NCBI GenBank assembly: GCA_900466475.1
Contig: UBMI01000021.1
Coordinates: 434,001 to 498,000, forward strand
Reading direction: 5' to 3'
Source of the DNA: Hyphomicrobiales bacterium
GTDB lineage: Bacteria > Pseudomonadota > Alphaproteobacteria > Rhizobiales > Rhizobiaceae
Length of the DNA stretch: 64,000 nt
The position numbers were made by a program, and so were the translations under genes. Each line of letters begins with the position of its first letter. Position 1 is the stretch's first letter. Positions 1-64,000 of the stretch are shown piece by piece. Below the pieces are notes generated by a model. It was not told where the DNA came from. It saw only the letters and a program-made list of their open reading frames with translations, and did no database searches.

Positions 1-875
1 GAGGAGACCAACGGGTCGTGCAGCGGAAACTGCAGGGCAGGGGCTGCCAGCGGTACGCCGTGGCGCTTGGCCACCTCTTCCATTGCGCCCACCTTGGCGA
101 GCACTTCCTCGCTCGCCGGCATATAGTCGAAATGCGAGCCCGGCACCGGGCCGGTCGCGAGGATGCCGGAATTGAAGACGCCGCCGACGACGAACGAGGT
201 TCCCTTCTGCCGGCAGAGCGGGATCAGTTCGGCAACGGCCGAACGGTCGAGCAGGGTGTAGCGGCCGGCCATCAGGATCGTGTCGATATCGGCGTTGCGC
301 ATCACGTCGAGGCAGACAGGCACCTCGTTGACGCCGAGGCCGAATGCCTTGATCGCGCCCGAGGATTTCAGCTGCTCCAGCGCCTTGACGCCGCTGTCGA
401 GGAAATTCTTCAGATGCACGGCATTCCTGGCCGCACCATGCGTATAGGCGCCGATGTCATGAACGAAGAGGATATCGATGCGGTTCAGGCCGAGGCGCGC
501 ATAGCTGAATTCGACCGAGCGCATGATGCCGTCATAGGAATAATCGTAATCGGCGTCGAAGGAGAGCGGATCGACATAGCTGTAGTCGGGAACCGTGCCT
601 GTCGGCACCGGGCGCAACAGACGACCGACCTTGGTGGACAGAACATAGTCGTTTTCCGGCTTGTCACGCAGGAAATCGCCGACGCGTCGTTCGGCAAGTC
701 CGAGGCCATACCACGGCGCCACATCATAATAGCGGATGCCGTGATCCCATGCCGTTTCCAGCGTTTCCATTGCCTGCTCACGCGGGCAGGCGCGGTAAAG
801 GCCGCCGAGGGCAGCGGCGCCGAAGCTGATTTCGGTCACCTCGAGCGCCGTCTTGCCAATTCTCCTCGTCTTCAT
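1..875 (-). CDS. Aldo/keto reductase, 3' end cut by window edge
   Basis: Reading the minus strand from 875 gives an uninterrupted aldo/keto reductase of the D-threo-aldose/L-fucose dehydrogenase type. Visible are an N-terminal strand beginning MKTRRIGKTALEVTEISFG, the catalytic-Asp/Tyr region DVAPWYGLGLAERRVG, and the TIM-barrel segment RLGLNRIDILFVHD. These enzymes oxidise aldoses with NAD(P) in the cytosol. Two ATGs lie in tandem; the second (875) is preferred because AGGAGG sits 4 bases before it. The C-terminus lies beyond base 1. It follows the UxaA-family gene with a 40-bp gap on the same strand, so both probably serve one sugar or sugar-acid pathway. Substrate is not deducible. Confidence 0.88.
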   Translation of the reverse strand, partial: MKTRRIGKTALEVTEISFGAAALGGLYRACPREQAMETLETAWDHGIRYYDVAPWYGLGLAERRVGDFLRDKPENDYVLSTKVGRLLRPVPTGTVPDYSYVDPLSFDADYDYSYDGIMRSVEFSYARLGLNRIDILFVHDIGAYTHGAARNAVHLKNFLDSGVKALEQLKSSGAIKAFGLGVNEVPVCLDVMRNADIDTILMAGRYTLLDRSAVAELIPLCRQKGTSFVVGGVFNSGILATGPVPGSHFDYMPASEEVLAKVGAMEEVAKRHGVPLAAPALQFPLHDPLVS

Positions 876-915
876 CATTCCTCCTCGTGAAGACCTGAAA
901 TTCAATAAATATTAT

Positions 916-2424
916 TCAGAGCGTGGCTCCGAGATGCCACGGGACGAATTCGTTGTCGCCGTAGCCGAAAATCTCACTTTTCGTCTTCTTGCCGGAGGCC
1001 GTATCGACGATCAGTTCAAAGATCTCGCGGCCCTTGCCGCTGATCGTCGCGTCACCCGTAACGATCGAGCCGCAGTCGATATCCATATCCTCTTCCATCG
1101 AGGTATAGAGCGCGGAATTGCTGGCGAGCTTCAGGGAGGGCGCGGGACGACAGCCGAAGCAGCTGCCGCGGCCGGTCGTGAACGCGATCATGTTCGCGCC
1201 GCCGGCAACCTGGCCGGTGGCTGAAACCGGGTCGTAGCCGGGCGTGTCCATGAAGACCAGGCCGGGGGCGGTGACGCGCTCGGCATAACCATAGACGGCG
1301 GTCAGCGGCGAACGGCCGCCCTTGGCGACGGCGCCGAGCGACTTTTCGAGAATGGTCGTCAGGCCGCCGCGCTTGTTGCCCGGAGACGGATTGTTGTCGA
1401 GCGAGGCGCCGTGCAGGGCGACATAGTCTTCCCACCAGGCAATCTTCTCATCGAGCTTTTTGGCGACATCGTCGCTGACGGCGCGGCTGCGCAGCAAATG
1501 CTCGGCCCCGTAGATCTCGGAGGTTTCCGAAAGGATCGCCGTACCGCCGGCAGCCGCCAGCAGGTCGGCTGCAACACCGAGCGCCGGATTGGCGGTGATG
1601 CCTGAAAAACCGTCCGAGCCACCGCACTGCAGCCCGATGATGATCTCGCCGATCGACATCGGCACGCGCTTCTCACGGCCGACATCGGCAGCGATTTCGC
1701 GTAGCACACCCATGGCGCGCTCGACCGCGCGGCGGGACCCGCCTGCGTCCTGAATGTTGAAATGCCGCTTGGAGGCGCCCGCGCCGCTCTGGCCGTAAAG
1801 CGTCAGTTGGTTGACCTCGCAGCCGAGGCCGATCATCAGCACGCCGCCGAAATTCACATGGCGCGTATAGCCGGCAAGTGTCCGGTGCAGCACGTTCATG
1901 CCGTCACCCGTCGAGCTCATGCCGCAGCCCTGGTCGTGAACGATCGGCACGAAGCCGTCGATGCCGTCATAATGCGGCAGGATGGTGCGGTTGGCCTCAT
2001 CGGCAATCGCCCGGCAGACCGTGGTGGAACAGTTCACGCTGGCAATGATGCCGATATAATTGCGCGTCGCCGCCCGGCCGTCAGCGCGGCGGTAACCCAT
2101 GAAGGTGCGCGCCCTGTCCTCGGCACTGGCTTCTTCAGGCGCCGAATTGGCGGTCGCCGCAAGGCGGTCGTTTTCGAAATGCAGATTGTGGCTGTGAACG
2201 TGGTCGCCGGCTTTCACATCAGCCGTGGTGCGGCCGATCGCCTGGCCGTATTTCACGACCGCTGTGCCGATCGGAATGTCCGATATGGCGACCTTGTGGC
2301 CGGGGTCGATCTTCTGGCGCGTCGTAACGCCGGCAACGGTCGCTCCTTCGGCAATCGGGGCCGTTGCGACCGCGACATTGTCTCCGGCCGACAGGATGAT
2401 CCAAGGCTGTCTGTCCAATTTCAT
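916..2424 (-). CDS. UxaA-family altronate/galactarate-type dehydratase
   Basis: About 502 aa. An N-terminal SAF domain (roughly residues 5-90) is followed by the D-galactarate dehydratase/altronate hydrolase domain, with the cysteine-bearing motifs NCSTTV, QGCGMSSTGDG, GLGCEV, LQCGGSDGFSG and RGSCFGCRPAPS. The family dehydrates hexarates or hexonates using Fe(II). The start at 2424 (MKLDRQPW) is preferred; upstream in-frame codons encode basic low-complexity residues and AGGGAG precedes this ATG. It is probably transcribed with the aldo/keto reductase and diverges from the GntR regulator at 2681. Which acid is used (altronate, galactarate, fuconate-type) cannot be decided from sequence. Confidence 0.87.
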   Translation of the reverse strand: MKLDRQPWIILSAGDNVAVATAPIAEGATVAGVTTRQKIDPGHKVAISDIPIGTAVVKYGQAIGRTTADVKAGDHVHSHNLHFENDRLAATANSAPEEASAEDRARTFMGYRRADGRAATRNYIGIIASVNCSTTVCRAIADEANRTILPHYDGIDGFVPIVHDQGCGMSSTGDGMNVLHRTLAGYTRHVNFGGVLMIGLGCEVNQLTLYGQSGAGASKRHFNIQDAGGSRRAVERAMGVLREIAADVGREKRVPMSIGEIIIGLQCGGSDGFSGITANPALGVAADLLAAAGGTAILSETSEIYGAEHLLRSRAVSDDVAKKLDEKIAWWEDYVALHGASLDNNPSPGNKRGGLTTILEKSLGAVAKGGRSPLTAVYGYAERVTAPGLVFMDTPGYDPVSATGQVAGGANMIAFTTGRGSCFGCRPAPSLKLASNSALYTSMEEDMDIDCGSIVTGDATISGKGREIFELIVDTASGKKTKSEIFGYGDNEFVPWHLGATL

Positions 2425-2486
2425 CTCCCTGACGAAACGTTCGCTTCTGCGCCCGTTACATCGACGAATGCGCATTGATTTTGTTT

Positions 2487-2501
2487 TTTATCTACAATAA
2501 A
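2487..2501. promoter_or_regulatory. Candidate GntR operator between divergent genes
   Basis: TTTAT-N5-ATAAA inverted repeat in the AT-rich divergent intergenic region, 63 bases before the dehydratase start and 180 before the GntR gene. The position fits autoregulation and pathway control by the adjacent regulator. A second AT-rich palindrome (AATAA-N3-TTATT, 904-916) lies before the aldo/keto reductase. The assignment is inference. Confidence 0.35.
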
Positions 2502-2680
2502 CATTTTCAAGTCAACGGGAATATTGATCCTGTGGACGAGGGAGGCAAACAGCCGCATGCGACCGAAAATAAGATAAAGGTCGCCCGAAGAGGCTCCTGG
2601 TCCGGCTGTGCCCGTTCTTGGCGGCGGGCATCATCGCCGTGTCGCCAGAGCCGTCGGGTTTGAGCGGAAAGCGGGGTCTG

Positions 2681-3580
2681 ATGGCACGGCAGAATACAGT
2701 CTTCAAGGAAGCCTATAACCGATATGCGGCAGCACTGCGCATGGACACGGCGCTGCCTTCGGAGCCGGAAATCGCCGCCCAGCTCGGCGTCAGCCGCAGT
2801 ACGGCGCGCGCCATCCTGACCCGCCTTAGCGATGAGGGCATCATCCGCTGGAACAAGCGCCAGAAGATCGTGCTGCGCCAGCCTGTCGACCGCGACTTCT
2901 TCCCCTCGGAGGAAACGGATTCGCTGCACGACATCATCGAGCGCAGCTTCATGCAGCGCATCCTCTCCGATGAGGCTGCCCCGGGCATGCAGATCAACGA
3001 GCTGGAGCTTGCCCGCGAGATCGGCACGGGCACGACCAGCGTGCGCGAATTCCTGATCCGCTTCTCGCGCTTCGGGCTGATCGAAAAACGGCCGAACAGC
3101 CATTGGACGCTGAAGGGCTTTACCCGTGAATTTGCGCTGGAACTTGCCGATGTGCGCGAAATGTTCGAGCTGCATTCGGCCGCAGAGTTCGGCAAGCTTC
3201 CTGCCGACCATCAGGCCTGGGCTGCCCTTGCGACCATCAAGGAAGAGCACCTCTCCATGCTCTCGGACATCAACAACCGCTTCAAGGAATTCTCAGTCCT
3301 CGACGAGCGCTTCCATCTCTTGATCCATCGCGCCTCGAAGAACCGTTTCATCGCCGATTTCTATGACGCGATCGCCATCATCTTTCACTATCACTATCAG
3401 TGGAACAAGACCGCCGCCCGCGAACGCAACGAGCGCGCGATCCACGAACATCTCGATTATATCGCAGCACTCGAAGCACGGGATCAGGAGAGGATCCAGG
3501 CTGCCTGTCGCATCCACCTTCGCTCGGCCCGGCAGACGCTGCTGCAGTCCATTCCGCAGAGTGTTGCGGAAAGCGCCTGA
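2681..3580 (+). CDS. GntR-family regulator with two N-terminal HTH segments and FCD domain
   Basis: About 299 aa starting MARQNTVFKEAYNRY. A first winged helix occupies roughly residues 10-70 (EIAAQLGVSRSTARAILTRL), a second roughly 90-150 (ELAREIGTGTTSVREFLIRF), and the C-terminal all-helical ligand-binding FCD domain carries DVREMFELHSA, DERFHLLIHRAS and EHLDYIAALEARD. FCD regulators bind organic acids or sugar acids, usually as repressors. Having two HTH segments on one chain is uncommon but recurs in rhizobial sugar-acid loci. Divergent from the UxaA-family gene, so that operon is the likely target. The start at 2681 was chosen because the upstream in-frame residues resemble non-coding DNA. 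Confidence 0.85.
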   Translation: MARQNTVFKEAYNRYAAALRMDTALPSEPEIAAQLGVSRSTARAILTRLSDEGIIRWNKRQKIVLRQPVDRDFFPSEETDSLHDIIERSFMQRILSDEAAPGMQINELELAREIGTGTTSVREFLIRFSRFGLIEKRPNSHWTLKGFTREFALELADVREMFELHSAAEFGKLPADHQAWAALATIKEEHLSMLSDINNRFKEFSVLDERFHLLIHRASKNRFIADFYDAIAIIFHYHYQWNKTAARERNERAIHEHLDYIAALEARDQERIQAACRIHLRSARQTLLQSIPQSVAESA

Positions 3581-3651
3581 GCGGAGACGTCGGTGCCCGA
3601 AGGGCGGATTAGGGGCCCACACTCAGTGATCCCAGCCGATCAGCATGATCT

Positions 3652-5145
3652 CTAGTGCGACGCAGCCTCGCTCGCAGCGCTGCCAGCGCCCCCGGTCTTC
3701 ACGCCGCGGCCGATCGGAATGAGCCAGGTGGTCGCAAAGGTCAGCACCGCCACGACAACGACACCCCAGAAGCTCCAGTGCAGCGCCGCATCGAAGATGC
3801 CGCGCACTGCCGGATCACCTGCAAGTGCCGAAAGGCCGGTCGGCTCGTTCAGGGCATTGTGCAGGCTGTCTGCCGCATCCCCCGTTGCATAATGGTCGAT
3901 GCCGGCATTGAGGATCGCGCCGAGTACGGTGGCGCCGAGCGTATTGCCGAGGCTGCGGGCAAAGATGATCGAGGCCGTCGCACTGCCGCGCATCGACCAT
4001 TCGACGCTGTCCTGCACCAGCGCGATGCTGGTGAGGTTGATCAGCCCCATGCCGAAGCCCATGAAGAAGGAGCCGGCGCCGGCGACGGCCGGATGGCTTT
4101 CCGGTGTCAGGAACAGGAGGAAGAAGGCACCGAAGGGAAACATGAAGCTGCCGACCCGCAACGTATTGCGGATGCCGAATGCCTTGAAGAACCGGCTGGA
4201 CAGCATCACCGACAGCGGCCAGCCGACGACGAGCATGGTGAGCGTAAAACCGGCGACGATCGGCGAGCGGCCAAGCACGCCCTGCACATACATCGGCAGG
4301 ATCGTCGAAAGCCCGATCAGCGCCATGCCGGCAAGCAGCATGCAGGCATTGCTGGTGGCGACCAGCCGCCGGCTCCAGAGCGCGATCGAAATGATCGGTT
4401 CGGGCGTGCGCTTCTCCTGCAGCACGAATAGGATACCGGTCACGACGAAAACGGCGGCAAGCGAAATGAGCACCCAGGCCGGCGCATCCGTCTCCGTCAG
4501 GATCGTCAAAAACGCGATGATGGCGATCGAAAACAGGATGGCGCCGAGATAGTCGATCTTCGCATCCTTGTGCGCCACGTCCTCCTTGAGGAAGAGCAGG
4601 AAGGCGATGATCGAGAAGATGCCGATCGGCAGGTTGATCCAGAAGATCCAGGCCCAGGAGATCGTATCGACGATGATGCCGCCGGCGAGTGGCCCGACGA
4701 CGGCCGAAGTCGCCCAGACTGTCGCCATCACGCCCTGCACCTTGCCGCGTTCCTCCAGCTTGAAGAGGTCGCCGATGATTGTCATCGTCACCGGCTGGAT
4801 CGCGCCGGCACCCAGCCCCTGCACCAGGCGGAAGACGATCAGCGAGGCCATCGACCACGCAAGCCCGCAGAAGAGCGAGCCGACGAGGAAGACGATGATG
4901 CCGCCGATCAAGACCGGCTTGCGGCCGAAAATATCAGACAGCTTGCCGTAGATGACAGTGGTCGTCGACTGCGCCAGCAGGAAGGCTGAAAAGACCCAGC
5001 TGTAATAGGTAAAGCCGCCGAGCTGGCCGACGATCCGCGGCATGGCGGTCGCCACGATGGTGGCCTCGATCGCCACCATGAAGGTTGCGAGCATGATCGT
5101 GGCAACCACGAGCGTGCGGTTGGATTGCTGAGCGGTGGCGGACAT
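3652..5145 (-). CDS. DHA2-family MFS multidrug exporter (14 TM)
   Basis: About 497 aa beginning MSATAQQSNRT. Hydrophobic segments fit 14 transmembrane helices. The first carries the DHA2 signature AIEATIVATAMPRI, and the 2-3 loop contains GKLSDIFGRKPV, the MFS motif A. The family exports drugs or other small molecules by proton antiport. No membrane-fusion partner is adjacent, so it probably acts alone in the inner membrane, unlike the EmrA/EmrB pair at 10984-13732. The start at 5145 has AAAGG upstream; the open frame continues upstream but encodes Arg/Cys-rich residues typical of non-coding DNA. Substrate unknown. Confidence 0.9.
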   Translation of the reverse strand: MSATAQQSNRTLVVATIMLATFMVAIEATIVATAMPRIVGQLGGFTYYSWVFSAFLLAQSTTTVIYGKLSDIFGRKPVLIGGIIVFLVGSLFCGLAWSMASLIVFRLVQGLGAGAIQPVTMTIIGDLFKLEERGKVQGVMATVWATSAVVGPLAGGIIVDTISWAWIFWINLPIGIFSIIAFLLFLKEDVAHKDAKIDYLGAILFSIAIIAFLTILTETDAPAWVLISLAAVFVVTGILFVLQEKRTPEPIISIALWSRRLVATSNACMLLAGMALIGLSTILPMYVQGVLGRSPIVAGFTLTMLVVGWPLSVMLSSRFFKAFGIRNTLRVGSFMFPFGAFFLLFLTPESHPAVAGAGSFFMGFGMGLINLTSIALVQDSVEWSMRGSATASIIFARSLGNTLGATVLGAILNAGIDHYATGDAADSLHNALNEPTGLSALAGDPAVRGIFDAALHWSFWGVVVVAVLTFATTWLIPIGRGVKTGGAGSAASEAASH

Positions 5146-5508
5146 GATGAACCTTTCGGAGCTTTCTCCGTGGCGAGAAAACTGCTCTCGGCTTGGCGGG
5201 GCAAGTGCAACGCGGAGTGTCGGCAGTCTTTTATGCTCCCGCTGATAGCAGGTAAAGCGCAAGTGATATGCTTTCTTTTGTGTCGACGCTTTAAACCGCT
5301 TCCGACCCCGGCAAAATTCAAATACAAGGCATTTTACAAAGCAGGTTTCGGTGGGTTTCCGCCGAAACACGAGGTCTGGCAGGCCAGGGCTCTCGGATGT
5401 CAGGATTGCATTTCCGCCAGGTTATTCCCAACTGAAAATCTGATGCAGGCCTGCGAACCGCTCCATCGGATGCGAGGGGTTCGGATCCGGGCAGGGAAAT
5501 GGCGAGCT
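5146..5508. other. Divergent intergenic region
   Basis: 363 bases between the exporter and the glycosyltransferase gene. It has lower GC than its neighbours around 5250-5340 and presumably holds both promoters. A short inverted repeat (TTTCGG/CCGAAA) lies near 5346-5367. I see no gene or regulator in it. Confidence 0.5.
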
Positions 5509-6351
5509 ATGATGACGCATGTTTTGGCTGCGAGCGGCGGGGTTAGACAGGTAATTTGCATCAATTGGGGCACGAGATACGGGCCGACCTTCATCAACCG
5601 TCTCTTTGCGATGGTGAAACGCAACATCACGCCGCCCTTCACCTTTACCTGTTTCACCGACTGCCGGGACGACCTCCATTCCGGCATCCTGTGTGAGGAT
5701 CTGCCGCCTCTGGATGTCGAAATGCCTGTTAATACGAGAGGCATCTGGCCGAAGGCAAGGCTTTGGGGATCGAAGCTTGGGAGCCTGAGCGGGCCGGTCC
5801 TCTATCTGGACCTCGACCTGGTGATCGTCGCCTCCCTCGATGCGTTTTTCGAGGTTGGAGCGCCTGAGGATGTCGTCATGGCCCGCAACCAGACGACGCC
5901 TTTCGAAAAGCTCGGCCAGAGCTCGCTTTTTCGCTTCCCGGTCGGCAAGCTCCTGCCGCTGCAGGAGGAGTTCAGGGCCAACCCGCAGAAAGTGGCCGAT
6001 GAATATCAGTATGAACAGCGCTTCGTCACCCGCAATGCGCCGGGTGGCGTGAAGTTCTTCCCGCGGAGCTGGGTCTTGCATTTCCGGCAGGATTGCCACT
6101 GGGCCTTTCCGCTGAACTATTTCCTCACGCCGCGCCTGCCCTCCAGCGCCCGCGTCGTCCTCTTCCCGCGCGGCTTCCACCCGCAGAATGCCATCGACGG
6201 GAAATTCGGCCCGAAAGGCCGGGCCGAAACGAGGCTCGATCATATCAGGGGCGTCTTCGACGCCAGCAAGCGCGGCAACAAGAAACCGTTCCGCTACCTG
6301 CGCCACTATATTCTCCCGACGCCATGGGTGGCGGATCACTGGCATGAATAA
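5509..6351 (+). CDS. Putative glycosyltransferase
   Basis: About 280 aa. The fold signature is that of GT-A glycosyltransferases: an N-terminal QVICINWGTRYGPTFINRL strand-helix, a substrate-side TCFTDCRDD segment, and the metal/nucleotide motif YLDLDLVIV (a DxD equivalent) near residue 105. The C-terminal half has HFRQDCHWAFPLNYF and FPRGFHPQNA. No membrane segment or signal is visible, so it is probably cytosolic or peripheral and modifies a surface glycan. The acceptor is unknown and no polysaccharide genes are adjacent. The tandem ATGs at 5509/5512 were chosen because the long upstream open frame lacks family-like residues. Confidence 0.68.
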   Translation: MMTHVLAASGGVRQVICINWGTRYGPTFINRLFAMVKRNITPPFTFTCFTDCRDDLHSGILCEDLPPLDVEMPVNTRGIWPKARLWGSKLGSLSGPVLYLDLDLVIVASLDAFFEVGAPEDVVMARNQTTPFEKLGQSSLFRFPVGKLLPLQEEFRANPQKVADEYQYEQRFVTRNAPGGVKFFPRSWVLHFRQDCHWAFPLNYFLTPRLPSSARVVLFPRGFHPQNAIDGKFGPKGRAETRLDHIRGVFDASKRGNKKPFRYLRHYILPTPWVADHWHE

Positions 6352-6429
6352 GAACGCAAGTTCGGCAGCAGAACGGAACTATTTCTCGCCTTGACTGTTT
6401 TCGGCTGAGGAAAACTCCCGGGTGCTCCG

Positions 6430-6933
6430 ATGCGTCCTCTTCTATGCGCAGCATTTCTTTCGCTCACCGGCCTTGCCGCCGGCGCAAACGCGTCCGAGGC
6501 GGATTTCCTCAATTCGCTCGAGGGTAACTGGAGTGGAAGCGGCATGGTCCTGACCAGGATCGGCGGCATGAAGGTCAACGTGTCCTGCAATCTGAAATCC
6601 GACGCCAGCGCCACGACAGTGGCCATGAACGGCAACTGCCGTGGTCTCGCCGTCGTCACAAGAAGCTTCTCGGCAAATGTAAAGGCTGTCGGTCAACGTT
6701 ATACCGGCAACTATACGGGCCCATCGGGCCAGCCCTCTAGGCTTGTCGGCAGCAGGAAAGGCGATGCTCTCAACTTCAATGTCACCTGGGCGCGCGTCAC
6801 CAACGGCGATCGGAGCGCAAACATGATGATCGAGAAGGTGGGCCAGAACGGGCTTCGCCTGCAGACCGTCGATCGCGACCTTGCCTCGGGCCGATCGGTG
6901 GTGACGAGCCGCATCGATCTGCAGCGGCAGTGA
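6430..6933 (+). CDS. Small exported hypothetical protein
   Basis: 167 aa with a clear Sec signal peptide (MRPLLCAAFLSLTGLAAGANA, cleavage near residue 21). The mature part starts with SEADFLNSLEGNWSGSGMV and is predicted mostly beta, with alternating polar strands and one disulphide-capable pair (Cys in VSCNL and NGNCRG). This resembles small periplasmic lipocalin-like or calycin-like proteins, but I do not recognise a named family. It follows the glycosyltransferase by 78 bases and converges with the methyltransferase gene. Confidence 0.7.
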   Translation: MRPLLCAAFLSLTGLAAGANASEADFLNSLEGNWSGSGMVLTRIGGMKVNVSCNLKSDASATTVAMNGNCRGLAVVTRSFSANVKAVGQRYTGNYTGPSGQPSRLVGSRKGDALNFNVTWARVTNGDRSANMMIEKVGQNGLRLQTVDRDLASGRSVVTSRIDLQRQ

Positions 6934-6973
6934 ACATGTCCCGGATTTTGTGACGCGCCCCACCCATCGGAAC

Positions 6974-8014
6974 CTACGACTGCTTCCTGATGGTAGCGTA
7001 GATGATGTTGCGGTTGGCACCGAACCAGACCGTCTTGTCAGTGTCTCCCGGCGCACTGCGATGGGAAATACGCCACATGTCGGCTTCGGAGCGCTGCAGA
7101 AGCTCCCAGTTCATGTAGGATTCCATGTAGCCGTCATCGGCCATCTCGTCGGAAAAGTTGGCAAACAGGAAGACGCCGCCGGGCTTCAGCATTTCCATGC
7201 AGATCTGCGTGAGCCGGATTGCCACTTTGTCCGTGAGATAATCGTATAATCCTGCCGCGTAGATCAGATCGAACGTGCCGATCCGGTGTTTTCGTGCAAG
7301 CAAGCCGCGCACGGATCCATTGATGGGCTCGACGGACGTTCCATGGAATTGGCTCGAGACGGAGCCGATGCTTTCCGGATCCTGATCAAGGGCTACCCAG
7401 CGTTTCAGGCGGCCTTCCGCAAGGGCTTTCGATGCCTCCGCTTCCCGCAGGTGACCGGCAGCGATGGCCAGCACCTCGGTATCCGGGCCTGTTCGCGCAG
7501 CGCTCTCGTCGACATAGCGGGTCAGGATGTCGCGACGTTCCCTGACGGCGACCGGGCCGGGGGCATTTATCGTGTAGTCGAAGATATCGAGGCCCAGACG
7601 GGTGGATCTGGCCACTTCTTCGGCCACCGCCGGATGCCCATAAATGAAGTCTATGAGACTGGCATCGCCGGAATAGCCGCGAGGTTTGTCAAAGGACCAG
7701 CGGGTGAACGGGCATTGCTGGAGGATCTTTGCCGAGGGATGGGCCTGAATGATCGGGATGAGCTTCTGCCACACGGCAGCGCCGAATTTATGACGGACCT
7801 CATGGAGCTGGCCGATCAACCACCTGACGGCATCAGGCAGGTTCCCGCCCGCGGAGAACCGTTGCATGGCAATGTTGATGACGATCGCAAACTCTGCCTC
7901 CGCAGTTCGCAGATGGTCTGCCCCGTTATCTCGGTTCGGTGAGGGAAGCGTATTGCTGAAGGACTGCGGCGTAATCAAGCTTTGGCCATCAAGAGAAAAG
8001 AGCGGCTGAGCCAC
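6974..8014 (-). CDS. SAM-dependent methyltransferase, PhcB/3-hydroxypalmitate methyl ester synthase-like
   Basis: About 346 aa. An N-terminal helical region (about 130 aa) precedes a class I Rossmann methyltransferase with VLAIAAGHLREAE as the SAM-binding loop, VALDQDPES as the acidic second-strand motif, and FDLIYAAGLYDYL. The segment KPRGYSGDASLIDFIYG is typical of proteins annotated as extracellular-factor 3-hydroxypalmitic acid methyl ester biosynthesis (PhcB-like). Family assignment is from memory of these motifs; signal synthesis here is inference. The GTG at 8014 has GAGG five bases upstream and is preferred over the GTG at 8113. Divergent from the GGDEF-EAL gene. Confidence 0.72.
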   Translation of the reverse strand: MAQPLFSLDGQSLITPQSFSNTLPSPNRDNGADHLRTAEAEFAIVINIAMQRFSAGGNLPDAVRWLIGQLHEVRHKFGAAVWQKLIPIIQAHPSAKILQQCPFTRWSFDKPRGYSGDASLIDFIYGHPAVAEEVARSTRLGLDIFDYTINAPGPVAVRERRDILTRYVDESAARTGPDTEVLAIAAGHLREAEASKALAEGRLKRWVALDQDPESIGSVSSQFHGTSVEPINGSVRGLLARKHRIGTFDLIYAAGLYDYLTDKVAIRLTQICMEMLKPGGVFLFANFSDEMADDGYMESYMNWELLQRSEADMWRISHRSAPGDTDKTVWFGANRNIIYATIRKQS

Positions 8015-8270
8015 GGAAACCTCACTGGTAAACAAGAATTTAAAACATTGCGTAAAATCCTCATCATTTACACGGAGGTCAAGCGTTAAGGTTGGACTGC
8101 GGGGCAAATGCACGTCTGACTTTAGAAAATATTAGTGAAACCGAGCGATAGCCCGCCCGCTTCGGGACCGTTTGGGCATTATCGGTTGATGTGGAGTCTA
8201 CCTAGGGCTATCCAGCGTCACTCGGCAGTCTGCGAAGGGCAACTGCTGCAAGATGTTGGGTGGCAGGGGC

Positions 8271-10277
8271 ATGATGCACGTGTTAGCCGAGACCGCAGCT
8301 GCTACCGTGCGGCCGACGCTGTCGCCAGAACAGTTGCGTTGCCTATACAAGCAGAATAGCGAGAGCAGCCGAAAGAACGCGACGCGCAAAGGCCTCTGGA
8401 CAGCGGTCGCTGCCTACCTTGCATATTCCTTCACGGACTATCTTTTTATTGGCGATGTCGTCCAGTACACGGTCGCCGGCCGGCTCGTGGTCGGCATCGC
8501 TGCCCTATGCGTGCTGGAATTCCTGCTCTATCGCAAGGCAAAAGCCGATACGGTCGATATGGCTGCGGCGTTGTCGGTGCTCGCTGCCTATCTCGTCTGG
8601 CTTCTCACTGGCCAGATGACTGCGGTCAGGGATGCGTTCTCCTATTATATGGTGTTTGGCGCGATCTTCATGATGAGCGTCAATCTGTTCTTCAGTTTCC
8701 GGTTTCCGGTTGCTCTTGCCGCCTCCGCAACGAACGTGCTCATCTTCACTGGCGCCCTCTATCTGTTCGCGCCGATGTTGCTGCTGCACAAGCTCATTCT
8801 CGGCGCGTTCTGTTTTTCCTGTTTTGTTTTCACGTCCTACGTGAATCTTCAGCTCAATAGGGAACGCTACAAAGTCTTCCTGAATGCTCTTGAAGCCAGT
8901 TTGCAGCAAGCTGCCGCGGACGAAAGAGGCAAGGCTCTCTTGCATCTCTCGAACACGGACTCGCTGACCGGCCTCGAAAATCGGCGGGCCGTCGATCAAC
9001 GTCTGCGTGATCATTGGCAACGATGGCAGGACGACAGCGCGCCATTTGCCGTCCTCCTGATCGATGTGGATTATTTCAAACGCTACAACGACTGCTACGG
9101 CCATCAGGAAGGTGACCGCTGTCTCATCGCTGTCTCCGAGCTTCTTCGAAGCGTGGCCGAGTCCTGGGGTTCGATCATCGGGCGATACGGCGGTGAGGAA
9201 TTCATCGTCATCACACCGATGCCGAATCCAGAACGAATGGTCGAGCTTGCAGAAGCGATGTGTGCTGCCGTTAGGGCCTTGGCCTGGCCACACGAACACA
9301 GGCGGGACGGGACCACTGTCATCACGGTGAGTGTCGGCGTGTCCTATACGCGGGACGAGAGCAAGCAAGTCGAGAAGGTCATTCACGAAGCGGATCGCGC
9401 GCTTTACGCCGCCAAGGCTGCGGGCCGCAACACCCTGGTGGTCTTCGATCCGGAAGATCCCGAGAGCAGCGATGACAGCGAGGATATAGCTGCGACCCTG
9501 AAGATCGCGCTCGGTCACGGCCTTGTCTCTCTCGTGTACCAGCCGATCCGCAACGTCCAGACGGGAAAGACGGACGCTGTCGAAGCCTTGATGCGTTTGA
9601 GCATGCTGGATGGAACGTCCGTACCGCCTGTCAAATTCATCCCGGTCGCCGAAAGAACGGGTTCAATCGTCGAACTCGGCCGGTGGGCAATCCGCACTGT
9701 TTGCCGGGACTTGCTGGCGGCCCACCTCGTGCAGGTCGCGAGCGTCAACGTTTCTCCGATCGAACTCAAGACGCCGGGTTTCGCCACCTATGTGGCGGCA
9801 ACGCTGGCAGAATTCGGCGTGACGGGCGCCCGGCTTGCTTTCGAGATTACCGAGGGCGTGGAGTTGGAAATCGACCAGGACGTCGTTCGTTGCATCAGCG
9901 ACCTGAGAAAGCTCGGCGCTCAGGTCTGGCTTGACGATTTCGGCACAGGCTTCGCAGGTCTCTCGTGGCTCCGTCTCATAGAGTTCGACACCGTCAAGAT
10001 CGATCGATCGTTCCTCCATGACTGCAATACGGAAAGAGGCAAGAGGATGTTGCTCGACATCATCAGCCTGCTGCGTAATCGCGGCGTGCAGATCCTCATT
10101 GAAGGCGTCGAGACCATCGAACATCAGCGGCTGATGCAGCAGTACGGGATCAACCAGATTCAAGGCTATTTCATAGGAAGGCCCGCGCCGGCAGCCCAGC
10201 TCGAAGCTGATAACGTGCTGCAGTTCAGCATGATCAGGAACCTTGATTCAAAACGCCTGTTCCGGAATGGGCCATAG
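8271..10277 (+). CDS. Membrane GGDEF-EAL cyclic-di-GMP enzyme
   Basis: About 668 aa. The N-terminal half has five to six hydrophobic helices (residues about 30-200) forming a membrane sensor, then a GGDEF domain with RYGGEEF (active-type) and an EAL domain with EALMRL, NVSPIEL, FEITEGV, LDDFGTG, VKIDRSF, EGVET and QGYFIGRP. All the residues expected for metal binding and hydrolysis are present, so both synthesis and degradation of c-di-GMP are possible. No RxxD inhibitory site is seen just before GGEEF. The start was chosen at 8271 (tandem ATG) behind a GGCAGGGG stretch. It diverges from the PhcB-like methyltransferase gene. Confidence 0.9.
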   Translation: MMHVLAETAAATVRPTLSPEQLRCLYKQNSESSRKNATRKGLWTAVAAYLAYSFTDYLFIGDVVQYTVAGRLVVGIAALCVLEFLLYRKAKADTVDMAAALSVLAAYLVWLLTGQMTAVRDAFSYYMVFGAIFMMSVNLFFSFRFPVALAASATNVLIFTGALYLFAPMLLLHKLILGAFCFSCFVFTSYVNLQLNRERYKVFLNALEASLQQAAADERGKALLHLSNTDSLTGLENRRAVDQRLRDHWQRWQDDSAPFAVLLIDVDYFKRYNDCYGHQEGDRCLIAVSELLRSVAESWGSIIGRYGGEEFIVITPMPNPERMVELAEAMCAAVRALAWPHEHRRDGTTVITVSVGVSYTRDESKQVEKVIHEADRALYAAKAAGRNTLVVFDPEDPESSDDSEDIAATLKIALGHGLVSLVYQPIRNVQTGKTDAVEALMRLSMLDGTSVPPVKFIPVAERTGSIVELGRWAIRTVCRDLLAAHLVQVASVNVSPIELKTPGFATYVAATLAEFGVTGARLAFEITEGVELEIDQDVVRCISDLRKLGAQVWLDDFGTGFAGLSWLRLIEFDTVKIDRSFLHDCNTERGKRMLLDIISLLRNRGVQILIEGVETIEHQRLMQQYGINQIQGYFIGRPAPAAQLEADNVLQFSMIRNLDSKRLFRNGP

Positions 10278-10983
10278 GTTCGCCTGCTTCAGGACCTGCA
10301 CGGACGACGGCTGCCGTGCCGGGCCGGCCCACATTGCCTTCCGTGCGGCAAGCCGCCGATAGAGTGAACGTCGCCCTGCGTCGGCTGTATCGCGTCGAAC
10401 TGCATCGCATTTGTTATGAACAGCCGTCGTCGCGCATTCTGCCTCTGGTCGGTCTCAGCGGAACGACCATGACTGGCAGCGCAATCACCTGCACACTTTC
10501 GAGCACGAGTCTGGGATGGCAAATTTCCCGGTCCGATACGGGCGTCGGGATGGGCGCGTCTCACCGCCTCCAACGGCTGCGCCGCCGGTAGGATTATCGC
10601 CGTCAGGGGTTTTCGCGAAACTCGAAATGTCAGCCTGTGCCGCGATACCAGAGTGCAACTCATGCGGCGAGTAGCAAATCTCCAGATGATCTCGGTGGGG
10701 GCGGCCCACCGCTTACGGCCAGCGGGCATCCAAACAGCCAGATCAACGACCTGCTGCAGTTGGCCTTCGTCGCAAGCCCGAACTCAAAGCCGTGACCAGA
10801 AAGCACGGCATATCCTACACCAACGTATGGTTATGGAACACACACTAACGGGATAATTTTCACCCATCGCATCACTGCCTTCCCCAGTCGGGTCGGCCGG
10901 CTGGCTGAACCTAACTTTGCTGGAATCGCTAAATCCCGGTGCAGCCCAAACCGCCAGTTGGCGCTTCAGGGGCAGGAGCCCCC
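10278..10983. other. Gene-poor interval with transposase debris
   Basis: About 700 bases between the GGDEF-EAL gene and the efflux operon. No convincing complete reading frame exists on either strand. The second half contains a decayed IS66-like C-terminus (listed separately). The rest shows nothing recognisable apart from the presumed promoter before the efflux operon. Confidence 0.5.
10724..10848 (+). pseudogene. Frameshifted remnant resembling the IS66 transposase C-terminus
   Basis: One frame reads GHPNSQINDLLQLAFVASP and the next frame continues with PELKAVTRKHGISYTNVWL before a stop at 10846. IS66 TnpC proteins typically end in HPxxRIDDLLPW..PELKAVA-like residues, so this looks like a short 3' relic with one frameshift. 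No terminal inverted repeats or TnpA/TnpB parts were found. The match is short and from memory. Confidence 0.32.
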
Positions 10984-12150
10984 ATGACCATGAATGTCAC
11001 CAATCATCCTGCGAACACAAACCTGAAAACTTCAGATGAGAGCGATCAAGCGGAGACAGGGACACCTGTTCCGCCGACGCGAAAGCCGAAATGGCGAATG
11101 CTGGTGCTGGGTACGATAGGGATAGTGGCGCTTGGTGCAGCGGCCTATGGCGGCTGGAAATACTGGACGGTGTGGCAATTCGAACAATCGACGGACGATG
11201 CATATGTGCAGGCCGACGTGGTCGCGATAGCGCCACAGGTGGCGGGCTATATCCAGACGCTTCTTGTCAATGACAATCAGCCGGTCAAAGCCGGTGACGT
11301 TCTCGCGACAATTGATCCGCGCGACTTTCAGGCGGCGGTCGATCAGGCCAAGGCGGATGTCGCCGAGGCCGAAGCGGCCATCGTCAGTATTGCCGCCCAA
11401 CTCAGCGAACAAAAGGCCCTGATCGATGAAGCGCAAGCGACGATCAATACCGATCAGGCATCGGAAGTGTTCGCTGAACAGAACAACCAGCGCTTCATGA
11501 CCCTGTCAAAAACGGGTTCGGCAACAGTGGAAGAGGCCCAACAGGCATCGTCGCAGGCCGATTCGGCGAAGGCCGTCGTAGTCAAGGACAAGGCTGCACT
11601 GGTCGCCGCGCAGAAGCAGATCGCTACGCTCGATGCTCAAGAGTCCGAAGCAAAAGCGACTCTTGGTCACAATCGTGCCGCGCTGGCTCAGGCCGAACTC
11701 AATCTCGGATACACGGTGCTGCGAGCACCCGTCGACGGAGTCGTCGGCGCGCGGGCAGTGCGGGTTGGCCTCTACGCCCAGCCTGGTCAACTGTTGCTGG
11801 CCGTAGTGCCGCTCCAGGCGGCCTATGTCGTTGCCAATTACAAGGAGACTCAGCTCGCCAACGTCAAGCCAGGCCAGCCGGTCAGGATCGACGTGGATAC
11901 ATTTTCAGGTATCACCGTGCGCGGCATCGTCAACAGCCTAGCGCCGGCAAGCGGTCAGGAGTTCGCCTTGCTGCCGCCCGACAACGCGACCGGCAACTTT
12001 ACCAAGATCGTCCAGCGTGTTCCGGTCAAAATCACCATCGACAAGTCGGATCCACTTGCCGGTCGCCTGCTTCCGGGGATGTCGGTAACGACCACAATCA
12101 AGGTTGGACCGGCCGTCGATGGCAACCCTCGTGGGAACACAAGCAAGTAA
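10984..12150 (+). CDS. EmrA-like membrane fusion protein (HlyD family)
   Basis: About 388 aa beginning MTMNVTNHPA. A short cytosolic tail is followed by one membrane anchor (LVLGTIGIVALGAAAYGGW, residues about 40-60), the lipoyl/barrel-sandwich half (QSTDDAYVQADVVAIAPQVAG), a long alpha-hairpin rich in Ala/Gln, the second lipoyl half (LNLGYTVLRAPVDGVVG) and a beta-barrel. It links an inner-membrane exporter to an outer-membrane channel. The start at 10984 has CAGGAG upstream. It lies 19 bases before the EmrB-like gene, so the two form an operon. No TolC-like gene is in the window. Confidence 0.9.
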   Translation: MTMNVTNHPANTNLKTSDESDQAETGTPVPPTRKPKWRMLVLGTIGIVALGAAAYGGWKYWTVWQFEQSTDDAYVQADVVAIAPQVAGYIQTLLVNDNQPVKAGDVLATIDPRDFQAAVDQAKADVAEAEAAIVSIAAQLSEQKALIDEAQATINTDQASEVFAEQNNQRFMTLSKTGSATVEEAQQASSQADSAKAVVVKDKAALVAAQKQIATLDAQESEAKATLGHNRAALAQAELNLGYTVLRAPVDGVVGARAVRVGLYAQPGQLLLAVVPLQAAYVVANYKETQLANVKPGQPVRIDVDTFSGITVRGIVNSLAPASGQEFALLPPDNATGNFTKIVQRVPVKITIDKSDPLAGRLLPGMSVTTTIKVGPAVDGNPRGNTSK

Positions 12151-12169
12151 TCCTTCGGAGGTTACGGCG

Positions 12170-13732
12170 ATGGCGGGCATGGAAACATCTGGCGTTGAGC
12201 GCGAGGCGGTCGCCAGCTTGCGCACTTGGATCGCGGTTGGCGGCTGTATGGTGGGGGCTCTGATTGCAGTCCTCGACATTCAGATCACCAATTCCTCGCT
12301 TCCACAGATCGAAGGCGGAATCGGTACCGGTTCCGACAACGGCACCTGGATCTCGACCGCCTATCTGATCGGCGAAATCATCATGATCCCGCTGACGGAC
12401 TATCTGAGCCGTGTCTTCACCTTCCGCCGCGCCTTGCTCGGCAATCTCGGCCTGTTCCTGTTGTTTTCCATCTGCTGCGCCTTTGCCTCGAACCTATCGG
12501 AAATGATCATGTTCCGTGGATTGCAGGGCCTCACGGGCGGGGTGATGATTCCGATGGCCTTCACTCGCGTGTTGACGACGATCCCGCTGCGCCAGCAGCC
12601 GACGGGGTTGGCGGCTTTCGCGCTGACTGCGACCTTCGGACCAGCAATCGGGCCGACCATCGGCGGCTACCTGACCGAAAACTACGGATGGCAGTATATC
12701 TTCTTCATCAATCTTGCCCCCGGGGCGTTGATGTTTGGCTTGCTCTATCCGACGCTGGAACGATCCAAGATGAACCTCGCATTGCTGCGCGACGGCGACT
12801 GGCTCGGCATCGCATTCATGGCGGTTGGCTTGGCATCGCTGCAAACAGTGCTCGATGAAGGCAACAAGGACGACTGGTTCGGGTCACCCTACATAGTGCA
12901 CTTGGCCATCCTGGCAGCCATTGCACTGACGATTTTCATCATTATCGAGTTGGTCGTCGAGAAACCTGCTGTCCAACTACGTCTGCTCGCGCACCGAAAT
13001 TTTGGATTGGGTACGCTCGCCAATATCATCGTTGGCTTTGCTCTCTATGGCTCGGTGTACGTGCTGCCTGCGTACCTGAACGGAGTTCAAGGCTACAATG
13101 CCGAGCAAACCGGCTTGGTACTGGCCTGGGCCGGCCTGCCCCAGCTTCTGATTATCCCCTTCGTGCCTTTGCTGCAAAAGCACTTCGATCGGCGTGCCAT
13201 CGTCTCTGTCGGTCTGGCTATCTTCGCGGCAAGCTGCTTTCTGAACACGCATCTGAGCTTTGACGATGGTGGTCCCCAGTTCATGATTACCAACATTGTG
13301 CGTGCAATTGGTCAGGCCGTGGTGATCGCACCGTTGATCGGTATCGCAACTGTTGGAATCCCCAGAGAGCAATCAGGAGCGGCATCCGGGCTGTTCAACA
13401 TGATGCGAAGCCTCGGTGGCGCAGTAGGAACGGCCACACTGGCAACGATCATCACCAAACGTGAACAATTCCATTCCAACATCATCGGCCAGTCGGTCAC
13501 GCCCTATGGAAGCAACGTCGGGCAGTTTCTGACGAACATGCAGCAGTATTTTATGGCGCATGGCGCCGGCGATGCCGGTCATGCGCATCACGAGGCCGAA
13601 ATCTTGCTCGGCACGCTCGTCCAGCAACAATCCTTCGTCATGGCGTTTTCCGACACATTCTATGTACTCGGAGTGCTCCTGTCGCTCGCAGTCGTCGTGG
13701 TCCTTTTGACACGAGGGCCTTCGCCGACTTAG
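12170..13732 (+). CDS. EmrB-like DHA2 MFS exporter
   Basis: About 520 aa with 14 hydrophobic helices. The first carries VLDIQITNSSLPQI, the DHA2 signature, and later helices have motif C-like GPTIGGYLTENYGWQYIFFIN. A periplasmic loop with a His-rich stretch (GHAHHEAE) precedes the last helix, as in EmrB. It should form a tripartite pump with the EmrA-like protein just upstream. GGAGG at 12157-12161 with 8-base spacing fixes the start at 12170; longer in-frame starts overlap emrA. Codon choice is more mixed (less uniformly GC-ending) than in the neighbouring core genes, which would fit transfer. Confidence 0.9.
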   Translation: MAGMETSGVEREAVASLRTWIAVGGCMVGALIAVLDIQITNSSLPQIEGGIGTGSDNGTWISTAYLIGEIIMIPLTDYLSRVFTFRRALLGNLGLFLLFSICCAFASNLSEMIMFRGLQGLTGGVMIPMAFTRVLTTIPLRQQPTGLAAFALTATFGPAIGPTIGGYLTENYGWQYIFFINLAPGALMFGLLYPTLERSKMNLALLRDGDWLGIAFMAVGLASLQTVLDEGNKDDWFGSPYIVHLAILAAIALTIFIIIELVVEKPAVQLRLLAHRNFGLGTLANIIVGFALYGSVYVLPAYLNGVQGYNAEQTGLVLAWAGLPQLLIIPFVPLLQKHFDRRAIVSVGLAIFAASCFLNTHLSFDDGGPQFMITNIVRAIGQAVVIAPLIGIATVGIPREQSGAASGLFNMMRSLGGAVGTATLATIITKREQFHSNIIGQSVTPYGSNVGQFLTNMQQYFMAHGAGDAGHAHHEAEILLGTLVQQQSFVMAFSDTFYVLGVLLSLAVVVVLLTRGPSPT

Positions 13733-13996
13733 GCTGTTTCGGCGGGGTGCCAAGGCGCTATATGGCCTGAATTGGTTGTACAACGCGGCGTTGGAACACC
13801 TTTGGCAATGTAAACGAACGTTTGACCATCGGCGTCCGGATCGGGGCCAACCAGAAAGTACACTCCCGCCTTCGTGATTTCGGGCCATGATAGCGGACCG
13901 GCGAGCTTGGAGCGCGGTACACCTAGGCGCTACATGCGTCGTCGGCAGGTAATATCCGAAGATGTCGAGAATTTATACTTGCAATCAAGAGGCTAA

Positions 13997-14072
13997 TGGT
14001 GCCGCTTACGTGACTCGAACACGTGACCCCATCATTACGAATGATGTGCTCTACCGACTGAGCTAAAGCGGC
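13997..14072 (-). tRNA. tRNA-Thr (anticodon CGU), CCA encoded
   Basis: Minus-strand cloverleaf: acceptor GCCGCTT pairs with AAGCGGC, D-arm AGCTCAGTCGGTAGAGC, anticodon stem CATCA/TGATG around loop TTCGTAA (anticodon CGT), T-arm with GTTCGAGTC, discriminator A and encoded CCA (13997-13999). It forms the right border of the gene-poor/efflux stretch, whose genes lie on its 3' side. An 8-bp inverted repeat (GCGGGCGA/TCGCCCGC, 14079-14100) lies just before its 5' end. Confidence 0.96.
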
Positions 14073-14216
14073 AATCCGGCGGGCGAAGCTTGTCGCCCGC
14101 GATTTGCATGGGGCTGATACAGGCATTGTCTGAAGATTTCAAGCACCCTCTTATGCCCCCGGGCAAAAAAGCTGAAGCCTGTGGAAAGGCCCCCATTCAA
14201 TGGAAAGGCCCGCACT

Positions 14217-15176
14217 TCACAGCGCCAGCCGAGTGCGGGCGGCCCGATATTCCGCTTCCAGCCGGTCGACCAGCTTGGCGACCGGCTCCACGGCCTTGAT
14301 CGCGCCGATGCCCTGGCCGCTGCCCCAGATGTCCTTCCAGGCCTTTGCGCCGCCGGTCGCCTGTTCGAAATCCATCTTCGAGGGATCGGCATCAGGCAGG
14401 TTATCGGGGTCGAGGCCTGCGGCGCGGATGGAGGGTTTCAGGTAGTTGCCGTGTACGCCGGTGAAATAGTTCGAGTAGACGATATCGGCGGCGGCGCCCT
14501 CGACGATAGCCTGTTTATAGCCATCGGAGGCGCGCGCCTCCTCGGTCGCGATGAAGGGAGTACCGATATAGGCCATGTCGGCGCCCATGGCCTCTGCGGC
14601 CAGAATGGCGCCGCCGGTTGCAATCGAGCCGGCAAGCAGAAGCGGGCCGTCGAACCATGCGCGGATTTCCTGCACCAGCGCGAAGGGCGAAAGCGTGCCC
14701 GCATGTCCGCCGGCACCTGCCGCAACGGCGATCAGCCCGTCCGCGCCCTTGCGGATCGCGGAATTGGCATGGCGGTTGTTGATGATGTCGTGCAGCACGA
14801 TGCCGCCATAGGAATGCACCGCGGCATTCACTTCCGGCACGGCACCGAGCGAGGAAATGACGATTGGCACTTTGTATTTCACGCAGAGCATCAAATCATG
14901 CTCCAGCCGCTTGTTCGACATATGGACGATCTGGTTGACCGCGAAGGGGGCCGCCGGCCGCTCCGGATGCCTGGCATTATAATCGGCAAGATCTTCGGTG
15001 ATCATGGCCAGCCACTCGTCGAGCTGGCTTTCCGGCCGCGCGTTCAAGGCCGGAAAGGCGCCGATCACGCCGGCCTTGCATTGCGCCAACGTCAGCGCCG
15101 GATGGGAAATGATGAAAAGCGGAGAGCCGATGACCGGCAGTCGCAGATTATCTCTGAGTATCGCGGGCAGGGCCAT
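14217..15176 (-). CDS. Nitronate monooxygenase (2-nitropropane dioxygenase family)
   Basis: 319 aa TIM-barrel flavoprotein. Visible family elements are GSPLFIISHPALTLAQCKAGVIG at the N-terminus, the FMN/phosphate region GAGGHAGTLSPFALVQEI with the conserved His, LLAGSIATGGAILAAEAMGADMAYIGTPF, and DIVYSNYFTGVHGNYLKPSI. These enzymes oxidise alkyl nitronates with FMN and O2 in the cytosol; a related use on propionate-3-nitronate is known. It is monocistronic, with a strong palindrome just upstream (15191-15210). Confidence 0.9.
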   Translation of the reverse strand: MALPAILRDNLRLPVIGSPLFIISHPALTLAQCKAGVIGAFPALNARPESQLDEWLAMITEDLADYNARHPERPAAPFAVNQIVHMSNKRLEHDLMLCVKYKVPIVISSLGAVPEVNAAVHSYGGIVLHDIINNRHANSAIRKGADGLIAVAAGAGGHAGTLSPFALVQEIRAWFDGPLLLAGSIATGGAILAAEAMGADMAYIGTPFIATEEARASDGYKQAIVEGAAADIVYSNYFTGVHGNYLKPSIRAAGLDPDNLPDADPSKMDFEQATGGAKAWKDIWGSGQGIGAIKAVEPVAKLVDRLEAEYRAARTRLAL

Positions 15177-15190
15177 GCTTTCACCGATTT

Positions 15191-15210
15191 TGACGTTTAC
15201 GAAAACGTCA
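15191..15210. promoter_or_regulatory. Operator-like palindrome before nitronate monooxygenase
   Basis: TGACGTTT-ACGA-AAACGTCA, a perfect 8-bp inverted repeat 15 bases upstream of the gene's start codon. It resembles the TTTACGTTTACG-type sites of alphaproteobacterial MerR regulators of acyl/branched-chain catabolism. That identification is inference; no regulator gene is adjacent. Confidence 0.5.
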
Positions 15211-15455
15211 ATTGATTATCAGAGCCGGTGCCTGAGGAAAAGGGCAAGAGAGGGAACGCGTGCTCTTTTCCGTAATCCCGTCTAGTTTCAGAATATCTAA
15301 TGGAGATTTGGAGCACAGCGCGGCGTCGCTTATCCCCCGCCGATGCGCTCCGGTAAGGTTGCAAGGCTTGCGGTTTGCCGCACTTGCCGCTACCGAATTT
15401 TGACAGGCATGTGATCTTTGAGCTCGATGCCGGCAGGAAACGTGAAGGGCCTGAT

Positions 15456-16664
15456 GTGAGCGGACTAGAAACGGCTATCAGAACTGCGCTCGACAATTCC
15501 GACCGCGACAGTGCGGAAGTTCGTGCACGCATCTATCAGTCCGCGCGTCAGGCGCTGGAAGCCGGCCTGCGCAAGCAGGATATCACCGATGCCGATGTGG
15601 TCGCCCATCATCGCCACCGTCTCGAAACGACGATCCACACCATCGAGAGCGAAGAGCGCGCCCGCCTTCACCCGCGGCAGGGGCCTCCGGAGGTTCCGGT
15701 TCCCCCTGTCGTAGAAATGCCCGAGCCCGTCCATCACGCGGCAGAGCCCGCTTATCCTGCGCAGGAAGATCACGATCCGGTCGTCGCCGGTGAAACGCGC
15801 GGCCACCATGCCGCCTCCCGGGCCTCGGATGATGCGAGCCTGGATGACGTTCACGCGAGCAGCGTTGATCAGCTGGGGGCGGCACCCCACGGAGAGATGC
15901 GCGGCGAAATGCGCGCAGCGCCGGAAAAGCGCGGCGGCATGGATTTTCGCCCCGAGCGGGCCGCTGTCCGCCGCAAGCCGCGCAAGTTCTTCTCGCGTCT
16001 GCTCGTCTGGTGCGTGCTGCTCGCTTTCATCGGCACGGGTGCCTGGTGGGCCTATAGTTCCGGCCTGCTGCTGACGGCGGCCGAACGTGACACGAGCGTC
16101 GCCAATCCGCCCGCGAGCACCCAGCCGGAAGATTTCGACGGCGAGGATAGTGCCGCCAATAGCCCCCCCTCGCATGACGACCAGCCTGTGACGATCGACC
16201 CGCAAAACAGCTTCTCGGCAGACTGGATCGAGGTCTTCAAGCCTTCCGATGCTGACAAGATCGAGAGCGGTGCGCGTGCCCGCACGGAAAATGTCACGGA
16301 AACAGAAGGTCAGGCCGTCCGCCTGACATCCCAGAGCGGCGATACGGATGGCAACGTCTCCATCAGCATCCCGGCCAATGTCCTGCAGCAGCTCGCCGGC
16401 AAGTCCTCGACCATCGCGCTGACCTTGCAGTCCACCACGGACGAGCCCACGCAGATCACCGTCGAATGCGATTTCCAGTCACTCGGTAATTGCGCCCGCC
16501 ACCGCTTCAACGTCACGCGTGAAAAATCGGACGCGCTGCTTCAGGTGCGCTTCGACCGTTCCCTGGCTCCGAATTCCGCGGGCAGGCTGATGATCAACAG
16601 CGATGTCGATGGCAAGGCCCGCGGCATCAATCTCTTCGCCGTACGGATCCTGCCCGGCCAGTAA
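15456..16664 (+). CDS. Hypothetical single-pass membrane protein
   Basis: About 402 aa if it starts at the GTG at 15456 (AAGGG six bases upstream); the frame opens at 15375. A cytosolic part of about 190 aa begins with a helical segment (ETAIRTALDNSDRDSAEVR) followed by Pro/His/Glu-rich linker. One transmembrane helix (LLVWCVLLAFIGTGAWWAYS) precedes an extracytoplasmic beta-rich domain with DWIEVFKPSDADKIE and FNVTREKSDALLQVRFD. I do not recognise a named family; similar-looking proteins occur across rhizobia. Its neighbours give no functional clue. Confidence 0.65.
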   Translation: MSGLETAIRTALDNSDRDSAEVRARIYQSARQALEAGLRKQDITDADVVAHHRHRLETTIHTIESEERARLHPRQGPPEVPVPPVVEMPEPVHHAAEPAYPAQEDHDPVVAGETRGHHAASRASDDASLDDVHASSVDQLGAAPHGEMRGEMRAAPEKRGGMDFRPERAAVRRKPRKFFSRLLVWCVLLAFIGTGAWWAYSSGLLLTAAERDTSVANPPASTQPEDFDGEDSAANSPPSHDDQPVTIDPQNSFSADWIEVFKPSDADKIESGARARTENVTETEGQAVRLTSQSGDTDGNVSISIPANVLQQLAGKSSTIALTLQSTTDEPTQITVECDFQSLGNCARHRFNVTREKSDALLQVRFDRSLAPNSAGRLMINSDVDGKARGINLFAVRILPGQ

Positions 16665-16711
16665 GCGGCAGGGTTTGCCGAAGCGCCGTGCGTCCGAGGC
16701 TGTAGCGACCT

Positions 16712-17596
16712 CTATTTCAGGAAGCCTCGGCCGGAGCCGATGATCTTGTCGTCGATTGCGCCGATCGCGTTCTTGTCCTTGCCGTCATAGTCGATGGTTT
16801 TCAGCATGTGGCGCAGGAGGTTGAGCCGTGCCCGGCGTTTGTCGTTGGCGTGGATCACGGTCCAGGGCGCAAATTCGGTGTGGGTTTCCTTCAGCATGCG
16901 GTCGCGCTTCTCACTATAGTCGTCCCATTTGGTCAGGGCGGCTATATCCATCGAGGAAAGCTTCCAGACGGCGAGCGGATCGTGGCGCCGGTCATGGAAC
17001 CGCTTGATCTGCATTTCCCGGCCGATATCCAGATAGAACTTGAAGAAGAAGATGCCTTCATGGGCAATGACCTTCTCCACCTGCGGCGCCTGGTTGAGAA
17101 AGTCCTCGTATTGTTTCGGCGTGCAGAAGCCCATGACCGGCTCCACGCCGGCACGGTTGTACCAGGAGCGGTCGAAGAGCACGAATTCGCCCGAGGTCGG
17201 AAACTGCGCGATATAGCGCTGGAAGTACCACTGGCCCTGTTCCCGCTCCGTGGGCTTGGCGAGCGCCACAACGCGGGCAAGGCGCGGGTTCATGTGAGCC
17301 GAGGACGCCTGGATCGCGCCGCCCTTGCCGGCCGCATCACGCCCTTCGAAGAGCGCCATCACCCGTTTGCCGGTCGCCTGCAGCCAGAACTGCACTTTCA
17401 CGAGCTCGACCTGCAGCTTCCTCAGCTCCTCGAAATATTCGTCTTCCTTGAGCTTCTTCTTGTAGGGATAGTCGCCGGATTCCAGCGCATGCTCGTCCAC
17501 CCAGTCGGGCAGCACGGGATCATCGATATCGAAGACGCGTTTCTTGCCCCTGATCTCGAGCTCCACGGCTCTACTTTCGACGTCCTCGGCCATCAT
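16712..17596 (-). CDS. ppk2: Polyphosphate kinase 2
   Basis: 294 aa PPK2. The P-loop-like Walker A is [12 protein letters not shown] (residues about 82-93), Walker B is [17 protein letters not shown], and the lid region is [23 protein letters not shown]2 transfers phosphate between polyphosphate and nucleotides, usually favouring GTP or ATP synthesis from polyphosphate. It lies divergently 221 bases from phoR, next to the whole phosphate regulon, which suits a role in phosphate storage. Two tandem ATGs follow GGGGGAG, so the start could be one codon later. I saw no convincing PHO box in the shared promoter region. Confidence 0.93.
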
Positions 17597-17817
17597 CTCC
17601 CCCGGCGCTTGATGCTTTCGCCTTTCGGCAGGCGAACATATTTATCATTGAAAATCAAATCCGATGCGTGAGCAAAGCATAATCCGGTGCTGAGTGCTGC
17701 GGCTTTTCGTACAAGTTTCGGAAACGGAAAACTTCTGTCATGAAACGCGGCTATCAGGCAGAGTTTGAATGTGAAGAAAAACGAATCGATGCCGTGAGGG
17801 GCAGCTTGGAAGACCAA

Positions 17818-19062
17818 ATGCCGTGGACAAAAAGCCTGTTGGCGCGCATCCGGCGCGAACGCCCGGTTTTGCTGGCGACGCTGCTGAGCGCGCTTGTCGC
17901 GCTTGCTGCGGGCATGAACAAATGGATCGTATTCGCCCTGCTGCTCGTCATGATCGTCACCTCGCTCTTCAACGAGGCTCCGGTCATCAGGCCCGATGTC
18001 GTCGAACCGGTCGAACCCGAGCCCGAAGTGCTTCCGAGCCGCCTGCCTGAAGTCTCCGCCACGCTGGCCGGCCTCGATATCCCGGTCATGGTGCTCTCGG
18101 AAGATGCCTCGGTGCTGTTCCAGAACCGGGCGGCCGAAAAAGCCTTCGGCGAGGCGACGCTCGGCTCCCATATATCGGCACGGTTGCGTTCGCCTGGCGT
18201 GCTGGACATGGTGCGCGAGACCATCGCCACCAACGCCCCGAACCAGATCGAGCATTCCGAGCGGCTGCCTTCGGAGCGCGTCTATATTGTTCGCAGCGCT
18301 CCTGTCGAATTCAAGGATGATGACGGCCGCAACGAGCGCTATTACATCCTTTCCTTCCGCGATATTTCCGAGGTTCGGCGCATCGATCGCATGCGCTCGG
18401 ATTTCGTCGCCAATGCAAGCCACGAGCTGCGCACGCCGCTTGCCTCGCTGCGCGGCTTCATCGAAACCATCCAGGGCCCGGCAAAGAATGATCAGAAGGC
18501 GCAGGCGCGCTTCCTCGGCATCATGTTCGACCAGACGACACGCATGAGCAGGCTTGTCGACGATCTCCTGTCTCTCTCCAGGCTGGAACTCAAATCGCAC
18601 ATCGCTCCCGACGAGAAGGTGGATCTCGTGCCGCTTCTCGGCCACGTCAGGGACTCGCTTCTGCCGCTTGCAAGGGATGTCGGCGTCTCGATCAACCTGC
18701 ATCTGCCCGAGGGCAAGGTCGAGGTGCTGGGCGATCGCGATGAGCTCGTTCAGGTCTTTGAAAACCTGATGGAAAACGCCTGTAAATACGGCCAGGAGGG
18801 CGAGATCGTCGATGTCTGGTTGAAGAACGGGTCTGGCCAGCCCGTCGAGGTCAGCGTTATCGACAAGGGGCCTGGCATTCCCGCCGAACACGTGCCGCGC
18901 CTGACGGAGCGCTTCTATCGCGTCAGCATTGAAGACAGCCGTTCGAAGAAGGGCACCGGCCTCGGGCTTGCCATCGTCAAGCATATTCTGACGCGCCATC
19001 GTGCACGGCTGATCGTTAAATCCGAGGTGGGCAAGGGAACCGAGTTCACGGTGCGCTTCTGA
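17818..19062 (+). CDS. phoR: Phosphate regulon sensor histidine kinase PhoR
   Basis: About 414 aa. Two closely spaced N-terminal membrane helices (PVLLATLLSALVALAAG, KWIVFALLLVMIVTSLF) are followed by a PAS-like domain (residues about 80-190), a HisKA domain with phospho-acceptor NASHELRTPLASLRG, and HATPase_c with N-box ENLMENACKYG, DKGPGIP and GTGLGLAIVKH. It phosphorylates PhoB under phosphate limitation. The start at 17818 (MPWTKSLLARI) has GGAAG upstream; an in-frame ATG at 17740 would add 26 unusual residues. It heads phoR-pstSCAB-phoU-phoB, all on the plus strand. Confidence 0.93.
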   Translation: MPWTKSLLARIRRERPVLLATLLSALVALAAGMNKWIVFALLLVMIVTSLFNEAPVIRPDVVEPVEPEPEVLPSRLPEVSATLAGLDIPVMVLSEDASVLFQNRAAEKAFGEATLGSHISARLRSPGVLDMVRETIATNAPNQIEHSERLPSERVYIVRSAPVEFKDDDGRNERYYILSFRDISEVRRIDRMRSDFVANASHELRTPLASLRGFIETIQGPAKNDQKAQARFLGIMFDQTTRMSRLVDDLLSLSRLELKSHIAPDEKVDLVPLLGHVRDSLLPLARDVGVSINLHLPEGKVEVLGDRDELVQVFENLMENACKYGQEGEIVDVWLKNGSGQPVEVSVIDKGPGIPAEHVPRLTERFYRVSIEDSRSKKGTGLGLAIVKHILTRHRARLIVKSEVGKGTEFTVRF

Positions 19063-19124
19063 CGCAATATGTCGCACACTATTTTGAAGTGTCGTATTTT
19101 TGATTTAATAATCAATAGCTTAAT

Positions 19125-19157
19125 CTGTCATAAATGTTTCACCGATTTGACATAAAA
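19125..19157 (+). promoter_or_regulatory. PHO box upstream of pstS (three 11-bp repeats)
   Basis: Three consecutive 11-bp units start at 19125 (CTGTCATAAAT), 19136 (GTTTCACCGAT) and 19147 (TTGACATAAAA). The first matches the rhizobial half-site CTGTCAT with AAAT spacer perfectly; the other two match at 5 of 7 positions. Exact 11-bp phasing is what PhoB dimers bind. It lies 104-136 bases before the pstS ATG and should drive phosphate-starvation induction of pstSCAB-phoU. Confidence 0.85.
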
Positions 19158-19260
19158 GGACGGTGCTTAAGGCGCTAAGAGAGTCCTGCCGATGAAAAAA
19201 GGCAATGCGAGGGCCTCTTTGAGGCCGCACTCACACAAGCCCAAATGCCGGGAGATTCAA

Positions 19261-20295
19261 ATGAACACCTTTAAACTTACTGTTGCCGCGCTCGCTGCAA
19301 CCGCCGCTTTCGCTGGCGTTGCTGTCGCCCGCGACCAGATCCAGGTTGCTGGTTCGTCCACCGTCCTGCCGTACGCAAAGATCGTTGCCGAATCCTTCGG
19401 CGAAACCTTCACCAACTTCAAGACGCCGGTCGTCGAATCCGGCGGCACGGGCGCTGGTCTGAAGGAATTCTGCAAGGGCGTCGGTGAGGACACGATCGAC
19501 GTTGCCAACGCTTCGCGCCCGATCAACAAGAGCGAAGCCGAAGCCTGCAAGGCTGCCGGCGTAACCGACATCCAGGAAGTCAAGATCGGCTACGACGGCA
19601 TCGTCTTCGCAACCGACTCTTCCAACCCGGATGTTGCCTACGTTCCGGCCGACATCTACAAGGCCCTCGCAGCCCAGGTCGTTGTTGACGGCAAGCTCGT
19701 CGCCAACCCGTACAAGAAGTGGTCCGAAGTCAACCCGAAGCTTCCGGCTGTTGATATCGCTGCCTACATCCCGGGCGAAAAGCACGGCACCCGCGAAGTC
19801 TTCGAACAGAACGTTCTCGCTGCTGGCTGCAAGGCTTCCGGCGCAACCGACGTTATCGCCAAGGAAATCGCCGACAAGGCTGCCCAGGGCAAGGCTTGCG
19901 TCGCAGTTCGCAAGGACGGCGCTGCCGTTGACATCGACGGCGACTATCCGGAAACCCTGGCACGCATCGCTGCCAACAAGACCGGCGTTGGCGTATTCGG
20001 TCTCTCCTTCTATGAAAACAATGCCGACAAGCTCAAGGTTGCGACCATGAGCGGCATCGTTCCGTCGACGGAAACCATCGCTAACGGCACCTACCCGGTT
20101 TCCCGCCCGCTGTTCTTCTACGTCAAGAAGGCACATCTTGGCGCCGTTCCGGGCCTGAAGGAATATGTCAACTTCTTCGTATCCGACCAGATGATCGGCC
20201 CTGACGGCCCGCTCGCCGAATACGGTCTCGTTGCTGCTCCGGATGCAGAGCGCGATGCGATCCGCAAGGACGTAGAGGCTGGCAAGACCATGTAA
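19261..20295 (+). CDS. pstS: Periplasmic phosphate-binding protein PstS
   Basis: 344 aa with a Sec signal peptide (MNTFKLTVAALAATAAFAGVA, cleavage near residue 25). The mature protein starts RDQIQVAGSSTVLPYAK, the phosphate-binding loop typical of PstS, and has ESGGTGAGLKEFCKG, PGEKHGTREVFEQ and PVSRPLFFYVKKAH. It delivers phosphate to PstCA. The ATG at 19261 has GGGAG upstream; longer in-frame starts lack a signal peptide. Codon use is strongly biased to a few codons, as in highly expressed genes. A strong hairpin follows it. Confidence 0.97.
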   Translation: MNTFKLTVAALAATAAFAGVAVARDQIQVAGSSTVLPYAKIVAESFGETFTNFKTPVVESGGTGAGLKEFCKGVGEDTIDVANASRPINKSEAEACKAAGVTDIQEVKIGYDGIVFATDSSNPDVAYVPADIYKALAAQVVVDGKLVANPYKKWSEVNPKLPAVDIAAYIPGEKHGTREVFEQNVLAAGCKASGATDVIAKEIADKAAQGKACVAVRKDGAAVDIDGDYPETLARIAANKTGVGVFGLSFYENNADKLKVATMSGIVPSTETIANGTYPVSRPLFFYVKKAHLGAVPGLKEYVNFFVSDQMIGPDGPLAEYGLVAAPDAERDAIRKDVEAGKTM

Positions 20296-20303
20296 TGAAC
20301 TTT

Positions 20304-20335
20304 GCCGGCGCGACGCTCGGGGGCGTCGCGCCGGC
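20304..20335 (+). terminator. Strong hairpin between pstS and pstC
   Basis: Perfect 13-bp stem GCCGGCGCGACGC with a 6-base loop, 8 bases after the pstS stop and with no U-tract. It probably acts as a partial terminator or as a 3' exonuclease block that keeps pstS mRNA more abundant than the permease message. Confidence 0.75.
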
Positions 20336-20463
20336 ATCGCCTTATCCATCCGGCTCCAATGGGGCGCCGGACGGGTGAACTTCTTCTCCATGATAATGAA
20401 GCCGATGGCACGCTCCTGGAGCTGCCGGGTTCTTTGGGGGCTGTGGGCCTGGGGACGTAACGA

Positions 20464-21945
20464 ATGAGCACATCCATCATACTCTTGTGCCTGGTGGTGA
20501 TCGGCGCCGTTGCCTATGTGGCTGCGCGCAGCCGCGCTAGCGCACTTTCCGGAGGCAGATCTGCTGCCCTGCATTCGCGGCCGGCCTATTATGGCTCCTA
20601 TGCCGCGATCTGGGCTGCTCTGCCGTCCCTGATCGTTCTGTGTGTCTGGCTGGCTGTCAGCCCGGGCATCATCTCTTCTTCCGTTCGCGGCGCCTTTCCT
20701 GACGACGTGAAGGCGCAGCCGGCCGTCCAGCAGGATCTCGCTTACAGCATGGTCGCCACCATTGCCCGCGGCATGAACCTGCTGACTTCGGATGAGGTTT
20801 CCTCCCTCTCGGGCAATCCCGCGGGCTTGCAGGCAAAGCTCAGTGAAAAGGGTGTGCCGCTCGCCGGCGAGCCGCAGCCTTACATGATCGATGCCGCAAA
20901 GACCCTGAACTCTGAGAGCATGACGAGCCGCACCATCATGACGGCGATCGTTCTGCTCATTTCCGTCGCAGGCGCCTTCTATGCGCTGCGCTCGGTTGCT
21001 CCGCGCTTCCGCGCCCGCAATCGTGTCGAGCGTGTCATGCTCTGGGCGCTGCTCGTTGCATCCTCCACCGCCATTCTGACGACGATCGGCATCGTTCTCT
21101 CGATGCTGTCAGAAGCGGCCCGTTTCTTCTCTGTCGTTCCCTTCGTCGACTTCTTCTTCGGAACGGTCTGGGATCCGCGCTTTGCCGGTGCGGGCAGCTC
21201 CTCCTTCGGCCAGTTCGGGCTTATCCCGCTCTTGCTCGGCACGCTCTATATCGGCCTGGTCGCCATGCTGGTCGCAGTGCCGGTTGGCCTCTTTGCCGCC
21301 ATCTATATGGCCGAATACGCCTCTCCGAAGATCCGCTCGATCGCCAAGCCACTTCTCGAAGTGCTCGCCGGCATTCCGACCATCGTCTACGGCTTCTTCG
21401 CGCTCGTCACCGTCGGGCCGTTTCTGCGTGATTTCTCGTCGCAGATCAGCGGTCTCCTGACCGGTAACTATACGAACTTCATCCAGGCACAGAGCGTCAT
21501 CACCGCCGGCATCGTCATGGGCATCATGCTGATCCCTTACGTTTCCTCGCTGTCGGATGACATCATCACCGCCGTTCCGCGTGCCCTGCGCGACGGTTCG
21601 CTCGGCCTCGGCGCCACGCGCTCCGAAACCATCAAGAAGGTCGTCCTGCCCGCAGCTCTTCCCGGTATCGTCGGCGCGCTGCTGATGACGGCTTCCCGCG
21701 CCATTGGCGAAACCATGATCGTGGTTCTGGCCGCCGGCGTCGCCGCCCGTATCCAGATCAATCCCTTCGAGCCGATGACGACCGTGACCGTCAAGATCGT
21801 CAACCAGTTGACCGGCGACCTTGAGTTCACCTCGCCGCAGACGCTGGTCGCCTTCGCACTTGGCATCACGCTGTTCTGCATCACGCTTTGCCTCAACATT
21901 TACGCGCTCTACATCGTGCGCAAATACCGGGAGCAGTACGAATGA
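20464..21945 (+). CDS. pstC: Phosphate ABC transporter permease PstC
   Basis: 493 aa, longer than the roughly 320 aa of enteric PstC because of an N-terminal extension with additional membrane helices and a periplasmic loop (DDVKAQPAVQQDLAYS), a form common in alphaproteobacteria. The permease core has GTLYIGLVAMLVAVPVGLFA, the EAA-type loop RALRDGSLGLGATRSETIKK, and LPGIVGALLMTASRAIGETM. It forms the membrane channel with PstA. Its last codons overlap the pstA start (ATGA at 21942-21945), giving translational coupling. Confidence 0.96.
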   Translation: MSTSIILLCLVVIGAVAYVAARSRASALSGGRSAALHSRPAYYGSYAAIWAALPSLIVLCVWLAVSPGIISSSVRGAFPDDVKAQPAVQQDLAYSMVATIARGMNLLTSDEVSSLSGNPAGLQAKLSEKGVPLAGEPQPYMIDAAKTLNSESMTSRTIMTAIVLLISVAGAFYALRSVAPRFRARNRVERVMLWALLVASSTAILTTIGIVLSMLSEAARFFSVVPFVDFFFGTVWDPRFAGAGSSSFGQFGLIPLLLGTLYIGLVAMLVAVPVGLFAAIYMAEYASPKIRSIAKPLLEVLAGIPTIVYGFFALVTVGPFLRDFSSQISGLLTGNYTNFIQAQSVITAGIVMGIMLIPYVSSLSDDIITAVPRALRDGSLGLGATRSETIKKVVLPAALPGIVGALLMTASRAIGETMIVVLAAGVAARIQINPFEPMTTVTVKIVNQLTGDLEFTSPQTLVAFALGITLFCITLCLNIYALYIVRKYREQYE

Positions 21946-23264
21946 CGAATATTGTTTCCCCCGTCGCCGGCGTCACCGTTTCCAAGGCGCCCGCGCGTCG
22001 CGATATCGGCATCAAGCGCCGCTATGCCGCCGAGCGCCGGTTCCAGGCCTATGGCATCGCAGCCATAGCGTTCGGCCTCATCTTCCTCTTCATCCTGCTC
22101 TGGACGGTCATCAGCAACGGCTATACGGCCTTCCAGCAGACGTCGATCACGCTGCCGATCGAGTTCGCCGAGAAGACGCTCGACCCGGACAACAAGCGTG
22201 CAACCGACCCCTCGGTGCTGGTTGCTGCCAACTATCCGGTTCTGCTGCGCGACGCGATCGTCAAGCAGCTCGGCATCAATGCATCGAGCCGTCCTGACGT
22301 GCGCGACGCATCCGCCATGCTGTCCAAGGGCGCGCCGATCCAGTTGCGCGACATGGTCGTTGCCGACCCGTCGATCATCGGCAAGACCGTCAATGTCACG
22401 GTGCTTGCAGATGCCAATATCGACAGCGCCAACAAAGGCCAGATCAATCTTTCGGTCGATGAGAAGAACCGCAAGGTCAACGACAAGCAGGTTGCCTGGA
22501 TGAACGAGCTGAAGGCGAGCGGTGCTCTCCACAAGACGTTCAACACCGGCCTCTTCGTCAACGGCAATTCCAGCCGTCCGGAAGCCGCAGGTCTCGGCGT
22601 CGCCCTCATCGGCTCGCTCTACCTGATGCTCATCGTGCTTGCCCTTTCGCTGCCGATCGGCGTCGCAGCCTCGATCTACCTCGAGGAATTCGCGCCGAAG
22701 AACAAGCTGACGGATCTGATCGAGGTCAACATCAACAACCTCGCCGCCGTTCCGTCGATCGTCTACGGTCTGCTCGGCCTGTCGGTCTTCATCAACTTCG
22801 CCGGCCTGCCGCGTTCGGCATCGCTCGTCGGCGGCCTGGTGCTGACCCTGATGACGCTTCCGACGATCATCATCGCGACGCGTGCGGCATTGCGCGCCGT
22901 ACCGCCGTCGATCCGCTCGGCAGCTCTCGGCCTTGGCGCCTCGAAGATGCAGATGGTGTTCCACCATGTGCTGCCGCTTGCAATGCCCGGCATCCTGACC
23001 GGCACGATCATCGGCCTTGCCCACGCACTCGGCGAAACTGCGCCGCTGCTCCTGATCGGCATGGTCGCCTTCGTCGCCCAGGCGCCGGCCACTCCGCTCG
23101 ATCCCTCCACGGCACTTCCGGTTCAGGTCTACATGTGGGCCAACGAAGCCGAGCGCGCATTCGTGGAAAGAACCTCGGGTGCCATCATCGTCCTGCTCCT
23201 GTTCCTGATCGTCATGAACATCGGAGCTATCCTCTTGCGTCGTCGCTTTGAGCGCCGCTGGTAA
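21942..23264 (+). CDS. pstA: Phosphate ABC transporter permease PstA
   Basis: 440 aa, again longer than the enteric form because of a periplasmic domain of about 170 aa between the first helix ([20 protein letters not shown]) and the core. The core carries [21 protein letters not shown], the EAA loop [21 protein letters not shown], and [19 protein letters not shown]-like sequence near residue 355. It starts inside the pstC stop. It pairs with PstC in the inner membrane and is energised by PstB 14 bases downstream. Confidence 0.96.
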
Positions 23265-23278
23265 ACGGAGTAAAGATC

Positions 23279-24094
<816 letters not shown>

Positions 24095-24138
24095 TTTTGG
24101 CAATGTGAAGCCTTCCCGATTTTCGAGGACAAAGCCCC

Positions 24139-24852
24139 ATGGCATCGACACATATTTTTTCCGCCTATGACGACGATCTGAAGTTCCTGTCCCGGCGCAT
24201 TTCCGAGATGGGTGGTCTTGCCGAACAGATGGGCGCCGACGCAGTTCGCGCGCTGGTCAACGGTGACACCGCACTCGCTCAGAAGGTCATTTCCGACGAC
24301 GTGATCCTCGATCACGCTGAACGCGAAATCAACGACAAGGCGATCGTCACGATCGCCCGCCGCCAGCCGATGGCCTCCGACCTTCGCGAGATCATGGGTT
24401 CGATCCGCATCGCCGCCGACCTCGAGCGCGTCGGCGATCTCGGCAAGAACACGGCCAAGCGCGTCATCGCTGTGCAGAGCACCGGCGTTCCGCGCAAGCT
24501 CGCCCGCGGTCTCGAGCATCTCTCCGAACTGGCGCTGGTCCAGCTCAAGGAAGTGCTCGACGTCTACACCAATCGCTCGGCCGACAAGGCCAAGTCCATC
24601 CGCGAGCGCGACGACGAGATCGACGCGATGTACACCTCGCTGTTCCGCGAACTCCTCACCTACATGATGGAAGATCCGCGCAACATCACGAGCTGCACGC
24701 ATCTTCTCTTCTGCGCCAAGAACATCGAGCGCATCGGCGACCACGCGACCAACATCGCCGAGACGATCTACTACATGGCAACCGGCGCCCAGCCGGAAGG
24801 CGAGCGTCCGAAGGACGACAGCTCCAATACCGTTGGTGCGGTCACGGAGTAA
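24139..24852 (+). CDS. phoU: Phosphate signalling protein PhoU
   Basis: 237 aa all-helical protein with two PhoU repeats. Each carries the metal-binding ExxxD-type motif: first repeat around MASDLREIMGSIRIAADLERVGD, second around FCAKNIERIGDHATNIAE. It dampens PhoR kinase activity when phosphate is plentiful and contacts PstB/PhoR. It lies 44 bases after pstB in the same operon and is followed by a hairpin before phoB. Confidence 0.96.
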   Translation: MASTHIFSAYDDDLKFLSRRISEMGGLAEQMGADAVRALVNGDTALAQKVISDDVILDHAEREINDKAIVTIARRQPMASDLREIMGSIRIAADLERVGDLGKNTAKRVIAVQSTGVPRKLARGLEHLSELALVQLKEVLDVYTNRSADKAKSIRERDDEIDAMYTSLFRELLTYMMEDPRNITSCTHLLFCAKNIERIGDHATNIAETIYYMATGAQPEGERPKDDSSNTVGAVTE

Positions 24853-24871
24853 TCCGGACCTGCCGATTGCG

Positions 24872-24895
24872 TGCGCGCCCCGTCGGGGGCGCGCA
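24872..24895 (+). terminator. GC-rich hairpin between phoU and phoB
   Basis: Perfect 10-bp stem TGCGCGCCCC/GGGGCGCGCA with GTCG loop, without a U-tract. It probably stabilises the pst-phoU message end or partly separates phoB expression from it. A promoter for phoB in the remaining 85 bases is possible but not visible. Confidence 0.6.
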
Positions 24896-24980
24896 GGTCG
24901 CAGCCAATTCCGAGTTCTTGCATGGTCCCTTGCTTAAATCACCCCCGGTTTAAGGATCATGCATTAGGAGACTGACACGC

Positions 24981-25664
24981 ATGATCCCAAGAGTTGCAGT
25001 TGTTGAAGATGAAGAGGCGCTGAGCGTGCTTCTCCGCTACAACCTCGAAGCCGAAGGTTTCGAGGTGGATACGATCCTTCGTGGCGACGAAGCCGAAATC
25101 CGGCTTCAGGAGCGCACGCCGGACCTGCTCATCCTTGACTGGATGCTGCCGGGCGTTTCCGGCATCGAGCTCTGCCGCCGGCTGCGCATGCGGCCGGAAA
25201 CCGAGCGCCTGCCGATCATCATGCTGACGGCGCGCGGCGAAGAGAGCGAGCGCGTTCGCGGTCTTTCGACCGGCGCGGACGACTATGTCGTCAAGCCCTT
25301 CTCCACGCCGGAACTCGTCGCCCGCGTCAAGGCGATGCTGCGACGCGCCCGTCCCGAGGTGCTCTCCACCGTTCTGAAATGTGGTGATATCGAGCTCGAT
25401 CGCGAAACGCACCGCGTCCATCGCAAGAGCCGCGAAGTTCGCCTCGGCCCGACCGAATTCCGCCTGCTGGAATTCCTCATGTCCTCGCCGGGCCGCGTCT
25501 TCTCCCGCTCGCAGCTTCTCGACGGCGTCTGGGGCCATGATATCTACGTGGACGAGCGCACCGTCGACGTCCATGTCGGCCGCCTGCGCAAGGCGCTGAA
25601 TTTCTCCAACATGCAGGATGTCATCCGCACCGTGCGCGGCGCGGGATATTCCATGGAAGCTTAA
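24981..25664 (+). CDS. phoB: Phosphate regulon response regulator PhoB
   Basis: 227 aa OmpR-family regulator. The receiver domain has the acidic pair VVEDEE, the phospho-acceptor Asp in LLILDWMLPGVSG, Thr in IIMLTAR and Lys in DYVVKPFS. The C-terminal winged helix contains LGPTEFRLLEFLMSSPGRVFSR and DERTVDVHVGRLRKAL. Phosphorylated by PhoR, it binds PHO boxes such as that at 19125. Its location after phoU, not beside phoR, is the usual rhizobial order. Confidence 0.97.
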   Translation: MIPRVAVVEDEEALSVLLRYNLEAEGFEVDTILRGDEAEIRLQERTPDLLILDWMLPGVSGIELCRRLRMRPETERLPIIMLTARGEESERVRGLSTGADDYVVKPFSTPELVARVKAMLRRARPEVLSTVLKCGDIELDRETHRVHRKSREVRLGPTEFRLLEFLMSSPGRVFSRSQLLDGVWGHDIYVDERTVDVHVGRLRKALNFSNMQDVIRTVRGAGYSMEA

Positions 25665-25691
25665 GCTTAGTCCGAGTGATCGGAGGTCCAG

Positions 25692-25727
25692 ACGGGTCGC
25701 TCGCTTGCCGGGCGGCCCGTTTGTCTA
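25692..25727 (+). terminator. Rho-independent terminator after phoB
   Basis: Stem ACGGGTCGC/GCGGCCCGT (9 bp, one U-G pair), 11-base loop, then TTTGTCT. It lies 28 bases after the phoB stop and closes the phosphate operon. Confidence 0.65.
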
Positions 25728-25797
25728 TCTGGCCCCCCTAGCTCCTTACGAAAGCCGACACCAGGCGCCGAAAGCGAACCTCGAAAGGATCTGCTTT

Positions 25798-26586
25798 TTA
25801 CAGACGAATGCGCACAAGAATTCGATCAAGAGCCTTTTGCAGAGCCGCAGTGCCGCCAAACGCACGAAAGTCTTCGAGCACCTGTTCGTTCAATCCGCCC
25901 TTGGTCGAATGCTCGCCGATGAGTTCATTGAAACTCGCGACAGGTTTTGAACGGGCAGCATGGGCGAGGCCGGAAAACAGTTGACGGAGGTAGGCGTCGC
26001 CAGCCGCTCCCGAGAGCCCCTTGCTCTGCAGCCAGGTCGACGTCGCGTCCAGGATGCCGAAATAGCTGGCCATCAGGCAGCTCGCCACCGCGAGAAGTTC
26101 GAACTCCTGCTTGTCTTCAACCTGGATCGCCGTTCCGAGCGCCGAAAAGAGTGTGTGGGAGACCTCGTCGGGCGGGTAGATCGCAGTCGCCCCCTGGAGA
26201 TCGGCGACGAACGGAAGTGGAATTGCCAGGCTCAGGCGAACCGGCCGATCGATCCACGCCAGCAGTTGATCCATTGGCGTAGCCGCGACAAAGCTGATGA
26301 CATGGTGGCCCGGCCGAAATCGGAGCGAGCGGATGACCTCCTCGGCAATTTGCGGCCTCACTGCCAAAAATACGAGATCGGAGCGGTCGAGAACATCCTG
26401 GTTGCCCACAGCGATAGACACATTCCCGTTTGCCGCCGCGAGGCGGGAGGCAACGCCTGCGTTACGAGGTGACAGCGCGATGGGTGTGTCGCGAAACGCT
26501 GTCTTGCCCAATCCGGTGACGACAGCCTCGGTAATCGTGCCCGCCCCGACGAACCCCATTGTCATCCGCTTTGGATCGATCTCCAT
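25798..26586 (-). CDS. Pyrroline-5-carboxylate reductase family protein
   Basis: About 262 aa. The N-terminal Rossmann fold has MGFVGAGTITEAVVTGL, and VFLAVRPQIAEEVI and the helical C-terminal dimerisation domain (ASYFGILDATSTWLQSKGLS) follow ProC. The usual C-terminal signature PGGTT is replaced by STKGGLNEQVLEDF, so this may be a ProC paralogue acting on another imine or keto substrate instead of the main proline enzyme. The ATG at 26586 has a G-run at good spacing; a GTG two codons earlier is less likely. It converges with phoB. Confidence 0.8.
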   Translation of the reverse strand: MEIDPKRMTMGFVGAGTITEAVVTGLGKTAFRDTPIALSPRNAGVASRLAAANGNVSIAVGNQDVLDRSDLVFLAVRPQIAEEVIRSLRFRPGHHVISFVAATPMDQLLAWIDRPVRLSLAIPLPFVADLQGATAIYPPDEVSHTLFSALGTAIQVEDKQEFELLAVASCLMASYFGILDATSTWLQSKGLSGAAGDAYLRQLFSGLAHAARSKPVASFNELIGEHSTKGGLNEQVLEDFRAFGGTAALQKALDRILVRIRL

Positions 26587-26886
26587 TGGCACCCCCCAAG
26601 CGACTATTTGCGCCGTGCTACTCCACCAGAATACCGCATCTGTATCAGAAAATCGCGCTACAGCGCCATGACCACCGGTCCATGCCAGCCCTGGGGCTGA
26701 AACGCATCGATGGTCTTGGCCACATAAGTTCGCATTGTCAGGCAGGGTGGATGCCGGCAGAGATCGGCCTTCCGCAGATCGCGGTCAGGAGCCGTTTTCC
26801 GGCGTTCCTGTGCCGGCTAAAAAATCACCCCTCCGCGCCAGGCGAGGAGGGGTGATGATACATTGCGTCTGTTGCAAGATCGCTGC
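26587..26886. other. Intergenic region between the ProC-like gene and gcrA
   Basis: 300 bases holding the gcrA terminator (26818-26856) and presumably the promoter of the ProC-like gene. Short open frames on the plus strand have no family-like features. No other element was found. Confidence 0.5.
26818..26856 (-). terminator. Rho-independent terminator of gcrA
   Basis: Perfect 11-bp inverted repeat ATCACCCCTCC/GGAGGGGTGAT with 11-base loop, followed on the minus strand by six U residues. It lies 31 bases after the gcrA stop. Confidence 0.88.
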
Positions 26887-27417
26887 TCAGGCGACCCGGA
26901 CAGCCTTGCGGCGTTCGCTCACCGGCTGATAGGCGAGACGCTGGTGGTAGTTGCAATAGGGCGATGAATCCGGGGAGTCGCAGCCGCAGAAGTAGAAATC
27001 GTCCTTCAGCGGATCGCCGACCGGCCACTTGCAGGTGCGCTCCGTCAGTTCCGTCAGGCCGAGGCGACGCGAAATAGGCACGACCACGTTTTTGGCCGGC
27101 ACGTATTCCATTTCCTCGACCGTTTCGATCTCGATCTCTTCCTTCAGCATCGTTGCGCCCTGCTGGCGCGTCACGGTGCGGGTGGCGATGCGAGATGCAT
27201 AGTTCGGGGCGCGGGGCGCAGAGGTGTTGCGCTTGGGCGCACGCGCCGTGGTTGCGGTGCCGCCGGCCTTGGCGCGACCGGGAAGACTGAGCCGGTGAAC
27301 CTTGCCGATAACAGCGTTTCTACTTACTCCGCCAAGTTGCGCAGCGATCTGGCTGGCACTCAGTCCCTCCGACCAAAGCTTCTTGAGCTTTTCGACACGC
27401 TCGTCTGTCCAGTTCAT
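26887..27417 (-). CDS. gcrA: Cell-cycle regulator GcrA
   Basis: 176 aa. The N-terminal HTH has the invariant GcrA opening MNWTDERVEKLKKLWSEGLS followed by SASQIAAQLGGVSRNAVIGK. A basic Ala/Pro-rich linker follows, and the C-terminal sigma70-interacting region has CKWPVGDP and FCGCDSPDSSPYCNYHQRLAY. GcrA binds sigma70 and activates promoters carrying CcrM-methylated GANTC sites in S phase. It is monocistronic with its own terminator. Its upstream region carries an unusual GANTC cluster. Confidence 0.97.
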   Translation of the reverse strand: MNWTDERVEKLKKLWSEGLSASQIAAQLGGVSRNAVIGKVHRLSLPGRAKAGGTATTARAPKRNTSAPRAPNYASRIATRTVTRQQGATMLKEEIEIETVEEMEYVPAKNVVVPISRRLGLTELTERTCKWPVGDPLKDDFYFCGCDSPDSSPYCNYHQRLAYQPVSERRKAVRVA

Positions 27418-27842
27418 GCCCTGTCTCCACCTTTCGCGTTGGTGATGGCAGAATCCCTCACCGTTGCCTCGGAAGCCTCCGAAGCAAGAAACGCCTGATC
27501 AATTTTGGTGACTAGTTCCGCCGCATGCAGTCTAGTAATTGAACTTTAACCTAGTGTGAGCCTGACTCTGTGACAAGAGTCGCAGGAATCCGATGAATCC
27601 GAATTCGTAGTTTTCCCCAACTTGCTTCCCGGGAGAGTCATTTCTGCAACATTAGCTGTTGATAGACCTGTAATGCGGATTGCAGGCTTGACGCATGCGC
27701 TAAATCCTCAGTTTTGTTGACATTGCAGTGCGAAAAGTAAATAGTGCTTCAGGCCGCCGAAAGGCGGCATTTTTAATTTTTCGGACCGGGTTTTCTTAGC
27801 CGGAGTCCGTTGCCTCAGAGCCTGATTGAAGGAGATCGCGCC
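27418..27842. promoter_or_regulatory. gcrA/argD divergent region with GANTC cluster
   Basis: 425 bases without a gene. CcrM sites GANTC occur at 27451, 27564, 27577, 27586, 27595, 27635 and 27803; five of them fall within 76 bases (27564-27639). The first two of that group sit inside the inverted repeat GACTCT/AGAGTC. This is the expected place for gcrA promoter control and suggests methylation-dependent regulation of gcrA, argD or both. Confidence 0.7.
27717..27773 (+). promoter_or_regulatory. argD leader: possible promoter and GNRA hairpin with U-tract
   Basis: A TTGACA box at 27717-27722 has an A/T-rich -10-like stretch 17 bases later. A hairpin GCCGCC-GAAA-GGCGGC (27753-27768) is followed by ATTTTT and further T-runs. 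It has terminator form but no plus-strand gene lies upstream, so it is a leader structure, attenuator or the end of a short RNA. argD starts 70 bases later. Confidence 0.5.
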
Positions 27843-29042
27843 ATGGCTGAAGCCTCGCCGCTTTATGATACCTATTCTCGTGCCCCGCTGCGGTTCGAGC
27901 GAGGTGAAGGCGTCTGGCTGATCACCGAAACCGGCGAGCGATATCTGGATTTTGGCGCGGGCGTTGCCGTCACCTCCGTCGGACACGGCAATCCGCATGT
28001 CGTGGCCGCTCTCAAGGATCAGGCTGACAAGGTCTGGCACCTCTCCAACGTCTATGAGATCCCCGGCCAGGAAAAGCTTGCCAACCGCCTGACCGAGGCC
28101 ACCTTCGCCGACAAGGTGTTCTTCACCAATTCCGGTGCCGAGGCGCTCGAATGCGCCATCAAGACAGCGCGCCGCTACCAGTTCTCCAAGGGTCATCCCG
28201 AGCGTTTCCATATCATCACCTTCGAAGGCGCCTTCCACGGCCGCACGCTGGCGACGATCGCTGCCGGCGGCCAGGAAAAATATCTCGAAGGTTTCGGCCC
28301 CAAGACCCCCGGTTTCGACCAGGTTCCTTTCGGCGATATCGAGGCGGTACGCGCGGCGATTACCGACAAGACGGCCGGCATCCTCATCGAACCCGTGCAG
28401 GGTGAGGGTGGCGTGCGCCCGGTGACACCTGAATTCATGAAGGCGCTCCGCCAGCTCTGCGATGAGCATGGCCTGCTCCTCATTCTCGATGAAGTTCAGA
28501 CCGGCGTCGGCCGCACCGGCAAGCTCTTCGCCCATGAATGGTCGGGTGTCACGCCCGATATCATGGCTGTTGCGAAGGGCATCGGCGGCGGCTTCCCGCT
28601 CGGCGCCTGCCTCGCGACTGCAGAAGCAGCCTCCGGCATGAAGGCCGGCACGCATGGTTCCACCTATGGCGGCAATCCGCTGGCCATGGCCGTCGGTAAC
28701 GCGGTTCTCGATGTCATCCTTGCCGAGGGCTTCCTGCAGCACGTGCGCGATGTCACCCTCGTCTTCCGTCAGGGCCTTGCCTCGCTCAAGGATCGCTATC
28801 CCGATGTGATCGAAGATATCAGGGGCGAAGGTCTGCTGCTCGGCGTCAAGGCTGCCATCCCCTCGGCAGAGCTGCTGAAGGAAATCCGCGCAGCACACCT
28901 TCTGGCAATACCGGCAGGCGACAATGTCATCCGCCTGCTGCCGCCGCTGGTCGTAACCGCCGAGGAGGCGCGCGAGGGTCTTTCCCGTCTTGAACGCGCT
29001 GCCGAAAGCATCCGTGCCGCCAAGGTCAAGAAGACCGCTTGA
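27843..29042 (+). CDS. argD: Acetylornithine aminotransferase
   Basis: 399 aa class III PLP aminotransferase. Conserved elements are [41 protein letters not shown] and the PLP-lysine motif [28 protein letters not shown] follows. It converts N-acetylglutamate semialdehyde to N-acetylornithine in arginine synthesis. The ATG at 27843 has AAGGAG upstream. argF follows 45 bases later and hslO after that. The alternative, a general ornithine or succinylornithine aminotransferase, is made unlikely by argF. Confidence 0.95.
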
Positions 29043-29087
29043 TAGGATATTGCCCCGCCCGCTGGCGGGCGTAGCAGGTAACGAACA

Positions 29088-30005
29088 ATGGCTTCCCCCA
29101 AACACTTTCTCGATCTCTCCGCAGTCACCGCTTCCGACCTCAGAACCATCATGGACGATGCCAAGGTGCGAAAGCAGGCATTCAAGGCTGGTTCCGCCGA
29201 CAAGCCGCTCGCCGGCAAGATGCTGGCCATGATCTTCGAGAAACCGTCGACCCGCACCCGCGTCTCCTTCGACGTCGGCATGCGCCAGCTCGGCGGCGAG
29301 ACGCTGTTCCTGTCGGGTACCGAAATGCAGCTCGGCCGCGCCGAGACCATCGGCGACACGGCCAAGGTCCTGTCGCGCTATGTCGATGCCATCATGATCC
29401 GTACGACCGAGCACAGCCGGATGCTGGAGCTAGCCGAGCATGCCACGGTGCCCGTCATCAACGCGCTGACGGATGACACCCATCCCTGCCAGATCATGGC
29501 TGATATCATGACCTTCGAAGAGCATCGCGGCCCGATCAAGGGCAAGACGATCGCCTGGACCGGCGACGGCAACAACGTGTTGCATTCCCTCGTGGAAGGG
29601 GCCGCCCGTTTCGGCTACCGCATGAACATGGCGGTACCCCTTGGTTCCGAGCCGAAGGATCACTATCTGAACTGGGCCCGCAATGAGGGCGCCGAAATCA
29701 TGCTTTACCATGATGCTGACCGTGCGGTCGCCGGCGTCGATTGTGTGGTGACCGATACCTGGGTCTCCATGAATCAGGAACATCGGGCCCGTGGTCACAA
29801 TGTCTTCCAGCCTTATCAGGTCAACGCGCATTTGATGGCGCAGGCCGGCAAAGATGCATTGTTCATGCATTGCCTTCCCGCCCACCGCGGCGAGGAGGTG
29901 ACGGATGAGGTGATCGATGGCCCGCAGTCCGTAGTCTTCGATGAGGCGGAAAACCGTCTTCATGCGCAGAAGTCGATTCTTGCTTGGTGCCTGGGCGCGA
30001 TCTGA
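29088..30005 (+). CDS. argF: Ornithine carbamoyltransferase
   Basis: 305 aa. The carbamoyl-phosphate motif is [14 protein letters not shown], the second domain has [14 protein letters not shown], and the ornithine/catalytic Cys motif is [23 protein letters not shown] is also present. It makes citrulline from ornithine and carbamoyl phosphate. It is the second gene of argD-argF-hslO. Small hairpins follow it (30021-30054), which may tune hslO expression. Confidence 0.97.
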
Positions 30006-30020
30006 ACCATAATCGGATGT

Positions 30021-30054
30021 CGCGAGTCCAAAACTCGCGGCTGCGCAAGCAGCC
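30021..30054 (+). repeat. Tandem small hairpins between argF and hslO
   Basis: Stem CGCGAGT/ACTCGCG (30021-30039) is followed directly by GGCTGC-GCAA-GCAGCC (30039-30054, GNRA loop), then a further imperfect AGCCGG/CCGGCT repeat. There is no U-tract, so RNA processing or attenuation within the operon is more likely than full termination. Confidence 0.45.
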
Positions 30055-30096
30055 GGTGCGCTAGCCGGCTGCTCTGACAGAACAGGAGTGAAAGCC

Positions 30097-31092
30097 ATGG
30101 CAGAAGCTGCCGCCGCCCTCGGCGAGTTCGATTTCGCCGGCGATGATCATGTCGTCCCCTTCCAGGTGGAAGGGCTGGATGTGCGCGGTCGCGCCGTCCA
30201 GCTCGGCCCGATGCTGGATTCGATCCTCGAGCGCCATCACTATCCCATGCCCGTCGCCCGCCTTCTGGCGGAAGTGGTGGTGCTCACGGTGCTGCTCGGC
30301 ACCTCGCTGAAGTTCGAGGGCAAATTCACGGTCCAGACCAAAAGCGACGGTCCCGTCGATCTACTGGTCGCCGATTTCTCGACGCCGGAAAATGTCCGGG
30401 CCTACGCCCGCTTCGATCAGGCCTTGCTCGACAAGGCGATTGCGGCAGGCGAAACGGAGCCGGAACAGCTGCTCGGCAAGGGCGTGCTCGCCTTCACCAT
30501 CGACCAGGGCAAGTTCAGCCAGCCCTATCAGGGCATCGTCGCGCTTGACGGTACCTCGCTGGAAGACATTGCCGGTGTCTATTTCCGCCAGTCGGAACAG
30601 ATCCCGACACGTGTGCGCCTTGCCGCTGCCGAACTCTTCGACCGCGACGAAAACGGTAAGCCGCGTCACCGCTGGCGGGCAGGGGGCCTCGTCGCCCAGT
30701 TCCTGCCGGAAGCGCCGGAGCGTATGCGCCAGCCCGATCTTCATGGCGGCGATGGCGACACGGCTACGCGCGCCCATGTTGAGGATGATGCCTGGACGGA
30801 AGCCCGCTCGCTCGTTGAAACGGTCGATGCCGACGAACTGACCGATCCGCAGGTCGGCACGGAACGCCTGCTCTTCCGACTCTTCCACGAACGCGGCGTG
30901 CGTGTCTACGATCCGCGGGCGGTCTTCGATCGTTGCAGCTGTTCGCGCGAAAAGATCGGCGGCGTGCTGAAGGGTTTCAGCGCGGAGGAAATCGAGGCGA
31001 GCCAGGAAAACGGCGAGATCGCGGTGACCTGCGAATTCTGCTCGACGACCTATCGCTTCCCGGTGCAGGAACTGACGCCTCAGCTTATCTAG
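30097..31092 (+). CDS. hslO: Redox-regulated chaperone Hsp33
   Basis: About 331 aa. The C-terminal zinc-binding redox switch is complete: CSC in VFDRCSCSREKIGG, then CEFC in TCEFCSTTYRFP. The N-terminal domain has VVPFQVEGLDVRGRAVQLG and VLTVLLGTSLKFEGKFTVQ. On oxidative unfolding the cysteines release zinc and the protein holds unfolding clients. The ATG at 30097 has AGGAG at a suitable distance; the GTG at 30088 is too close to it. Linkage to argD-argF is common in Rhizobiales. Confidence 0.96.
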   Translation: MAEAAAALGEFDFAGDDHVVPFQVEGLDVRGRAVQLGPMLDSILERHHYPMPVARLLAEVVVLTVLLGTSLKFEGKFTVQTKSDGPVDLLVADFSTPENVRAYARFDQALLDKAIAAGETEPEQLLGKGVLAFTIDQGKFSQPYQGIVALDGTSLEDIAGVYFRQSEQIPTRVRLAAAELFDRDENGKPRHRWRAGGLVAQFLPEAPERMRQPDLHGGDGDTATRAHVEDDAWTEARSLVETVDADELTDPQVGTERLLFRLFHERGVRVYDPRAVFDRCSCSREKIGGVLKGFSAEEIEASQENGEIAVTCEFCSTTYRFPVQELTPQLI

Positions 31093-31140
31093 TCTTCCTG
31101 ACTGGAAGCGACGAGAAGCAATAAACAGGCGATGGTGCAG

Positions 31141-31171
31141 CACAGTGACTCGACTTTTGGTAGTCACTGTG
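31141..31171. promoter_or_regulatory. Perfect 10-bp palindrome upstream of secreted hypothetical
   Basis: CACAGTGACT and AGTCACTGTG flank an 11-base spacer, 47 bases before the proposed start at 31219. There is no U-tract. It could be an operator or an RNA hairpin; nothing adjacent identifies a binder. Confidence 0.45.
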
Positions 31172-31218
31172 TGCCTATGCGTTTCATTGGTTGGGCTATG
31201 AAAACGGGATGGGTGCCA

Positions 31219-31809
31219 ATGAAGCTGTTGTGTTTGCTTCTCGCGCTGATAGCTGCGGTGCCGCAAACGAGCTTCGCCAGTGACGAGACAATGCTATGGA
31301 AAGAAGTCGGCGGCTGGACGGTGGCTGCCGACCTGACTTTGGGCAGCGCCTGCTTTGTTGCGACGGCCTTTGAGGATCGTACACTTTTCCGTCTTGGCTT
31401 CAATTTCCTCGATAAGGACCATCCCTTTTATATTCTGATGGTCAATGACAATTGGAAATCGTTGGAGGAAGGCAAGCAATACCCGATCGAGCTCTATCTG
31501 GACCGCTCCAAATGGACTGTCGATGCAAGCGCTGTGGTCTTTAACGGTGAAAAGGGACTACGCATTGATTTTAAAGATACTAACTTGGTTAGCGAGTTTG
31601 CCGTCAAGTTGGGTTTTCGCGCCGATTTTAACGGCAAGCGAATAGTCGCCCTTAGTCTGAAAAACTCCGTCAAGGCTATTGATGAGATGATCGCCTGTCA
31701 GAAGGCCGTTGACGCTGTCCTGGCCAAACAGCCGAAACCGCCACAGTCAAAGGATCCATTCGATGCAAAACCGGATGCTCAGACCGCCTCGGATCCGTTT
31801 GAACTTTAA
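31219..31809 (+). CDS. Exported hypothetical protein
   Basis: About 196 aa from MKLLCLLLALIAAVPQTSFAS, a clear Sec signal peptide (cleavage near residue 21). The mature domain has WTVAADLTLGSACFVATAFEDRT-like beta strands and a second Cys (MIACQKAV) that could pair with the first. The C-terminal tail repeats DPF (SKDPFDAKP, ASDPFEL). Codon use is less GC-rich than the flanking genes, hinting at later acquisition or low expression. Similar bacterial secreted proteins of unknown function exist, but I cannot assign a role. Upstream in-frame ATGs (31132, 31198) are less likely. Confidence 0.68.
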   Translation: MKLLCLLLALIAAVPQTSFASDETMLWKEVGGWTVAADLTLGSACFVATAFEDRTLFRLGFNFLDKDHPFYILMVNDNWKSLEEGKQYPIELYLDRSKWTVDASAVVFNGEKGLRIDFKDTNLVSEFAVKLGFRADFNGKRIVALSLKNSVKAIDEMIACQKAVDAVLAKQPKPPQSKDPFDAKPDAQTASDPFEL

Positions 31810-31869
31810 CAGAGATTGACGACTGAAGGCTCAAGATTGACGCATCGTCGCAAATAGCGAGGCTACGCT

Positions 31870-32262
31870 TTAGTTCAGCACCCTGAGCAGGCCGGGTGAA
31901 TCGAGCGAGAAGGCGGGTATGTCGACATCGAACATCTCGCCTTCGTCCGTCTCCATCTGGTAGTGGCCAAACATCAGGCCGGATGGCGTATCCAGCGGGC
32001 AGCCGGAGGAATATTCATAGGTATCGCCCGGCTGCAACCGCGGCTGCTCGCCGACGACGCCGGGGCCGCTGACCTCGTCGATCTGCCCGTTCTGGTCGGT
32101 AATGTTCCAGTAGCGGTTGACGAGACGGACGGCGATATCGGAGTTGTTGCTGATCACCACACGATAACCCCAGACATAGCGATCGTCTTCCGGATCGGAT
32201 TGCTCCTCCAGATAAAACGGCTCGACAACGACTTCGATATCTCGTGTGAGGGCGCGGTACAT
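31870..32262 (-). CDS. apaG: ApaG-domain protein
   Basis: 130 aa, the usual ApaG length. It contains [55 protein letters not shown] and [22 protein letters not shown], the last three being family hallmarks. The fold is an immunoglobulin-like beta sandwich. A link to Co2+/Mg2+ efflux was proposed from enteric mutants but the biochemical role is unsettled. In rhizobia it is commonly beside metZ, as here. Confidence 0.95.
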
Positions 32263-32414
32263 GCCTTACACCTTAGTCAGGATACGTTACCCGTATCTTA
32301 TACGAGGCCTCTTCCGTCAAGAAACGGTACAGTGATCGCGGCCTCACTACCTTCAGTTGGGCCGCCTTTCGTTCATTAAGCCTAACTCTCAGTGTTAATT
32401 TCAAGGCAAATGCG

Positions 32415-32441
32415 ACGGCCGCGGCGTTTGCCGGCGGCCGT
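32415..32441 (-). terminator. Putative metZ terminator hairpin
   Basis: ACGGCCGC and GCGGCCGT arms with inner GGC/GCC pairing, 10 bases beyond the metZ stop on the minus strand. The following sequence is only modestly U-rich (GCATTTGCC). Confidence 0.45.
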
Positions 32442-32450
32442 GCCTTGATG

Positions 32451-33635
32451 TCAGGCCGAAACCTTGGCCAGCGCGCGGGCGAAATCTTCGATGAGATCGT
32501 CCGTGTCCTCGATACCGGCCGAGAGGCGTACCGTGCCCGGCGAGATGCCGAGTTCGGCGCGAGCCTCGTCCGTCAGGTTCTTGTGCGTGGTCGTGGCCGG
32601 ATGCGTGATCAGGCTCTTGGAGTCCCCGAGATTGTTGGAGATCTTGACGATATCAAGCGCGTTCTGCAGCGCGAAGGCAGCTTCCTTGCCACCCTTCAGC
32701 TCGAAGCAGACGAGTGTCGAGCCGCCCGACATCTGCTTGGCGATAATATCGGCCTGTGGATGGTCCTTGCGGCCGGGATAGATGACCTTGGCGACCTTGC
32801 CCTGATCAGCGAGGAAGTCGGCGATATCAGCCGCATTCTGGGTCTGCTGCTTGACGCGGAGCGGCAGCGTCTCGATGCCCTTCAGCAGTGTCCACGCATT
32901 GAACGGCGACATGGCCGGGCCGGTATGGCGGAAATAGTCGTGCAGGTTCTCGTCGATCCATTCCTTGTCGGAGAGAACGACGCCGCCGAGGCAGCGGCCC
33001 TGGCCGTCGATGTGCTTGGTCGCGGAATAGACGACGATATGGGCGCCGAGCTCCAGCGGCTTCTGGAAGAGCGGCGTTGCAAACACGTTGTCGACCACGA
33101 CCTTTGCGCCGATCTGGTTGGCGAGCTTGGCGACACCTGCGATGTCGACAACTTCCAGCGTCGGATTGGTCGGGCTTTCCAGGAAGAAGACCTTGGTCTT
33201 TGGGGTAATAGCCTTTTCCCAGTTTTCGAGGTCGCGACCGTCGATCAGCGTGCAGTCGATCCCGTATTTCGGCGCAAGCGTCTCAACTACCCAGCGGCAG
33301 GAGCCGAAGAGGGCGCGCGCAGCAACGATATGATCGCCGGCCTTCAGCTGGCAGAGGATGGCAGCAGTAACAGCGGCCATGCCGGAAGCGGTGGCGCGGG
33401 CGTCTTCAGCGCCTTCCAGCATGCACATGCGCTTTTCGAACATGTCATTGGTGGGGCTGCCGTATCGCGCATAGATGAAACCGTCCGTCTCGCCCTTGAA
33501 GCGCGCTTCGGCTGCTTCGGACGTATCGTAGACGAAACCCTGCGTGAGATAGATTGCCTCTGAAGTCTCGCCATACTGCGAACGGAGCGTTCCGCCGTGG
33601 ACGAGTTGGGTTGCTGGGCGCCAGGTCTTGCTCAT
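32451..33635 (-). CDS. metZ: O-succinylhomoserine sulfhydrylase
   Basis: About 394 aa Cys/Met-metabolism PLP enzyme. Key parts are YARYGSPTNDMFEKRM, LFGSCRWVVETLAPKYGI, ESPTNPTLEVVDI, the PLP-lysine in VYSATKHIDGQGR, and GPAMSPFNAWTLLKG. It forms homocysteine directly from O-succinylhomoserine and sulfide in the cytosol. The start at 33635 (MSKTWRPATQ) places the whole SAM-II riboswitch and terminator in its leader, so longer starts are wrong. The regulation confirms a methionine-synthesis role over cystathionine lyase or methionine gamma-lyase. Confidence 0.95.
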   Translation of the reverse strand: MSKTWRPATQLVHGGTLRSQYGETSEAIYLTQGFVYDTSEAAEARFKGETDGFIYARYGSPTNDMFEKRMCMLEGAEDARATASGMAAVTAAILCQLKAGDHIVAARALFGSCRWVVETLAPKYGIDCTLIDGRDLENWEKAITPKTKVFFLESPTNPTLEVVDIAGVAKLANQIGAKVVVDNVFATPLFQKPLELGAHIVVYSATKHIDGQGRCLGGVVLSDKEWIDENLHDYFRHTGPAMSPFNAWTLLKGIETLPLRVKQQTQNAADIADFLADQGKVAKVIYPGRKDHPQADIIAKQMSGGSTLVCFELKGGKEAAFALQNALDIVKISNNLGDSKSLITHPATTTHKNLTDEARAELGISPGTVRLSAGIEDTDDLIEDFARALAKVSA

Positions 33636-33654
33636 GCCATCACCACTTTCAAAC

Positions 33655-33690
33655 AACAAAAAAACCGGCCGCAAATGCAGACCGGTTTTC
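33655..33690 (-). terminator. Riboswitch-controlled terminator in the metZ leader
   Basis: On the minus strand AAAACCGG and CCGGTTTT form a stem around a 13-base loop and are followed by an uninterrupted run of U. It directly follows the SAM-II aptamer. The upstream ACCGG-type sequences in the aptamer tail can compete for the same arm, fitting transcription attenuation when SAM is bound. Confidence 0.85.
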
Positions 33691-33693
33691 AAC

Positions 33694-33754
33694 CCGGTCT
33701 TTTTAGCCACTTGTTTAACGTGGCTGCAAGCCGACCGGCCAAATCACCACGGGA
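33694..33754 (-). promoter_or_regulatory. SAM-II riboswitch controlling metZ
   Basis: The minus strand carries the conserved SAM-II pseudoknot elements in order: CGTGGTGATTTG, GGTCGGCTTGCAGCCACG, TTAAACAAGTGGCTAAAAAG. Both pairing partners (GGCTTGCAGCCAC loop and GTGGCT) are intact. SAM-II occurs in alphaproteobacteria before metA, metZ, metC and related genes. It ends about 59 bases before the metZ ATG, with the terminator between. Confidence 0.95.
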
Positions 33755-33761
33755 TAAATTT

Positions 33762-33790
33762 GCAATACTGCCGTTCTAAGCTTGCGTCAA
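33762..33790 (-). promoter_or_regulatory. metZ sigma70-type promoter
   Basis: On the minus strand TTGACG (33790-33785) and TATTGC (33767-33762) are separated by 17 bases. Transcription would begin around 33754-33756, exactly at the 5' edge of the SAM-II aptamer. Confidence 0.7.
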
Positions 33791-33836
33791 TTCCCCGACT
33801 TTGGTTTTGTCTCCGCGAGTATATGGATGGAGCATG

Positions 33837-34928
33837 ATGGCTCGCGAAACTGGAATTTTGGCTGACCGCGCAATTGCCGCGCTGTTTGAAACCGGGCGTC
33901 TTCAAAGCGAACGCGAGCTGGACCGCGACCAGATCCAGCCGGCAAGCCTGGATCTGCGGCTGGGCGCCAAGGCTTTCCGGGTGCGCGCCAGCTTCATGCC
34001 TGGCCCATCCCATCTCGTTTCCGACAAGCTCGATCGGCTGAGCCTGCACGTCATCGACCTCGGCGAAGGCGCGGTATTGGAAACCGGCTGTGTCTATATC
34101 GTGCCGCTGATGGAGCATCTCGATCTGCCGGCCAATATGTCGGCTTCGGCCAATCCGAAGAGCTCGACCGGTCGCCTTGATATCTTCACGCGTGTCATCA
34201 CCGATTACGCGCAGGAATTCGACAAGATCCCATCAGGCTATTCCGGGCCGCTCTATCTCGAAATCAGCCCGCGCACCTTCCCGATCGTCGTGCGCCGCGG
34301 CTCGCGCCTGTCGCAGATCCGTTTCCGCGTCGGCCAATCGGTACTCGGTGAGCCGGATCTTCTGAAACTGCACGAGACGGAAACGCTGGTCGCAGCCAAG
34401 CAGCCGAACATTTCCGGCGGCGGCATCGCGTTGTCGATCGACCTGACGGGCGACAAAGACGGCCTGATCGGCTACCGCGGCAAACATCACACCGCCGTCG
34501 TCGATGTCGACAAGAAGGCCCAGCACGATATCTACGATTTCTGGGAGCCGCTCTACAGCCGCGGCCGCAACGAACTGATCCTCGATCCTGACGAGTTCTA
34601 TATCCTGGTCTCGCGCGAGGCCGTACACGTTCCCCCGCACTACGCGGCGGAAATGACGCCCTTCGACCCACTCGTCGGCGAATTCCGCGTCCACTATGCC
34701 GGCTTCTTCGACCCCGGTTTCGGCCATGCTCCGGCAGGCGGTCGCGGCAGCCGCGCGGTGCTCGAAGTGCGCAGCCACGAAGTGCCCTTCATCCTCGAAG
34801 ACGGCCAGATCGTCGGCCGCCTGATCTACGAACACATGCAGGAACAGCCCTCGAGCCTCTACGGCTCGGGTCTTGGCTCCAACTATCAGGCCCAGGGCCT
34901 GAAGCTCTCGAAGCATTTCCGCATCTGA
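33837..34928 (+). CDS. dCTP deaminase, long double-domain form
   Basis: About 363 aa, roughly twice the usual Dcd. The first dUTPase-fold domain has LDRDQIQPASLDLRLG-like strands and the catalytic motif NPKSSTGRLDIFTRVITD with SGPLYLEISPRTFPI. The second domain resembles a degenerate repeat (HVPPHYAAEMTPFDPLVGEFRVHYAG and FILEDGQIVGRLIYEHM). It would convert dCTP to dUTP for thymidylate synthesis. Tandem fusions of this kind are typical of Rhizobiales. The second of two ATGs was chosen because GGAG precedes it by 4 bases. It is divergent from metZ and followed by tRNA-Gly. Confidence 0.88.
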   Translation: MARETGILADRAIAALFETGRLQSERELDRDQIQPASLDLRLGAKAFRVRASFMPGPSHLVSDKLDRLSLHVIDLGEGAVLETGCVYIVPLMEHLDLPANMSASANPKSSTGRLDIFTRVITDYAQEFDKIPSGYSGPLYLEISPRTFPIVVRRGSRLSQIRFRVGQSVLGEPDLLKLHETETLVAAKQPNISGGGIALSIDLTGDKDGLIGYRGKHHTAVVDVDKKAQHDIYDFWEPLYSRGRNELILDPDEFYILVSREAVHVPPHYAAEMTPFDPLVGEFRVHYAGFFDPGFGHAPAGGRGSRAVLEVRSHEVPFILEDGQIVGRLIYEHMQEQPSSLYGSGLGSNYQAQGLKLSKHFRI

Positions 34929-34987
34929 TATGCGGTGACGCCGCGACTTGACAGCGGCGGCCATCTGTTGGAAGTCTCAAGCGGTTC

Positions 34988-35061
34988 GCGGGTGTAGCTC
35001 AATGGTAGAGCAGCAGCTTCCCAAGCTGAATACGAGGGTTCGATTCCCTTCACCCGCTCCA
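34988..35061 (+). tRNA. tRNA-Gly (anticodon CCC), CCA encoded
   Basis: Acceptor GCGGGTG/CACCCGC, D-arm AGCTCAATGGTAGAGC, anticodon stem CAGCT/AGCTG around TTCCCAA (CCC), T-arm GGGTTCGATTCCC, discriminator T and encoded CCA. It lies 59 bases after the dCTP deaminase gene. Confidence 0.96.
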
Positions 35062-35071
35062 GCTTCCCTCC

Positions 35072-35353
35072 TCAATCTCTTCCGAAAATTGTGATTGGCC
35101 GATATCGACGATGCGCGATCGCAAGCGAGCGATCCGGGCGAATGATATAGGTTTCCTCGACCTGCCGGCCGTACTGGTCGATGAAATCGTGCGGGAAGGT
35201 CGAGCCGATTGGCGACTTGGTAAGCTTCGAACGCGGCTGACCGCTATAGGTGATGCTGCCGGGAATGGGTTCGAGGCCGGGACCGTTATACTCGACAGTG
35301 GTGCAGCCGGCGAGCGCCAGCGCGCTGATCAGGCCAAGTGCGATCAGTTTCAT
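35072..35353 (-). CDS. Small lipoprotein
   Basis: 93 aa. A type II signal peptide, MKLIALGLISALALAGCTT, ends in the lipobox ALAGC, so the mature protein is lipid-anchored at Cys16. The rest is short and polar (YIIRPDRSLAIAHRRYRPI near the end). No known domain. The start at 35353 is set by the signal peptide; AAAGG lies upstream. It converges on tRNA-Gly. Confidence 0.75.
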   Translation of the reverse strand: MKLIALGLISALALAGCTTVEYNGPGLEPIPGSITYSGQPRSKLTKSPIGSTFPHDFIDQYGRQVEETYIIRPDRSLAIAHRRYRPITIFGRD

Positions 35354-35715
35354 GTTGGATGCCTTTCTTTCCGCAGCACGGCGCCATTCTACCTCAAATC
35401 GCCGAAAGCTCACGACACAAACGGCACCGGTGTCTTCAACCCTTCGAGAAGAGCTTTGCGACCAACAGCCTACTGCCTGGCGAAAGTGACTCGGCCGGTG
35501 ATGTTGCCGCTATTGGGTCGATCTGCTAGAGCGGCAATGTCGAAAAAGGCAGGACCGGATAAGGTAAGCCCGGTCCCCTCCCACCATGGGAAGCTCTGCT
35601 CCGTGTTTCACACGAGAACCCGCGACGTGGCCCGCATGCGAATGCGGGGTCCCGGCGGCATGCGGAGCGTTAAAAGACGCACTCCTCCGGGATTTTATTC
35701 TCAAAGGAGACAGTC
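35354..35715. other. Intergenic region with structured leader before VOC gene
   Basis: 362 bases with no convincing protein gene. The right part is rich in hairpins: CGTG-TTTCA-CACG near 35602-35614, CCCGCAT-GCGA-ATGCGGG at 35631-35648 (GNRA loop) and GCGT-TAAAAG-ACGC near 35668-35681, then CTCCTCC, complementary to the GGAG ribosome-binding site of the downstream gene. It may be a regulatory 5' UTR or a small RNA. Not matched to a known family. Confidence 0.4.
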
Positions 35716-36099
35716 ATGCGTTTGAACCATCTTGATTTCTACGTGCCCGATATTGCCGCTACGGCGGATTTCTTCCTGCGGTATTTCGCTCTCGAATTGC
35801 GGGAGATGAACGAACGGATCGGCCGGGCGATCCTCGACGACGACCAGGGCACGGAGGTCGTTCTCAGTCGCCCGTTGCCAAAATTCGGCGGTGCCGATCA
35901 GGTCGAGCTGCAGCGACAAACCTATCATATCGGCTTTATTTTTGCTGAAAGGTCGGATGTCGATGGGCTTCATGGCCGCCTGGCAGCGGACGGCGCCGCT
36001 GTCTCAGGGCCGCCTGCCGCCATTCGCGGCGGCTGGCTCTTCTATTGCACCGCGCCTGGTAACATTCTTGTCGAAGTCGGCTGGCGTCCACGGGTCTGA
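35716..36099 (+). CDS. VOC-family (glyoxalase/dioxygenase fold) protein
   Basis: 127 aa starting MRLNHLDFYVPDIAATADFF, the typical first beta-alpha unit of the vicinal oxygen chelate fold. YHIGFIFAERSDVDGLHGRL forms the second half and the chain ends GNILVEVGW. The likely metal positions are the early His and late Glu. Function could be lyase, dioxygenase or resistance protein; nothing near it decides. AAAGGAGA gives a strong ribosome-binding site. Confidence 0.85.
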   Translation: MRLNHLDFYVPDIAATADFFLRYFALELREMNERIGRAILDDDQGTEVVLSRPLPKFGGADQVELQRQTYHIGFIFAERSDVDGLHGRLAADGAAVSGPPAAIRGGWLFYCTAPGNILVEVGWRPRV

Positions 36100-36114
36100 A
36101 CAGAGACCTGAAAC

Positions 36115-36140
36115 GAAAATGGGCGGCCGAAGCCGCCCAT
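36115..36140 (-). terminator. Rho-independent terminator of the chemoreceptor gene
   Basis: ATGGGCGGC-CGAA-GCCGCCCAT, a perfect 9-bp stem with CGAA loop, between the convergent VOC and chemoreceptor genes. On the minus strand it is followed by a short U-tract (TTTTCG), so it best serves the chemoreceptor. Confidence 0.8.
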
Positions 36141-36162
36141 CCTCATTCAATCTATCGCTTGC

Positions 36163-38163
36163 TCAGAACTCCGTCCAGTCGGCTTCCTGGCTGCTGGACG
36201 GGGCGGCGGCATTGCTCACGCCGAAGGCGCTGGCGAGCTTCTGGCCGAGCGCGCGGGCAGGCGAAGCCTTCGGGCGTGTCGTGCTTTCGGCAACGCGGAC
36301 CGGCGTTCTGGCGGCTGGGCGTGTGGCGGCGCGTGGCGCGGCCGGCGCCGTCGGGATCGGCGCGCTTGCAACGAAGCCGCCGGTGCCCGTCAGGCGGAAC
36401 TGGCCGAGCAGATTGTTGAGTGCCGCCGCTTCCGTGGCAAGGCCATGGCTGGCTGCAGTGGATTCCTCGACCATGGCGGCATTCTGCTGCGTGCCCTGGT
36501 CCATGGTGTTGACGGCTGTGTTGATCTCCTGCAGGCCGGTCGATTGCTCGCGGGCTGCTTCTGCAATCGCGTGGACGTGCTGGTTGATTTCCTGCACCTC
36601 GTGGACGATTGCGTCGAGCGCCTTGCCCGTTTCGCCGACAAGGCTGACGCCGGTCTGCACATGCGTACCCGATGTTGTGATCAGCGCCTTGATTTCCTTG
36701 GCGGCGTTTGCCGAACGCTGCGCGAGTTCACGCACCTCTTGTGCGACGACCGCAAAGCCCTTGCCGGCTTCACCGGCGCGCGCTGCTTCAACACCGGCGT
36801 TGAGCGCCAGCAGGTTCGTCTGGAAGGCGATATCGTCGATGACGCCGATGATATTGCCGATCTCGACGGAGGACTGCTCGATCTGCTGCATGGCAGCGAC
36901 CGCCTTGCGGACGACGTCGCCGGATTTTTCGGCACCGAGGCGGGTGCGGGCCACGAGCTGGCTTGCCTCTTCGGCCCGCTTTGCCGCGTCTCTTACCGTC
37001 GTGGTGATCTCTTCGAGCGCTGCCGCCGTTTCTTCGACGGAGGCGGCTTGCTGTTCAGTGCGCTTCGAGAGCTCGTCGGCAGACGACCGGATCTCGTTGG
37101 CGCCGGCGCTGATCGCGCGGGCATTGGAGCCGACCGTGTGCAGGGTCTCGTTGAGCTTCTCGATCGAATTGTTGAAGTCCCGGCGCAGCGCGTCGAGATG
37201 CGCGACGAAAGGCGTTTCGATATGCGATGCGACATCGCCGGCAGAGAGTCGGCGCAGGCCGTCTCCGAGCGCATTGACCGCGCGCTCGAGATCGGCGGCT
37301 TCCGCAGCTTTCTGCGCTTCGCGTTCCCGGCGTTCGTTGTCGCCGAGGCTGCGGTCGGCTTCGGCGCGTGCCTCGATCCGGGCGCGTTCGATCGCGTTGT
37401 CGCGGAAGATCGAGACGGCCTTGGCCATCTGACCGACTTCGTCGCCGCGGTCGAGCCCGCTGATCTCGCTCGCGGTATCGCCTTCGGCAAGCCGCGTCAT
37501 GCGCAGGCGCAACTGCATCATGGGGCCGGCGATGCCGATTTGCGCCACGGCCACGCTGATGCCGACAGCAGCCAGAACCGCAATGCCGATCAGAATGAAG
37601 CAGAAGAAGATCCGCTCATTGACGGAAGCCGAAAGCGCGTCGCCGCCGTCATTGAGCATCGTCATCATCGCATCGTTGTTGGCGATCATCTTCGGCGTCA
37701 ATGCGTTGAGCTTGGCGTTGATCAGAGCGACATTCGCCAGGGCGCCAGCGCTGTCCTTGGCCTTGCTCTGTTCGATGATCTTGTTCGCCAGCGTTTCGAT
37801 TTCATCGATACCAGCCTGGATTTCATCGATCGCGGCCTTGCGGCTGGGCACAAGCTCCAGCGCCTGCTTCATGCGGTCGCGTGCCTGCGGCAGCTTGCTC
37901 GGAGTGGCGAGTGCCGTCTGGAATGCCGGCGTATCGGGCTTCATGTCGGCAAGCAGGCTCACTTGCAGCACCGAGGCGACGACCGATGCGCTCGCGCGAG
38001 CGCTCTGCATCGAGGCCAGCGCCTCATGATCGATGAAGGCGCTGTAGGTCGCGTCCGCTTGGCGGAACTCCGACATGACATAGACCAGTCCGGCCATGGT
38101 GATCAGCCCCAGGAGCGCCACGACCGATATGACTTTTGTACGGATTTTCAGATGTTTCAGCAT
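36163..38163 (-). CDS. Methyl-accepting chemotaxis protein
   Basis: 666 aa. TM1 spans about residues 12-32, a periplasmic helical-bundle sensor follows to about 185, TM2 is [21 protein letters not shown], then HAMP segments ([15 protein letters not shown] and [15 protein letters not shown]) and the MA signalling domain with the tip [24 protein letters not shown]. The chain ends in DWTEF, matching the xWxxF pentapeptide that tethers CheR/CheB. It is monocistronic; its ligand is unknown. The ATG at 38163 starts with a positively charged [10 protein letters not shown]. Confidence 0.95.
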
Positions 38164-38608
38164 GGAATGTCACCCGATTGGCCGGGTGTGTTGCGAACCC
38201 GGCGCTTTTGAAATCATTTGTTGCAGAACAATTCTTCGGTATTTCGGTGGCGGGAGATACCTTGAGAGGTTCGACATGCGCATCATGCGGTCGGCCGGTG
38301 AGGTCGGTGTCGTCGCGCCAAATAAGACCGGATATTGCTTAATTCCGCGCTAACGAGGGCATGCGATTGCTGTTAATTTCAGGGGGGCGGGCCGCTCTCG
38401 TCGCAGAGATCGCAAAACCGCTCCGCAGAATGCCGGAGTGATCTGTGTTGGATGGCGCTGTTGAAAAGTCAGCTTTGAAGGCAGAACAGTCCTTCTGTTT
38501 GCGCCTCTGGCAGCTGGCGGAACGGCTCGGCCATATTCCCCACACGGGATGATTCTGTTACAGCTCGGGGGAGCGGCAAACCCGCATGTAATCTCTAGGC
38601 AGGTCATA
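38164..38608. other. Divergent intergenic region
   Basis: 445 bases between the chemoreceptor and the solute-binding protein. It presumably holds both promoters. An imperfect repeat (CAGAACAG/CTGTTTG) lies near 38482-38501. Short open frames here look non-coding, and no known element was recognised. Confidence 0.45.
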
Positions 38609-39484
38609 ATGGTGCAATCTAAACCGGCGTTTATGGCCCGCGTAGGAATTTTCATCCTCTGCCTTTTTTCGGTTGCGCTGCTGTCGGTTTTTTCCGCTTT
38701 TGCGCAGCAACCGGGCCTGTCCGTGCCTCTGCTCTTCGATTCCCGCGAACGGTTGGCAAAGCCTGACCTTTCCTCGCTCGTGCGCCTGCGTTTCCTGACC
38801 TCGGTGGACTTCCCGCCTTTCAATTTCACCGACCAGAACGGCAAGCTCGCCGGCTTCAACATCGATCTCGCGCGCGAGATCTGCACCGAGCTGGAGATCG
38901 CCGACAAGTGCCAGATCCAGGCGCTGCCCTTTGCCGACCTGCAGAAGGCGCTCGCCGGTTTGCAGGGTGACGCCGTCATTGCCGGCCTTGCCGTCACGCC
39001 CGAGCTGCGCCGCGAGTTCCTCTTCTCCCGCCCTTATCTGATGCTGCCGGCCCGCTTCGTCCGCAACATAGGCGCCTCCGTGACCGGAACGACGGCTGCC
39101 GGCCTCGCCGGCCATTCCGTCGGCGTCGTCAAGGGCACAGTGCATGAGGCGATGCTCGCTGCCTTCTTCCCCGCCATCAAGGCTCAGCCCTTCGACAACA
39201 AGGAAGCGCTGCTGACGGCCTTGAAGGAGCGCAAGATCGATGCTGCCTTTGCCGATGCACTGCAGCTTTCCTTCTGGGTTGCTTCGTCAGCTTCGGACAA
39301 ATGCTGCGCCCTGTTCGACGGTCCCTATATGTCCGAGCATTTCCTGGGCGAGGGAATGACGATCATGCTGCGCCAGAACGATAGCGTGTTGACGGCAGCA
39401 ATCGACCATGCGCTCGCAACGCTCTCGCGCAATGGCCGCCTGCAGGAAATCTATCTGCGTTATTTCCCTTACGGGCTGTATTAG
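38609..39484 (+). CDS. Periplasmic amino-acid-type solute-binding protein
   Basis: About 291 aa. A signal peptide (FILCLFSVALLSVFSAFA) precedes an SBP family 3 domain with VDFPPFNFTDQNGKLAGFNIDLAREIC, the ligand-pocket opening of amino-acid-binding proteins, then GLAVTPELRREFLFSRPYL and GVVKGTVHEAMLAAFF. No ABC permease or ATPase is adjacent, so it may serve a distant transporter or a signalling role. The start at 38609 has CAGG upstream; the Met at 38633 is an alternative. A RIME-like repeat begins at its stop codon. Confidence 0.85.
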   Translation: MVQSKPAFMARVGIFILCLFSVALLSVFSAFAQQPGLSVPLLFDSRERLAKPDLSSLVRLRFLTSVDFPPFNFTDQNGKLAGFNIDLAREICTELEIADKCQIQALPFADLQKALAGLQGDAVIAGLAVTPELRREFLFSRPYLMLPARFVRNIGASVTGTTAAGLAGHSVGVVKGTVHEAMLAAFFPAIKAQPFDNKEALLTALKERKIDAAFADALQLSFWVASSASDKCCALFDGPYMSEHFLGEGMTIMLRQNDSVLTAAIDHALATLSRNGRLQEIYLRYFPYGLY

Positions 39485-39553
39485 AGCAATTCCAGCAAAA
39501 CTGTGCAGCGGTTCAGCGTCCGGAATTGCGTTAAAAAAGCCGAAAGCTTTAGC
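39484..39553. repeat. RIME-like intergenic repeat, partial
   Basis: Outer arms GCAATTCC (39486-39493) and GGAATTGC (39522-39529) enclose a core with AGCAAAA-C-TGTGCAGCGGTT, the same core as the element at 41581-41686. Copies of this type are scattered between genes in Rhizobium and relatives. It may supply the transcript end of the solute-binding gene. Confidence 0.65.
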
Positions 39554-39962
39554 CCTTGCGGAAGCGGGCGATCGCGCTGCGCTCGATGGCGGCACAGGTC
39601 AGCTTGTCGAGACCGAGACGGTCGCGCAGCAGGCTGAGCAGCCGCAGTTCTTCTGCCTTGACGGAAAGGTCGGCCGAGGCGACTTCAACTGCCAGTGCAT
39701 AGGCCGTGTCATAGAGACGGGCAGGCAGTGTATCGCGAACGGTTTCAAGTACCACATCCAGCCCTTCAGGGCCGGCGAGCAGCGAGGCGCAATCGCGGGC
39801 GATGGAAATCAGATTGTCGTCGTCGAAATCGCGGAAAACCGGCAGGAAGCCTATGAGCTGACCAATTCTCTCCATTTCCCGGTCGTTCATGGTGCTGTCG
39901 ACGGCGGATGCCATCACCATCACATAGATCAGCGCGTCATGGGCGGAAAGCGGCTTGTTCAT
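39549..39962 (-). CDS. TerB-like protein
   Basis: 137 aa helical protein resembling TerB (PF05099). It has DALIYVMVMASAVDSTMNDREMERIGQLIG, which holds the Asp-rich metal-binding-like start, and the mirrored LYDTAYALAVEVASADLSVKAEELRLL. No other ter genes are near, so tellurite resistance is unlikely; stand-alone TerB proteins have no settled role. Upstream on the same strand lies the nuclease-like gene at 49-base distance. Confidence 0.75.
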   Translation of the reverse strand: MNKPLSAHDALIYVMVMASAVDSTMNDREMERIGQLIGFLPVFRDFDDDNLISIARDCASLLAGPEGLDVVLETVRDTLPARLYDTAYALAVEVASADLSVKAEELRLLSLLRDRLGLDKLTCAAIERSAIARFRKG

Positions 39963-40010
39963 GTCTGATTCCCTCTTCGATGAGCGGAGATTAGGAATTG
40001 GCGGTCTCTA

Positions 40011-40787
40011 TTACAAGGGAGCGGCCGTTTCGGGCCGGACTGCGGCCGCCGGCCTGCGGCGCGGATCTTCGCCGTGAATGCCCTGTTTTGCCTGTTTTGC
40101 CTTTTCGCCGGCAGCAGCAAGCGGTGAACCCGGCTGCGCATCCACCCAGCCGCTTTCAACCAGCCATGTGCCGATATCCTGCTGCCCCAGCCGGCAGGCA
40201 GCAGTTGCCATGTCCTCCCATGCATCGGAAGGCAGGTCGCAATCGATCGTGCGGTTGCGTAGGTAAAGCCGCAGCGCCGTCTTCGCCATCATGCCGCACG
40301 GCCACTGCTTTCCGTCCGAGCCGCAGCTCTTGTCGGCGGGCGTCTCGATGATATTGGCAATCTGCAGCCTGCGTTTACCGAAGGAGAGAATACCGGCGCT
40401 CTCCACCGTCGGTCGCAGCAGTTCTACGCTGTCCTTTCCGGCAGGGATAGGTGATGGCGTCTCCGTCGGCGCCGGAGCGCTTTGCGCGGGCGCCCCCGCT
40501 GGCGCATTCTCGGAAGAAGCACTTGCTGGGGTTTCGGATGGACCCGCTGCCGGCTCGGTTGGCGCAGGCTCCGTTGCCCGGGTGCTCAATTCGGCATCTT
40601 CATCCGTGAGCGATGCAGGCGGCTTTGCCACATCGGCGGTCGCATCGGGCAGCGCCGCGGCGACATTTCCGGCATCGGCGTCAGATGCCAGCCCCCCGCC
40701 GCCGTTGAGCCGTGCTTGCCCGGCCAAGAGCAGGCCGACCATGACCGCCATCCCCGCGATACCTGTGATCAAGGCTGCAGGGCGCAT
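40011..40787 (-). CDS. Thermonuclease-like exported protein, active site degenerate
   Basis: About 258 aa. One N-terminal membrane anchor or signal (LITGIAGMAVMVGLLLAGQA) is followed by a low-complexity Ala/Pro/Glu linker (residues about 30-125) and a staphylococcal-nuclease-like beta-barrel domain: RRLQIANIIETPADKSCG, WPCGMMAKTALRLYL, DIGTWLVESGWVDAQ. The catalytic arginine normally in GR..A is replaced (WEDMATAAC), so hydrolysis is doubtful. It starts 10 bases after the XRE/S24 gene, same strand, so co-transcription is likely. Role unknown. Confidence 0.75.
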   Translation of the reverse strand: MRPAALITGIAGMAVMVGLLLAGQARLNGGGGLASDADAGNVAAALPDATADVAKPPASLTDEDAELSTRATEPAPTEPAAGPSETPASASSENAPAGAPAQSAPAPTETPSPIPAGKDSVELLRPTVESAGILSFGKRRLQIANIIETPADKSCGSDGKQWPCGMMAKTALRLYLRNRTIDCDLPSDAWEDMATAACRLGQQDIGTWLVESGWVDAQPGSPLAAAGEKAKQAKQGIHGEDPRRRPAAAVRPETAAPL

Positions 40788-40797
40788 GATTATTTTC

Positions 40798-41466
40798 CTA
40801 TTGGCTGGCCCAGATGATACGGGCAATCCATTCGACGTCGGAAAGCTCGATCGTCCGGTTGGGATGCTCGGGATTGAGCGACAAAAGTTCGATGGAGCGC
40901 GGGCTCTGCCGCAGAAGCACCTTGGCCATGACCTCGCCCTCGCGTGTCTTGACGACGACACGGTCGTTGCGGCGCACTTGCGCACCGGGCTCCACGATCA
41001 GCACATCGCCGTCGCGGTAGAGCGGCATCATGCTTTCGCCCTGTATCTCGAGTGCATAGACGCCGGCCTTCTGCGAAGGGCCAGTCGGGAATTCCACAAC
41101 ATCCCAGCCCTGGCCGGCAGGAAAGCCGCCATCGTCGAAAAAGCCGCCGGCGCCTGCCTGTGCAAAGCCGAGCAGCGGAATTGAGTTTCCTTGTGAGGCA
41201 AAAATCCCCTCCGGCAGGCTGGCGGCCGCAGCCCCCGCCGGCCGCATGAAGCCGAGGAACTGCTCCATGCTCGCCCCCGTCGCCTCCAGCACCTTGGCGA
41301 TGGATTCCGTCGAAGGCCAGCGCAGGCGCCCGTCTGCCGATAGCCGCTTGGATTTGTTGAAGGAGGTCGGATCGAGACCCGCTCGCCGCGCAAGACCAGA
41401 CGGCGTCAGGTCATGCCGTTCGGCAAGCCTGTCGATCGCTCCCCAGATCTGGTCATGTGACAGCAT
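40798..41466 (-). CDS. XRE-type repressor with S24 (LexA-like) peptidase domain
   Basis: 222 aa. The N-terminal HTH has LTPSGLARRAGLDPTSFNKS, and the C-terminal S24 domain has nucleophile Ser in EIQGESMMPLYRDGD and Lys in DRVVVKTREGEVMAKVL. An Ala-Gly candidate cleavage site lies in GFAQAGAGGF. The form is like phage C2/CI or LexA repressors that self-cleave on RecA activation, but no phage genes are near. It probably controls its own operon with the nuclease-like gene. A RIME-like repeat lies upstream. Confidence 0.88.
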   Translation of the reverse strand: MLSHDQIWGAIDRLAERHDLTPSGLARRAGLDPTSFNKSKRLSADGRLRWPSTESIAKVLEATGASMEQFLGFMRPAGAAAASLPEGIFASQGNSIPLLGFAQAGAGGFFDDGGFPAGQGWDVVEFPTGPSQKAGVYALEIQGESMMPLYRDGDVLIVEPGAQVRRNDRVVVKTREGEVMAKVLLRQSPRSIELLSLNPEHPNRTIELSDVEWIARIIWASQ

Positions 41467-41580
41467 ATGCGTCCGGTTCCGCGGTCCATCCGGCCGCTTT
41501 CTATCGCCGGCAGATTAACCGAGGCATTTCTCCGAGTAAAGCGAAAATGAGGAATAAAATCCTGTCTCGTCTGTCGCAGG

Positions 41581-41686
41581 CTAAAGCATGTCGCGCAAAA
41601 GTGCGCAGCGGTTTTGCGATAACGAACATGCGAAAACAAAAGCCTGAAGCGTGGCAAGCGAGTCCGAAGATCGCGACACGCTTTAG
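41581..41686. repeat. RIME-like intergenic mosaic repeat
   Basis: 106 bases with terminal inverted repeats CTAAAGCATGTCGCG (41581-41595) and CGCGACACGCTTTAG (41672-41686), complementary at 14 of 15 positions. An inner palindrome has GCAAAA and TTTTGC around GTGCGCAGCGG. Size and structure match the rhizobial RIME elements. It lies between the S24 repressor and the response regulator. Confidence 0.8.
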
Positions 41687-42330
41687 GCGACCATGGCCAT
41701 GTTGATCTTGCCGAGCTGGATGACCGCCTGCGTGCGGCTGTCGACATTGAGCTTCAGGAGGATTGCCGAGACATGTGCCTTGATCGTCGCTTCGGAAACA
41801 CCGAGCTCGTAGGCGATCTGCTTGTTCAGGAGTCCTTCGCCGAGCATGGTCAGCACCCGGCTCTGCTGCGGCGTCAGCGTGTGCAGGCGATGGATGAGGT
41901 CGGCGACATCGGGGTCCTGTTCCTGTCCGTCGCGATAGCTCTCGGGCGTCGCAATGTCGCCCGCGAGCACTGTCAGGATGCCGCGGCGGATATCCTCGAT
42001 GCCTGAAGATTTCGAAATGAAGCCGGAAGCGCCAAGTTCCAGCGCCCGGCGGATTGTCGTGGTGTCGTCGGTCGCGGATATGATGACGATCGGCAGGCTG
42101 ATGAATTCGGAGCGCAACGCCATCAGGCCGGAAAAACCGCTGACTCCAGGCATGGCAAGATCGAGCAACATCAGGTCTGCATCTGGGTGCTCGCCCGCAG
42201 CAGTTCTTGCCGCGGAGAAATCTCCGGCTTCGACGATTGCCTGGTGTCCGTCCATCCCGGTCACCGCCTGCCGCAACGCGTCGCGGAAAAGCGGGTGATC
42301 GTCAGCGATGATGATGGTCTGTTCCTGCAT
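41683..42330 (-). CDS. NarL/LuxR-type response regulator
   Basis: 215 aa. The receiver domain has IIIADDHPLFRDAL, phospho-acceptor Asp in LMLLDLAMPGVSG, and Lys in SGFISKSSG. The C-terminal HTH has LTPQQSRVLTMLGEGLLNKQIAYELGVSEATIKAHVS, a full GerE/LuxR motif. No histidine kinase lies beside it, so it is an orphan here. Its 3' end overlaps the RIME-like repeat by about four bases. Targets are unknown. Confidence 0.93.
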   Translation of the reverse strand: MQEQTIIIADDHPLFRDALRQAVTGMDGHQAIVEAGDFSAARTAAGEHPDADLMLLDLAMPGVSGFSGLMALRSEFISLPIVIISATDDTTTIRRALELGASGFISKSSGIEDIRRGILTVLAGDIATPESYRDGQEQDPDVADLIHRLHTLTPQQSRVLTMLGEGLLNKQIAYELGVSEATIKAHVSAILLKLNVDSRTQAVIQLGKINMAMVA

Positions 42331-42420
42331 CGAAAACTCCCTCCCAAGAGCTCGATCCCGTCAGCCCTGTCCGGCTCCCCCGCGCGAACATGACTCTCCA
42401 CTTATATGAATATAACCAGA

Positions 42421-42819
42421 TCAACTCCGCTGCGGAAGAGGATTGGCCTCGTCTTCCGCCCGGAATTCCCGAACTATACCCATGAAACTGCGCATCATCC
42501 GCTCCATGATGCCGATCGATCGGTCGACCTCCGCATCCGTCGGCAAGGCGGGCCGGGCGCCTGAATTCTTTTCCAGCGCGCTTACGCGATCGGCGAGCCG
42601 GTCGAGTTCGTCCTCGTAAGCCGCCCGTTCATCGGCGGCCATGCGGCAGACCAGGGCACCATCCTTCTCGGCGCAGAGCGACATCGCCCCTGTTTGCCTG
42701 TCGAGGCGCACGAAATGGTCGCCGCTGCGTTCGAGCTGGAAGCGGGCGGTATCCGGCTCGGCCGCCAGTGCCGCACATGGCAGAAGACCGGCGGCAAGCA
42801 GTACTGCAAATGCCTTCAT
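42421..42819 (-). CDS. Exported hypothetical protein with coiled coil
   Basis: 132 aa. The signal peptide MKAFAVLLAAGLLPCAALA is followed by a small beta domain (RFQLERSGDHFVRLDRQTGAM and LCAEKDGALVCRMA, a likely disulphide) and a helical segment (YEDELDRLADRVSALEKNS) that can form a short coiled coil. The start at 42819 has GGAGGATGAG upstream. Family unnamed to me; similar proteins occur in Rhizobiales. Confidence 0.72.
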   Translation of the reverse strand: MKAFAVLLAAGLLPCAALAAEPDTARFQLERSGDHFVRLDRQTGAMSLCAEKDGALVCRMAADERAAYEDELDRLADRVSALEKNSGARPALPTDAEVDRSIGIMERMMRSFMGIVREFRAEDEANPLPQRS

Positions 42820-42932
42820 CGTCTCATCCTCCGCAAAGCGTGATACCCGTCCGTTTTTGCGCCCGCAGGCGTGGACATCGCCGTCTCTTTGGGGCAAAGC
42901 CCTCATTAACAAGGCCAGCCAACGGGATCATC

Positions 42933-43286
42933 ATGACCGCGACACCGACCCTTTACAAGATCGTGCCGGAGGCACTCTGGAAGGAGGCCAGACAAACCGG
43001 CATTTTTCATGGCGCCGGCATTGATATCAAGGATGGCTTCATCCATTTCTCGACCGCGGACCAGGTCAGGCAGACCGCGGCCCTGCATTTCGCCGGCCAG
43101 GCCGGTCTCGTCCTCGTCGCGATCGATGGGAGCGGTTTTGGCGACAAGCTGGTCTTCGAACCCTCACGCGGCGGCGCGCTCTTCCCGCATCTCTATGCCG
43201 ACCTGTCGCTTTCGGCCGTGCTCTGGGAGGCCGCCCTGCCGCTCGATAATGCCGGCCTTCACATCTTTCCGGAGCTCTCAGCGTGA
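42933..43286 (+). CDS. DUF952 protein
   Basis: 117 aa matching DUF952: LYKIVPEALWKEARQTGIFHG, IKDGFIHFSTADQVRQTA, and a C-terminal FPHLYADLSLSAVLWEAALP. The conserved His/Ser in the HFS motif are present. These small cytosolic proteins resemble ADP-ribosyltransferase-like folds, but the activity is not known. Its TGA overlaps the GTG start of pyrD (GTGA), a coupling common in Rhizobiales. Confidence 0.88.
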   Translation: MTATPTLYKIVPEALWKEARQTGIFHGAGIDIKDGFIHFSTADQVRQTAALHFAGQAGLVLVAIDGSGFGDKLVFEPSRGGALFPHLYADLSLSAVLWEAALPLDNAGLHIFPELSA

Positions 43287-44371
43287 TCGACCCCTTCAAG
43301 CGCATCGCCCGCCGCGGCCTCTTCCTCTTCGATCCGGAGACCGCGCATGGCATGTCGATTGCGGCGCTGAAGTCAGGCGTCGTGCCCGCCTGCCGTATCG
43401 CGCCGGACCCGCGCCTGCGCCAGACCGTCGCCGGGCTCGATTTTCCCAATCCGCTCGGCATGGCAGCCGGTTATGACAAAAATGCCGAGGTGCCGGAAGC
43501 GCTCTTGAAGCTCGGCTTCGGCTTTACCGAAATCGGCACCGTCACCCCGAAGCCGCAATCGGGCAATCCGCGCCCGCGCATCTTCCGTCTGGTGGAAGAC
43601 GATGCGGTCATCAACCGCCTCGGCTTCAATAATGAAGGCCATGATGCAGCTTTCCGCCGCCTTCAGCAGGTCAGTCGCGCCGGTATCGTCGGCGTCAATA
43701 TCGGCGCCAACAAGGATAGCGAGGACCGCATCGCCGACTATGTCGCCGGCATCCGCCGCTTCTATTCGGTCGCCCGCTATTTCACCGCCAATATATCCTC
43801 GCCCAACACGCCGGGCCTGCGCGACCTGCAGGCGCGCGAAAGCCTCGCGGCCCTTCTGTCGGCTGTTTTGACGGCGCGTGACGAGGAAGCGGAAAAGGCC
43901 GGACGGAAAATCCCGGTCTTCCTGAAGATCGCCCCCGATCTCACAGAAGAAGGCATGGATGACATTGCTGCAGAGGCGCTGTCACATGCACTCGATGGTC
44001 TCATCGTTTCCAACACGACGCTCTCGCGCGACGGCCTGAAGGATCAGGTCCAGGCGAAGGAGACCGGTGGCCTTTCCGGCGCGCCGCTGTTCGAAAAATC
44101 GACGGCTGTACTCGCCAGGATGCGCAAGCGCGTCGGTCCTGCTCTGCCGATCATCGGCGTCGGCGGCGTCTCTTCGGCCGAGACTGCGCTGGAAAAGGTC
44201 AGGGCAGGGGCCGATCTCGTGCAGCTCTATTCCTGCATGGTTTATGAAGGTCCGGGCCTGCCCGGCACCGTCGTGCGCGGCCTCTCAAAGCTGCTCGACC
44301 GCGAAAAGGTCGCCTCGATCCGCGATCTCAGGGATAGCAGGCTCGACTACTGGGCAGCGCGAAAGGTCTGA
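43283..44371 (+). CDS. pyrD: Dihydroorotate dehydrogenase (quinone), class 2
   Basis: 362 aa. An N-terminal membrane-association helix (FKRIARRGLFLFDPETAHGM) is followed by an FMN barrel with GLDFPNPLGMAAGYDKNAEV, EIGTVTPKPQSGNPRPRIFRL, NISSPNTPGLRDLQ carrying the catalytic Ser typical of class 2, and IIGVGGVSSAETALEK. It oxidises dihydroorotate to orotate with quinone at the inner membrane. Translation starts at GTG overlapping the DUF952 stop. Its last 25 bases overlap the convergent MATE gene. Confidence 0.97.
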   Translation: MIDPFKRIARRGLFLFDPETAHGMSIAALKSGVVPACRIAPDPRLRQTVAGLDFPNPLGMAAGYDKNAEVPEALLKLGFGFTEIGTVTPKPQSGNPRPRIFRLVEDDAVINRLGFNNEGHDAAFRRLQQVSRAGIVGVNIGANKDSEDRIADYVAGIRRFYSVARYFTANISSPNTPGLRDLQARESLAALLSAVLTARDEEAEKAGRKIPVFLKIAPDLTEEGMDDIAAEALSHALDGLIVSNTTLSRDGLKDQVQAKETGGLSGAPLFEKSTAVLARMRKRVGPALPIIGVGGVSSAETALEKVRAGADLVQLYSCMVYEGPGLPGTVVRGLSKLLDREKVASIRDLRDSRLDYWAARKV

Positions 44372-45693
44372 GCCGCGCGCGGCTTGACCAGCACGACCAG
44401 GAAGAAACCGCGAAACAGCAGGAAGGCATTCATCGCCAGCCACAGGCCGTGATTGCCGAAGAGCGGCACGAAGACGGCAAGCATGGCAAGATAGCCCGCA
44501 AAGGACATCAGCATGCGGTTGCGCATGTCGACGGACCATGTCGCGCCGATGAAGACGCCATCCATCAGGAAGGCGAGTGCGCCTGTCAGTCCCGTCACCG
44601 CCGCCCAGGGCAGGTAGGTCTCGGCGGCTGCCTGTACTTCCGGCGAACTCGTCAGTCCGGAGATAAGGGCAGGACCGGCAAAATAGAAGAAGGCGGAAAT
44701 GATTGCCGCAAGCCCGAAGGACCAGAGCGTCGTGAGCCTCAAGCCGCGGTCGAAGGCTGGCCGGTATTGCGCGCCGATCGCCCGCCCGGTGATCTGTTCG
44801 GCGGCATTGGCAAGACCGTCGAGATAATAACCAGACAAGAGGAAGAAATTCATCAGCACCGCATTGGCTGCAAGGGTAATGGCCCCGAAGCTGGTGCCGA
44901 TGCGGGTCATGATCGCAAAGGAGCCGATCAGCACGAAGGTGCGGATCAGGATATCGCGGTTCAGCGCGAAAAGCTCGGCAAGCTTGCTGCGCGAAAAGAT
45001 CTCCATCCGATTTGGCCGATGTGCCCGATCGAAGCTGCGCAGCACGATGAAGAGACCGGCAAGCGCGCCCACCGTTTCGCCCGCCATCGTGCCCCAGGCG
45101 ACACCCGAAACACCCCAGTCGAGCGAGAGCCCGAGATAGATGGAGAGCAGGATGTTGATGCCGTTGATCACCGCCTGCAGCAGCAGTCCCGTCCGGCCTT
45201 GTCCGCGGCCAAGCACGAAGCCGAGCAACGCGTAATTGGCAAGGGCTGCCGGGGCTGCGAGGATGCGGATCGAGAAATAGGTGCTGGTTGCCTCGGCAAT
45301 ACGGCCTTCCGCCCCCATCAGCTTCAGCCCGACAACAATCAGCAGCGGCGACAGCACCAGAAGCACCAGACCGGAGCCGAGTGCGGAGACCATCGCTCGC
45401 CAGAAGACGGCCTGCTGCTCGTGTTGATCACGCCGCCCGAGTGCTTGCGCCGTCAATCCGGTCGTGGACGCCCGCAGGAAGTTGAAGCTGCCCATGATGA
45501 GGTCGAACAGCATGGCACCGATGGCGAGCCCCGCCAGCGCTTCCGGATCGCCCATGTGGCCAACGACGGCAGTATTGGTGATGCCGAGCAGCGGCGTCGT
45601 CATGAAGCCGAGCGTCATCGGAATGGCGATCGACAGCACCAGCCGGTGCGTCACGTCGAAGGCCAATATATTTCTGCTGCCGCCTGTATCCAT
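44347..45693 (-). CDS. MATE-family efflux transporter (DinF-like)
   Basis: About 448 aa with 12 hydrophobic helices in two MatE halves. It opens with HRLVLSIAIPMTLGFMTTPLLGITNTAVVGHMGDP, the usual first-helix signature, and has ASTTGLTAQALGRRD and NFFLLSGYYLDGLANAAEQITG. It would export drugs or metabolites by Na+ or H+ antiport. The start at 45693 (MDTGGSRNIL) lies after the CAP gene on the same strand. The stop lies inside the end of convergent pyrD. Confidence 0.93.
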   Translation of the reverse strand: MDTGGSRNILAFDVTHRLVLSIAIPMTLGFMTTPLLGITNTAVVGHMGDPEALAGLAIGAMLFDLIMGSFNFLRASTTGLTAQALGRRDQHEQQAVFWRAMVSALGSGLVLLVLSPLLIVVGLKLMGAEGRIAEATSTYFSIRILAAPAALANYALLGFVLGRGQGRTGLLLQAVINGINILLSIYLGLSLDWGVSGVAWGTMAGETVGALAGLFIVLRSFDRAHRPNRMEIFSRSKLAELFALNRDILIRTFVLIGSFAIMTRIGTSFGAITLAANAVLMNFFLLSGYYLDGLANAAEQITGRAIGAQYRPAFDRGLRLTTLWSFGLAAIISAFFYFAGPALISGLTSSPEVQAAAETYLPWAAVTGLTGALAFLMDGVFIGATWSVDMRNRMLMSFAGYLAMLAVFVPLFGNHGLWLAMNAFLLFRGFFLVVLVKPRAAQTFRAAQ

Positions 45694-45725
45694 ATCCGCC
45701 TCTTGGGGAGAGAGGCGGTGTCGCC

Positions 45726-46223
45726 TCAGTTGGAAAGCACCATCGCCCAATAGGGCAGATTCTTCGAAGCCGTATTATGTGCAACGGCAACGCCGAGACC
45801 GCTATAGCGTCCGAGCATATTTTCCAGATGGTGGGGGGAATTGATCCAGGCAGTGACGACCGCATCGACGCTCTGCTGGCCCGCTGCGATGTTTTCGGCG
45901 GCCGGAAGGGAAACGCCGCTCGCCTTCACGCGGGCGCCGAAACTGTCCGTCATGCCCATCAGATGCTTCATCTTGCCCGCACTGGCCATGCGCTTGGCCT
46001 GGAAGATCGCGGCGGCACTTGCATGCGGATCGACGCTGAGCGGCGGCAGGCCATTCCTGGTGCGCAGCTGGTTGACGAGCGGCAGCGCCGAAGCGGTCTG
46101 ATCGACGCCGTCGGATGGTGTGCTCGCCATTTTCGGCGTGGTCGTGCAGCCGGCAATGCCGGCGGCCAGTGCGAGGCCCGAAAGCTGAAGAATGCCGCGG
46201 CGCGAAAGGATGATTGAGCTCAT
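45726..46223 (-). CDS. CAP-domain lipoprotein
   Basis: 165 aa. The N-terminus has an RR pair and lipobox (RRGILQLSGLALAAGIAGC), so it is probably exported and lipidated at Cys25. The CAP (SCP/PR1) domain has VNQLRTRNGLPPLSVDPHASAAAIFQA, the His-containing GKMKHLMG, AAENIAAGQ and WINSPHHLENML, all family positions. Bacterial CAP proteins are secreted; their functions are mostly unknown. It starts one base after the stop of the small membrane gene upstream, so they form an operon. Confidence 0.9.
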   Translation of the reverse strand: MSSIILSRRGILQLSGLALAAGIAGCTTTPKMASTPSDGVDQTASALPLVNQLRTRNGLPPLSVDPHASAAAIFQAKRMASAGKMKHLMGMTDSFGARVKASGVSLPAAENIAAGQQSVDAVVTAWINSPHHLENMLGRYSGLGVAVAHNTASKNLPYWAMVLSN

Positions 46224-46224
46224 G

Positions 46225-46491
46225 TTATTTGCGATAGCTGAAAAGACGGATGATGATGAAGATCGGGATGACGATGGTCGCACCCAGCATCAGATAGTCG
46301 CCGACGCGCCCGAGCGCCGAAAAACCCTGCCGCCACAGATGCACCACGAAATCGCGGAAATTGTAGATGAGCTCCCAAGGGGTGAGCCCGAATATGGCCA
46401 TGACGAAGCCGACGATCAGCGAGACCACCAGAAGCTTGATGATCGTGCGGCCAATGGAATCGCCGAGGAATCTGTTTACCTGATCGGACAT
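46225..46491 (-). CDS. Small inner-membrane protein (DUF6460-like)
   Basis: 88 aa. Two hydrophobic helices (IIKLLVVSLIVGFVMAIFGL and YLMLGATIVIPIFIIIRLF) flank a short loop with WELIYNFRDFVVHLWRQG. It resembles the DUF6460 family found in Rhizobiales; the number is from memory. It lies directly upstream of the CAP lipoprotein, with one base between stop and start, indicating linked expression. Confidence 0.75.
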   Translation of the reverse strand: MSDQVNRFLGDSIGRTIIKLLVVSLIVGFVMAIFGLTPWELIYNFRDFVVHLWRQGFSALGRVGDYLMLGATIVIPIFIIIRLFSYRK

Positions 46492-46631
46492 GCGCCATCT
46501 CCTGTTTGCCTTGAGATACGGTCACGGCGATTCGGCCGCAAGCCTTTTCCGCCAAGGCAGCACCGCCTCTGAAATAGGACTTGAGTTTTTTTGTGGCCGC
46601 AGCCAAATGCCGCCAGCCAAAGGGTCCGATC

Positions 46632-47564
46632 ATGCAGCCAAGCCAGCTTTCTTCCGGCGACGTCATCGCCGACCGCCGTGCCGACTATGCGAAGATGCTC
46701 GACGAGGGCGGCGAAGCGGAAGCGGCGGCCGAGCTGATGGAGCAGGCGCTGGAACTTGCTCCGGCCTGGGCCGCCGGCTGGTATCGCCTCGCCACCTACC
46801 GTGAAAAGGCGGGTAAGGCGCATGCTGCCGTCGAAGCCTATCACCGCACGCTGGACCTCGACCCCGAGGATATCTTCGGGGCGGGCCTGAAGCTCGCGCT
46901 GCTTGGCGATACCGAGACGCCCGCTCAGCCGTCGAGCCGCTATGTCGAGCGCCTCTTTGATGATTATGCCGAGCGCTTCGAGACCTCCCTGGTAAAAAAG
47001 CTGGATTATTCCGTGCCGCAGAAGCTCGCGGCACTGATCGCTTCCACCGGCAGGCACTATCAGCATGCCGTCGATCTCGGTTGCGGCACGGGCCTGCTCG
47101 GCCCCGAAATCCGCGCCCACGTCACGCGCCTCGAAGGCTTCGACCTGTCACAGAACATGCTGGCAAAGGCCGCCGAAAAGCATGCCTATGACCATCTCGC
47201 CCAGGCCGATCTGTCGCTGGCGCCTGAAGCTTCCGGCATCTTCTCCGATGGCGGGCGGCACCGTGCCGATCTCGTCACGGCCGCCGATGTGCTGATGTAT
47301 CTCGGCAATCTCGAAAGCGTCTTTGCGATCGTCGATGACCTCGCCGCAACAGGTGCCAACATCGTCTTTTCGGTCGAGGATGGCGGCGAGGGCGACGGCT
47401 TCAGCCTGGCGCCGTCGCTGCGTTATGCTCACTCGCAAACTTACATCGAGGGACTGGCGTCAGCCCACGGCCTCGAAATTCTCGATATCGTCAAAACCAC
47501 CATTCGCAAAGATGGCGGCAGACCGATATCCGGCATTCTGTTCCTTACGCGCAAGGCGGCTTAA
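46632..47564 (+). CDS. TPR-containing methyltransferase
   Basis: About 310 aa. The N-terminal 75 residues form TPR-like helices (AAAELMEQALELAPAWAAGWYRLATYRE, AYHRTLDLDPEDIFG) and the rest is a class I SAM methyltransferase with HAVDLGCGTGLLGPEIR as the SAM loop, LEGFDLSQNMLAKA as the acidic loop, and ADLVTAADVLMYL. Such fusions are known in alphaproteobacteria with unassigned substrates. The start at 46632 precedes MQPSQLSSGD; the upstream open frame is ignored because it lacks family residues. Divergent from the membrane/CAP operon. Confidence 0.88.
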   Translation: MQPSQLSSGDVIADRRADYAKMLDEGGEAEAAAELMEQALELAPAWAAGWYRLATYREKAGKAHAAVEAYHRTLDLDPEDIFGAGLKLALLGDTETPAQPSSRYVERLFDDYAERFETSLVKKLDYSVPQKLAALIASTGRHYQHAVDLGCGTGLLGPEIRAHVTRLEGFDLSQNMLAKAAEKHAYDHLAQADLSLAPEASGIFSDGGRHRADLVTAADVLMYLGNLESVFAIVDDLAATGANIVFSVEDGGEGDGFSLAPSLRYAHSQTYIEGLASAHGLEILDIVKTTIRKDGGRPISGILFLTRKAA

Positions 47565-47759
47565 GCGCATATTTCTTGCGATTTTAAAATAGGTCAGCAT
47601 TGCTTACGTATTTCGCTTGCGCACAACCGGGCAAGGCCTGATAATTCGGCCATCCCGCGAGACAGCGACGCGCTCCAAAAGCGCAGCACGCGCCGCATCC
47701 ATCCCTACATTGCCCCTACCTCCGGCCGGTCCGGAACAGCCGCTATTGGAGATCGCGAC

Positions 47760-48395
47760 ATGAGCCAGATCATCAGTGCCCTCGGTTTCTGGAATACCAC
47801 CGCGACACGCCACACGCCGGTCGAGGATGTGCAGGGCATATTTTCCGGCAGCCTCATCTCCGCGCTCGGCCTCTATGTGCTCGCCAGCGCCGGACTCCTG
47901 ACCGGCAGCACCGCAGGCGTTGCCTTCCTGCTTCACTACGCCTTCGGAGTGAACTTCGGCCTCGCCTTCTTCCTGCTCAACCTACCCTTCTTCTACCTCT
48001 CGTGGAAGCGCCTCGGCACAGCCTTTACGATCAAGACCTTCATCGCCATCGGCCTGACGTCGCTGCTCTCCAGCCTGCAGCCGAAGGTCATGGAAATCGC
48101 CGCCATCCATCCGGCATGGGCAGCCCTTCTCGGTGGCCTGCTGCTTGGCTACGGGCTTCTTGCTCTCTACCGCCATCGCGCCAGCCTCGGCGGCGTCGGC
48201 ATCCTCGGCATCTATATGCAGGAGCGTTTCGGCATCCGCGCTGGTATCGTACAACTCGCGATCGACATGTGCGTGCTGGCAGCCGCCTTCTTCGTCGCCA
48301 CGCCGCCGGTCGTCTTCTATTCCGTGCTCGGCGCGGTCGTGCTCAACCTCTTCGTCGCGATCAATCATCGGGCCGACCGCTACATCGCGCTATAA
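47760..48395 (+). CDS. YitT-family membrane protein
   Basis: 211 aa with five to six hydrophobic helices. SGSLISALGLYVLASAGLLTGSTAGVAFLLHY at the N-terminus and GVGILGIYMQERFGIRAGIVQLAIDM match YitT/DUF161 proteins. The role is not known. Its 5' flank of about 195 bases contains no gene or recognised element. No operon partner; the next gene encodes a 55-aa protein 130 bases away. Confidence 0.85.
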   Translation: MSQIISALGFWNTTATRHTPVEDVQGIFSGSLISALGLYVLASAGLLTGSTAGVAFLLHYAFGVNFGLAFFLLNLPFFYLSWKRLGTAFTIKTFIAIGLTSLLSSLQPKVMEIAAIHPAWAALLGGLLLGYGLLALYRHRASLGGVGILGIYMQERFGIRAGIVQLAIDMCVLAAAFFVATPPVVFYSVLGAVVLNLFVAINHRADRYIAL

Positions 48396-48525
48396 CATTC
48401 TTCCAGCTGATCTGACCGGAAACTCAACCTTACAAATTGGTAATCCGTTGTAAACAAAACGTAACTTGCCTGTGATGGATCCCGGCGTGAAACTTTCCCC
48501 CGCGCCGGAATTGATGAGGTGAGCT

Positions 48526-48693
48526 ATGTCAGATCTGGAAAAGCTTGTCAGACGCCGCATGCAGGAAGAATACACCAAGGGTTCTTCCGCAGAGGAAATA
48601 ACGAAGGTCATTCGCGACATATTCAACAGCGTCGACCTGTCGGGCAAATGGCCTGCAGCCGTTGCCGCACGGGCAATGACGGGTCACAAGTGA
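48526..48693 (+). CDS. 55-aa conserved-looking small protein
   Basis: Starts MSDLEKLVRRRMQEEYTKG, continues SSAEEITKVIRDIFNS and ends ARAMTGHK. It is predicted helical and charged at the start. GAGGTGAGCT is well placed before the ATG. It has codon bias like the neighbouring genes and no membrane segment. Function unknown. A hairpin (48705-48728) follows the stop. Confidence 0.75.
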   Translation: MSDLEKLVRRRMQEEYTKGSSAEEITKVIRDIFNSVDLSGKWPAAVAARAMTGHK

Positions 48694-48704
48694 CCAAATA
48701 GTCA

Positions 48705-48728
48705 ACCGACCCGATACATCGGGTCGGT
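48705..48728. terminator. Hairpin after the 55-aa gene
   Basis: Perfect 10-bp stem ACCGACCCGA/TCGGGTCGGT with TACA loop, 11 bases after the stop. There is no U-tract on either strand, so it may block exonucleases or be a weak bidirectional terminator with the convergent gene at 48760. Confidence 0.5.
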
Positions 48729-48759
48729 CACAGGATGAATTCCCTTCAGGCAGAATCTA

Positions 48760-49221
48760 TCAGGCTGCCTTCTGCGGCGCATCGATCGGATGCTGGCTGC
48801 GGAAGCCAACGGCAAGCCGGTTCCAGATATTGATCGTGCCGATCGCAACCGTGATCTTGGTCATTTCTTCCTCTGAAAAATGCGCCTTCAGCGCTTCGTA
48901 GTCGGCATCCGGTGCGCCGGTCTCGGCAATCTTCGTCACCGCATCGACCCAGGCGAGCAGAGCGCGTTCGCGGGCGTCATAGACAGGCGATTCCCGCCAT
49001 ACGCACATGAGGTTGATCCACTGTTCGGAAAGGCCGTGGTGGCGCGCTTCCTTCGAATGCATGTCGACGCAATAGGCGCAGCCGTTGATCTGCGAGGCGC
49101 GAAGCTTGATCAGGTGAATGAAGCGCTTATCCAGTCCGGATTCCTGGACATATTGCTCCAGCGCCGCGACGGCCTTGTAGGCATCCGGGGCGGCTTTGCC
49201 GAAGTTGAAACGTGCTTGCAT
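48760..49221 (-). CDS. Carboxymuconolactone decarboxylase/AhpD-like protein
   Basis: 153 aa helical CMD domain. The redox motif CxxCxxxH is complete in NGCAYCVDMHSKEARHHG, and INIWNRLAVGF is typical of this alkylhydroperoxidase branch. It probably reduces peroxides with a thiol partner. It lies 35 bases downstream of the Rrf2 regulator on the same strand and is probably in its operon, giving redox-linked control. Confidence 0.9.
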   Translation of the reverse strand: MQARFNFGKAAPDAYKAVAALEQYVQESGLDKRFIHLIKLRASQINGCAYCVDMHSKEARHHGLSEQWINLMCVWRESPVYDARERALLAWVDAVTKIAETGAPDADYEALKAHFSEEEMTKITVAIGTINIWNRLAVGFRSQHPIDAPQKAA

Positions 49222-49256
49222 GGTATTCTCCTTGGGTTGGGGTTTGTTGTTGCGGC

Positions 49257-49757
49257 TCAGCGAGCCGCTTTTCTCTCGTGCATTTCCATGAAGGCGCAGC
49301 CTCTGGCAGCAATCCCGCCGTCATCATCTGCGGAAAGTTCGGCCAGGATTTCGGCGATACTGGTGTTTGCGAGTTCGGCGCGATAGGCGCGCTCTGCTCT
49401 GAGCATTGCCGCCGTGATCTGGCAGGGTTTCGTGAAATAGCGCTGCGGCAGCGGATTCGGCCCCCGCTGGCGGATCTCCGAACAGCGGAAGGCCGGTGCC
49501 GGCCCTTCGACCGCGAGCACGATATCGAGCAGCGAAATATCCTCCGGCTTCTTCGCCAGTCGATACCCGCCTTTGGGACCGGGCACTGTTTCCAGAATTC
49601 CGCTCCCCGAAAGCGCCTGCAGATGCTTCAGCAGGTAGCTAGTGGAGACACCGTGATATTCGGCAAGGGCCGCAGCCGATAACACGCCGCCTTCGGAGAG
49701 CCCGGCCAGCACTGCCGTGCAATGAATGCCCTGTTCGACACCGTCACCAAGCTTCAT
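49257..49757 (-). CDS. Rrf2-family transcriptional regulator
   Basis: About 166 aa. The winged helix has VLSAAALAEYHGVSTSYLLKHLQALSGSGILETVPGPKGGYRLAK, the Rrf2 signature. Three cysteines follow (FRCSE, KPCQI, RGCAF), but their spacing differs from the tight IscR/NsrR cluster motif, so Fe-S binding is uncertain. It probably represses itself and the AhpD-like gene through the palindrome at 49772-49796. AGGAG at seven bases upstream supports the ATG at 49757 over the TTG two codons earlier. Confidence 0.92.
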   Translation of the reverse strand: MKLGDGVEQGIHCTAVLAGLSEGGVLSAAALAEYHGVSTSYLLKHLQALSGSGILETVPGPKGGYRLAKKPEDISLLDIVLAVEGPAPAFRCSEIRQRGPNPLPQRYFTKPCQITAAMLRAERAYRAELANTSIAEILAELSADDDGGIAARGCAFMEMHERKAAR

Positions 49758-49771
49758 GGCCAATCTCCTCT

Positions 49772-49796
49772 ATCGTAGATATAATTTATCCATGAT
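49772..49796. promoter_or_regulatory. Putative Rrf2 operator
   Basis: Imperfect inverted repeat ATCGTAGATAT-N3-TTATCCATGAT (8 of 11 positions paired), AT-rich like known Rrf2-family sites, and directly upstream of the Rrf2 gene where the promoter must be. Confidence 0.55.
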
Positions 49797-49852
49797 TATG
49801 CCAAGGAGTCAATAGCGCTTCTATTCGCTGATGTTTGAACTACATTTGCCCC

Positions 49853-52363
49853 GTGGATCAGATCGATGCCGAAACCAGCCTTGCCTTACCCCCACCCTTC
49901 CTCCGCTGGTTTGCGGAAAAGGGATGGCGCCCGCGCGCGCATCAGCTTGAATTGCTGGCCCGCGCCGAAGCCGACGAAAGCACGTTACTCATCGCGCCAA
50001 CCGGCGCCGGCAAGACGCTCGCCGGCTTTCTTCCGTCGCTGACCGACCTCACACGCCGCGGCAAAATCCCGCCGGGCTCGGCCTTCACAGGCATCCACAC
50101 ACTCTATGTCTCGCCGCTGAAGGCGCTGGCCGTCGACATTGAGCGCAATCTCATGAAGCCCGTTACCGAGATGGGCTTGCCGATCTCGATCGAGAACCGC
50201 ACCGGCGATACGCCGAACGCCAAGCGCCAGCGCCAGAAGCTGAACCCGCCGGATATCCTGCTGACGACGCCGGAACAGGTGGCGCTGCTGCTTGCAAACC
50301 GCGAAGCCGAGCGTTTCTTTGGGGATTTGAAATACGTCATCTTCGACGAGCTCCACTCGCTCGTCACGTCAAAGCGTGGCCATATGCTCTCGCTTGGCCT
50401 TGCCCGCCTGCGTCGGCTGGCGCCCGATCTGAAGACCATCGGCCTCTCCGCTACCGTCGCCGAACCCCTGGATTTGCAGAGATGGTTGGTGGCGCAGCAG
50501 GAGGGCAGGGAGAATCACGCTGGCCTCGTACTCGTCGAAGGTGGCGCCAAGCCCGATATTTCCATTCTCGATACGGAAGAGCGCATCCCCTGGTCCGGCC
50601 ACGCCGCCAAATACGCCATCCCGGATGTCTACCGCCAGCTCATCGACCATCAGACGACGCTGCTCTTCGTCAATACCCGCTCGCAGGCCGAGATGCTCTT
50701 TCAGGAGCTCTGGACGGTCAACGAGGAGAACCTGCCGATCGCGCTCCACCATGGCTCGCTGGATGTTGCGCAGCGCCGCAAGGTCGAAGCCGCAATGGCC
50801 GCCAATCGGCTGCGGGCCGTCGTCGCCACATCGACCCTCGACCTCGGCATCGACTGGGGTGATGTCGATCTGGTCATTCATGTCGGTGCGCCGAAGGGCG
50901 CCTCGCGCCTTGCGCAGCGCATCGGCCGGGCCAATCACCGCATGGACGAGCCGTCGAAGGCAATCCTCGTTCCCGCCAACCGCTTCGAGGTCATGGAGTG
51001 TCAGGTTGCCCTCGATGCGAATTACATCGGCGCGCAGGATACGCCGCCCGTAGGCCGAGGTGGGCTCGATGTGCTGGCCCAGCACGTGCTCGGCATGGCC
51101 TGTGCCGAACCCTTCGACATGCTGGAACTCTATGACGAGATCACCAGCGCCTCGCCTTATGCCGATCTTGCCTGGGAGACCTTCGAGCGCGTTGTCGATT
51201 TCGTCGCGACCGGCGGTTACGCCCTGCGCACCTATGAGCGTTATGCCCGCATCCGCAAGACCAGGGAAGGCCGCTGGCGCGTCTCCAATCCGCAGGTCGC
51301 CCAGCAATATCGCCTGAACCTCGGCACCATCGTCGAAGACCCGATGCTGAACATCCGTATGGCCAAGCGCGGGGAGGGCGGCAAGCTTGGCCGTCCCGGC
51401 GCCGTGCTCGGAAAGGTCGAGGAATATTTCCTCGAACAGCTCGCCCCTGGCGACACATTCATCTTCTCAGGCAAGGTTCTTCGCTTCGAAGGTATCCGGG
51501 AAAACGAGGCGCTGGTCAGCCAGGCCTATTCCTTCGATCCGAAAATCCCCTCCTATGCCGGCGGCAAATTCCCGCTTTCGACCTATCTCGCCGATCAGGT
51601 CCGCTCGATGCTCGATGATCCCGACCGCTGGCATCGTCTGCCGGATCAGGTGCGCGACTGGCTGTCGTTGCAGAAGGAAAAATCGCTGTTGCCGAAGCGC
51701 GACGAGCTGCTGATCGAAACCTTCCCGCGCGGCAGCCGCGGCTATATGGTCATCTATCCCTTCGAGGGCCGGCTTGCGCACCAGACGCTCGGCATGCTGC
51801 TCACCCGCCGACTGGACAGGGCAGGGGCAAAACCGCTCGGCTTTGTCGCGACGGATTATTCCCTTGCCATCTGGGGTCTGGAAGACCTCGGCCTGATGAT
51901 CGCCAATGGCCACCTCAGCCTCTCGGATCTCTTCGACGAGGACATGCTGGGTGACGATCTGGAATCCTGGCTGAACGAATCCTTCCTTCTGAAGCGCACC
52001 TTCCGTAATTGCGCCGTGATTGCAGGCTTGATCGAGCGACGCCATCCGGGCAAGGAAAAGACCGGCCGGCAGATCACCGTCTCCGCCGACCTGATCTATG
52101 ATGTGCTGCGCACCCACGAGCCCGATCACATCCTGCTGCAGGCAACACGGCAGGATGCTTCGACCGGTCTTTTGGATATTTCCCGCCTCGGCGATATGCT
52201 GAGGCGAATCAAGGGCCATATCACCCACCGGGCGCTGGACCATATTTCGCCGCTCGCCGTGCCGGTCATGCTGGAAATCGGCCGGGAATCGGTGCCGGGT
52301 CAGGCCCATGATGCGCTGCTTGCCGAAGCCGCCGACGATCTGATCGCCGAGGCCATGTCCTGA
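49853..52363 (+). CDS. Ligase-associated DNA damage response DEXH helicase (Lhr type)
   Basis: About 836 aa. Helicase motifs in order: LLIAPTGAGKTLAGFLP (Walker A), VIFDELHSL (DEXH-like), TIGLSATVAEP, then a second RecA domain with LRAVVATSTLDLGIDWGDVDLVIH and AQRIGRANHRMDEPSKA, and the Lhr C-terminal region. The pairing with PdeM 35 bases downstream identifies the ligase-associated repair subtype, which often also includes an exonuclease and ligase; those are not in the window. The start is uncertain: GTG 49853 was chosen, TTG 49835 is possible, and neither has a clear ribosome-binding site. Confidence 0.93.
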   Translation: MDQIDAETSLALPPPFLRWFAEKGWRPRAHQLELLARAEADESTLLIAPTGAGKTLAGFLPSLTDLTRRGKIPPGSAFTGIHTLYVSPLKALAVDIERNLMKPVTEMGLPISIENRTGDTPNAKRQRQKLNPPDILLTTPEQVALLLANREAERFFGDLKYVIFDELHSLVTSKRGHMLSLGLARLRRLAPDLKTIGLSATVAEPLDLQRWLVAQQEGRENHAGLVLVEGGAKPDISILDTEERIPWSGHAAKYAIPDVYRQLIDHQTTLLFVNTRSQAEMLFQELWTVNEENLPIALHHGSLDVAQRRKVEAAMAANRLRAVVATSTLDLGIDWGDVDLVIHVGAPKGASRLAQRIGRANHRMDEPSKAILVPANRFEVMECQVALDANYIGAQDTPPVGRGGLDVLAQHVLGMACAEPFDMLELYDEITSASPYADLAWETFERVVDFVATGGYALRTYERYARIRKTREGRWRVSNPQVAQQYRLNLGTIVEDPMLNIRMAKRGEGGKLGRPGAVLGKVEEYFLEQLAPGDTFIFSGKVLRFEGIRENEALVSQAYSFDPKIPSYAGGKFPLSTYLADQVRSMLDDPDRWHRLPDQVRDWLSLQKEKSLLPKRDELLIETFPRGSRGYMVIYPFEGRLAHQTLGMLLTRRLDRAGAKPLGFVATDYSLAIWGLEDLGLMIANGHLSLSDLFDEDMLGDDLESWLNESFLLKRTFRNCAVIAGLIERRHPGKEKTGRQITVSADLIYDVLRTHEPDHILLQATRQDASTGLLDISRLGDMLRRIKGHITHRALDHISPLAVPVMLEIGRESVPGQAHDALLAEAADDLIAEAMS

Positions 52364-52398
52364 GAAATCGGGCCTGAATTATTGGGAATACGAGAGTG

Positions 52399-53124
52399 AT
52401 GAACCGCCTGGCGCTCGCGCGCGACATGATCAGCCTTGCCGCAATACCGGGCGTCGAAACCGCCATTCACGGTGTTGCCGCCGTCTGCGATCCGCTTGGT
52501 GCGCTCTACCTGCCGGATGCCGGCATTCTCGTCGTTTCCGACCTCCATCTGGAAAAAGGCGCAGCTTACGCCCGCCGCGGCATGATGTTGCCGCCCTACG
52601 ATACGCTGGCGACACTGACCGTGCTCGCCGCCGTCATTTCCCGCTACGATCCGAAACTCGTCTTATCCCTGGGTGACAATTTCCACGACCGTGTCGGCTC
52701 GCAGCACCTGCCGGATGCCTTCCGCACCCTGATCGTCGAAATGGCCCGCGGTCGCGAATGGATCTGGATCAACGGCAACCACGACCCTGACGGTACGATC
52801 GACCTGCCCGGCACCTGTTCGGATGAACTTTTTTATGCTGGCCTGACCTTCCGCCACGAGCCGCGTGACGGTCTGCAGAAGGGCGAGATCGCCGGCCATC
52901 TGCATCCGGCGGCCACCGTCCGCCGCCGCGAAAAATCCGTCCGCCGTCCCTGCTTTGCGACCGACGGCGGCCGCCTGCTGATGCCAGCCTTCGGCGTCAT
53001 GAGCGGTGGCCTCGACCTTGGCCACAAGGCGATGAAGGGCCTCTTCGACAAGGCTTCGCTGATTGCCCATCTGCTCGGTCGCGACCGGATTTATTCGGTG
53101 CGCTACGGCAATCTGCGCGGCTGA
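52399..53124 (+). CDS. pdeM: Ligase-associated DNA damage response endonuclease PdeM
   Basis: About 241 aa metallophosphoesterase. The metal-binding blocks are complete: VVSDLHLEKG, SLGDNFHDR, WINGNHDPDG and IAGHLHPAA. It acts as a manganese-type nuclease in the same pathway as the Lhr-type helicase immediately upstream, probably co-transcribed. An in-frame GTG sits one codon upstream of the ATG. Confidence 0.93.
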   Translation: MNRLALARDMISLAAIPGVETAIHGVAAVCDPLGALYLPDAGILVVSDLHLEKGAAYARRGMMLPPYDTLATLTVLAAVISRYDPKLVLSLGDNFHDRVGSQHLPDAFRTLIVEMARGREWIWINGNHDPDGTIDLPGTCSDELFYAGLTFRHEPRDGLQKGEIAGHLHPAATVRRREKSVRRPCFATDGGRLLMPAFGVMSGGLDLGHKAMKGLFDKASLIAHLLGRDRIYSVRYGNLRG

Positions 53125-53130
53125 ACAGGC

Positions 53131-53712
53131 TTAATTACATCCCTGCAACTGCTGCTGATAGGTGCCGGCCATCCGTGCAAACTTCTGCGCCGTCTGCTGC
53201 AACTGACCATTGCTGCGCCAGTCGCCGCGTTTGTAGCCGGTCGGGCCGGAGTAATAGGCCAGGTAAAGGTTGTAGGCGTCGTTGAGCGGAATGCCCGTCG
53301 TTTGGGCGTTGCTGTAGTGGTACCAAGCGATGAAATCGATCGCGTCGCCAAAGTTCGTGCGACGCGCGGACCAGTTGCCGGTTTCGGACTGGTAGTGATC
53401 CCAGGTTCCGTTCAGCGCCTGTGAATAGCCATAGGCCGTCGACGGTCTCGTCCAGGGAATGAAACCGAAGAGTTTTGTGCGCGGCGGACGCGCATAGGGC
53501 TGGAACCCGGATTCGACATACATGGTCGCCATCAGGATCGGCACCGGCACGCCGTATTTTTTCTCGGCACGCTCTGCGGCGCCCTGCCAGCTGGTGAAGA
53601 GACCGTCCTTCTGATCGAAGACGGCGCAGATATTTCTCGTCTGGCGGGGCGCTGTCGCGCAGCCGGCAAGCAGGGCCAGCCCGATGACCGCAAGCACGAT
53701 ACGAGTACGCAT
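53131..53712 (-). CDS. Transglycosylase SLT-type lipoprotein
   Basis: 193 aa. Lipoprotein signal MRTRIVLAVIGLALLAGCAT, lipidation at Cys18. The domain resembles lytic transglycosylases: the catalytic Glu is in MATMYVESGFQPYA, followed by TAYGYSQALNGTWDHY and YNLYLAYYSGPTGYKRGDW. It probably trims or cleaves peptidoglycan in the periplasm. It converges with pdeM, 6 bases apart. A hairpin (CTCTCG/CGAGAG) lies in its short leader. Confidence 0.88.
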   Translation of the reverse strand: MRTRIVLAVIGLALLAGCATAPRQTRNICAVFDQKDGLFTSWQGAAERAEKKYGVPVPILMATMYVESGFQPYARPPRTKLFGFIPWTRPSTAYGYSQALNGTWDHYQSETGNWSARRTNFGDAIDFIAWYHYSNAQTTGIPLNDAYNLYLAYYSGPTGYKRGDWRSNGQLQQTAQKFARMAGTYQQQLQGCN

Positions 53713-53769
53713 GATACAAACCTCTCGTTTCCGAGAGATTACTAACTCGTAAACGTTAAAGAGCGGTTT

Positions 53770-54711
53770 TTATGCGAATACGAGATGTTCTGGCGGTTTT
53801 TTGTGAGGCCAGGGATTGGTGCCGTCCCGCAGCCAGAGCAGCGTATCCAGCCAGAAGCCGGCGGCATGGCGTGCATGAAAAAGATCGAAATGTCCGATCC
53901 TCGGAAATCCGAGATCGTCTGGCGCCAGCAGCACCTCCTCCACTCTGGCACTACGATAGTGGGAAAGGCCGCGACGAATGGCCTGCACCGTGCCAATCTC
54001 GTCATCGGTGACGGTGAGGCCGAGGATCGGTGCATGGAAGTCTTCGAAGGATTTTGAGGCGTCTTTTTTTGCAGCCGAGCGAGGACTGTTCCATCCCCGC
54101 TGGAATGCCCAGTCGAGCGCGACGTCCTTCGGCAGATCTTCGAGCCAGCCGAGACACCGTCCGGGAAAATAGCCGGCAAGCAACGTTATCGCCGGCATTA
54201 GAAGATGCCATTTCGCGAACAGCCGCCCGCGATGATCAGGCGCATAGTCCCGCCAGTTCCCATATTGTGCCCCGACCGCCAGCATCCGGGCAACGCGGTC
54301 GCAATGCGCCGAAAGACCCGGCAGGAAGCCGCCGATACTATGCCCAACGACAAAGAGCTCTCGGCCGGGCCTTTGGGCCTCCATGAAACGTAGCGCTGCA
54401 TCGAAATCCCGCTCGCCCCAGTCGCGCCAGCGATAGCCGCAGTCACGCAACCGCTCCGGTCGCGAGAGGCCGATGCCGCGATAGTCATAGGTCAGTACAT
54501 CGAAGCCATATTCGGCGAGAAAGCGCGCATAATAGTGATAATAGCGCGCCGCAACGCCGGTTGCCGGATTGATGACGACGTTGCCATTGCTGCGTTTGCT
54601 GGTCGCACTCCAGATGTGGCCGTGAAGCGCAACACCATCGGAGCACTCGATCACGACGGCTTCCGCCTCCTTGATAAGATCACTCTCCCTGCGGTTGCCT
54701 GCAGCCGGCAT
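53770..54711 (-). CDS. Alpha/beta hydrolase
   Basis: About 313 aa. GHIWSATSKRSNGNVVINPATG begins the core; VLTYDYRGIGLS gives the strand before the nucleophile elbow LFVVGHSIGGF with Ser, and the C-terminal His lies in FPRIGHFDLF. Substrate is not inferable. AAGGAGA precedes the ATG at 54711. It is divergent from a TetR regulator whose likely operator lies between them, which suggests inducible expression by a small hydrophobic ligand. Confidence 0.86.
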   Translation of the reverse strand: MPAAGNRRESDLIKEAEAVVIECSDGVALHGHIWSATSKRSNGNVVINPATGVAARYYHYYARFLAEYGFDVLTYDYRGIGLSRPERLRDCGYRWRDWGERDFDAALRFMEAQRPGRELFVVGHSIGGFLPGLSAHCDRVARMLAVGAQYGNWRDYAPDHRGRLFAKWHLLMPAITLLAGYFPGRCLGWLEDLPKDVALDWAFQRGWNSPRSAAKKDASKSFEDFHAPILGLTVTDDEIGTVQAIRRGLSHYRSARVEEVLLAPDDLGFPRIGHFDLFHARHAAGFWLDTLLWLRDGTNPWPHKKPPEHLVFA

Positions 54712-54770
54712 CTGTCGTCTCCTTCGTCCCTGACCCTGCAGGACATTAGCCGTCAAGCCGTGTTGATGAC

Positions 54771-54784
54771 ACTCACTAGTCGGT
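54771..54784. promoter_or_regulatory. Candidate TetR operator
   Basis: ACTCACTAGTCGGT, a 14-bp imperfect palindrome of the form AC-N2-ACTAGT-N2-GT, located 14 bases before the tetR ATG and 60 before the hydrolase start. The form matches many TetR-family half-sites. Confidence 0.5.
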
Positions 54785-54797
54785 ATACATTCCTGTC

Positions 54798-55373
54798 ATG
54801 GTCAGATCCGCATCAGACACGCGGGAGCGCATCGTCGCAGCCACCGCGAAACTCTTCTACAGCGACGGCATCCGCGCCGTGAGCGTCGATGCCGTTGCGG
54901 AGAAGGCAGATGTCACCAAGCGCACCCTCTACTATCATTTCGATAGCAAGGACGATCTGATCGCCGCCTATCTGGAAAGCCGGGATCAGCCCAATCTCGC
55001 TGTCTATAGGCGCTGGTTTGCGGAAACGGACGGCGATCTCGCTGCGAAGGTAAAGGGCATTTTCGACAATCTCGCCCGCTCTGCCCGGCACCCGAAATGG
55101 AAGGGCTGCGGATATCTCAGAACCTCGGCGGAACTTGCAAACATGCCCGGCCATCCCGCGATCAAGGTCGGTGCCGCGCATAAGAAGAATGTCGAGCAGT
55201 GGCTGGTGACGCTCTTCGCGGGTGAGCATGGTGCTGACGCGGATAAGCTCGCCCGCCAGATCGTGCTGCTGCTCGACGGCTCCTTTGCCGCCGTGCTCCT
55301 GCATCGCGATCCGACCTATATGGAAACGGCCGGCGAAGCGGCTGCAGCCCTGGTGGCTGCAGCCGGAAAATGA
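54798..55373 (+). CDS. TetR/AcrR-family regulator
   Basis: 191 aa. The N-terminal HTH is complete: TRERIVAATAKLFYSDGIRAVSVDAVAEKADVTKRTL followed by YYHFDSKDDLIAAYL. The C-terminal ligand-binding domain is helical, with GCGYLRTSAELANMPGHPAI. It most likely represses itself and the divergent hydrolase. Its stop abuts the stop of the convergent reductase gene (55373/55374). Confidence 0.92.
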   Translation: MVRSASDTRERIVAATAKLFYSDGIRAVSVDAVAEKADVTKRTLYYHFDSKDDLIAAYLESRDQPNLAVYRRWFAETDGDLAAKVKGIFDNLARSARHPKWKGCGYLRTSAELANMPGHPAIKVGAAHKKNVEQWLVTLFAGEHGADADKLARQIVLLLDGSFAAVLLHRDPTYMETAGEAAAALVAAAGK

Positions 55374-55934
55374 TCATTCTGCGGTGCCGGGTTCATAGCG
55401 CAGGATCATCGCACCGCTCTTGGTCACCGAGGAATCGAGCAGCTTCAGCGCCCTCTGGGTCTCCGCGGGCTTGAAGTGCGGATTGCCGCCGCCGAGGATG
55501 ACCGGCACGAGGCAGATACGGATTTCGTCCACCAGTCCAGCCTTCAAGAGGACATCGGCAAGCTCGGCGCTGCCGAAGATGAAGATCGTCTTGCCGCGCT
55601 CCTCCTTCAGCCGCTTCAGTTCGGGTACCGGGTCGTTGACGACGCGCGTATTGTTCCAGTCCGCCTTTTCCATGCTCCGCGAGACGGCAATCTTGGCGAT
55701 GCCGTTCATATAGGCCTTGATCTTGTCCTCGCTCTCCGCGGTTGGCCAATAGGCCGCCATGCCCTCATAGGTCTTGCGTCCGAAGACCAGAAGGTCGCCT
55801 TCCTCGCCGAACTGCTCGGCATATTTTTCGAGCTCCGGCCCCCAGGCCAGGTTGTGGAACTCGATGTCCCACGGTTTCGTCCCTTCGAAGTAGCCATCCA
55901 GCGTCATCAGGTTCCAGACAACAAGCTTCCTCAT
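55374..55934 (-). CDS. RibD C-terminal-type dihydrofolate reductase family protein
   Basis: About 186 aa. MRKLVVWNLMTLDGYFEGTK is the first strand-loop of the reductase fold; LLVFGRKTYEGMAAYWP is the nucleotide-binding helix region, and TIFIFGSAELADVLLKAGLVDE the characteristic GSAEL segment. It probably reduces a pterin, pyrimidine or other ring with NADPH. AAGGAGGATGAG precedes the ATG. A perfect palindrome lies 25 bases upstream. Confidence 0.9.
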   Translation of the reverse strand: MRKLVVWNLMTLDGYFEGTKPWDIEFHNLAWGPELEKYAEQFGEEGDLLVFGRKTYEGMAAYWPTAESEDKIKAYMNGIAKIAVSRSMEKADWNNTRVVNDPVPELKRLKEERGKTIFIFGSAELADVLLKAGLVDEIRICLVPVILGGGNPHFKPAETQRALKLLDSSVTKSGAMILRYEPGTAE

Positions 55935-55958
55935 CTCATCCTCCTTGGACTGTGTCCT

Positions 55959-55995
55959 CCTCAAAACCAGTTGCTAATAACAACTGGTTTTGAGG
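55959..55995. promoter_or_regulatory. Perfect 15-bp palindrome upstream of the reductase gene
   Basis: CCTCAAAACCAGTTG and its exact complement flank CTAATAA. It lies between 25 and 61 bases before the start codon, where a promoter or 5' UTR must be. No regulator gene adjoins; the half-site AACCAGTT could serve a HxlR- or MarR-type factor. Confidence 0.6.
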
Positions 55996-56159
55996 CTAGT
56001 CTAACTGATAGCAAGATGCAAGCGGTTAAAAATGAGGGAGTTTGAAAGACAGCGGCAGCGGGCATCGGGACACGCTTCTGCCGCCCGCTACGTGATGGCC
56101 GTCGGATGTTTGATGAAAACCTATCTGAAACTTATCGACCGGTGGCGGAGATCCGCGGG

Positions 56160-56960
56160 TCAATCCTTACGGAAGATCAGGCTGGCGCCCCATCCCGTCA
56201 GCACGGCCAGCAGCACCGCAAAACAGCCGTAGAAAATCGGTTGCTCATGCGCAGCATCGGTAATCGTCTGCTCGATACCCGTCTTGATGACGCGCAGCGG
56301 CTGCGATTTCTGCGTCACGAACTTGCCGCTCTTGAACAGATAGGCGCGCACCGTATGCACGCCGTTCGGAATGTTGGCCGGCAGCCGCAGGCTTGCCTTG
56401 AAGAGGTTGGAGGAGACGAAGCGCACGCCACTCGGATCGCGCTCGTAGAGCCCGCCCACCTGCTGTATGCGCCGGAAGGCGGTGCGGAATTCGTTGAGAC
56501 TGTTGAAATTACCGGCAAAATCGATCGGCCGCAGCGGAATATGGTCGATGCCGATCCCTTCGCCCGTGAGGTCCAGCGGCGTCGTGATGTCGTCGATGGA
56601 ACGCGAACTCGACATTGAATAGGAATGCGGCACGTCGGCAAAGGTCATCGACGAGGTGTTGATCCAGATGCCGAAGACCCGCTCCTTCTTGCGCACGGTG
56701 GCATCCTCGCGCGGTCCTTCCAGAACCACGATGACATCATACTGGCCGATGGCGAGCAGCAGGTCGTCCGTATTGGTCACCGCGCCGAAAATCGTCAGGT
56801 CCGCGCCGCGGAAATCCGAGGTGATGGCGATCTCGCTGGTCGAAGTGCCAATTTCCAGCAATTCGCGCTCGGCCTGCGTCGTTCCCTGACCGGGCAGCAT
56901 CATCTGCGCCGAGGCGGCCACAGGCATGAGAAGAACAAGAAGCAGGAGGAGCCGAAACAT
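56160..56960 (-). CDS. TIGR02186-family membrane-anchored protein
   Basis: 266 aa. Signal peptide MFRLLLLLVLLMPVAASA, a large extracytoplasmic beta-rich domain (ITSDFRGADLTIFGAVTN, VVLEGPREDATVRKKERVFGIW, DVPHSYSMSSSRSIDDI) and one C-terminal helix (IFYGCFAVLLAVLTGWGASLIF). It matches the TIGR02186 family found with TauE/SafE exporters. Its ATG overlaps the TGA of the transporter gene by one base (TGATG), so the pair is translationally coupled and likely works together. Confidence 0.9.
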   Translation of the reverse strand: MFRLLLLLVLLMPVAASAQMMLPGQGTTQAERELLEIGTSTSEIAITSDFRGADLTIFGAVTNTDDLLLAIGQYDVIVVLEGPREDATVRKKERVFGIWINTSSMTFADVPHSYSMSSSRSIDDITTPLDLTGEGIGIDHIPLRPIDFAGNFNSLNEFRTAFRRIQQVGGLYERDPSGVRFVSSNLFKASLRLPANIPNGVHTVRAYLFKSGKFVTQKSQPLRVIKTGIEQTITDAAHEQPIFYGCFAVLLAVLTGWGASLIFRKD

Positions 56961-57883
56961 CAGTTCCCCACTCCCATGACGACCGAATAGATATCCTGCG
57001 GTGTCACGATCAGCGCGACGGCAAGGCGCAGTCCGACGGCGAGAACCAGCAGGCCGAGCAGGGCGCGCAACTGCTCGCCGCGCAGCCGCTGGCCGACACG
57101 CACGCCATATTGCGCACCGATGACACCGGCGAGCATGAGGAAGAAGGCGAGTACGATATCGACGGAATAGTTGGTCGCCGCCTGCACGATCGTCGTATAG
57201 GCGGTCACGAAGATGATCTGGAAGAGTGAGGTACCGACGACGACATTGGTCGGGATGCGCAGCAGGTAGATCATGGCCGGAACCATGATGAAGCCGCCGC
57301 CGACACCCATGACGGAGGTCAGGATGCCGATCGCAAAGCCGAGCGTCACGATCGGAATAACCGACAGATAGATCTTCGATTTCTTGAACCGCACCTTGAG
57401 CGGCAGCTTGTGAACCCAGTGCTGATGGCCGGGCTTGCGGGGCGCCGGTGCCTCGTTGCGGGCCGCCCGGCGCATGGCATTGACGCTTTCCCAGAGCATC
57501 AGCCCGCCGACTGTACCGAGGAAGACGACGTAAAGCAGCGAGATGAAGAGGTCGAGCTGACCGATCGCGCGCAGCAGCGAGAAGATCCAGATACCAACAG
57601 TCGCGCCCGAAAGACCGCCGACAAGCAGCACCGATCCGAGCTTCACATCCAGCGTGCCGCGCCGGAAATGCGTGATCGCCCCCGAGATCGAGGAAGCGAC
57701 CACCTGGTTGGCCCCGGTTGCGACGGCGACGACCGGCGGAATGTTATAGAAGATCAGGAGAGGCGTAATCAGAAAGCCGCCGCCAACGCCGAACATGCCC
57801 GACAGGAAGCCAACGGCGGCCCCCATGCCGAGAATGATGAAGATGTTCACCGACAATTCTGCGATGGGCAGATAGATTGTCAC
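56960..57883 (-). CDS. TauE/SafE-family sulfite/anion exporter
   Basis: 307 aa with eight hydrophobic helices in two repeats, each opened by the family motif: GFLSGMFGVGGGFLITPLLI and LTSVMGVGGGFIMVPAMIYL. A basic cytosolic loop (RRAARNEAPAPRKPG) separates the halves. Members move sulfite, sulfoacetate or other organosulfonates; substrate here is unknown. It is the first gene of the pair with the TIGR02186 protein. Confidence 0.92.
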   Translation of the reverse strand: MTIYLPIAELSVNIFIILGMGAAVGFLSGMFGVGGGFLITPLLIFYNIPPVVAVATGANQVVASSISGAITHFRRGTLDVKLGSVLLVGGLSGATVGIWIFSLLRAIGQLDLFISLLYVVFLGTVGGLMLWESVNAMRRAARNEAPAPRKPGHQHWVHKLPLKVRFKKSKIYLSVIPIVTLGFAIGILTSVMGVGGGFIMVPAMIYLLRIPTNVVVGTSLFQIIFVTAYTTIVQAATNYSVDIVLAFFLMLAGVIGAQYGVRVGQRLRGEQLRALLGLLVLAVGLRLAVALIVTPQDIYSVVMGVGN

Positions 57884-57998
57884 AGCCGACCCCGATTATC
57901 GCCGCGCCCGCCGCGGCGGCCTGTCTCACGTCCCCGTTCGAATGGCGCATCCTACTGTGAAATCGTTGCCAGAGGCTTTCGAAGGAAAAAGTGCAATC

Positions 57999-58043
57999 AG
58001 CCGGATGCGGGTCTCGATATGTCCCGCATAATCCGGCTTTTTT
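57999..58043 (+). terminator. Orphan strong terminator-like hairpin
   Basis: AGCCGGATGCGGG pairs with CCCGCATAATCCGGCT (two-base bulge), then six T on the plus strand. Both flanking genes are on the minus strand, so it has no plus-strand gene to end. It may close a small plus-strand RNA or act as a second stop for podJ read-through. Confidence 0.6.
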
Positions 58044-58074
58044 CAGGTTTTGTGACAGGTGGCTCGAAAAGGCG

Positions 58075-58103
58075 AAAAGCCCCGCGGCAGAGCGCCGCCG
58101 GGC
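58075..58103 (-). terminator. podJ terminator
   Basis: On the minus strand GCCCGGCGGC/GCCGCGGGGC (one mismatch) with a short loop, followed by TTTT, four bases after the podJ stop. Confidence 0.7.
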
Positions 58104-58107
58104 GATC

Positions 58108-61100
58108 TCAGATAGCCTTGGCGCCCGGTTTGTTGCGTTCCAGAAGCGCCTTCACCGTATCGTCGTTGACCTTGCCGGTCGGCTCCTGTCCGATCGACTT
58201 CTGGAAGTTCTTGATGGCAGTCACCGTCTTGGCGCCCATTTCTCCATCCGCCGGGCCAGCGTCGAATCCGTTATTGTTGAGGATCGCCTGGATGTTGCGG
58301 ATCGCTTTCTTCATGTCGACGGTGGCCGTCTTCGGTGCGGCGGCACTTGCCCATGCATCGGGAACCTCGATGCCGTTCGCCTTGTTGTCGAGCGGCTGCG
58401 GCTTCCAGAGCTCGGCCTTGGCGCGGGCGCGCTCGAGTTGGTCCGGCTTCATGGCATTTGCGACTTCGTCACGCTTCTGGGCAGCATCCTTGTCGCCCGA
58501 CTTGGCGGCGATCGAAAACCACTTGTAGGATTCTTCCAGATCCGCCGGTACGCCATTGCCGCGGGCGCACAGGATGGCGAGGTTGAACTGGCTGTCGGTG
58601 ATGCCGAGGTCGGCAGCCTTCTGGAACCACGTTGCGGCCGTCGCATAATCCTGCTGGCCGAGAGCGCCTGAGGCATAGAGCACGGCGAGATTGTGCATGG
58701 CGCTGGCATTGCCCTGGCCCGCAGCCTGCTCGTAGAGGCTCTTGGCCTTCTGCACGTCGCGGTCGACGCCATTGCCCTTCTCATACATGCTGCCGAGACG
58801 GTACTGTGCCGGTGCGAAGCCGTTGTCGGCCGAGAGCTGATACCAGCTCGCGGCCTGCTTCTGGTCGGCGGCAAGGCCATTGCGGCCTTCGGTATAACGC
58901 GCACCGATCTCGAAGAGCGCCAGCGCGTCGCCATTACGCGCTGCATCCGCAAGCGGCTGCGGCTGGATCGTATCGGGAACGATGATCGAAGCGGCAGCGG
59001 ATGCGGCAGGGATCGTCGTCGGCGCCGCGGGAGCGTTCGGAACAAAGCCGGACGTATTCTGCGCGGGCGCCTGGCTGAAATCCTCTGCGCCTTCGCCGTC
59101 AAGCGGCGTGGCATCGGTGAGGTGATCGGGTGTCGCTGCCTGCGGCTCTGCGGGCGCGGTCGCCTCGGAAGGTGCTGCGTCCGGCGTCATCATCGGCGCC
59201 GGAGCGCTGGTTTCGGGCGCGGCTGCTTCCGGCGCAACCGGTGCCGGGGCTGCCATATTGGCCTGCGGCGTTTCGGTCGCGTCGGTCAGAACCGAGACTT
59301 CAGCCGGAGGCGGGGCCTTTTCGCCCGTGGTCAACGTGCGGGCAAGCGGGAAAGCCATGATGGCCAGCAGCACGGCCCCGACCGCGAGCAGGATCGGCCG
59401 GCGAAAGCGCGAGAAGGCGCCACCCTTGCCGGCTTTTTCAGGCTTCGCAGCACGACGCTCGGCGCGGGTCGCGGGCTTTGCGTTGCTGTCGATCTCCATG
59501 GCGGCGGCCTGCGCGGCGCGGCGCGCAGCGGCGATATAGTCGGCCCGATCGTTTTCAGTGGCCGGCTTGCCGCGCTGGGCATTCTGGCTGGCGCGCACGC
59601 GCTCCAGGATCTTCTTGACATCAGGTGCGCCAGAGCCCGGCTCTAGCAATTCGTTCGCCGCCTCTGCCGGCACGACATCGACGGGATCGATTGACGGTGC
59701 GGGATCGATGACCGTGCGCTCGGCAGCGGCCTTTGCCTCCGTCTTGCGCGATGGCATCAGCTTGCGGCCAAGGCTTGCAAGCAGGCTACCCTTGGCAGGA
59801 ACGACAGGCTTTTCCGACTGGCTCGTCGCTTCGATGGCGATCGCGCTGGTGCTGTCGGCCAAAGCCGCTTCCGGCATACGCACTGCCGTCTCTTCGGCGA
59901 TGTCGGCCGTGCGCAGCACAGGCGAGGCCTTCGGCGCCGGCATCACCGGCGCCCTGGCTGGCTCGCTGCCCGCATCGACGAGTGCGTAGGGGTCAACGTC
60001 GAAATCGACTTCCGCCGCCGGCATCCGGGCGGCCGGGCGAACCCGCTCCTCCATCGTATCCAGCCGGTCGGCAATATGCAGCAGCGTCTCGTGGAGGGCC
60101 TGGAAGGTCTTGTGCGTGCGCTCCTCGCTGTCGCGGCTCAAATCTTCGAGGTTGCGCAGATCATCGGCGAGCGCGATGAGGGCCGACATGTCGCTCTCTG
60201 CGGGTGCAGCGCCCTGTGCTCCGCCGTTGCGCGAATAGGCATCAACCACGGCTTCCGCTGCCTGCCGTGCCGCCTCGATGATATATTCGTCGTTCGTCGC
60301 GATATAATCTTCGATTGCACCCATGCGACGGTCGAGATCCGCGGATACTTCCGCATTTTCGCGCGGCGTATTCAGGAGCTCGGAGAGATTTGCAATCTGC
60401 TCCTCGAGGTTCTTCAGCGCGCGCGTGTCGGTCGGCGCAGCTGCAGTGCTTTCCTCCAGCCTTGCGGCGATGTCGCTAAGCCGCCCTTCGATACGCTGAA
60501 AGGCGCTGTCGTCGATAACAGGCGCCGGGACGGGGCGGATTTCCATCTCGTCGATGCGGCGTGCGAGATAGTCGAGTCTCTGGGCGAGCGCATCATTGAC
60601 CGAGCCGCTTTCCAGCGCATCGATCTTGCGGGAAATGTCGGAAAGCGCGCCGGTCAGGTCCTGTTGCGGGGCGGCCTTCTGCGTGCGCTCGAGCAAGTAG
60701 GAAAGGTGCTCCAGCCGCTCGTCGAGACGCGAAGTCGCCTCGGCCTTGGCAAGGTCCTCGACGCGCGCCGTCAATGCTTCCAGCCGGCCGGCCATCTCGT
60801 CGGTCGGGTTGGGACGGTTTATGGCGGCCCGGCCCATCAGCTCGATCTGCTCGCCAAGCGCGGAAAGGCGATTTTCCAACCGCTGCATCAGTGCCGGATC
60901 ACCGCCTGCAGCACTGCGTCCGCTGGCGGCGATCGCGCGGCTGATCTCGTCGAGCCGCGTATCCATGGCGGCGAACTGCTCGGACATGATCCGGTCGTGC
61001 GGCTGGATGAGGTTGCCGAACTGCTCGACCGCAGAGGCGATGGTGATGAGCTTGTCTTCCAGTGCGTGCACGGCCGGGCTTTCGCCCATGCCGCCAAGAT

Positions 61101-61872
61101 GCCGCTTGATGTCGTCAAGCCGGTAGGCGAGCGACACCAGCTCTTCCTGCAGCCCGGCCGTGTCGAGCTCTGCCAGGCGGTTTTCCACATTGTCCCAGCG
61201 CTGTTCCATGTGGCGCATGGAATCCTCGCGCGCCAGCCCGTCCATCAGCGAACGCAGCTCTTCGAATTCGTTGCGCAGGCCGGTAGCCTCCGGACCAGCC
61301 GAGCGGCTGGTGAGCTGCGCGATGCTCTGCGACAGGCGACCCATGTCGGCGCGGATGTCGTCGGCGAAATGCCTGTCCTGCGCGCTCGCCTTGATCTCTC
61401 GCAGCTCCGTGCGCAGCGCATTCATCTCGCGCGTGACACCTTCGGAAATGTCGCGCTTCAGGTCCTGTCGCAGGTTGACGAGGGCCTGGGCGATTTCGGT
61501 CATCGTGTCGCCGGAGGCGCGGAAAGCGGGTGCGGGCGGCTGCGGTGCCGGCGCGCGCTGCGGAGCAGGCGCAAGTGCCGGTTCACGCAGAAGGGCCGGT
61601 GCCGCTTCGCGCGTATAGGCGCGCTCGCGGTTCTCTCTGGTAGCGTCAAGCGCGCGCTGGCGCTGGCGGATTTCCGCCAGCGGGTCGGCAGCGCGCGGCG
61701 TATAGGAACTGACGTAGGGGTCGCGGTCTGGCGTCGGATTGCTGGGTCGCTGTTCGCGTCCGCTGCCCATCAAGCCTTCGATTCGCGCTTCCAGCCCTTC
61801 GATCGTGCGGTTCAACGCGTCGAGCGAGGTTCTGTCGGAATGCCGGGAAGAATGTGATCGCGATCCGTTCAT
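58108..61872 (-). CDS. podJ: Cell-polarity protein PodJ homologue
   Basis: 1254 aa. Residues 1 to about 650 are long coiled-coil heptads (repeats such as RLDEISRAIAASG, LENRLSALGEQIEL). One transmembrane helix is RRPILLAVGAVLLAIMAFPLA near residue 840. A Pro/Ala-rich periplasmic linker leads to Sel1-like repeats (ALFEIGARYTEGRNGLA, APAQYRLGSMYEKGNG, ASAMHNLAVLYASG) and a C-terminal peptidoglycan-binding domain (IQAILNNNGFDAGPADGEMG). This order is that of alphaproteobacterial PodJ, which marks the cell pole and recruits other pole proteins. Identification rests on architecture and length. Confidence 0.85.
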   Translation of the reverse strand: MNGSRSHSSRHSDRTSLDALNRTIEGLEARIEGLMGSGREQRPSNPTPDRDPYVSSYTPRAADPLAEIRQRQRALDATRENRERAYTREAAPALLREPALAPAPQRAPAPQPPAPAFRASGDTMTEIAQALVNLRQDLKRDISEGVTREMNALRTELREIKASAQDRHFADDIRADMGRLSQSIAQLTSRSAGPEATGLRNEFEELRSLMDGLAREDSMRHMEQRWDNVENRLAELDTAGLQEELVSLAYRLDDIKRHLGGMGESPAVHALEDKLITIASAVEQFGNLIQPHDRIMSEQFAAMDTRLDEISRAIAASGRSAAGGDPALMQRLENRLSALGEQIELMGRAAINRPNPTDEMAGRLEALTARVEDLAKAEATSRLDERLEHLSYLLERTQKAAPQQDLTGALSDISRKIDALESGSVNDALAQRLDYLARRIDEMEIRPVPAPVIDDSAFQRIEGRLSDIAARLEESTAAAPTDTRALKNLEEQIANLSELLNTPRENAEVSADLDRRMGAIEDYIATNDEYIIEAARQAAEAVVDAYSRNGGAQGAAPAESDMSALIALADDLRNLEDLSRDSEERTHKTFQALHETLLHIADRLDTMEERVRPAARMPAAEVDFDVDPYALVDAGSEPARAPVMPAPKASPVLRTADIAEETAVRMPEAALADSTSAIAIEATSQSEKPVVPAKGSLLASLGRKLMPSRKTEAKAAAERTVIDPAPSIDPVDVVPAEAANELLEPGSGAPDVKKILERVRASQNAQRGKPATENDRADYIAAARRAAQAAAMEIDSNAKPATRAERRAAKPEKAGKGGAFSRFRRPILLAVGAVLLAIMAFPLARTLTTGEKAPPPAEVSVLTDATETPQANMAAPAPVAPEAAAPETSAPAPMMTPDAAPSEATAPAEPQAATPDHLTDATPLDGEGAEDFSQAPAQNTSGFVPNAPAAPTTIPAASAAASIIVPDTIQPQPLADAARNGDALALFEIGARYTEGRNGLAADQKQAASWYQLSADNGFAPAQYRLGSMYEKGNGVDRDVQKAKSLYEQAAGQGNASAMHNLAVLYASGALGQQDYATAATWFQKAADLGITDSQFNLAILCARGNGVPADLEESYKWFSIAAKSGDKDAAQKRDEVANAMKPDQLERARAKAELWKPQPLDNKANGIEVPDAWASAAAPKTATVDMKKAIRNIQAILNNNGFDAGPADGEMGAKTVTAIKNFQKSIGQEPTGKVNDDTVKALLERNKPGAKAI

Positions 61873-62082
61873 GTTCTTGCTCGCTTCGATTGCCCGGTCC
61901 GGGCCCGATCATTGCCTTTTCCGAAGCGTACCGGGGCACGCAGCGGAGAGCGCCATCCATGAGGAAATAATCAATTAGACTTTCCTCAAGCTGGACAGAT
62001 TTTGGCGGCACTCCTGAAACGCGAGACAAAGAAAAGGAATGCAGATCGCCAATGCTCACCGCGCACCTTTCACGAAACGTGG

Positions 62083-62097
62083 TAAAGAACTCGTTAA
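62083..62097. promoter_or_regulatory. CtrA-like site upstream of podJ
   Basis: TAAA-N7-TTAA, one mismatch from the CtrA consensus TTAA-N7-TTAA, 211 bases before podJ. The context (cell-cycle gene) is suitable but the match is weak and short. Confidence 0.3.
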
Positions 62098-62156
62098 CCC
62101 GGATGAGAATTTTTTAACTTTTGCGCTCTTCGTGCCAATTTGGCGCGCGCAAATCT

Positions 62157-62522
62157 TCAGATCGGTCGCTTGTACTGCAGCTCGATCTTCACGCCTTCTG
62201 GCCCATAGATGAAGACTTGGCCGAGATCGGTATCCGGAATGTCGAGATATTCATGGCGATAGCCGCTCGCCTTGATGCGGGCGAGTGCCGGTTCGAATTC
62301 GAAGAGGCTGAAGGCCACATGGTTGAAGATACCGGGCGGAAAATCGCCCGCCCGCTCCGTCAGGCTCAGATGGATCACCGGCTTGTCGTCGAGATAAAGC
62401 CAGTGACCGCGCGAGGGAAAGGGCGGCCGATAGCCTTCCTTCACGCCAAGAATGTCTTCGAAAAAAGCGATCATGGCAGGCGCATCGCGGGTATCGATCG
62501 TCACATGGTCCAGACGCAGCAT
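62157..62522 (-). CDS. VOC-family protein
   Basis: 121 aa. Starts MLRLDHVTIDTRDAPAMIAFFEDILG, typical of the glyoxalase/bleomycin-resistance fold, and has FNHVAFSLFEFEPALARI and GQVFIYGPEGVKIELQY as the second unit. The metal ligands His6, His in FNHVAF and the late Glu are present. Substrate unknown. It is monocistronic between podJ and the SDR gene. Confidence 0.9.
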   Translation of the reverse strand: MLRLDHVTIDTRDAPAMIAFFEDILGVKEGYRPPFPSRGHWLYLDDKPVIHLSLTERAGDFPPGIFNHVAFSLFEFEPALARIKASGYRHEYLDIPDTDLGQVFIYGPEGVKIELQYKRPI

Positions 62523-62611
62523 CGTTCCCTCCCAGGCTTTCGAAGCCAGTCCTATCCTACCGGTTTCGACGCCTTCGGGAAAGCATCTATGCGCGATCGA
62601 GACCGTCTGGA

Positions 62612-63313
62612 TCAGAAGCTTTCCGTCCAGGGCCGCAACTCCACTTCTTGCGACCAGGCGCTGCGGTGCTGCTGCAGCACGTCGATATAGGACTGTGCGA
62701 TCGCATCCGGCGAAAGCGTACCGTCGGGTTTGTCTTCGCTATCCGGCCTCGTGGCGGAACGCACGGCGCCATCGATGATAAAATGCGCCACATGGATCCC
62801 GCGCGGCCCAAGTTCGCGGGCAGCACTTTGCGCCAAACCCCGCAGCGCGAATTTTCCCATGGCAAATGGCGCCGATTGCGCATAGCCCTTGATGCTGGCC
62901 GTCGCCCCCGTCAGCAGGATAGCTCCGCGACCCTTCGCGATCATGCGTTTGGCCGCCTGCTGGGTCACAAGGAAGCCGCCAAAGGCACTGGTGGCGATCG
63001 CCTGCTGCACCTCTGCGGGATCGAGTTCGGCAATCGGCCCTCGCACCCTGCCGCTGGCATTATAGATGACGACATCGGGCTCGCCGATTTCGGCATCGAC
63101 GCGCTCGAAGAGGGCAGAAACCGCCGCGGGCTGTGAAGCGTCGGTGGCAAAAGCCTTCGCCCCGGTTTCATCGAGCAGAGGCCCGAGCTTGCCGATATTG
63201 CGCGCCGCAAGGCTCACTTTGACGCCGCGCTCTGCAAGCTTGCGGGCAAGCGAGCCGCTGATGCCGGAACCGGCACCGACGATGAGCGCGCTGCGATAGG
63301 GAAACTCGGCCAT
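62612..63313 (-). CDS. SDR-family protein lacking the catalytic Tyr
   Basis: 233 aa Rossmann short-chain dehydrogenase. The cofactor loop is IVGAGSGISGSLARKLAERG, NASG occupies the NNAG position, and Ser/Thr lie in LLTGATASIKG. The catalytic YxxxK is altered to FAMGK (Phe for Tyr). It may be a catalytically impaired or specialised member. AAGGAGA precedes the ATG. It lies with Tag upstream on the same strand. Confidence 0.85.
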   Translation of the reverse strand: MAEFPYRSALIVGAGSGISGSLARKLAERGVKVSLAARNIGKLGPLLDETGAKAFATDASQPAAVSALFERVDAEIGEPDVVIYNASGRVRGPIAELDPAEVQQAIATSAFGGFLVTQQAAKRMIAKGRGAILLTGATASIKGYAQSAPFAMGKFALRGLAQSAARELGPRGIHVAHFIIDGAVRSATRPDSEDKPDGTLSPDAIAQSYIDVLQQHRSAWSQEVELRPWTESF

Positions 63314-63389
63314 GATCTTCTCCTTCGGATGAACCTTCCGGAGAGGTAGGCAGTCGCAGCCTGTCAGAAAACCGCCGGCCGGAAATATT

Positions 63390-64000
63390 TCATTCCTGGG
63401 GAGCGTCGATCGAAAGCCCGCAGATGCGCGAGAGATGGGCGAGCGGCAGACCCGTCTCCTCGGCCCAGCGGTTGAAAGTCTGCTGGATCAGTTGCTGATC
63501 CTTCTTGCCGGTTCCGGATGCCGAGAGCGGCACGCCCGCATCCCTCAGGCACGCGAGCACGTGTGATGTCGTGATAAAGCCGTCGCGACCGATACCGCGC
63601 AGGAAATATTGACCGGTGGCTCCGCCCAGCCGGTTGCCGCGTTTGGCAAGCACGTCGAGCAGGCCGATATGATCCTCACGTGGCCAGTTTGCGAAAAAGG
63701 CGCCGGCGCTGCCCGCCTCGTTCGCCATCTCGCGTACGAAGGCGGCGTTTGCGCGCACCGACATGATCTTCGCGCCATTCTTGACGACGCGGTCATCGTT
63801 CGTCAGGTCATGCCAATATTCGTCGGAAGCGATATTGAGGGCGGCAGGGTCGAAACCGTCGAAAGCCTCTTCAAAGCCTGGCCATTTATTATCGATGACC
63901 TTGTGGACGAAACCGCTGTAGAAGACGCGCTTCGTCATCTGCGACAGGACGCGGTCATCCCGCAGGGCGCGCAGTGCCTCATGGTCGGGAATTGCCGGCA
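63390..64000 (-). CDS. tag: DNA-3-methyladenine glycosylase I, 5' end cut by window edge
   Basis: The frame is open from the right edge; residues before the first internal Met (IPDHEALRALRDDRVLSQ) match the Tag N-terminal region, so the true start lies beyond 64000. The visible part has MTKRVFYSGFVHKVIDNKWPG, DLTNDDRVVKNGAKIMSVRANA and YFLRGIGRDGFITTSHVLACL. Tag removes 3-methyladenine from alkylated DNA. It lies 76 bases before the SDR gene on the same strand. Confidence 0.9.
   Translation of the reverse strand, partial: PAIPDHEALRALRDDRVLSQMTKRVFYSGFVHKVIDNKWPGFEEAFDGFDPAALNIASDEYWHDLTNDDRVVKNGAKIMSVRANAAFVREMANEAGSAGAFFANWPREDHIGLLDVLAKRGNRLGGATGQYFLRGIGRDGFITTSHVLACLRDAGVPLSASGTGKKDQQLIQQTFNRWAEETGLPLAHLSRICGLSIDAPQE

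Follow-up and report, generated by a model that had tools for sequence, protein, structure and literature searches.

The region between gcrA and argD in the genome of this soil bacterium carries a dense group of GANTC sites, which raises the question of which gene these sites serve and how. GcrA is a global cell-cycle regulator, and to our knowledge the timing of its level is poorly known outside Caulobacter. The locus was analysed within a window of 64,000 nucleotides, i.e. the whole stretch of DNA under study, to which all coordinates refer. Here, gcrA (26887–27417, minus strand; an open reading frame of 176 aa, PF07750 with E = 2e-60) and argD (27843–29042, plus strand; a class-III aminotransferase gene with an OTCase gene next to it) diverge from a common intergenic region of 425 bp, and domain matches bear out both gene calls of the initial annotation. 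The seven GANTC positions listed there (27451, 27564, 27577, 27586, 27595, 27635 and 27803) proved exact on recount and the cluster of five sites in 76 bp is confirmed. The accompanying yardstick of about one site per 256 bases is wrong for this genome. The window holds 80 sites, or one per 800 bases (345 ± 19 in a shuffled window), and 794 kb of the same genome (7.2 Mb in total) contain 1021, or 1.29 per kb; the true background is rarer, so that the cluster had been understated. Its five sites form the tightest five-site run in the window and the 794 kb sample, the runners-up spanning 98 and 115 bp. With a probability of roughly three in four, we attribute the cluster to the regulatory core of a CcrM-repressed gcrA promoter, in which two of the sites, denoted L and R, would bracket the −35 element. 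This attribution draws on the comparison of sequences described below and on analogy to a published case in Agrobacterium tumefaciens.

Read in the direction of gcrA, i.e. along the minus strand, the region comprises the optional GANTC site U3 (27635–27639), a conserved box TTGGGGAAAAC (27610–27620) that was recognised by alignment and precedes the bracket with constant spacing, and the sites U2 (27595–27599) and U1 (27586–27590). Site L (27577–27581) abuts the upstream edge of the −35 hexamer TTGTCA (27571–27576), whereas site R (27564–27568) lies in the spacer between this hexamer and the presumed −10 element TAGGTT (27548–27553), which sequence and alignment place 17 bp from the −35. The resulting bracket reads GACTC-TTGTCA-NN-GAGTC on the minus strand (27581–27564). 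From the length of the S. meliloti gcrA leader (122 nt, PMC4414408) and the position of the −10 element, transcription is predicted to start at 27539–27541 on the minus strand. Two CtrA-type motifs overlap each other here, TAA-N7-TTACT on the minus strand (27534–27548), covering the predicted start, and TAA-N7-TTAAC on the plus strand (27536–27550). In S. meliloti, gcrA is likewise divergent from argD with CtrA motifs over its start, and a TAA-N7-TTACT on the gcrA strand overlaps a strong motif on the opposite strand (PMC3616915). The same form of the motifs at 27534–27550 supports the predicted start, although no more than 47 of the 169 distinct family upstreams have a CtrA-type motif. About 13 nt past the predicted start, the alignment reveals a conserved leader block GCATGCGGCGGA (27517–27528, minus strand). 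The sRNA EcpR1 pairs with the S. meliloti gcrA mRNA at the corresponding leader position (PMC4414408), and by position alone the block is the putative counterpart of this target. Site D (27451–27455) follows in the gcrA 5′ leader at about +85.

The sites were thus placed on the −35 element by alignment and the S. meliloti start site, and the −35 label itself is a prediction. In many promoters of the order, the hexamer most similar to a TATA element (TATTGT) is only 13 bp away from TTGTCA, less than a classical pair would require, which makes the −10 element, and hence the strict −35 label, less sure outside Rhizobium/Sinorhizobium-like promoters. On the argD side, a sigma-70-like promoter (TTGACA-17-AATAGT, 27717–27745, plus strand) was recognised by its match to the consensus, apart from the array. 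It is followed, ahead of argD, by a terminator-like GC hairpin with a T run (27753–27768, plus strand). A hairpin of this kind is present in 118 of the 169 distinct family upstreams and may act as an attenuator or a 5′ stabiliser, or else mark where another transcript ends. The one Rfam match at the locus, to Trp_leader with 21.3 bits at a cut-off of 41, was taken as chance.

The comparison drew on gcrA orthologs of 80 named contigs (the best 80 of at least 586) and of whole-genome samples of family, order and class, identical family upstreams being counted once (169 distinct of 173). Two GANTC sites exactly 13 bp apart, like L and R, are present in 144 of these 169 upstreams. Equivalents of the other sites accompany the pair: U1, 8–11 bp farther up, in 72/144; U2, 17–20 bp farther up, in 128/144; U3, 55–62 bp farther up, in 34/144; and D, in the leader 105–135 bp down, in 138/144. 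Anchored on the pair, the family consensus reads GACTCTTGTCACgGAGTC, followed by a −10-like element. Alignment can also be performed independently of GANTC, with the TTGGGGAAAAC box and TTGNC as anchors (n = 138 of 142 box-bearing family upstreams). Of the promoters so aligned, 131 have L and 135 have R, with the four fixed GANTC letters conserved to 97% and 98%, respectively, versus 60% in the flanks, and the A after the anchor TTGNC to 99%; the 138 promoters, like the 169, are related sequences and therefore no independent observations. The number of GANTC sites per 300 bp upstream of gcrA is 4.97 in the named contigs (best 80 of at least 586), 4.56 in the family and 3.47 in the order, values that are biased upward because the site counts omit 9 of the 100 family genomes with a match and 28 of the 118 in the order, for the most part genomes whose GcrA scored lowest. 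In the same DNA, seven control palindromes reach 0.25–2.06, and GANTC in gcrA coding DNA 0.33–0.58.

Among the 42 order families sampled, 32 have some member with at least three sites in 300 bp, 17 have the 13-bp pair and 21 have GANTCTTG. Outside the order the array fades to a mean of 0.8 sites where argD is adjacent and 1.6 where it is not (n = 26 class loci, one of them the order member L154; L152, L158 and L165, with no assignable start, were left out). Absence of the sites from orthologous regions, which the initial annotation had named as evidence against a regulatory role, is therefore not what the comparison returned: the array is conserved in position in the family and in part of the order. 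The bracket can nevertheless be lost. Fifteen of the 169 family upstreams have TTGNC within range and neither site, nine retain R only and one L only, and six have no TTGNC in the searched range. As the 300 bp upstream are free of sites in sampled members of the order families f2, f30 and f33, and contain none to two in those of f41, the switch is not indispensable. Loss of ccrM was considered as the cause of bracket loss, but ccrM was found in 101/101 family genomes, G214 and G126 without a bracket among them, so that the bracket can be lost in lineages with ccrM; in the order ccrM was found in 118/121. The ccrM gene of the present genome encodes 376 aa with N6_N4_Mtase (6e-70) and RAMA (3e-17) domains, and its product presumably shares the GANTC specificity of the CcrM family.

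The TTGGGGAAAAC box is a second conserved component of the promoter. The first nine letters are shared by 142 of the 169 distinct family upstreams, and its distance to site L is 39 or 40 bp in 130 of the 131 upstreams that have both; this fixed spacing suggests a factor touching RNA polymerase. Across the 7.2 Mb of the genome, the complete 11-mer is found a single time, at gcrA. A relaxed form was found at 11 of 13 order loci without argD, at 49 of 73 with argD and at none of the 26 class loci. Assignment as a DnaA box was not accepted, as the sequence differs in two positions from the Caulobacter consensus quoted in PMC2877005.

The function that we propose is most likely the one published for A. 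tumefaciens, extended here by analogy to the present species. In A. tumefaciens, six GANTC sites lie in the 250 bp upstream of gcrA, the gcrA promoter is less active in the presence of active CcrM, in E. coli as well, and gcrA is up 2.8-fold upon depletion of CcrM (PMC11514494). The two cases agree in the orthologous gene of a related genus, in the number of sites (six within 250 bp in both) and in the presence of ccrM. They differ in that the available part of PMC11514494 puts no site on a −35 element: according to a figure legend the start of the gcrA promoter could not be predicted, and no mutations of single sites in this promoter are reported there. This sole published case that we found thus left the start and the responsible sites open. 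The present comparison names L and R as candidates for the latter and gives the suggested A. tumefaciens switch an address. In terms of mechanism, CcrM sites L and R would bracket the −35 element, with two or three more sites upstream and one in the leader. Once both strands are methylated, m6A at the edge of the −35 element and in the spacer would weaken its use by sigma-70 RNA polymerase and keep gcrA low. Passage of the replication fork would leave the sites hemimethylated up to the late-cycle return of CcrM, allowing for a pulse of gcrA; CtrA over the start and a putative factor at TTGGGGAAAAC may add further control. Most likely, gcrA would be held down under full methylation and briefly open after DNA copying. 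This reading takes L and R to be the responsible sites and the hemimethylated form to be the active one, and presumes that the present species behaves like A. tumefaciens. The proposed logic resembles that of the Caulobacter ctrA P1 promoter, which is activated by hemimethylation and where GANTC at the promoter permits activity only after the fork has passed (PMC8116508). That promoter differs from the present one in driving another gene, in the single upstream GANTC named for it and in its dependence on GcrA, whereas here gcrA itself would be controlled through a bracket of two sites.

The A. tumefaciens switch was further linked to a second replication origin and the dicentric chromosome (PMC11514494), whereas the array described here is also found in genomes without detected RepC. 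The switch is thus probably independent of second replicons. A tie between the array and repABC was tried and rejected on the site counts, with on average 3.59 sites at order loci of genomes with RepC over the cut-off (n = 17) and 3.51 at the others (n = 72). As these counts are alike with and without RepC, the array is not bound to second replicons, but may still serve one.

The initial annotation had proposed methylation-linked autoregulation of gcrA. In such a scheme, GcrA bound to the methylated GANTC sites of its gene would activate or repress gcrA. The GcrA proteins of S. meliloti and Brucella abortus do bind methylated GANTC DNA (PMC3667746), GcrA ChIP peaks of B. abortus are 4.4–4.7 fold rich in GANTC (PMC6813329), and 80 of the 128 family promoters with U2 match the Caulobacter motif YGAKTCK at this site, so that GcrA may read marks other than L and R. 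The methylated promoters of Caulobacter that depend on GcrA moreover resemble the present one in having GANTC at the core promoter (PMC8725594). The extended motif of these promoters is not present at the bracket, however: YGAKTCK is matched by L in 0/144 and by R in 2/144 upstreams, and by none of the six GANTC sites within 300 bp of gcrA in the window. The effect is also one of repression, and it does not require GcrA, because active CcrM reduces the activity of the gcrA promoter of A. tumefaciens even in E. coli, a host devoid of GcrA (PMC11514494). The part of PMC6813329 considered names no GcrA peak at gcrA. Methylation control of gcrA, one half of the earlier proposal, is thus supported by the conserved array and the A. 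tumefaciens precedent; the other half, GcrA acting on its own promoter, is unlikely and not needed.

Alternatively, the arms of the bracket might be read as an inverted repeat, GACTC-N8-GAGTC, forming the operator of a dimeric protein, with the CcrM sites being incidental. The arms indeed make up an inverted repeat at a distance of 13 bp, and the central letter is nearly fixed, with C at L and G at R in 142/144 upstreams each. CcrM, for its part, tolerates any base at this position. We consider such an operator improbable, as R in the wider order also takes the forms GATTC, GACTC and GAATC, so that the repeat is broken while GANTC is kept, and the U and D sites conform to GANTC but differ in the central letter. 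The response of the A. tumefaciens promoter to CcrM in E. coli (PMC11514494) points in the same direction.

Cell-cycle control of arginine synthesis through argD, also suggested in the initial annotation, would be in keeping with the divergent arrangement and the shared 425 bp region. The array lies on the −35 element of gcrA, though, about 80–150 bp from the promoter-like site of argD, and it does not follow argD where the two genes part in the order and class. Where the 1–1.5 kb upstream contain no argD, 9 of 13 order loci keep the 13-bp pair (one of the four pair-less loci, L259, covers only 132 bp upstream), and where argD is present 22 of 73 do, whereas class loci outside the order with argD as neighbour show it in 0/10. 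As the pair stays with gcrA in the absence of argD and is missing outside the order despite argD, the array is assigned to gcrA, and a role in arginine synthesis is very doubtful. Chance clustering in AT-rich intergenic DNA (50% GC versus 61% in the window), inherited by descent, can practically be dismissed, as it is contradicted by the simulations (a run of five in 76 bp was reached in 4/20,000 random placements of the 80 sites in the window and in 3/20,000 sequences from a dinucleotide model of the intergenic region), by control palindromes without enrichment and by motif columns conserved above their flanks. Three of 15 other N-centred palindromic pentamers, CCNGG, CGNCG and GCNGC (322 to 1014 occurrences in the window), do have tighter five-site runs; all of these lie outside the gcrA–argD region, within which no other palindromic pentamer has such a run.

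Pattern searches for the bracket covered every genome of the family and order samples. The exact form GACTCTTGNCNNNGAGTC was found in 67 of 101 family genomes, once per genome and invariably at gcrA with a gap of 129–223 bp, and the reversed control gave 0 matches. The relaxed form GACTCTTGNNNNNGANTC gave 54 matches in 44 of 121 order genomes, and the reversed control 11. Of the 54, 38 are upstream of gcrA, 8 are upstream of repC on the opposite strand (the repE side) and 8 are elsewhere, the last figure being close to the level of the control. Among 115 class genomes, the relaxed bracket was present in 10; two of these are order members (the present genome and G042), and in the other eight no match was seen by eye at gcrA. 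We found no description of the bracket or its conservation in the accessible literature, the search extending to neither subscription papers nor supplements. New here are the placement of the sites on the −35 element, their conservation irrespective of RepC or argD, and the recurrence of the bracket at the promoter of the repABC antisense RNA.

The eight matches on the repC side lie 91–145 bp before the RepC domain, and the one in the present genome corresponds to the repB–repC gap of annotated plasmid records. In all eight, the Rfam family RF00489 (repABC antisense RNA) follows downstream of the bracket on the same strand, with E values of 2.2e-6 to 2e-14. The gathering score of 50 bits is reached in four (L344, L348, L352 and L360), while the other four stay below it (L347, 49.7; L349, 48.5; L354, 45.0; L351, 40.7). 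Regions upstream of repC were further compiled for 34 of 35 strong RepC matches in the order (G045:C6 was left out); TTG-N5-GANTC occurs in 25, GANTCTTG in 11 and the full pair in 9. The promoter of this antisense RNA (RepE / IncA / ctRNA) has the bracket in the form GACTC-TTGAC-NNN-GATTC. It differs from the gcrA promoter in replicon and gene, in a third GANTC that overlaps the −10 element, and in that the TTGGGGAAAAC box is found in the present genome only at gcrA. Conversely, the gcrA promoter has the GANTC-TTGNC-NNN-GANTC spacing of the repE type but drives gcrA, and is regarded as sharing the architecture without being a member. That the repE promoter is rich in GANTC has been noted before (PMC6090056). 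For the A. tumefaciens repE promoter, mutation of two of the three GANTC sites resulted in a limited but significant rise of activity in C. crescentus, while mutation of the third, over the −10 element, removed most of the activity (PMC11514494). We infer that the two activity-raising mutations hit the counterparts of L and R.

It is conceivable, albeit rather doubtful, that the bracketed −35 element (GANTC-TTGNC-NNN-GANTC) is a dedicated gate for fork passage in the order, shared by gcrA and the repABC antisense RNA with opposite effects. Full methylation would then shut both the gcrA promoter and that of the RepC-blocking antisense RNA. Copying of the chromosome would open gcrA, whereas copying of a repABC replicon would open the antisense RNA and thereby block re-firing. 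The mark would act directly through RNA polymerase, and GcrA would not be its reader. If true, a single methyl mark would provide each replicon with its own once-per-cycle reset. The two activity-raising repE mutations also improved plasmid maintenance, an effect for which the authors could not account via that promoter (PMC11514494); this speaks against the simple form of such a gate. As the comparison names two sites and shows their arrangement again at the promoter of the antisense RNA limiting repABC replication, the idea is directly testable, and what merits a test is the wider pattern of a two-site methyl bracket at the −35 element of gcrA and repE promoters alike. Separately, two genomes of one order family have a common relaxed bracket near neither gcrA nor repC (G054:C1:249906 and G091:C2:121898), possibly a third gated promoter, or chance.

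After the one at gcrA, the next GANTC clusters in the sample of the present genome are found at two other places. Six sites in 193 bp (L326:14619-14811) lie between two convergent genes, one for a chemoreceptor and one of the AstE/AspA type, and no promoter role is apparent there. The GC skew of contig C45, calculated with regard to the location of the origin, gave a weak signal. The other cluster, with seven sites in 272 bp (L314:7255-7526), lies upstream of dnaA (L314:8041-9609; DnaA domains).
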